Positions 1-20,960 of a stretch of 20,960 nt of DNA are shown here, in pieces. The stretch's first letter is position 1. Every line of letters begins with the position of its first letter. The DNA lies in IMG/VR virus record IMGVR_UViG_3300046777_002546, positions 1-20,960 of that record. One strand, given 5' to 3'. The notes beneath the pieces were generated by a model that made no database searches, was not told the DNA's origin, and was given only the letters and a program-made list of their open reading frames with translations. The stretch comes from a virus. The translations under genes were made by a program, and so were the position numbers.

Positions 1-254
1 AAGAAAACTATCTTCCTGAAGATAACAGAAAGTGGTATGATAATATTGAAGTAAAATGGTTTCATCCGTTTAATTTCTTGTTTTATCAACGTCCTAAATT
101 AGATTCTGAATGGCATCCAAGTGATGATCTTTACCAGTACGGTTTTAGTCTCGACTTGACCACAGAATTTTATTACTATACATATGACTGGGGTTATGGT
201 TTTAACTTTCGCTTATTAGGGTTTGGGTTTGAAATAGTGAAAGTAGGGAAATAA
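1..254 (+). CDS. C-terminal part of an unrecognised protein
   Basis: An open frame runs in from the left edge and stops at TAA 252-254, leaving about 83 residues of the C-terminus. The visible part is rich in aromatic residues (a Tyr-rich stretch and several Trp and Phe) and looks soluble. I recognise no family. The next gene's ATG overlaps the last base of the stop codon, which supports this being a real, translated frame. Confidence 0.6.
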   Translation, partial: ENYLPEDNRKWYDNIEVKWFHPFNFLFYQRPKLDSEWHPSDDLYQYGFSLDLTTEFYYYTYDWGYGFNFRLLGFGFEIVKVGK

Positions 255-418
255 TGACTAAATCGCAAAAACAAAAATTAATACTAGTTTATAGCATTGC
301 TGCTATTTTTCTAGCTTGCTGTTTTTATCAAGAGCAACTGGTATCTTTATTGAGTGCTGGATTTATTTTAGGCTTTATGGCTAACGAAACTTTTTTTACA
401 GAAAGCAAATATGATTAG
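254..418 (+). CDS. Small two-helix membrane protein, unknown function
   Basis: This 54-residue ORF has a basic, Gln/Lys-rich N-terminus, a hydrophobic segment at about residues 10-25 and a second at about 31-44, so it is probably a small inner-membrane protein. Its ATG shares a base with the upstream stop codon (TAATG), and its end overlaps the next gene by 8 bases, the packing seen throughout this region. No family is recognised. Phages often encode such small membrane proteins, but no specific role can be read from the sequence. Confidence 0.6.
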   Translation: MTKSQKQKLILVYSIAAIFLACCFYQEQLVSLLSAGFILGFMANETFFTESKYD

Positions 419-608
419 AAATAGTGATTATGGACTTCTTGGTGGAATAGTTCTACTGGTGGTGGTATTGTTGTTTCTGTCTCCTTTTATTAGTATTTGG
501 GCTATTAATACTCTGTTCCATACTAATATTCAAACTAATCTGTGGACATATTTAGCAGCATTATGGCTAACAGGTCTAGTTGCTGGTAGTAAAGTGGGAT
601 CAAAATGA
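411..608 (+). CDS. Small membrane protein, unknown function
   Basis: The 65-residue product has two likely membrane helices, at about residues 9-31 (very rich in Val/Leu) and 44-59, with a short Lys/Ser tail. It overlaps the upstream gene by 8 bases and the downstream gene by 4 (ATGA), so it sits inside a translationally coupled chain of three membrane proteins. No family is recognised. A shared membrane role for the three neighbours is an inference from their adjacency. Confidence 0.6.
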   Translation: MIRNSDYGLLGGIVLLVVVLLFLSPFISIWAINTLFHTNIQTNLWTYLAALWLTGLVAGSKVGSK

Positions 609-877
609 ATAACTTTGTAGATGCTTTAGCTTTTTGGAATATAGTATTAGGACTATTTGCCGTAGTTCCTTGTTTAATGGGAACAATGGTTATGGATAGT
701 CCACAGGCTCAACATGATCCTTGGGCTATTTTAGTTTGCTATATTTTTTTGAGTTTTCCAATAGTTTGTTGGGTTTGTGCGTTTTTAACTTATTGGTTTA
801 GATCATTGGTATTTGGTTTATTTCCCATTAGTGAAGCAATTTTAGTCGTATTAACACTGTGGATGCTATCAAAATGA
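605..877 (+). CDS. Small three-helix membrane protein, unknown function
   Basis: The 90-residue product has three likely membrane helices, at about residues 8-28, 40-63 and 67-88, and almost no soluble domain. The start ATG overlaps the previous stop (ATGA), and its own stop overlaps the start of the following gene in the same way. No family or motif is recognised. Confidence 0.65.
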   Translation: MNNFVDALAFWNIVLGLFAVVPCLMGTMVMDSPQAQHDPWAILVCYIFLSFPIVCWVCAFLTYWFRSLVFGLFPISEAILVVLTLWMLSK

Positions 878-1338
878 GTTTTATAAAAGGTTTGTCTAGT
901 CTGTTTGATTGGATGTTTCCATCAAAGACTTATCAAGAATTAACTACAGAACTTGATGAGAAGATGCAGGACTTATATGATGAGAATGGCTGGGGACAAT
1001 ACCAAAACCCCCTAAAATATACTCCTTTCCCCGTAAACCACTGTTCATATATTTCTGCTACTGATATCAACAGAATAACAACAGCAGAACAATATAATCA
1101 AACAATCTATGCTGATAAAGAAACTTTGAATCAATTGATATCAGACACAAACAAAAAACCGCATAACAACATCAAACTAACAAAAGATCAAGGTTTTGCT
1201 ATTTTTTGGCTCTATAATAGAGTTGCCGAAAAAATGCCACCCAATCCGATTAAGGGGGGCGGTGACGAAATTGTGGTGGATGGAGTCAATATTACTAGAA
1301 CTATCAAAGAATTACTTACGGACAGATTATTTATATGA
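874..1338 (+). CDS. Unrecognised 154-residue soluble protein
   Basis: The frame is open from 859, but I place the start at ATG 874 because it makes the same ATGA overlap with the upstream stop as its neighbours. The protein is mostly polar, with an amphipathic N-terminus (a Phe/Leu-rich stretch within the first 18 residues) and no clear membrane helix. A Lys-Gly-Gly-Gly-Asp stretch lies near residues 125-130. It ends in another ATGA overlap at 1335. I do not recognise a family. Confidence 0.65.
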   Translation: MSFIKGLSSLFDWMFPSKTYQELTTELDEKMQDLYDENGWGQYQNPLKYTPFPVNHCSYISATDINRITTAEQYNQTIYADKETLNQLISDTNKKPHNNIKLTKDQGFAIFWLYNRVAEKMPPNPIKGGGDEIVVDGVNITRTIKELLTDRLFI

Positions 1339-1853
1339 GCGACTCTAATAAACTAACTTATGACGAGTTAGTTCAAATAAATGATGAGCTAAGATATATC
1401 ATCTCTAATCTAAAAAAAGAAAAAGAAGAGTTAAGATTAACAGTTAGTGAGCTTAGGCTTTATAAAGATGATATGGAAAAATTCTCTCAAAGGTCTACGG
1501 TTTACGATCCTAATAAAATGTTGGGAGATCAAAAAACCCTGATCGAACAAAAGGTAAAGTATGCGGTCTTACAGAAAGACAAAGAAATTGATGCTTTAAA
1601 AGCAGATATTAAAAATCTAGAAGATACTATTATTCCATTACAAAATCAAGTCAAAGATAAAAATATCCAACTCGATACAGCATACAATATTGACAGATCT
1701 AATAAAGAAAGAATTAAAGAATTAGAGAATGTCATAACTAACCAAAACGCTACCATACATATGGCTGCGGGCTATATTAGTTCAACTCCTCAATTTAAGA
1801 ATCAACATCCTATGAATGTATTAAAGTGGTTAAGAGGTATTCACATAACATGA
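1335..1853 (+). CDS. Coiled-coil protein, unknown function
   Basis: The 172-residue product is dominated by heptad-like Leu/Ile spacing with many Lys, Glu and Asp. Likely coiled-coil segments lie at about residues 8-45 and 75-138, followed by a short C-terminal region. It is coupled by ATGA overlaps at both ends. The family is not recognised. A structural or oligomerising role is possible but is not shown by the sequence. Confidence 0.65.
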   Translation: MSDSNKLTYDELVQINDELRYIISNLKKEKEELRLTVSELRLYKDDMEKFSQRSTVYDPNKMLGDQKTLIEQKVKYAVLQKDKEIDALKADIKNLEDTIIPLQNQVKDKNIQLDTAYNIDRSNKERIKELENVITNQNATIHMAAGYISSTPQFKNQHPMNVLKWLRGIHIT

Positions 1854-2104
1854 CCAAATATAGTATATGCAAATTTACTAATGGTAATGGTGGCGAGTAT
1901 TATCAGATAAAGATGAAGTGGTGGTTCTTTTGGAGCTACCTATCTTCATATTCATATGTTGGTGTTCCTATTGATTTTCCTCCATTGCGAAGTATATTAA
2001 GATTTGAATCGTTTGATAAAGCAAAAAGTTATATCGACACGATTAAATATGTAGAAAACAACAAGACTGTTAAGAAAGTAGAGTGTTTCGATTATGTTCC
2101 ATAA
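1850..2104 (+). CDS. Unrecognised 84-residue protein
   Basis: The frame is open from 1826, but ATG 1850 gives the ATGA overlap typical of this region and is preferred. The product has a Trp/Phe-rich stretch at about residues 23-32, followed by a mixed polar C-terminal half rich in Lys and Asp. No family is recognised. An 86-residue antisense frame covers part of it but lacks neighbours or a ribosome site. Confidence 0.55.
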   Translation: MTKYSICKFTNGNGGEYYQIKMKWWFFWSYLSSYSYVGVPIDFPPLRSILRFESFDKAKSYIDTIKYVENNKTVKKVECFDYVP

Positions 2105-2231
2105 TCTTGAACCAGATCCAATATTTAAGCTAATGTTTTCTGTAGTAGCAACTTTAGCTACACTAGGTATGGTGATGCTATTACTTCTTATGGGACTAGG
2201 AATCTGGAAATTTGTGGAGTTAATATCATGA
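2094..2231 (+). CDS. Very small single-helix membrane protein
   Basis: This 45-residue ORF starts inside the end of the preceding gene (11-base overlap) and ends in an ATGA overlap with the next. It has one long, Met/Leu-rich hydrophobic segment at about residues 14-38. Its packing between two coupled genes and its clean membrane-helix composition are the reasons to accept it. No family is recognised. Confidence 0.5.
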   Translation: MFHNLEPDPIFKLMFSVVATLATLGMVMLLLLMGLGIWKFVELIS

Positions 2232-2740
2232 ACACTAAAATCGAACCCTATCAACAATTCCTAATAGTATCTGCTATAATTTTATTCATTTTAACATTTT
2301 TTATACCAGAAAAGTATAACTTATATGACTATCTAAAATCTATACGATTACAATCTTATAATGAAAAATATAAAGAAATCTTTATCAAATGCTTGTATTG
2401 TAAAGGTACTGGAGAAAGAAAAGAAGATGTTAATGAACTAATGTATCAAGCCAAGATGACACTATGGTTCAATAAACATATAAGTATTGACAGATGCAAA
2501 GTTTGTGATAACATCGAAGACAAGGATAAATATCCTTTTGGTGGTAAATTTCTTTGTCCATTAGCCCAAACTACTTTTATGACCATGATGAAAGAATATG
2601 CTGAGATTGGGCCAAAAGTAGAAAAAACAGGTTGCAGCAAATGTATGGGGATGGGAACATTCTCAAGTTTTGATATGAAAACTCAAAAGTATTTAACTCA
2701 AGAAGAATATGAGTCTAGAGAGAAAATAAAAACTAACTAA
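2228..2740 (+). CDS. Membrane-anchored protein with DnaJ-like CxxCxGxG zinc motifs
   Basis: The 170-residue product begins with a likely membrane helix (about residues 9-26). It then carries two copies of the CxxCxGxG motif of DnaJ-type zinc fingers, CLYCKGTG at 55-62 and CSKCMGMG at 136-143, with a CKVC pair at 90-93 and Cys110 between them. The paired cysteines suggest one or two structural zinc sites. There is no J domain, so it is not a DnaJ chaperone, and the role is unknown. It is coupled to the upstream small membrane gene by ATGA and appears to be the last gene of this chain. Confidence 0.65.
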   Translation: MNTKIEPYQQFLIVSAIILFILTFFIPEKYNLYDYLKSIRLQSYNEKYKEIFIKCLYCKGTGERKEDVNELMYQAKMTLWFNKHISIDRCKVCDNIEDKDKYPFGGKFLCPLAQTTFMTMMKEYAEIGPKVEKTGCSKCMGMGTFSSFDMKTQKYLTQEEYESREKIKTN

Positions 2741-2752
2741 TTAGGGGTATAT

Positions 2753-2783
2753 TTATAGTAGCATTTAATGGAGGCTACTATGA
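2753..2783 (+). promoter_or_regulatory. RNA hairpin that encloses a start codon
   Basis: ATAGTAGC (2755-2762) is perfectly complementary to GCTACTAT (2774-2781). A T.G wobble (2754/2782) and a T-A pair (2753/2783) extend the stem to 10 pairs. The ATG at 2780-2782 is inside the 3' arm and the GGAGG ribosome site (2770-2774) is in and next to the 11-base loop. In mRNA this would hide the start codon, so a translational control site is plausible. What would open or stabilise it is not known. Confidence 0.55.
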
Positions 2784-3049
2784 TAATACGAAGTTCAATA
2801 GATAGTGAATGTCAAGGCCGTATGTATTATACATATAAAAGTATGGGAAAAGAATATAAAGAATATTTACCCAAATATCGTACTAGACTGAGTGAATATA
2901 ATACCGAGCAACTAATTGAAGACTTAAAAAAAGATCCAAATGTAAAAGATATTTATATCTATAAAGTAAATTATAGTGATGGCAGAATTTCTTTATTGGC
3001 AAATCCGAATTATCCGATAGGAAAATTATCCTGCGAAGATGACGATTAA
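2780..3049 (+). CDS. Unrecognised 89-residue protein with hairpin-occluded start
   Basis: The frame also has an ATG at 2768, but ATG 2780 is preferred because a GGAGG ribosome site (2770-2774) sits 5 bases upstream of it. The product is a small, charged protein with an acidic tail (Cys-Glu-Asp-Asp-Asp). The segment around residues 40-60 (LIEDLKKDPNVKDIYIYKV) looks like a helix followed by a strand. No family is recognised. It is one of the few genes here not overlapping its upstream neighbour, and its start lies in a predicted hairpin. Confidence 0.65.
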   Translation: MIIRSSIDSECQGRMYYTYKSMGKEYKEYLPKYRTRLSEYNTEQLIEDLKKDPNVKDIYIYKVNYSDGRISLLANPNYPIGKLSCEDDD

Positions 3050-3053
3050 GGTC

Positions 3054-3082
3054 TTGACTGTTGCCAGCCGATATGATATGAT
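3054..3082 (+). promoter_or_regulatory. Sigma70-like promoter
   Basis: TTGACT (3054-3059) and TATGAT (3077-3082) are separated by 17 bp in the gap after the 89-residue gene. The spacer contains a CGATA element that recurs in three other promoters of the window. Transcription would be expected to begin near 3089, at or next to the ATG of a 27-codon ORF. Confidence 0.7.
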
Positions 3083-3088
3083 GAGTGT

Positions 3089-3172
3089 ATGCGAACAGAT
3101 TACACATGGGTATTAGAGATATTATTGGTGTTTGTAACATATTACTTTTTTAAACTAATGTTATCAATATGA
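3089..3172 (+). CDS. Possible 27-residue membrane microprotein
   Basis: The ORF runs from ATG 3089 to TGA 3170-3172 and overlaps the next start by ATGA. Residues 8-25 are hydrophobic and aromatic, fitting a single membrane helix. The predicted transcription start of the promoter at 3054 falls at about the ATG, so its mRNA would have almost no leader. It may be a real microprotein or only a leader that couples translation to the next gene. Confidence 0.4.
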   Translation: MRTDYTWVLEILLVFVTYYFFKLMLSI

Positions 3173-3534
3173 GAATAGATTTAGCTCAGGGCGTTAAAAT
3201 TGGAGACACAATTTATAATTGCTTTATGGATAAGTTAGTAGTCTCATCTATTTCCAAAAAAGTTGGAGATGATGGAAAATTTCATAGTATAGTCTTTGGA
3301 ACTGTAGACACTAGGCTTCATAATGCAAATTATGATCCTGTCGATGTTTATTTTGAAGACCTATATGGTGAGAGCGATGATGAAAAATCTTGGGTAGAAT
3401 GGGCAAAAAACAATAGAGATTTTTTCGCAGAGTTTGATCATATAGAAACTATGAAAGAAATATACAAAACTGGATTCTGTCGTGGTTTTGATTATAAGAA
3501 GCAACTAACTTATGAGGAGATGATGCAGAAATGA
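3169..3534 (+). CDS. Unrecognised 121-residue protein
   Basis: A soluble acidic protein with no family I can name. The N-terminal half (GVKIGDTIYNC...VVSSISKK) has the alternating pattern of a small beta domain; the C-terminal half is Asp/Glu/Trp-rich and probably helical. It is the first sizeable gene after the promoter at 3054 and ends in an ATGA overlap with the next gene. Confidence 0.65.
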   Translation: MRIDLAQGVKIGDTIYNCFMDKLVVSSISKKVGDDGKFHSIVFGTVDTRLHNANYDPVDVYFEDLYGESDDEKSWVEWAKNNRDFFAEFDHIETMKEIYKTGFCRGFDYKKQLTYEEMMQK

Positions 3535-3743
3535 CTGGTCAACACAATAAATTGATTCTTAAACTTAGTAAAGCATTAAGTATGTTAAGCCAAAAAGTAT
3601 ATACGGATGTTTTGGTCGAAAAAGATCCCGGTCAAGATTATTCTTTGTTTAACTTGTTGTCTGAGTGTAGAAATGAACTATCTAAAATGGATGATAGAGA
3701 GCTAATGAAAATTGCTAATATGGTAGAAAAGGAAAGTAAATGA
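3531..3743 (+). CDS. Unrecognised 70-residue helical protein
   Basis: A small, mainly helical, charged protein (repeated Leu/Lys/Ser, then LLSECRNELSKMDDRELMKIANM). It is linked by ATGA overlaps to the genes on both sides. No family is recognised. Confidence 0.6.
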   Translation: MTGQHNKLILKLSKALSMLSQKVYTDVLVEKDPGQDYSLFNLLSECRNELSKMDDRELMKIANMVEKESK

Positions 3744-3985
3744 GTTGGGATGGAACTTTTAAATACGAGCCTGTTAATCCATCTAGAGTTAATGAAATAC
3801 TTGAGGAGTATAAAGGTCAACAAGTTCTTGATTATATTATAGAACTTTATCGTCTTATTGAATACCAAAGAGAGATTATTGGACAACAAGAAAAACAACT
3901 TATAGGATTCAAGCATCAAGAAGCATGGAAACATTACGATAAACCGATAGAGTCTTACGATTCTAAGACTAGAAAATATATTTGA
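3740..3985 (+). CDS. Unrecognised 81-residue protein with a helical middle
   Basis: The product has a short N-terminus, then a long probable helix at about residues 15-60 rich in Gln, Glu, Ile and Leu (short coiled coil possible), and a basic Tyr-containing tail. It is coupled to the previous gene by ATGA. The next ATG follows 11 bases after its stop, preceded by GAGGTAA, a plausible ribosome site. Confidence 0.6.
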   Translation: MSWDGTFKYEPVNPSRVNEILEEYKGQQVLDYIIELYRLIEYQREIIGQQEKQLIGFKHQEAWKHYDKPIESYDSKTRKYI

Positions 3986-3996
3986 GGTAATAAATT

Positions 3997-4251
3997 ATGC
4001 TTTGGTCAGAAGTTAAAAGATGGGCTAAGGATAAAGGTTTTGAAGTAGTTAAAGAAAAAGACGATTCAATAAACGGAGCATCGTACTACTGGGCTAAAAG
4101 CTCAGATCATACTATTAGTGGTATTGCTCCAAGCGTTAGTAAATTAGCCACAGCTATTTTTAATACAATGACAGACAATAAGTGGACTGAATACCAAAAA
4201 GAATATCAAGAAAATAAAACAATAGATTTCCCAGAAATATCTAACTATTAA
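3997..4251 (+). CDS. Unrecognised 84-residue protein
   Basis: A small protein beginning LWSEVKRWAKDKGFEV, resembling the first helices of a compact alpha/beta domain, followed by YYWAKSSDHTISGIAPSV and a helical Lys/Glu-rich end. I cannot name a family. The spacing to the next gene is 2 bases, so it is probably co-transcribed with the methyltransferase. Confidence 0.6.
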   Translation: MLWSEVKRWAKDKGFEVVKEKDDSINGASYYWAKSSDHTISGIAPSVSKLATAIFNTMTDNKWTEYQKEYQENKTIDFPEISNY

Positions 4252-4253
4252 TC

Positions 4254-4832
4254 ATGAATCATTTCTATCAAAACATAGATGGCTGGTTTGATTTTGAAGA
4301 TTTATATTCGCATATTGTTAATTCAGCACCAAACACTTTTAAATTTGCAGAAGTAGGTGTTTGGAAAGGTAAAAGTTTAGCTTACTTTATTGTGGAAGCT
4401 ATCAATAGTAATAAAAATTTTGAAGCATATGCTATCGACACATGGGCTGGATCATTAGAACATATGCCGAATATGCCAGCATACGACCCCCTTTTACAAA
4501 CAACAGATGGACTATATCTACATTTTCTAAATAATTTATCTCCGGTTCAAGAAAAGATAAAAATCATCAGGAAAAAGTCTGTCGATGCTGCAAAAGATTT
4601 TCCAGATGAATATTTTGATACTGTGTTTATAGACGCTAGCCATGAATATATTGATGTCATTAATGACATAACTACATGGTGGCCAAAGATTAAGTCTGGA
4701 CATAAAAAAATGTACGGACATGATTATCATGATGATTGGGCCGGAGTTAAAAAAGCTGTTCAAGAATTTGCTTCAAATAGTTCATTAAATTTTAAACCAA
4801 TATCCAAAACTTGTTGGACTATTTTTGAATAA
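4254..4832 (+). CDS. Class I SAM-dependent methyltransferase (Methyltransf_24-like)
   Basis: The 192-residue product has the SAM-binding glycine loop EVGVWKGKS (33-41) after a short N-terminal helix region. IDTWAG (61-66) marks the second strand, and the acidic IDASHEY (126-132) is followed by a GHDYHDD stretch (155-161), the pattern of Methyltransf_24/CmcI-type enzymes. These are often found with sugar or surface-polymer genes and methylate small molecules or glycans. The substrate here cannot be read from sequence. The start ATG lies 2 bases after the upstream stop, and thyX follows after 15 bases. Confidence 0.8.
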   Translation: MNHFYQNIDGWFDFEDLYSHIVNSAPNTFKFAEVGVWKGKSLAYFIVEAINSNKNFEAYAIDTWAGSLEHMPNMPAYDPLLQTTDGLYLHFLNNLSPVQEKIKIIRKKSVDAAKDFPDEYFDTVFIDASHEYIDVINDITTWWPKIKSGHKKMYGHDYHDDWAGVKKAVQEFASNSSLNFKPISKTCWTIFE

Positions 4833-4847
4833 AATAGAAGGAATCAT

Positions 4848-5498
4848 ATGTCTAATGTCAAAATAATTGCTGTTACGCCAGATGCTGAAAAACTAATGGC
4901 ATATTGTGCCAGAGTAAGCAATCCGAGCAATCAAAATAATGATAATTATGCAAAACTATTAAAGTATTGTATTGATCATCAGCATTGGAGTATTTTTGAA
5001 CAAGGATTTATGACGCTAGAAATTAATACCACTAGAGGACTAGCAGCACAAATTTTAAGACATAGAAGTTTTACATTTCAAGAATTTAGTCAAAGATATG
5101 CGGATACTACGCTATTAGCAGAAGAAATTCCTCTATTTGAGATTAGAAGACAAGATAATAAGAATAGACAAAATAGTATAGATGATATTCCAAATGAACT
5201 GAGAGTCAAATGGAATGTAAAAATTCGTGAACATTTCGCCAAAGCAAAGGCTATTTATGATGCTATGATAGCCGATGGCGTTGCTAAAGAGTGTGCAAGA
5301 TTTGTATTACCATTAGCAACTCCTACCCGCATTTATATGAGCGGAACAGTTCGTAGTTGGATACATTATATACAATTAAGATCTGGACACGGCACTCAAA
5401 AAGAACATATGATTATAGCTAATCAATGCAAAGATATTTTTGCTCAACAATTTCCTATGACAGCAGAGGCTTTGGGGTGGAACGATGAAAGAATATAG
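4848..5498 (+). CDS. thyX: Flavin-dependent thymidylate synthase ThyX
   Basis: ThyX makes dTMP from dUMP with methylenetetrahydrofolate, FAD and NADPH. The diagnostic RHRx7S motif is intact: RHR at residues 71-73 and Ser81 in RHRSFTFQEFSQRY. The C-terminal region keeps the conserved Arg-rich stretch around GTVRSWIHYIQLRSG. The length of 216 residues is normal for the family, so the enzyme should be active, probably as a homotetramer. AAGGA (4838-4842) is the ribosome site. ThyX is common in large phages, where it supplies dTMP for genome replication. Confidence 0.95.
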   Translation: MSNVKIIAVTPDAEKLMAYCARVSNPSNQNNDNYAKLLKYCIDHQHWSIFEQGFMTLEINTTRGLAAQILRHRSFTFQEFSQRYADTTLLAEEIPLFEIRRQDNKNRQNSIDDIPNELRVKWNVKIREHFAKAKAIYDAMIADGVAKECARFVLPLATPTRIYMSGTVRSWIHYIQLRSGHGTQKEHMIIANQCKDIFAQQFPMTAEALGWNDERI

Positions 5499-5664
5499 TG
5501 TATCTGCACAGGTTTACAACATAATCGATGACCATAAACAAACACTATTAGTTAATGAAACAATATCTGCTTCCTCCAAAGAAGAAGCTGCATATAAATA
5601 TCAGCATCAGCATCCAAACCCTAATAGAAAAGTAGTCAAAATTTATTCAGTAGAACAGATATAA
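5485..5664 (+). CDS. Unrecognised 59-residue protein
   Basis: A small ORF whose ATG lies 14 bases inside the end of thyX and whose stop is 2 bases before the next gene. The sequence suggests one beta hairpin and a helix (ISASSKEEAAYKYQ, then KVVKIYSVEQI), reminiscent of small phage proteins. A GGGGTGG stretch upstream of ATG 5485 may be the ribosome site. No family is recognised. Confidence 0.55.
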   Translation: MKEYSVSAQVYNIIDDHKQTLLVNETISASSKEEAAYKYQHQHPNPNRKVVKIYSVEQI

Positions 5665-5666
5665 AC

Positions 5667-6272
5667 ATGGAAACCAAACAAAATTTTACAATTAAAGTAA
5701 TAAGAGATCTTTTATCACACGGGTTTTCTGTACATCTTCATCAAAAAGAACATATTGATGGATATGGTGGTTGGTTTGGTACGGATACAGGGTCAGAAGA
5801 ATTTGTTGTAGCCATGAAACACGATATGGGTTTTGAAATATTAATTCATGAATATTGTCATTTTCTCCAATGGAAAACTGATCGCAAACTATGGGAAAAA
5901 AGCACAGAAACATACGACATTTTATTCGACTGGATATCAAACAAAGAATCTATTGTACCTGAAGAGGCATTGAATAAAAGTTTGCACGACATACTAGAGA
6001 TAGAACATGATTGCGAAAAAAAAGTATTAAAACTTATAAGAAACTGTCCTATTGAAGATTTTGACACCGACAAATATATTCGTGCTATTAATGCATATTT
6101 ATGGAGCTATCATATTAATAGAGAATTAAGACTCAAACCTCTACGCCCAATATATTCTCAAAGAGTATTAGAACATATGCCTAATATTTTTAATAACGAT
6201 CTGTCTTTTTATCTAGATCGTAATAATTTAACTGATTCTGTCCGAAAGGCATTGTTGGTTGAATACGAATAA
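5667..6272 (+). CDS. HExxH zincin-like protein, probable metallopeptidase fold
   Basis: The 201-residue product contains ILIHEYCHFLQW at residues 58-69, a canonical HExxH zinc-binding helix (His61, Glu62, His65). Upstream are the strands expected of a compact zincin (FVVAMKH, 46-52). A third zinc ligand could be an acidic or His residue after residue 110 (for example in IEHDCEK), but I cannot assign it. It has no signal peptide, so it would act in the cytoplasm or virion. The substrate is unknown. Confidence 0.7.
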   Translation: METKQNFTIKVIRDLLSHGFSVHLHQKEHIDGYGGWFGTDTGSEEFVVAMKHDMGFEILIHEYCHFLQWKTDRKLWEKSTETYDILFDWISNKESIVPEEALNKSLHDILEIEHDCEKKVLKLIRNCPIEDFDTDKYIRAINAYLWSYHINRELRLKPLRPIYSQRVLEHMPNIFNNDLSFYLDRNNLTDSVRKALLVEYE

Positions 6273-6286
6273 TTCTCAAGTGTCGG

Positions 6287-6315
6287 TTGACATACTGACG
6301 ATAGTAGGATATAAT
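6287..6315 (+). promoter_or_regulatory. Consensus sigma70 promoter of the UV endonuclease gene
   Basis: TTGACA (6287-6292) and TATAAT (6310-6315) are both perfect consensus with a 17-bp spacer, the strongest promoter visible. The spacer carries CGATAGT, shared in the same position with the promoter at 8988. Transcription should start near 6322, just before the GGAGG ribosome site at 6325-6329. Confidence 0.88.
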
Positions 6316-6333
6316 CGGATCAACGGAGGCTTT

Positions 6334-7248
6334 ATGAACAAATTGGGTTTGTGCTGTATTTCTCTTATTCTTAAAGATCAAGGCTTTAGTCACCAAACAA
6401 TGACTTACAAGCGTTTTAGTTCTTTGCCGCGAGAAGAAGCACTTAGGATTCTTGGCTCACGCATACTCAACAATCTTGCTGTAACTAATAAAACAATTCA
6501 GTTTTGTGCAGAAAATGATTATGTTTATAGGGTCAGTAGTGACATTTTCCCTCTGATCACTTATGATAAGGCGAATGTTAACCTTGAGGACTTGCCTAAT
6601 CATGACGAAATACAAGACGAGTTTGATGATATTGCGGAAACTATTTCCTCTACTGGGGTTCGTGTTTCTGCTCATCCAAGTGAATTTAACAGTTTGGCTA
6701 GTCTCTCCGAAAAAGTTGTCGAAAAAACCATTACAGAACTCAACTTCTACAGCAGTTTCTTTGACAGAATTGGACTTCCGGCAGATACTAGATCTCCAAT
6801 GAATCTTCATGTTCATAATAACAATGGAACAAGAGAAGAAATCGCCAACAGATTTTTTCAAAACTTTAAACGATTAGACGAAAACTGTCAGGCTCGACTC
6901 ACTATAGAAAATGATGACAAGCTTAATTGTTGGAGTGTGCGTGAACTTGTAGATATTTTTCATCCAATTACTCGTATACCGATTTGTTTTGACTATCTCC
7001 ACCATAAGTGCCATCCAAACAACACAACAGAAATTGAAGCAATTAATATGTGCTGGGATACTTGGCAAACCAGACCTCTTTTTCATTATAGCGAAAGTCG
7101 TCCGGGTAATAATCCACGCGCCCATGCTGATTATGCAGAACAAAAGTTTGATAATTATGGTTTGGAGTTTGATATTGATATGGAACTCAAAGCTAAAGAC
7201 TTAGCAATTGCTGAATATAGCAAGATTTTAAACACAACTATTATTTAA
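6334..7248 (+). CDS. uvdE: UV-damage endonuclease (UvdE/UvsE family)
   Basis: The frame is open from 6259, but translation should start at ATG 6334: GGAGG (6325-6329) lies 4 bases upstream and the promoter at 6287 is between the two ATGs. The 304-residue protein matches the UvdE TIM-barrel family. Visible motifs are LGLCCIS at the N-terminus, YRVSSDIFPL (65-74), SAHPSEF (112-118), LTIENDD (189-195) and CFDYLHHKCHP (218-228), which supply His, Glu and Asp metal ligands. Then comes FHYSESRPG. UvdE nicks DNA 5' of UV photoproducts, starting an alternative excision repair. It probably repairs phage DNA. The consensus promoter implies strong, host-driven expression. Confidence 0.93.
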   Translation: MNKLGLCCISLILKDQGFSHQTMTYKRFSSLPREEALRILGSRILNNLAVTNKTIQFCAENDYVYRVSSDIFPLITYDKANVNLEDLPNHDEIQDEFDDIAETISSTGVRVSAHPSEFNSLASLSEKVVEKTITELNFYSSFFDRIGLPADTRSPMNLHVHNNNGTREEIANRFFQNFKRLDENCQARLTIENDDKLNCWSVRELVDIFHPITRIPICFDYLHHKCHPNNTTEIEAINMCWDTWQTRPLFHYSESRPGNNPRAHADYAEQKFDNYGLEFDIDMELKAKDLAIAEYSKILNTTII

Positions 7249-7259
7249 AGGAATTAAGT

Positions 7260-7406
7260 ATGCCTCAAATTGGTACTATTGCGATTAGTGATAATGTAAA
7301 TACCCAAGCTATTATTGGCTTGCTCAAGCAAGATCCAAAGATTATTATTGGTAAGGAGCAAGTATCTGAAGATGGAACTAGATATATCCCAATAGAAAAA
7401 AATTAA
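7260..7406 (+). CDS. Unrecognised 48-residue protein
   Basis: A short ORF 11 bases after the UV endonuclease stop, with AAAGGA (7247-7252) as ribosome site. The product looks like a compact strand-helix-strand unit (IGTIAISDNVNTQAIIGLLK). Its end is 1 base from the next ATG. No family is recognised. Confidence 0.5.
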   Translation: MPQIGTIAISDNVNTQAIIGLLKQDPKIIIGKEQVSEDGTRYIPIEKN

Positions 7407-7407
7407 T

Positions 7408-7554
7408 ATGAGTGCATGGCTAATAGCATTAACCGGAGTGGTCTACTTGTATGTTGCTTTAGAACAAGGATACAAGGGTAATATTGGTATGCTAATAGCT
7501 TATCTTGGATATGCTTTTGCTAATGTTGGCTTGTATATGTTAGCATCAAAATAA
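7408..7554 (+). CDS. Small two-helix membrane protein
   Basis: A 48-residue ORF with hydrophobic segments at about residues 4-19 and 27-46 joined by a short polar loop (EQGYKGN), the pattern of a membrane hairpin. It is 1 base from the preceding stop and 10 bases before the next gene, in the operon of the UV endonuclease. No family is named. Confidence 0.55.
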   Translation: MSAWLIALTGVVYLYVALEQGYKGNIGMLIAYLGYAFANVGLYMLASK

Positions 7555-7564
7555 GGAGTAGAAT

Positions 7565-7783
7565 ATGAAAGAACCGGAGAGAACACCATTAGACCCAACT
7601 ACACCCAGGGCTAAAAAAGTTACACCTATTCCTATGCGTAGTCAATTATATCCAGAAGCTATGACAGACGATATTTACTATCCAGATTCTGATTCTGTGT
7701 ATACCCCGATCAAAAATAACTTGGATAAAATTAACAAAGTTTTGGATGAGATTTCTAATGAAGATTCTGAAAACAGCAATTAA
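7565..7783 (+). CDS. Unrecognised Pro-rich 72-residue protein
   Basis: AAGGAG (7554-7559) provides a good ribosome site upstream of ATG 7565. The product has a Pro/Thr-rich, probably disordered N-terminal half and an acidic C-terminal helix (NNLDKINKVLDEI). There is no membrane segment and no recognised domain. Its end overlaps the start of the deaminase-like gene by 26 bases. Confidence 0.5.
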   Translation: MKEPERTPLDPTTPRAKKVTPIPMRSQLYPEAMTDDIYYPDSDSVYTPIKNNLDKINKVLDEISNEDSENSN

Positions 7784-8258
7784 ACTTTCATATGAAAGAT
7801 TCGTTCCAAATATCTATCAAAGACGCTATCACTTCGCTATAGCATTTGATGGCAATAAACCTGTTTGTCTCAGCCAAAACAACCCGATTAAGGTTAATGC
7901 CAAGGCATTTAGAATGGGTCAGAAATTTAATATTCCTACATACAAGGAGTTTCCGTACAGTCATGCTGAATCTCATCTTATTTCTCAATTACTTGATAGG
8001 TATAATTCCATTGATTCTAATTGGAGCATTGTTGTTGTACGAATTGGAAGAGATGGAAGAATGAGGCTCAGTAAGCCTTGTGTTAATTGTGCTAAAATTT
8101 TAAATGCAGTTGGATTGAATGATATTTACTGGAGTTTGGGCGACAATAATTTTGAAGATAGTGATGGTGATCAGATAACAATAGATAGTGATTACTTTTT
8201 TAGATATGCTAAAGGTAAATTTTATGCTAAGAACAAGAACTCATTATTGGTCATCTAG
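7758..8258 (+). CDS. Cytidine/deoxycytidylate deaminase-like zinc protein
   Basis: The product (166 residues from ATG 7758; an in-frame ATG at 7746 is also possible) has both signature elements of the cytidine deaminase superfamily. These are HAE at residues 69-71, within SHAESH, and PCVNC at 107-111. They provide the zinc ligands His69, Cys108 and Cys111 and the catalytic Glu70... Glu71 as the proton shuttle, with 35 residues between the motifs. A dCMP-deaminase role feeding ThyX with dUMP is attractive but not shown: the rest of the protein does not let me assign a nucleotide, nucleoside or RNA substrate. The start choice is uncertain, and the end overlaps the next gene. Confidence 0.65.
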   Translation: MKILKTAIKLSYERFVPNIYQRRYHFAIAFDGNKPVCLSQNNPIKVNAKAFRMGQKFNIPTYKEFPYSHAESHLISQLLDRYNSIDSNWSIVVVRIGRDGRMRLSKPCVNCAKILNAVGLNDIYWSLGDNNFEDSDGDQITIDSDYFFRYAKGKFYAKNKNSLLVI

Positions 8259-8973
8259 TAAATTTGCTGACTGGATTAGGGGAGAACAGAAACCCTTTGC
8301 TTTAGAATGGGACGCATGGGATGACTATTATAGTGATCTAAAGAAAAGAAAGCCTGTCAGATATTGGTTTACAGAAAAATTTCTCAAGAAACTACAGAAC
8401 ACACTATGTTTTCCGTATGATGTTTATAGAGAAGTTAAGTTTTACATTCGTAATAGGTGGATAGACAAAACCCATTTTCTTAAAACCGGATTAAGGCCGG
8501 GACATTACTATGAATTTGATCATAGGATGATGCACGGTCTATTTAATGAATTGGTTGATTTTGTAGAAATTGAACTCGCTCATAATATGTCTTGGAAAGA
8601 TAGCAAAAAATACAAATTCAAAAATGGTCGCTGTATTGATGCCGCTTACGATTACTTTAAGTGGGCCAATAATCTGAAACAGAAAAATAAGGATGGTAAA
8701 CGTGTTTTGAGCGAACAAGCAAAGTCTAGCCGTAAAGTACAAAAGCTTTATGAATGGTGGAAAAATAAAAGACCAAATAGACCTAGCCCAATGGAAAAAA
8801 GTGGTTGGGCTGAAATATATGATACGATGGAATCAAGCAATTTTAAGATGAAGGCTCCAAAAGGATGTCATAAGCATTATTTAAAGCTTCTACAAATAGA
8901 AGAAGCCTATGATAAAGAGGACGAGGATATGATGATAGAGCTTATTAAAATTCGCCGCCACCTGTGGACTTAA
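8224..8973 (+). CDS. Conserved phage-type protein of unknown function
   Basis: I start this at ATG 8224 (LRTRTHYWSSSKFADWIRG) rather than 8188, giving 249 residues and a 35-base overlap with the deaminase-like gene. The protein is rich in Trp, Tyr, Lys and Arg. It has HYWSSSKFADWIRG near the N-terminus, an aromatic basic middle (YREVKFYIRNRWIDKTHFLKTG), then GLFNELVDFVEIELAHN and a Lys-rich C-terminal half. From memory this organisation resembles a hypothetical protein common in uncultured phages. No catalytic motif is apparent. It ends just before the promoter at 8988. Confidence 0.7.
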   Translation: MLRTRTHYWSSSKFADWIRGEQKPFALEWDAWDDYYSDLKKRKPVRYWFTEKFLKKLQNTLCFPYDVYREVKFYIRNRWIDKTHFLKTGLRPGHYYEFDHRMMHGLFNELVDFVEIELAHNMSWKDSKKYKFKNGRCIDAAYDYFKWANNLKQKNKDGKRVLSEQAKSSRKVQKLYEWWKNKRPNRPSPMEKSGWAEIYDTMESSNFKMKAPKGCHKHYLKLLQIEEAYDKEDEDMMIELIKIRRHLWT

Positions 8974-8987
8974 TGTTTAAAGAACTG

Positions 8988-9016
8988 TTGACAGAACGCC
9001 GATAGTGTGATATAAA
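8988..9016 (+). promoter_or_regulatory. Sigma70-like promoter
   Basis: TTGACA (8988-8993) and TATAAA (9011-9016) have a 17-bp spacer in the gap after the 249-residue gene. CGATAGT begins 6 bases after the -35 element exactly as in the promoter at 6287, and the bases just before the -10 also match. Transcription should begin near 9022, leaving about a 30-base leader. Confidence 0.83.
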
Positions 9017-9052
9017 TGGGACTCTTGGCATCATTACCCATCGGAGCGTTAT

Positions 9053-9271
9053 ATGGTCTGCAACTATTGCAAAGGTTCGATTCCAGAGGGACGGGTTGAA
9101 TTTCTTACTGAATATAATCGTCCTATGGTTTGTATTGAATGTTCTTCGGAAGAACGTAGAGTGGGCTATATGGACTGGAATCATAAAACAGCCCCAAGTT
9201 TAGTTATGGTTGCCGCTAATGCTAAAGAAACTATTCGTATACTTGATAGAGCAAATAGGAGAGCAAGATGA
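9053..9271 (+). CDS. Small CxxC zinc-knuckle protein
   Basis: The 72-residue product has CNYC (residues 3-6) and CIEC (27-30), a four-cysteine set about 20 residues apart that fits one zinc finger. A positively charged helix follows at the end (KETIRILDRANRRAR). CGGAG (9042-9046) is the ribosome site 6 bases before ATG 9053. It is the first gene after the promoter at 8988. A DNA-, RNA- or protein-binding role is plausible but unproven. Confidence 0.65.
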   Translation: MVCNYCKGSIPEGRVEFLTEYNRPMVCIECSSEERRVGYMDWNHKTAPSLVMVAANAKETIRILDRANRRAR

Positions 9272-9486
9272 AACAAATGACATGGCTTGATTTGTATAGC
9301 TATCTTTATAATCAAGCAAATAACATTGAGAATATTGGTAAGTTCGACTGGAATACTCCGGTTCTTATTCATGATGCTGAAACTGGTAATGAATATGATT
9401 GTGATACATATATATTTGACGATAAAATGACTCTTACTATAAATATGGACTCAATTTTTGCAGAGAAAGGGCAGGGACACTCTTGA
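9268..9486 (+). CDS. Unrecognised 72-residue phage-type protein
   Basis: Coupled to the zinc-knuckle gene by ATGA. The sequence MTWLDLYSYLYNQ, then FDWNTPVLIHDAETGNEYDCDT, looks like a small alpha/beta protein of a type I have seen in phage genomes, with unknown function. Its TGA overlaps the next ATG by one base (TGATG). Confidence 0.6.
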   Translation: MKQMTWLDLYSYLYNQANNIENIGKFDWNTPVLIHDAETGNEYDCDTYIFDDKMTLTINMDSIFAEKGQGHS

Positions 9487-9731
9487 TGCACACTATTGAA
9501 ATAGAAAGCCTATTGTTTAAGCAGGTTGAGAAGCCTAAGCATTTTTTGATGACACGTATTATTAATGTCTATGAAAATAGATATCGTATTAATGTCTATA
9601 TTCAAGTAGAGGAAGAGGGTTTGATTAAAAAGCGTATTAGTGCTAGTTATTTTTGTCACTATTTTCCTGGTAAGCTAGAAATTATACCAGATACAGATAA
9701 GAAGCCAGATGACTTAAAAAGGAAGTTTTAG
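9486..9731 (+). CDS. Unrecognised 81-residue protein
   Basis: The frame extends one codon upstream with TTG, but ATG 9486 in the TGATG overlap is the better start. The protein is mostly beta-patterned (TRIINVYENRYRINVYIQV), with a Lys/Asp-rich tail. No family is recognised. The next ATG follows the stop directly. Confidence 0.6.
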   Translation: MHTIEIESLLFKQVEKPKHFLMTRIINVYENRYRINVYIQVEEEGLIKKRISASYFCHYFPGKLEIIPDTDKKPDDLKRKF

Positions 9732-10154
9732 ATGCAAGAAATACTAGAGCTGTCACTATATTCTAAGTATCCAGAAATGTTTTCTCTAAAAGATAATAAG
9801 ACAGAACCAATAGGAGCTTATGGAATAGAATGTGGAGATGGATGGTATCAGATTCTACAGTCTTTTTGTTTTATTGTTGCTCAACACGAATTAAACATAC
9901 AACAAAATAATCACTATTTAACCGAAAATAACAAAGAAACTGTTTCATATGAAAAATTTAGGTTCACTCAAATAAAAGAGAAATTTGGAGGATTAAGAAT
10001 TTATTACTATGGAGGAGATGACTATATCCGGGGCTTGATTCGTATGGCAGAATGTTGGAGTTTTAACACTTGCGAAAAATGTGGAGAAAGAGGAGAGCCT
10101 GACAAGAGCGGTTGGATAACCACCATCTGCAAAAGTTGTAAGGGAAAAATATAA
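9732..10154 (+). CDS. Conserved phage-type protein with C-terminal zinc ribbon
   Basis: The 140-residue product has a GIECGDGWYQIL segment (31-42) and a FTQIKEKFGGLRIYYYGG segment in the middle, a signature I associate with a hypothetical protein found in many phages and bacteria. It ends in two CxxC pairs (CEKCG, then CKSCK) about 20 residues apart, a probable zinc ribbon. Function is unknown. It starts right after the previous stop and its TAA overlaps the next ATG. Confidence 0.65.
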   Translation: MQEILELSLYSKYPEMFSLKDNKTEPIGAYGIECGDGWYQILQSFCFIVAQHELNIQQNNHYLTENNKETVSYEKFRFTQIKEKFGGLRIYYYGGDDYIRGLIRMAECWSFNTCEKCGERGEPDKSGWITTICKSCKGKI

Positions 10155-10423
10155 TGTGGAGTTATTATCTTGTACAAGAATTAATAATGAATCAGACATG
10201 GATTGATGAAAATGGTAATAATTGGTCTGCTGGAAGAATAGAATGTTATGATGATAAAAATTCTTATGGCTATTCTAATAGAGAATATTCTTTGATCATA
10301 GACAGTAAAGATTGGAATAAGTTTGATGCTTATTTAAGATCAATTAATACAAATGATTTAAAAACCCTAGAAGAATTAATAGTCATGAGCGCTCTGCCTA
10401 TCGTTCAATTTCAGAATCGCTAA
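10154..10423 (+). CDS. Unrecognised 89-residue protein
   Basis: ATG 10154 is joined to the upstream stop by TAATG. An internal ATG at 10187 is an alternative start. The protein has an aromatic N-terminus, then WIDENGNNWSAGRIECYDD and a C-terminal helix (DLKTLEELIVMSALPIVQ). No family is recognised. It is the last gene before the promoter at 10434. Confidence 0.55.
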   Translation: MWSYYLVQELIMNQTWIDENGNNWSAGRIECYDDKNSYGYSNREYSLIIDSKDWNKFDAYLRSINTNDLKTLEELIVMSALPIVQFQNR

Positions 10424-10433
10424 AGAAAACCTC

Positions 10434-10461
10434 TTGACAGAGACGATATGTATGGTATGCT
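10434..10461 (+). promoter_or_regulatory. Sigma70-like promoter
   Basis: TTGACA (10434-10439) and TATGCT (10456-10461) are separated by 16 bp in the gap after the 89-residue gene. The spacer contains CGATA. Transcription near 10468 would give a leader of about 32 bases before the ribosome site AGGAG (10486-10490). Confidence 0.75.
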
Positions 10462-10499
10462 TAGAGCATAACGATAACCAATCACAGGAGAATTGATTT

Positions 10500-10910
10500 A
10501 TGGCTAAGGGTCAAAAAACTTGCGAAAAGTGCGGCACTACAACTGGTCCGCGTGCTTATATGTGCAAGAAGTGTAACACTCCATTTGTTTTTAAGGCTAA
10601 GAGCAAGGAAGCGAAGAATACCAAGATTATCCGGGATTTTAATTGGAAAGAACTGGTAAAGGGTGATCGCATTAGAGTGGCTGGAGGCCCATATTTTGTC
10701 AGTCATGGAGAGTTCATTCCAATGGGCTATAGAGGTCGTTTTGTTGTTCATGCGATTGACGCAAATGGTATTCAAGCATGGGGTTTGGACAAGCATAGTG
10801 GATTCGCACATATTTATATGGGTGGAGATATTCAGAACAAAGAAACTGGTGTTTGGAAAACTAAGCATAAGTTGATGAAGCTTAAACAAAAAACAGAGGT
10901 TGTGTCGTGA
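10500..10910 (+). CDS. Zinc-ribbon protein of unknown function
   Basis: The 136-residue product opens with two CxxC pairs, CEKC at 8-11 and CKKC at 22-25, a small zinc ribbon. A Lys-rich linker follows, then a C-terminal beta-rich domain (GDRIRVAGGPYFV..., GYRGRFVVHAIDANGIQAWGL). The arrangement is common in phage proteins that bind nucleic acids, but no specific function is visible. AGGAG lies 9 bases before ATG 10500. The gene ends in a GTGA overlap with the next. Confidence 0.65.
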   Translation: MAKGQKTCEKCGTTTGPRAYMCKKCNTPFVFKAKSKEAKNTKIIRDFNWKELVKGDRIRVAGGPYFVSHGEFIPMGYRGRFVVHAIDANGIQAWGLDKHSGFAHIYMGGDIQNKETGVWKTKHKLMKLKQKTEVVS

Positions 10911-11191
10911 GTCTTACAAACGAGCAGAAACATCAGATAAATAAGTTAATTGATCATAGAGATCAGATAGTTGATGCTCTTTTTCATATAGAGCGTATAC
11001 TAAAAACCTATTTTCCTGAAGAATTTGAAAGAGCAATACAATTCTATTTGCCTCAAATTACAACGGCTCTTTATGAAGATCAAAAGTGGCTAAGTAGAGG
11101 AGAATATAGTATGCAAAATACTATTGATAATTTACTGGCTCGGTGTAGAGATAAAGAGGATTCCCAAAAGGGGGTCAAAAAATATTTTTGA
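10907..11191 (+). CDS. Unrecognised 94-residue helical protein with a GTG start
   Basis: The start is GTG 10907 in a GTGA overlap with the upstream stop, with AGAGG about 6 bases upstream. The product is mostly helical (KLIDHRDQIVDALFHIERIL, then FERAIQFYLPQITTALYE) with a Lys-rich tail. No family is recognised. Confidence 0.6.
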   Translation: MSLTNEQKHQINKLIDHRDQIVDALFHIERILKTYFPEEFERAIQFYLPQITTALYEDQKWLSRGEYSMQNTIDNLLARCRDKEDSQKGVKKYF

Positions 11192-11206
11192 TGTAAAGAG
11201 ATAATA

Positions 11207-11563
11207 ATGGAAAAATACTCAATCATAGATTTGCAAGGATATGCCGTCGCAATGAGAGAAGGTGCTGCAAAATCTTTTGCAGAAAACTACAGTGAAAATT
11301 TGGATAATTTTATTAGTATCAACCAAGTTATTTCTTTAATCAAAAAACATAGTCTGGGATTAGATGAGGATGATCATCTGATTATTACAGAAACGATTTT
11401 TGACAACATCTTTAACGAAATTAGAGAGTGGTTATATGGTGTTGGTTTGGCTAGGTTAGCGTCTAGAGGTTATCTTGAATGTGCCTGGGACGAAAAGACC
11501 AATGAGATGGTTTTTTGGTTATCTGATAAAGCACAAACCAGTATTCCTAACAAGCCTTCTTAA
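11207..11563 (+). CDS. Unrecognised 118-residue protein
   Basis: A helical, acidic soluble protein with no motif I can name. The segment EIREWLYGVGLARLASRGYLECAWDEKTNEMVFWLSD resembles a small winged-helix-like or helix-hairpin unit, though this is only a pattern impression. It starts 15 bases after the previous stop (AAAGAGAT upstream) and is followed 2 bases later by the next ATG. Confidence 0.6.
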   Translation: MEKYSIIDLQGYAVAMREGAAKSFAENYSENLDNFISINQVISLIKKHSLGLDEDDHLIITETIFDNIFNEIREWLYGVGLARLASRGYLECAWDEKTNEMVFWLSDKAQTSIPNKPS

Positions 11564-11565
11564 TA

Positions 11566-11736
11566 ATGTCAAATGAAAAAAGAGAAAAAATCATAGATCT
11601 AAAAATCAAAATAGATGACTTAAAAGAATACTTATATTCAGACACTTGTAGAAGTTGCGGAGAAATTGCTCTACAACTAGATCAATATATTCAAGAATTA
11701 TCAACACTTTTAAATATCGATGACACTAATAGTTAA
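11566..11736 (+). CDS. Small helical protein with one CxxC pair
   Basis: A 56-residue ORF beginning 2 bases after the preceding stop. It has two helices separated by CRSC (28-31); the second, IALQLDQYIQELSTLL, resembles the ELD-containing helix of Spo0E-like proteins and the size is also similar. That resemblance is weak and the family is not expected outside Firmicutes. The end overlaps the next gene by 17 bases. Confidence 0.5.
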   Translation: MSNEKREKIIDLKIKIDDLKEYLYSDTCRSCGEIALQLDQYIQELSTLLNIDDTNS

Positions 11737-12241
11737 TTTGTTTGGTGGTCCCGGTGTTGGCAAAAGCACATTAGCCGCTGGAACTTTTTTCTGTTTAAAA
11801 CAACAGAAAATCAGTTGTGAATTAGTTACAGAATATGCGAAAACTCTTACATGGGAAAATAGGCACTCGACCCTTGAGTGTCAACCATATGTTTTTGGCA
11901 AACAACTTTATAGTTTAGAAGTTTTGATAGACAAAGTAGATGTTATTATTACAGACTCTCCTATATGTTTGAGTCTTTTCTATAAAGCAGATAGATATCC
12001 TCCGTCTTTTTCTCAGTCTGTTATTGATATATTTAATAGTTTTCAAAATACCAATTACTATATTGAAAGATGTAACGATGACTATGATTCATCTGGACGA
12101 TTATCCAGTATAAATATGGCTAGAAAGATAGATGAAAAAATCTTAACTTTTCTTGAAGAGTTTTATATTTCATACGAAAATATTGCTAGAAAATTTGAGA
12201 GTGCAGAATACATAGCCAATCAAGTGATGTCTAGACTATGA
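11720..12241 (+). CDS. P-loop NTPase/kinase-like protein
   Basis: The 173-residue product has a Walker A motif, GGPGVGKST (residues 9-17), close to the N-terminus. A hydrophobic strand ending in DSPI (VDVIITDSPI, about 73-82) fits Walker B. The layout resembles the AAA_28 (NadR/Ttd14-like) group of small kinase-like P-loop proteins, often found in phages. The C-terminal half (NYYIERCNDDYDSSGRL) would hold the lid. It probably binds or phosphorylates a nucleotide or metabolite. The substrate cannot be assigned. It ends in ATGA with the SPOUT methyltransferase. Confidence 0.8.
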   Translation: MTLIVNLFGGPGVGKSTLAAGTFFCLKQQKISCELVTEYAKTLTWENRHSTLECQPYVFGKQLYSLEVLIDKVDVIITDSPICLSLFYKADRYPPSFSQSVIDIFNSFQNTNYYIERCNDDYDSSGRLSSINMARKIDEKILTFLEEFYISYENIARKFESAEYIANQVMSRL

Positions 12242-12774
12242 ACGTAATAGATAGCTTAAAAAATTATTCGATTCCAGATATTAAAGAATATTGTTGCAGT
12301 AGGACAATCTGTTCTAGTGTTGCTATGGTTAATATTGGTGGAGATTTTAATTTTAGTACAATGGTTAGAAATGCTAACTTTTTTGGATTTAGGAACGTAT
12401 ATCATATAGCCCCAAAGAAAAAATGGGATAAAAGGGGCAGTGTCGGAACATATCACTACACTCCTATTCATCACTATAATAATTTTGATAGTTTCTTTGA
12501 AGAGATGCACAAACAAAACTGTCGCACCGTTGCGATAGAAAATAATATTCCTGAGTTTGAAGATAAAACCATTAGTCTATATTCTTATAATCAGTATGTG
12601 GAAAATACTGTTTTTATATTTGGAGAAGAGAATTCTGGATTAGATAGTCAAATTCTTCAACAAGTAGACAGTATTATTACGATTCCGGGTTATGGAAGTG
12701 TAAGATCATTAAATGTTGGTACTGCAAGTGGTATAGTTATGGGGTGGCAGAGATACCTTATGGAAAACTCTTGA
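12238..12774 (+). CDS. SPOUT (TrmH/SpoU family) RNA 2'-O-methyltransferase
   Basis: The three SpoU motifs are all present: NFSTMVRNANFFG (38-50), with Asn38 and Arg44; FGEENSGL (128-135); and IPGYGSVRSLNVGTASG (149-165). Together they form the SAM-binding knot. The 178-residue length fits a minimal SPOUT domain without an RNA-binding extension. Members methylate ribose 2'-OH in tRNA or rRNA, and here the RNA target is unknown. A tRNA or rRNA methyltransferase next to a phage tmRNA gene is suggestive of control over translation, but this is inference. ATG 12238 overlaps the upstream stop. Confidence 0.88.
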   Translation: MNVIDSLKNYSIPDIKEYCCSRTICSSVAMVNIGGDFNFSTMVRNANFFGFRNVYHIAPKKKWDKRGSVGTYHYTPIHHYNNFDSFFEEMHKQNCRTVAIENNIPEFEDKTISLYSYNQYVENTVFIFGEENSGLDSQILQQVDSIITIPGYGSVRSLNVGTASGIVMGWQRYLMENS

Positions 12775-12798
12775 CATATCAAAAACATCTCTTACAAT
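12771..12798 (+). promoter_or_regulatory. Sigma70-like promoter upstream of small membrane genes and tmRNA
   Basis: TTGACA (12771-12776) and TACAAT (12793-12798) are separated by 16 bp. The -35 overlaps the end of the methyltransferase gene. Transcription would start near 12805. The CGATA element of the other promoters is absent. Read-through could also supply the tmRNA. Confidence 0.7.
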
Positions 12799-12829
12799 AC
12801 ATGAGTCATGCAACCCACAAGGAACTGTA

Positions 12830-13069
12830 ATGAAAATATCTCCTTATATTGTTCTGTTAACCGGCTTATTGATATGTTCAATGGGTTTCAATATTTTATA
12901 CAGCATAGACAATAAGAGATTACTTTATAGAGTCCAAAAACTTGAGGCTGGTCCGGCCAGAGGTTTATTTCTTGAACCAGAGATACCAAAACCTAATATG
13001 TCTGATGAAGAAATGAATGAACTACTAAAAGAAATTATGAAAAAAATTCTCAGAGAAAGAACAGTTTAA
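12830..13069 (+). CDS. Small protein with N-terminal membrane anchor
   Basis: AAGGA (12819-12823) is the ribosome site before ATG 12830. The 79-residue product has a hydrophobic segment at about residues 6-24 and then a charged, mostly helical C-terminal part (DEEMNELLKEIMKKILRER), a single-pass anchor with a cytoplasmic or periplasmic tail. No family is recognised. It is the first gene after the promoter at 12771. Confidence 0.6.
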   Translation: MKISPYIVLLTGLLICSMGFNILYSIDNKRLLYRVQKLEAGPARGLFLEPEIPKPNMSDEEMNELLKEIMKKILRERTV

Positions 13070-13070
13070 T

Positions 13071-13250
13071 ATGACTTCCATTAGTCAAAAAAGACTGGAT
13101 AAACTTAAAAAAAGAGGTAAATTAAGAGATAGGGCTGAGTTATGGATAGATAAACATAACCATAAAATGGAATTTATAAGAACAATATCTTCTTTGATTG
13201 GTCTGTGTATGTCTACAGTAATTATGTTAAAAGTATTTGGCTGGCTATAA
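13071..13250 (+). CDS. Small basic protein with C-terminal membrane helix
   Basis: The ATG follows the upstream stop by 1 base. The 59-residue product has a strongly basic N-terminal half (KRLDKLKKRGKLRDR) and one membrane helix at about residues 37-56. Its stop lies 6 bases before the tmRNA 5' end. No family is recognised. Confidence 0.5.
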   Translation: MTSISQKRLDKLKKRGKLRDRAELWIDKHNHKMEFIRTISSLIGLCMSTVIMLKVFGWL

Positions 13251-13251
13251 A
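13246..13251 (+). promoter_or_regulatory. Possible -10 element of the tmRNA gene
   Basis: TATAAA (13246-13251) lies over the stop of the upstream gene, 5 bases before the first G of the tmRNA (13257), so transcription could begin right at the RNA's end. No good -35 is seen: the 17-bp position holds TATGTT. Read-through from the promoter at 12771 with 5' processing by RNase P is the alternative. Confidence 0.35.
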
Positions 13252-13256
13252 AATAT

Positions 13257-13608
13257 GGGGGCGTAAAGGTTTCGACTACAATAGCAGATTTATATTGGCA
13301 AGTAGTAGTTGATCTGGTGGCTACTATAAAACCAGATTAAACGCTTTAACTGGCGCAAATCAGTTAGCACTTGCTGCTTAATAAAAAGCAGTAACGATTT
13401 TAGGAAGCAATGAAGGTAGCGTCCAAAAAATCGTCGTAAAAGCCTTCGGCTGCTAGAATTGCCAACGGGTTCTAGCCTGAGATTAGTTGGTACGGAAAGA
13501 TGAATGTTGTTTGTTCTTTAATCTTTCATAAAACTTATGAACAACCTAAACTTGTAGAAGATATAATGAACTACTGATAGGACAGGGGTTCGACTCCCCT
13601 CGCCTCCA
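13257..13608 (+). ncRNA. ssrA: Transfer-messenger RNA (tmRNA)
   Basis: The RNA starts GGGGGCGTAAAGGTTTCGAC, the classic tmRNA 5' end, and finishes with a T arm and acceptor strand. GGGGGCG (13257-13263) pairs with CGCCTCC (13601-13607), with a G3.U70 wobble that identifies alanine tRNAs, and A 13608 is the discriminator. The T stem AGGGG/CCCCT holds loop TTCGACT. CTACAA (13276-13281) pairs with TTGTAG (13552-13557). Pseudoknot 1 is visible (13303-13308 with 13321-13326; 13312-13318 with 13331-13337), and stems of further pseudoknots follow the tag. CCA is not encoded, so it must be added. tmRNA releases stalled ribosomes with SmpB; no SmpB gene was seen here, so the host's is probably used. 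Confidence 0.96.
13352..13381 (+). other. tmRNA tag-peptide reading frame
   Basis: After AACT, GGC is placed as the resume codon because Bacillus subtilis tmRNA has the same AACUGGC context. The frame then reads GANQLALAA and stops at TAA 13379-13381, followed by a second TAA. With the alanine carried by the tmRNA the tag would be A-GANQLALAA. The end, ALAA, is the form seen in many bacterial tags and recognised by ClpXP. GCA 13355 as resume codon would shorten it by one residue. Confidence 0.75.
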
Positions 13609-13623
13609 CTTAAAGCATATTAT

Positions 13624-14871
13624 ATGAACAGAAGACATTTTTTATCACATTTAGCAGCATCTTCTTGTCTGGCATCTTCTTCAACATATTTTGCTAATTC
13701 TATATTAGCTAATACTGCTGATACGACAAAAAAAACCAAGTCTGTCATTCTGCTATGGATGGGCGGCGGTCCTAGCACCATTGACATATGGGATTTAAAG
13801 CCTGGGAGTCCAACTGGGGGGCCATTTAAACCCATCTCAACGTCTGCTGACGGCATTGAAATTTGTGAGCATTTACCTCTTATGTCAAAACAAATGCATC
13901 ACATGAATATTGTACGAAGTATGAGTACAAGAGAAGCAGATCATATGAGAGGACGCTATTATTTACATACTGGCTATGTTCCTAATCCAAATATAGAACA
14001 TCCAAGCTATGGTTCTGTTGTATCTCATGAATTAATATCTAGTATTCCAGAGCTTGACATTCCTCCATTCGTTAGTATCGGGAGTCCAAGTGTAGGTCCA
14101 GGTTTTTTAGGAGCTACTTATGCTCCATTTGTGGTTAATTCTAATGGGACAGTTCGTGATTTAGATATGGGTATAGAGCCTAACAGAGTTAATCAAAGAT
14201 TACAAATGCTCAAAACAATAGAAGACAAATTTATAAAAGAAAATCGTGGAGAGTATGCCAATGACCATGCCAAGCTTTTAACCAAAACAGTAAAGTTGAT
14301 GAGTAGTTCTCAGATGGATGTTTTTAAAGTGTCCAAAGAACCCAAGCAAATTCAGGAACGATATGGAAATACAGGGTTTGGCAGAGGTTGTTTGATGGCT
14401 AGGCGTCTAGTAGAAATAGGGGCGCCATTTATAGAAGTAGATCTTGGTGGGTGGGATAACCATCAAGATGTATTCCCAACATTGCAAAATCAAAAACTTC
14501 CCGAAATGGACAAGGCTATGAGTGCTTTAATAGAAGATTTAAATAACAGAGGGTTGTTGGATAGCACAGCAATAGTATGGATGGGAGAATTTGGACGCAC
14601 ACCAAATATTAATGGAAATGCCGGTAGAGATCATTGGGCAAGAAGTTGGAGTGTTGTTGTTGGAGGGGCTGGTTTTAAAAAGGGAGTAATTGTTGGTGAG
14701 ACGAGTAAAGATGGTAAAGAAGTAATTTCTGAACCGTATACCTCTCAAGACTTAATGGCTAGTGTACTAAAATCTATAGATATTTCATTAGAAACTATAT
14801 TCACTGCCAAAAATGGTAGACCCATGAAAATTGCCAATAATGGTAAAGTGATTCATGAATTATTCTCATGA
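13624..14871 (+). CDS. DUF1501 family protein with Tat-like signal
   Basis: This 415-residue protein matches DUF1501 (alkaline phosphatase superfamily-like fold). It has GGGPSTIDIWDLKPG (47-61), GGWDNHQD (275-282), GEFGRTP (321-327), GRDHWARSW (334-342) and GGAGFKKGVIVGET (347-360). The N-terminus NRRHFLS followed by a small hydrophobic, Ala/Ser-rich stretch looks like a twin-arginine (Tat) signal, so it is probably exported to the periplasm. In Planctomycetes these genes are very numerous and often beside DUF1549/DUF1553 genes; neither is present here. The exact reaction is unknown. No ribosome site is clear, and it starts 15 bases after the tmRNA. Its C-terminus is coupled by ATGA to an endonuclease VII gene. 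Host acquisition is likely. Confidence 0.9.
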   Translation: MNRRHFLSHLAASSCLASSSTYFANSILANTADTTKKTKSVILLWMGGGPSTIDIWDLKPGSPTGGPFKPISTSADGIEICEHLPLMSKQMHHMNIVRSMSTREADHMRGRYYLHTGYVPNPNIEHPSYGSVVSHELISSIPELDIPPFVSIGSPSVGPGFLGATYAPFVVNSNGTVRDLDMGIEPNRVNQRLQMLKTIEDKFIKENRGEYANDHAKLLTKTVKLMSSSQMDVFKVSKEPKQIQERYGNTGFGRGCLMARRLVEIGAPFIEVDLGGWDNHQDVFPTLQNQKLPEMDKAMSALIEDLNNRGLLDSTAIVWMGEFGRTPNINGNAGRDHWARSWSVVVGGAGFKKGVIVGETSKDGKEVISEPYTSQDLMASVLKSIDISLETIFTAKNGRPMKIANNGKVIHELFS

Positions 14872-15215
14872 CTAGAAAAATTTGTTCGTACTGCGGTAAA
14901 AGAAAAAATAAAGCTAGTTTTCCCAAACATAGTATGTACAAAGACAATCTAGATAGCAGATGTAGAAAATGTGTAAAAAAACAATCGAAGGTGAGAAACA
15001 AATTACACAAAAAGGCACCACCAAAACCAGAAGTCTGTGAGTGTTGCGGAAAAATACCATACAAATGGTGCTTAGACCATGATCATGAAGATAATAGCTT
15101 TAGAGGATGGCTATGTGAACCATGTAATACTGGGATAGGCAAGCTCGGAGACAACTTTCAATCTGTAGTTAACGCTATGAATTACTTTTTATCGAGACCC
15201 AAAAGATATGAATAG
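14868..15215 (+). CDS. Endonuclease VII-like HNH nuclease
   Basis: The 115-residue product carries the endonuclease VII signature: CECC (57-60), LDHDH (69-73) and FRGWLCEPCNTGIG (78-91). The four cysteines bind zinc and the Asp/His residues form the active site. An additional N-terminal CSYC...CRKC pair (6-9, 32-35) makes a second zinc site, common in phage HNH proteins of this type. T4 endonuclease VII resolves branched DNA before packaging, and similar proteins also act as HNH nickases. Coupled by ATGA to the DUF1501 gene. Confidence 0.87.
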   Translation: MTRKICSYCGKRKNKASFPKHSMYKDNLDSRCRKCVKKQSKVRNKLHKKAPPKPEVCECCGKIPYKWCLDHDHEDNSFRGWLCEPCNTGIGKLGDNFQSVVNAMNYFLSRPKRYE

Positions 15216-15420
15216 TATAAAAAAACATCTACAAGAAAATAATATGACTTATTATCAGCATTTTAAATTTGCTACTTTTCATGGTGTAGTTTGTATACTA
15301 GCCGGTCTCTGTTTAATTATACATGCTATTTTACCGTGTATATTTCAAACAGCAGGAAGTGATTTGGTGCAGTCATTGGCTATTGTGTTCAAGAAACGCA
15401 AACGAATAGACGATACTTGA
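15208..15420 (+). CDS. DUF6356-like small membrane protein
   Basis: The 70-residue product has MTYYQHFKFATFHGVVCI, a hydrophobic helix at about residues 24-45 and HAILPCIFQTAGSD, which match my memory of DUF6356 (MTYxxHxKFA...HAxxPxxFxTxxS). It has a basic C-terminus. Function is unknown. The start overlaps the previous gene by 8 bases; ATG 15244 (MTYYQHF) would remove 12 residues and is an alternative. The -35 of the ligase promoter overlaps its last codon. Confidence 0.65.
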   Translation: MNSIKKHLQENNMTYYQHFKFATFHGVVCILAGLCLIIHAILPCIFQTAGSDLVQSLAIVFKKRKRIDDT

Positions 15421-15445
15421 CAAAGAGATCGTCGTGTGCTATACT
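15417..15445 (+). promoter_or_regulatory. Sigma70-like promoter of the DNA ligase gene
   Basis: TTGACA (15417-15422), overlapping the stop of the upstream gene, and TATACT (15440-15445) have a 17-bp spacer. Transcription would begin near 15452. The leader holds AGGAG (15457-15461), 9 bases before the ligase ATG, the same spacing as at the gene beginning at 10500. Confidence 0.82.
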
Positions 15446-15470
15446 AAGACAAACACAGGAGAAAATTTGG

Positions 15471-16778
15471 ATGACTCATCATTTTGATTATGTTTGGGGG
15501 ATGGTTCGGGATCTTCGTGCTACTAGTAGCACTATTGATAAACAGGGCATTATAGAGGATTATTGCAACCATAACAGTGAAGCGGCAAATTTCACGAAGA
15601 AAATTTTGCTTTATACATATCATCCATTGTGGCAATATAATGTTACCAGCGATAATCTAAAGAAAAAGTCCTCTCTTAAAGGTAAGACTCATGACACTAT
15701 TTTTAAGCTTTTGGATGCTCTTAACTCTCGTTCTATTACCGGCCATGATGCTATTGGTGCTGTTAATAGTTTCATTGATCAGCATGAAGAATACGAGGAG
15801 CTGATTCATTGTATTATTGATAAGGATCTAAAAACCCGTGCTGGTGATAAAATTATTAATAAGGCCATACCAGATCATATACCAGAGTTTAGTGTCGCTT
15901 TGGCAGATAAGTATGATCCTAATATTGTAGACTGGAAGGATGGCTGGTATGTTAGTCGGAAGATCGATGGTGCTAGATGTATTGCTGTTGTTGACAATAA
16001 TGGTAACGCTTCTTTTTATTCCCGCACGGGAAAAACTTTTGAAACTTTGGATATTGTTGCTGGTGGCATTAAGGCTCTCGGTATATCTAATGTAGTATTC
16101 GATGGTGAGTTGTGTCTTGTTGATGAAAACGGCAACGAAGATTTTCAAGGAATTATGAAACAACTCAAAAAGAAGGATCATACCATTCCTAATCCATCCT
16201 ATAAGATTTTTGATATGATTAGTCATGACGAATTTTATACTAAAAAAGGTGAGTCTAATAAGACTTATTCTCATAGATTGAATAATCTCAAAGAAGTTAT
16301 GAAGAATAACTCTTGCCCATGTCTCAGCGTTCTTGAACAAGACAGGGTTAAGAATGACGATCATTTTGCAGAGTGGGTGGCAAAAGCCAATGAAAATTCT
16401 TGGGAAGGATGTATGCTTCGTGCAGACGAACCATACAAGGGAAAGAGAAGCAAAGATTTGCTCAAGTATAAAAGTTTTAGCGATGATGAATACGAAGTAG
16501 TTGATGTAGAGATGGGTCCGTTTCGATATGTTAAAAATGGTGCAGAACATGAGGAAACCATGCTTTCCTGTGTCACTATTCAGCATAAAGGATATAATGT
16601 TAGGGTTGGTTCTGGCTTTAGTATCGAACAGCGTCAGGACTTTTACAAGCATCCCAAAAAGATTCTTGGTAAGGTGATTACGGTTCAATATTTCTCAGAG
16701 AGTAAGAATCAAGATGGCGGTCTGAGCCTTCGCTTCCCAACATTTAAAATTCTTCATGGAGTTGCTAGGACAGTATAA
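15471..16778 (+). CDS. lig: ATP-dependent DNA ligase
   Basis: The frame is open from a TTG at 15417, but the promoter and AGGAG lie between that and ATG 15471, so the latter is the start (435 residues). The active-site lysine is Lys164 in RKIDGAR (motif I), followed by FDGELC (210-215, motif III), WEGCMLR (311-317, motif IV) and LLKYK (330-334, motif V). An OB-fold C-terminal domain follows (VEMGPFRYV..., then LGKVITVQYFSES). It seals nicks using ATP and fits phage ligases in length. The N-terminal 150 residues are a helical DNA-binding part. The last base of the stop is shared with the next gene's ATG. Confidence 0.94.
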   Translation: MTHHFDYVWGMVRDLRATSSTIDKQGIIEDYCNHNSEAANFTKKILLYTYHPLWQYNVTSDNLKKKSSLKGKTHDTIFKLLDALNSRSITGHDAIGAVNSFIDQHEEYEELIHCIIDKDLKTRAGDKIINKAIPDHIPEFSVALADKYDPNIVDWKDGWYVSRKIDGARCIAVVDNNGNASFYSRTGKTFETLDIVAGGIKALGISNVVFDGELCLVDENGNEDFQGIMKQLKKKDHTIPNPSYKIFDMISHDEFYTKKGESNKTYSHRLNNLKEVMKNNSCPCLSVLEQDRVKNDDHFAEWVAKANENSWEGCMLRADEPYKGKRSKDLLKYKSFSDDEYEVVDVEMGPFRYVKNGAEHEETMLSCVTIQHKGYNVRVGSGFSIEQRQDFYKHPKKILGKVITVQYFSESKNQDGGLSLRFPTFKILHGVARTV

Positions 16779-17182
16779 TGTCTAAACCTTGGATTCATGC
16801 TAAAAATAGTGTCAAAAAATTTGGTGGACAACCAGAAGATTATTTGCCTATTCATAATCTGATGGATAGCAGCAAAGACTGTATAGGAGATAATCGTCAT
16901 AGATGTTTGACCCATAATAGTTGGTTTATCGGAGCAGACGGTCCACTTGAAAAGATTTTTGGGCCTATTATAATCAATAGTGATGGTAGAGAAGTTTCTG
17001 TAAGAGACATTGGAGAACAACATATTCTCGAAGACTTTGGAATGAAATTTATTCCTACAGCACAAGATTATTTACAAGAAATTGAAATTAAAAACTGGAT
17101 GAACAATGGCAGGGAAGGTATTCCTGATAGTTTTAAGAAGATAGAAAAAACCAAAAAATACACAACTGTTAATTTTGACTAG
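16778..17182 (+). CDS. DUF6915-like phage protein
   Basis: The 134-residue product begins KPWIHAKNSVKKFGG and contains EDYLPIHNLMDSSK, then RHRCLTHNSWFI, IFGPIIINSDGREVSVRDIGEQH and a DFG. These segments match what I remember of DUF6915, a family of phage proteins with conserved His residues and unknown function. It is coupled to the ligase by one shared base. A role near DNA replication is suggested only by neighbourhood. Confidence 0.8.
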   Translation: MSKPWIHAKNSVKKFGGQPEDYLPIHNLMDSSKDCIGDNRHRCLTHNSWFIGADGPLEKIFGPIIINSDGREVSVRDIGEQHILEDFGMKFIPTAQDYLQEIEIKNWMNNGREGIPDSFKKIEKTKKYTTVNFD

Positions 17183-17193
17183 GAGATACCATA

Positions 17194-17748
17194 ATGGTAA
17201 ATATTAAAGAAATTAAATCTAAGCTCAACGATATTCAAAAACAAATAGAGAAACTAGAAAAACAGGCACAAAAAGAAAGTTCAAAGCTGATATCTAAAGG
17301 CTTCAAAGATATTTTCAAAAAATACCCAGACCTTAAAAGTTTTAGTTGGACTCAATATACTCCATATTTTAATGATGGAGATGAGTGTGTTTTTAGCGCC
17401 CATACAGATTATATTTCTATTAATGGTTCAGAACAAGATGAAAGCACATATGAACTTAGACAATTTTTAGATGTATTACACAACCCAAAGAAAGAGATAG
17501 CAGCACTGCAAAAAAGAATAGAGGAATGTAAAAAAGAAAAATATGGCTATGGCTATCTAGAAGATGAAATCAAGCGTATAGAGACCGGCTCAATTGAAAA
17601 AACCAAAAATAGACTTGCTATTTTAGAAGATATTGGTCAAATTCTATCATCTATAGATGAGGATTGTTATAAATCTATATTTGGAGATCATGTGCGTGTC
17701 ACAGTAACCAAGGATGGTTGGTCCACTGAAAGTTATGAACATGAATAA
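17194..17748 (+). CDS. Coiled-coil phage protein with conserved central domain
   Basis: A coiled coil occupies about residues 1-38 and another about 95-145 of the 184-residue protein. Between them is SFSWTQYTPYFNDGDECVFSA, a segment I associate with a phage hypothetical protein. GGAGATAC upstream of ATG 17194 may be the ribosome site. Its C-terminal end, TESYEHE, is encoded in a 26-bp element found again 2.6 kb downstream, so the 3' end of this gene marks the left edge of an inserted cassette. Confidence 0.7.
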   Translation: MVNIKEIKSKLNDIQKQIEKLEKQAQKESSKLISKGFKDIFKKYPDLKSFSWTQYTPYFNDGDECVFSAHTDYISINGSEQDESTYELRQFLDVLHNPKKEIAALQKRIEECKKEKYGYGYLEDEIKRIETGSIEKTKNRLAILEDIGQILSSIDEDCYKSIFGDHVRVTVTKDGWSTESYEHE

Positions 17749-17750
17749 TT
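17725..17750 (+). repeat. Left copy of a 26-bp direct repeat
   Basis: The sequence starts ACTGAAAGTTATGAACATG and ends ATAATT. It includes the last codons and stop of the coiled-coil gene. The same 26 bases recur at 20362-20387 with one mismatch (A to G at repeat position 20). The two copies are 2637 bp apart and bracket the glycan cassette. Confidence 0.9.
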
Positions 17751-17780
17751 GAGTGACACTTTTAGTGTGTAATCAGGAAT

Positions 17781-17815
17781 ATACAGTGTAGATTTCTACA
17801 TTGTAGGCACTGTAT
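17781..17815 (+). promoter_or_regulatory. Hairpin in the leader of the glycosyltransferase gene
   Basis: ATACAGTG (17781-17788) is perfectly complementary to CACTGTAT (17808-17815). Inside the 19-base loop, TGTAG (17787-17791) could pair with CTACA (17796-17800), and CTAC (17796-17799) with GTAG (17803-17806), so competing small hairpins are possible. A short ACACT/AGTGT hairpin precedes it at 17756-17768. Absence of a U-run argues against a simple terminator; a leader regulator is possible. Confidence 0.45.
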
Positions 17816-17833
17816 TTCCCAAAAGGAGTTATG

Positions 17834-18919
17834 ATGAATATCGTAGACTTTTATAAGCTACATACTATAGATCCAGATTTCGATTATTATTTTTATCAAA
17901 CACAATATCCAGAAACTATTGGATATTATCAACCCTTTTGTTTAGAACATAATATTTCAGAGGAACAAAGGTTATATTATCATTATATTCTCTTTGGTCA
18001 GTCTTTTGGGTATGCTAAAAACTTATCTGAGTTTATCAAGCATAGTGTGGTTGGGGTGGATTTAAGTCAAATTCATACTCATGATATAGAAAAAATTTGC
18101 CCAATATCTGCTAATTATCTAGATTCTTATTCTATACAAACACAGAATGGCAAAAATATTGCATCTCGTAGCAGCATTGGTATACTGTCATTAGCACGAA
18201 ATTGTGCTAAAAATCTCTCAAAATCTTTGGCTAGTATACAGAAGTTAGAGTGTAAAGATTGGTATATGTTAATTTATGAAAATGACTCAACAGATGATAC
18301 GAAAGATATTTTGCGTAGCATAGATGATAATCATATCACTATTACTCATAATGATGAGGGGTCTCCTTATTTAACAGATAGGTCATCATCCAGAACAAAT
18401 AACCTGGCTAAATATAGAAATGTTTGTTTAGATTGGCTTAAAAAAAATTATTCCCATTGTGAGTATGTTATTGTGCTAGATTTAGATGCTGATCTTGGCT
18501 TTTCTGTTGATGGTATATACAATAGTATTGGTTGGTTGAATATTTTGTCAAATGCTGGTGGTATGGGTTCATATTCAATATATTTATCTATTAATAAGCA
18601 CAAAATAGTATTTGCACACTATGATTCTTTTGCTACAAGATTCAATGATTGGGAACCAACAATCAATAATATAGACATTAATAATGCATGGTTTAGACAT
18701 TGGCATCCTGTTATCGGATCAAATCCCGCACCATTGTATTCTTGTTTTGGAGGATTAGCGGTTTATAAAACTAAGGCATTGTTAAAAGGCAGGTATAGTG
18801 GAGAATTGGGGTCGGAGCATATATCTCTTCATAAAGATCTGTATAATCATGGATATAATATGTATTTAAATTCTAGTAGTAGATTTTTTGCAATCAACAA
18901 TATAGTACAGGAATCATAA
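17834..18919 (+). CDS. GT69/CAP59-like glycosyltransferase with an N-terminal YPE domain
   Basis: ATG 17834 is chosen over 17831 because AGGAG (17824-17828) is 5 bases upstream. The 361-residue product has two parts. Residues 1-70 form a domain with YPET and HYILFG, also present alone at 20601. Residues 114-361 form a GT-A-like catalytic part with IGILSLARNCAKNL, ENDSTDDT (149-156), AKYRN (192-196) and DLDAD (216-220), a probable DxD metal motif. This resembles fungal CAP59/CMT1 (GT69) transferases and their phage relatives. Donor and acceptor are unknown. The gene leads the cassette, with 85 bases of leader. Confidence 0.78.
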   Translation: MNIVDFYKLHTIDPDFDYYFYQTQYPETIGYYQPFCLEHNISEEQRLYYHYILFGQSFGYAKNLSEFIKHSVVGVDLSQIHTHDIEKICPISANYLDSYSIQTQNGKNIASRSSIGILSLARNCAKNLSKSLASIQKLECKDWYMLIYENDSTDDTKDILRSIDDNHITITHNDEGSPYLTDRSSSRTNNLAKYRNVCLDWLKKNYSHCEYVIVLDLDADLGFSVDGIYNSIGWLNILSNAGGMGSYSIYLSINKHKIVFAHYDSFATRFNDWEPTINNIDINNAWFRHWHPVIGSNPAPLYSCFGGLAVYKTKALLKGRYSGELGSEHISLHKDLYNHGYNMYLNSSSRFFAINNIVQES

Positions 18920-18920
18920 A

Positions 18921-19598
18921 ATGTCTCCAAAAGAAAAACAAGAATTAGTAAATTCGTATAAATATTGGTGGCACTCTATAGACTTTGGGGATGGAGTTGT
19001 ATCTGTTGGACAAAAAAACGCCGATATGCATCAGAAAGAAAAAATATCGTGGTTTCCAGAAGATTTTTTTATAGATAAACGGGTTTTAGATGTTGGTACA
19101 TGGGACGGTTACTATGCATTTTATGCTGAACAACAAAAAGCCGCAGAAGTTATTGCTGTTGATAAACATGTATGGACTAGACCTAATGGTAGGTCAAAAA
19201 GAGGATTCGATATTGCAAAACAATTATTAAACTCCAGAGTCAAAGACTATGTTTTAGATATAGAAGAAATGAATCCAGAATTACTAGGTAAATTTGATTC
19301 TATTATTTTTGCTGGGGTTTTTTATCATTTACAAAATCCATATAAAGCATTAGAAATTTTAGACACTTTATTAAAAGTTAATGGTAGAATAATGCTTGAA
19401 AGTACCATGAGAAATTGCGATATAGACAAACCATTATTGGAATTTCATCCTAAAAAATCATTAAATAATGATTCAACTAATTTTTGGTCTCCAAATGGAC
19501 TTTGCTTGAAATTAATGTTTGAAGAAATAGGCGATTATCGTGTCGAGTCTTTATCAGAAGGAGATAGAGGAGTTATTGTAGTCAGGAAACAATCATGA
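18921..19598 (+). CDS. CmoB/DUF1698-like SAM-dependent methyltransferase
   Basis: The 225-residue product has WWHSIDFGDGVVSVG (16-30) and VLDVGTWDGYYAF (55-67), close to the signature of DUF1698/CmoB-type enzymes (WHSIDLGDG; VLDIGxxDGYFxF). AGVFYHL in the second half also fits. CmoB makes 5-carboxymethoxyuridine in tRNA from carboxy-SAM, but many relatives methylate sugars in surface-glycan clusters. Its glycan-gene neighbours favour the latter here. ATG 18921 follows the previous stop by 1 base. Confidence 0.8.
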   Translation: MSPKEKQELVNSYKYWWHSIDFGDGVVSVGQKNADMHQKEKISWFPEDFFIDKRVLDVGTWDGYYAFYAEQQKAAEVIAVDKHVWTRPNGRSKRGFDIAKQLLNSRVKDYVLDIEEMNPELLGKFDSIIFAGVFYHLQNPYKALEILDTLLKVNGRIMLESTMRNCDIDKPLLEFHPKKSLNNDSTNFWSPNGLCLKLMFEEIGDYRVESLSEGDRGVIVVRKQS

Positions 19599-20323
19599 AA
19601 ACAATTATTATTACAGGATGCCCAAGAACAGGGACAACAGCACTAACGTCTTTGCTATATCATTCTAGCAACGCATTAGTTACTAACGAACTAGCAACTT
19701 TTCATCCCAATAAACAAGAATTGCTAAAAAACCTTAACAAACCATTGAATGAGGATAATACGAGGGCTCTGGAGTTAAAGGGTTGGAGTAAAGAACAATT
19801 ACAAGATTTTATAGACCATAAGTTTAAAGATTCTAGAATAGAATTATTTGGAGATAAACGACCAGATTATTGTTGTAATCATTATAATATGCATTATTTA
19901 ATTAAAACATATCCTGATGCATTTTTTATATTCACACATAGAGATCCTTGTGCTACTGTTTATTCATTTCTAAAACGATCACAAGATGAGCCACAGAAAA
20001 GTGCTGATTGGTATGCGGAAACAGCCGAGGAAGCTATTAATAAAATTATAAAATGGAATACTAATTGGTCTACATTATTTTATCCCAAAGTTAAAAATAA
20101 AATCATTATTAATTATGATATTTATATTAATCAACCTTTACATTTAATTAATATTTTAGAACAATTTACACAGACTAAGCTAGACATTCATCAACCAGAA
20201 AATCTATATTGTCATCCTAATCCGGATGATTTTAAGAATAAACTTACAAAAAAAGAACAAAATATTATATATACTAAGTATATGCCATTAATAAACCATA
20301 TTCAATCATTATGTACAATATAA
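19595..20323 (+). CDS. Sulfotransferase family protein
   Basis: The 242-residue protein has the 5'-phosphosulfate-binding loop GCPRTGTTAL (8-17) near its start and the 3'-phosphate motif THRDPCATVYSF (114-125), with Arg116 and Ser124, as in PAPS-dependent sulfotransferases. GDKRPDY (86-92) corresponds to the family's GDKxP segment. No membrane helix is seen, so it is probably cytosolic and sulfates a small molecule, sugar or protein. Coupled to the methyltransferase by ATGA. PAPS would have to come from the host. Confidence 0.88.
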   Translation: MKTIIITGCPRTGTTALTSLLYHSSNALVTNELATFHPNKQELLKNLNKPLNEDNTRALELKGWSKEQLQDFIDHKFKDSRIELFGDKRPDYCCNHYNMHYLIKTYPDAFFIFTHRDPCATVYSFLKRSQDEPQKSADWYAETAEEAINKIIKWNTNWSTLFYPKVKNKIIINYDIYINQPLHLINILEQFTQTKLDIHQPENLYCHPNPDDFKNKLTKKEQNIIYTKYMPLINHIQSLCTI

Positions 20324-20361
20324 CAAACTCATAATATTCTACGTGTATTCATTTCTTGTTT

Positions 20362-20387
20362 ACTGAAAGTTATGAACATGGATAATT
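20362..20387 (+). repeat. Right copy of the 26-bp direct repeat
   Basis: It matches the left copy at 17725-17750 in 25 of 26 positions. It keeps the reading frame of the gene's end (TESYEHG, then TAA at 20383-20385), though no gene is visible upstream of it in that frame. The next ATG, 20389, follows the stop by 3 bases, matching the tight packing elsewhere. Confidence 0.9.
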
Positions 20388-20388
20388 C

Positions 20389-20601
20389 ATGCCAAACTAT
20401 AGAATAGTAATTTTTGCTAATACTAAGTATCTCACACAATGCTTAGATAGAATCACAGAGTTTGATCGATTAGGCATAGATAACTTTTTTTTCTATTGTT
20501 TAGATACGAATCTATATAGTATACTACCTACAAAAAATAAAGAACTAATAGAACTAAATCAAACAATATTTCAGATTAATCTTAAAAATGTTTTGCAGTA
20601 A
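20389..20601 (+). CDS. Short ORF resembling the start of a sugar transferase
   Basis: The 70-residue product begins YRIVIFANTKYLTQCLDRI and has FFFYCLDTNLY, which looks like the first strand-helix-strand of a nucleotide-diphospho-sugar transferase. A full domain is several times longer, so this may be a truncated remnant or a distinct small protein. It starts 3 bases after the stop in the right repeat copy. TAATG links it to the next gene. Confidence 0.5.
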   Translation: MPNYRIVIFANTKYLTQCLDRITEFDRLGIDNFFFYCLDTNLYSILPTKNKELIELNQTIFQINLKNVLQ

Positions 20602-20879
20602 TGGATATTCTTGAATTTTACAAAAACAATAAAATAGATATGGACTTCGATGAGCATTTTTATGCTGCAAGATATCCGGAAACAAAAGATTTTTATCAGC
20701 CTTATTGTAAACATAATAATATAGATGATAAACATAGATTATTTTTTCACTATGCTATGTATGGAAAAAAAATGTTTTTTTATAAAAACTTAGAAGAAAA
20801 AATGCTGAAAATAAAACTAGAACAAAAAAAAAGAGGTAGGGACGATATAGATATCGATTCAATAAATTTTAATTTTTAG
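20601..20879 (+). CDS. Standalone copy of the glycosyltransferase N-terminal domain
   Basis: The first 70 of 92 residues align without gaps to the N-terminus of the glycosyltransferase at 17834: ILEFYKNNKID versus IVDFYKLHTID, and YPETKDFYQPYC versus YPETIGYYQPFC. Then come the HYAMYG and HYILFG segments. The domain recalls the YPDV...HYLxxGxxEGR repeat found next to bacterial glycosyltransferases. The tail (about residues 65-92) is Lys/Asp-rich. It starts in a TAATG overlap with 20389. A carbohydrate-binding or targeting role is possible. Confidence 0.65.
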   Translation: MDILEFYKNNKIDMDFDEHFYAARYPETKDFYQPYCKHNNIDDKHRLFFHYAMYGKKMFFYKNLEEKMLKIKLEQKKRGRDDIDIDSINFNF

Positions 20880-20889
20880 TAAGGATTTT

Positions 20890-20960
20890 ATGGACGGATA
20901 CATTTGTGAACATAGTAGAGAATATTATATAGATAAATATTCAACAAAATTAATTGAAAG
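20890..20960 (+). CDS. Start of a gene cut by the window edge
   Basis: The ATG at 20890 is preceded by AAGGA (20881-20885) with a short 4-base spacer and stays open to the right edge (23 complete codons), beginning MDGYICEHSREYYIDKYS. Too little is visible to name a family. Confidence 0.5.
   Translation, partial: MDGYICEHSREYYIDKYSTKLIE

Follow-up and report, generated by a model that had tools for sequence, protein, structure and literature searches.

How did three predicted glycan-modifying genes of a large phage come to lie between two copies of the end of the gene that precedes them? The question is raised by a viral stretch of 20,960 bp, analysed as a whole and called here the window. 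Its relevant features are as follows, divergence being counted against the related viral contig G001; the name "coiled coil" is a label taken over from the preliminary description, and phrog_9564 carries no known function.

16778-17182, plus strand: DUF6915 gene, next to the coil gene on its left side (PF21866, E 4.1e-38; phrog_8143)
17194-17748, plus strand: coiled-coil ("coil") gene, phrog_9564, with the proposed insertion point at its 3' end
17301-17749, no strand: left tract of raised divergence (13 mismatches in 449)
17725-17750, plus strand: left repeat copy, 26 nt, the true coil-gene end (TESYEHE-stop)
17751-17830, plus strand: leader from the left repeat to the first cassette gene, missing in G001
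17831-18919, plus strand: glycosyltransferase (PF00535 and PF11735 over cut-off), with an N-terminal domain common to other ORFs of the locus
18921-19598, plus strand: DUF1698 (CmoB-type) methyltransferase (PF08003, 48.9 bits against a cut-off of 23.8, covering profile positions 116-263 of 315)
19595-20323, plus strand: sulfotransferase, an activity that is predicted only (PF13469, 59.2 bits against a cut-off of 27)
20324-20361, plus strand: spacer from the sulfotransferase stop to the right repeat, without coil-gene homology
20361-20485, no strand: right tract of raised divergence (13 of 125 positions differ, counting one indel)
20362-20387, plus strand: right repeat copy, 26 nt (TESYEHG-stop), its own gene absent
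20389-20601, plus strand: 70-aa ORF on the right flank, whose G001 homologue adjoins the coil gene directly
20601-20879, plus strand: 92-aa ORF, resembling the start of a 421-aa G001 ORF to about 20753 and then diverging

The repeat and the genes between its copies

The two repeat copies are equal at 25 of 26 positions (96% identity) and are spaced 2637 bp apart, as the preliminary description had claimed. In a direct-repeat scan this pair (D1) heads the list of 22 families in the window, and under a +1/-3 scheme its score of 22 exceeds the maximum of 19 among 100 first-order Markov shuffles of the window. The roles earlier ascribed to the copies were also borne out: the left copy closes the coil reading frame, and the right copy runs in the same frame to its stop with no coil-gene sequence upstream and with the ATG at 20389 following three bases past that stop. 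What remains of a coil-gene end is the most fitting description of the right copy. Rather than recurring many times across the genome, the core 16-mer, with up to 2 mismatches allowed, has a single occurrence in G001, and the viral-contig collection, which may omit records very near the window, yielded no match to the 26-mer written with R at its variable position; within the searched set the repeat is therefore not dispersed.

All three enzymes named in the preliminary description exceed their Pfam cut-offs. The sulfotransferase protein contains the stretches GCPRTGTT and THRDP, which we take to be sulfotransferase motifs; PF08003/DUF1698 is presumably linked to CmoB, and a tRNA role such as that of CmoB is not implied for the predicted methyltransferase. 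Searches that detect mainly close relatives found none of the sulfotransferase or methyltransferase in viral contigs and one short match of the glycosyltransferase there, none of the methyltransferase in bacterial genomes, and none of the glycosyltransferase or methyltransferase in annotated phages; the sulfotransferase has no match among solved structures at E 0.001. Homologues of the glycosyltransferase that are 46-50% identical are encoded at three relative loci (L107, L108 and L114). No donor carrying the coil gene together with the same cassette was found. Two further ORFs considered as sulfotransferases, L107:9040-9738 and L114:6851-7582, were dropped, the Pfam match being absent. Family searches recognised no endonuclease, tyrosine or serine recombinase or transposase among the three cassette genes.

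The cassette forms the leftmost part of a sugar-modification locus that varies in content; in this large phage the locus is bounded by DNA ligase, DUF6915 and coil genes on one side and an Ogg-HhH gene on the other. The content before the Ogg-HhH gene varies among G001, L009, L085, L086, L107 and L114, and several of the ORFs there have no family match. Two of them, the G001 ORFs of 421 aa (neither a Pfam nor a PHROGs match) and 632 aa (a sub-cut-off glycosyltransferase match only), count as sugar-type by the shared N-terminal domain only, since no family match exceeds its cut-off. The divergence of the 92-aa ORF from the 421-aa G001 ORF past about 20753 marks a second exchange junction. A DUF1501 gene provides a possible planctomycete link of this phage; the phage ligase was not found in 7 of 7 planctomycete genomes with the closest DUF1501, in a search run without a positive control.

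The empty site and its diverged flanks

It had been predicted that a relative should carry the coil gene directly before the ORF at 20389, and that removing one repeat plus the cassette would restore a tight junction. G001, a contig of 232,683 bp that is nearly identical to the window save for a few patches, has exactly that arrangement and is the one empty-site relative found (n = 1). Its coil gene, 97% identical in protein sequence to that of the window, ends straight against the homologue of the 70-aa ORF, which is split there over two frames with a T run one base shorter. Only one repeat copy is present; the net difference of 2637 bp is the cassette plus exactly one repeat copy, and the stop-to-ATG spacing (TAA-NNN-ATG) is identical at the G001 junction and at the right junction of the window. 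Neither the leader, the methyltransferase nor the sulfotransferase has a counterpart detected in G001, and the glycosyltransferase matches it by the N-terminal domain alone. Gene order is hence not the same in all relatives: G001 is empty, and L009 has other genes at this point, none of them a recognised sugar gene.

The sequences bordering the cassette differ more than those around them. Against 22 mismatches in 12,651 positions elsewhere, the left tract has 13 in 449 and the right tract 13 in 125, tract bounds having been set after the mismatches were seen; zero mismatches occur at 17001-17300 and zero differences at 20486-20742. One more differing position, 20360, lies just outside the right tract. 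Since divergence is raised on both flanks, the latest exchange of the allele with or without the cassette was probably through flanking homology and not at the repeat, and this pattern suggests that the repeat is a scar rather than a recombination site. The earlier idea of a possibly exchangeable cassette is supported by relatives that are empty or hold other content. Patches of divergence also occur where there is no cassette difference, at about 1001-2250 and 16001-17000, and the position of the two tracts next to the cassette may thus in part be chance.

The coil-gene end in other relatives

Relatives of the DUF6915 gene are encoded at 43 viral loci, of which 31 were covered in one further step of the locus comparison (all save L007, L033 and L040-L049). 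Many of the relatives listed share the C-terminus of the coil gene, in most cases Y-[DE]-H-[DE]; these relatives are loci L002-L049 with a plus-strand match reaching query residue 170, apart from the copies of G001 (L003, L004, L007), loci whose match stops short (L008, L016, L048) and one with no match in the stretch (L010).

Breaks in alignment were compared among the window, G001 and those of loci L008-L049 with a plus-strand coil match reaching the same residue. Of 6 near-identical groups, each represented by one hand-chosen pair with pairs of L025 unused, 5 have a break between -1 and +500 bp relative to the coil stop, as do 9 of the 20 pairs whose alignments cover 4,000 bases or more at 90% identity. 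Break-free pairs within groups (L024/L026, L024/L029, L026/L029, L046/L032, L046/L031, L032/L031 and L022/L021) were not counted as groups. For clustering after the coil stop P is 0.0009 for any 500-bp bin, a form used because the bin was picked after the data had been seen. The locus after the coil gene thus appears to be a recurrent exchange point.

In both L009 and L020 the coil gene is followed by an HNH or homing-endonuclease ORF, and in L023 by one with a sub-cut-off Pfam match to such a family. The ORF of L009, whose coil gene is 82% identical at the amino acid level, begins two bases past the coil gene; that of L020 extends about 93 bases beyond an 868-bp segment missing in L021, so that the L020/L021 difference may be a deletion in L021. 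HNH genes at this position in relatives suggest that endonuclease breaks may assist exchange here, although none is encoded in the cassette. A broader picture is doubtful and is put forward tentatively: large phages of diverse kinds would share a conserved docking point at the 3' end of the small phrog_9564 gene, where breaks by visiting HNH enzymes and one-sided repair swap unrelated cargo, sulfotransferase glycan cassettes included, the cargo itself being free of endonucleases.

Origin of the cassette

The reading preferred here, to which a probability of about two in three (0.66) is given, is that a segment of 2637 bp, made up of the three genes and one repeat copy, was inserted at the coil-gene 3' end. 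An ancestor with a G001-type junction would have received a DNA end matching the coil gene on its left side and not on its right, and one-sided break repair would have joined it 26-27 bp before the coil-gene stop; the incoming allele would have brought an intact coil gene, with the old 26-bp tail left behind as a scar. Strains would later have swapped alleles with and without the cassette through homologous recombination in the flanks, a step that is supported by the raised divergence it would leave on both sides. G001 encodes a RecA-like gene, and no integrase or resolvase match was found in this possibly incomplete record. The right copy runs unbroken into the sequence that follows the G001 coil gene, and the empty junction therefore probably pre-existed. 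Of the preliminary proposal of insertion by recombination at a gene end, the empty site supports the placement, and as to polarity gain is preferred to loss, short of proof.

The reverse polarity, an older repeat-bracketed cassette lost from G001 by recombination or slippage between the copies or by import of an empty allele, is unlikely, if still to be weighed. The 26-bp repeats permit precise deletion, which would produce just such a site as that of G001. In the left tract outgroup L009 sides with the window at 8 and with G001 at 2 of 10 informative sites (with neither at 3 others), and outgroup L008 with the window at 3 and with G001 at 2 of 5, so that if anything the G001 tract is derived and loss in G001 stays open. 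However, loss still needs an earlier event that joined a coil tail to G001-type downstream sequence to make the right copy, and deletion between the copies alone leaves the two-sided divergence unexplained. A false join of two strains in metagenome assembly might be suspected in a fragment patchily different from G001, but it is improbable: the copies are not identical but have one base different, none of the three genes is disrupted, both junctions lie within otherwise colinear sequence, and with the 26-mer as the top direct repeat of the window there is no long overlap to explain such a join.

Attachment sites have a restored gene end on one side and an orphan core on the other, a geometry that would fit the copies as attL and attR of a small element integrated by a recombinase acting in trans. 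Yet this too is improbable, as the cassette genes include no recombinase, the 26-mer is absent from the viral contigs searched, and PF00589 and PF00239 are unmatched in the G001 record, incomplete as it may be, with matches in 14/14 and 10/14 control genomes. A transposon or IS origin was rejected, with no transposase and no inverted pair joining both cassette ends among the 25 listed of 28 found. It is scarcely credible that the repeat is a conserved regulatory element standing by chance ahead of two genes. A weak promoter-like match does lie over the right copy (20359-20386), but the promoter and terminator scan of the region did not exceed shuffles (26 promoter-like matches against a mean of 25.7), G001 has one core copy only, the left copy is itself coding sequence, closing a gene whose C-terminus recurs in relatives, and the empty site accounts for both copies.

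Insertion at the coil-gene end, as favoured here, places the cassette among the known repeat-bordered indels of mosaic phage accessory loci. In Kayvirus 812h1 a unique direct repeat of 17 bases flanks a 2-kb deletion/insertion polymorphism (PMC6445280); both cases are multi-gene presence/absence segments of roughly 2 kb in large phages, with a short repeat having one variable base. Unlike that staphylococcal phage with its genes of unknown function, the repeat here is a gene's own 3' end and the cargo is glycan-modifying; raised divergence of the flanks is an observation on the present locus. The hypervariable islands with glycosyltransferases of pelagimyophages (PMC7029224) and the hyperplastic regions of T4-like phages (PMC2984593) are likewise loci with a variable set of sugar enzymes flanked by conserved genes, and are considered to change the host surface and impede coinfection. 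The island there is a host-recognition cluster with tail fibres, whereas the present locus lies between ligase/DUF6915/coil and Ogg-HhH genes, and sulfotransferases are present here, a term with 0 occurrences in PMC7029224. The account of T4 intron homing describes one-sided repair with illegitimate junctions (PMC2988022). As at homing-endonuclease loci and HEG islands (PMC2988022, PMC10448857), relatives repeatedly have HNH genes at this one position, and markers in the flanks may move with the exchange; unlike those loci, the cassette has no recognised endonuclease gene, and the nuclease link is drawn from relatives.

Sugars of the host surface or of the virion may be what the three enzymes transfer, methylate and sulfate, and such changes may alter recognition by other phages. 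The locus provides a clean pair of filled and empty sites in near-identical phages, with both the scar and the flanking exchange tracts visible, and suggests that exchange recurs at a single conserved gene end. Phages of planctomycetes are poorly known, and a sulfotransferase-bearing phage with a possible link to that phylum is for this reason of added interest. Although this type of event is broadly familiar, the case shows how a single step, with no mobile-element enzyme recognised, can add a whole glycan-modifying set to a phage or remove it, and by what route phages can swap their surface-modification genes.

Repeat, cassette and empty site

The features around the cassette in the window, an entire virus record of 20,960 bases, are as follows:

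17194-17748 (+), coil gene (phrog_9564)
17725-17750, left copy of the 26-bp direct repeat, at the coil-gene 3' end
17831-20323 (+), cassette of three enzyme genes
20362-20387, right copy of the repeat
20389-20601, right-flank ORF
20601-20879, next ORF

A direct-repeat scan of the window gives the two copies (25 of 26 bases equal) a spacing of 2637 and lists the repeat first among 22 direct-repeat families; its score of 22 exceeds the maximum of 19 over 100 Markov shuffles. Between the copies Pfam backs three genes: a glycosyltransferase, a DUF1698 methyltransferase and a sulfotransferase. What the preliminary description had observed is confirmed in the positions, match and spacing of the repeat, in the ORFs and reading frames at both copies, and in the enzyme identities.

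It had also predicted a relative with the coil gene directly before ORF 20389 and no cassette; such a relative is the viral contig G001 (IMGVR_UViG_3300044638_006750, 232,683 bp), whose coil protein is 97% identical and which was the only close relative from the coil-protein search. Its coil gene directly adjoins the counterpart of the sequence from window 20389 on, and the TAA-NNN-ATG spacing is kept. When the two are aligned the left flank matches, the right copy and downstream sequence match again, and the middle is absent from G001. With gaps of 2608 and -29 the net difference comes to 2637 bp, equal to one repeat plus the cassette, and G001 has a single occurrence of the repeat core. No methyltransferase or sulfotransferase match was obtained from G001 or from six further records, several of them fragments, in a search run without a positive control. 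Only the N-terminal domain of the glycosyltransferase matches G001, at two places.

Origin of the two copies and mode of exchange

The coil-gene tail of G001 is continuous with the 20389 region, and the right copy in the window runs into that same region with no coil gene before it. On the most economical reading, a junction of the G001 type came first and the right copy would be its remnant after insertion. New DNA would have joined 26-27 bp before the old coil-gene stop, leaving the old tail as the right copy, while the left copy would be part of the intact coil gene and end where the newly arrived sequence starts. Such joining would need neither a target-site mechanism nor a recombinase; in phage T4, break repair with one-sided homology leads to illegitimate junctions (excerpt of PMC2988022).

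The window and G001 are nearly identical over long stretches (22 mismatches in 12,651 aligned positions between 2301 and 15000). Next to the cassette 13 of 449 positions are mismatched at 17301-17749, with 0 in 17001-17300, and 13 of 125 differ at 20361-20485 (one an indel), with 0 in 20486-20742, the bounds of both tracts having been set after the mismatches were seen. This raised mismatch on both sides makes it probable that one strain acquired a segment spanning the cassette site, by homology in both flanks, from a phage less closely related. Of the left-tract sites, 8 in the outgroup locus L009 match the window, 2 match G001 and 3 match neither; in a second outgroup, L008, 3 match the window and 2 match G001. 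Patches of divergence also lie at about 1001-2250 and 16001-17000, where the cassette makes no difference between the two, so recombination is frequent in these phages. In the latter patch an ATP-dependent ligase gene is nearly identical to that of G001 over its 5' part but diverges by 8-29% per 250 bp over its 3' part, a separate exchange patch. At a second junction, at about 20753, ORF 20601 departs from its G001 counterpart past a common N-terminal domain, and the window contig ends soon after. An endonuclease-VII-like ORF of G001 (L005:10928-11488), located at window 6302-6352, is absent from the window, with a few extra mismatches alongside.

An integrative element as the explanation of the cassette is argued against by tyrosine integrase and resolvase profiles, which found no match in G001 and whose controls were positive in 14 of 14 and 10 of 14 genomes, respectively. 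A RecA-like match in G001 (65.3 bits) together with this result fits homologous recombination. The preliminary description had proposed that three surface-modification enzymes were inserted by recombination at a gene end, possibly as an exchangeable cassette. Insertion at the gene end is supported by the empty site in G001, with one modification: the repeat resembles a scar, and the exchange apparently used homology in the flanks.

Gene variation after the coil gene and before the Ogg-HhH gene

A DUF6915 protein search gave 43 loci, and a coil homologue is present in 29 of the 31 records chosen from these; among annotated phages 116 records have a coil-protein relative, all below 60% identity. 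A structural break at -1 to +500 of the coil stop occurs in 9 of 20 near-identical locus pairs passing the filter and in five of six near-identical groups (window/G001, L023/L026, L012/L011, L018/L019 and L020/L021), the sixth, L033/L031, having no break in that interval. With breaks placed at random, five groups coincide in any one 500-bp bin at P 0.0009; the six groups were hand-picked and are not fully independent.

The larger part of a homing-endonuclease ORF (phrog_655, E 7.3e-16) lies within an extra 868 bp that L020 has relative to L021; since the last ~93 bases of this ORF are also present in L021, that locus may have undergone a deletion. The HNH ORF of L009 (phrog_144, E 7.1e-13) begins two bases past the coil stop, L023 has an ORF that by eye resembles that of L020 with a sub-cut-off HNH match, and L014 and L015 carry epimerase-family genes 1.0-1.2 kb downstream of the coil gene. 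The ORF after the coil gene in L030 (9002-10240) joins HNH (PF01844) and Mom (PF25680) domains, both above cut-off, and in one phage the coil protein is matched three times in tandem (L017:8437-9588). By eye, an intein-like stretch that L011 (10670-12562) lacks seems to split a DNA-polymerase-III-like ORF of L012 (11848-14139) at GPGRG/SAAG, and L012 has an additional ORF directly upstream.

A search with the Ogg-HhH protein of G001 (PF22175) was kept to the best 80 of 141 relatives, and at these loci, many of them short, the coil protein was matched in one, that of G001 itself. The ORFs before the Ogg-HhH gene vary in L085, L086, L107, L108, L110 and L114, several being of sugar type, and in five of these six a ligase-like ORF (by eye) adjoins the variable stretch. 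Homologues of the window glycosyltransferase, 46-50% identical, lie in that stretch of L107, L108, L110, L114 and L115, some of which may be one phage, and sulfotransferase matches above cut-off were found in L114 and L086. Genes of this kind are thus commonly carried in this region by related phages. This set of three genes was not found elsewhere in searches with one or more of its members in viral contigs, annotated phages and bacterial genomes. Sugar-type genes have a common N-terminal domain with differing continuations (window 20601-20753; L107:7767-9050), two such genes standing in tandem in L107, L108 and L114, and the domain may act as a homology anchor for swapping the remainder of the gene.

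Precedents, host and function

The separate elements of the locus each have a known precedent: Kayvirus for the repeat-bordered 2-kb indel (excerpt of PMC6445280), glycosyltransferase islands for the sugar-enzyme element, and endonuclease hotspots for the endonuclease element (excerpt of PMC10448857). A literature search, judged from titles and abstract starts, recognised no paper describing this locus.

A full DUF1501 gene lies at 13624-14871 (PF07394, E 1.7e-101). The six best bacterial relatives of its protein, at 72-76% identity, come from MAG records bearing the names Planctomycetota, Planctomycetaceae or Candidatus Kuenenia, and the 80 relatives kept are mostly planctomycete with a few titled otherwise, which hints at a planctomycete host. 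Judging by their families, the cassette enzymes probably extend a sugar chain and add methyl and sulfate groups to it. The alternative target would be a glycan of the virion; phage glycosyltransferases have been suggested to alter the host surface and exclude other phages (excerpts of PMC7029224 and PMC2984593), and by analogy the cassette enzymes may likewise alter the surface of the host.
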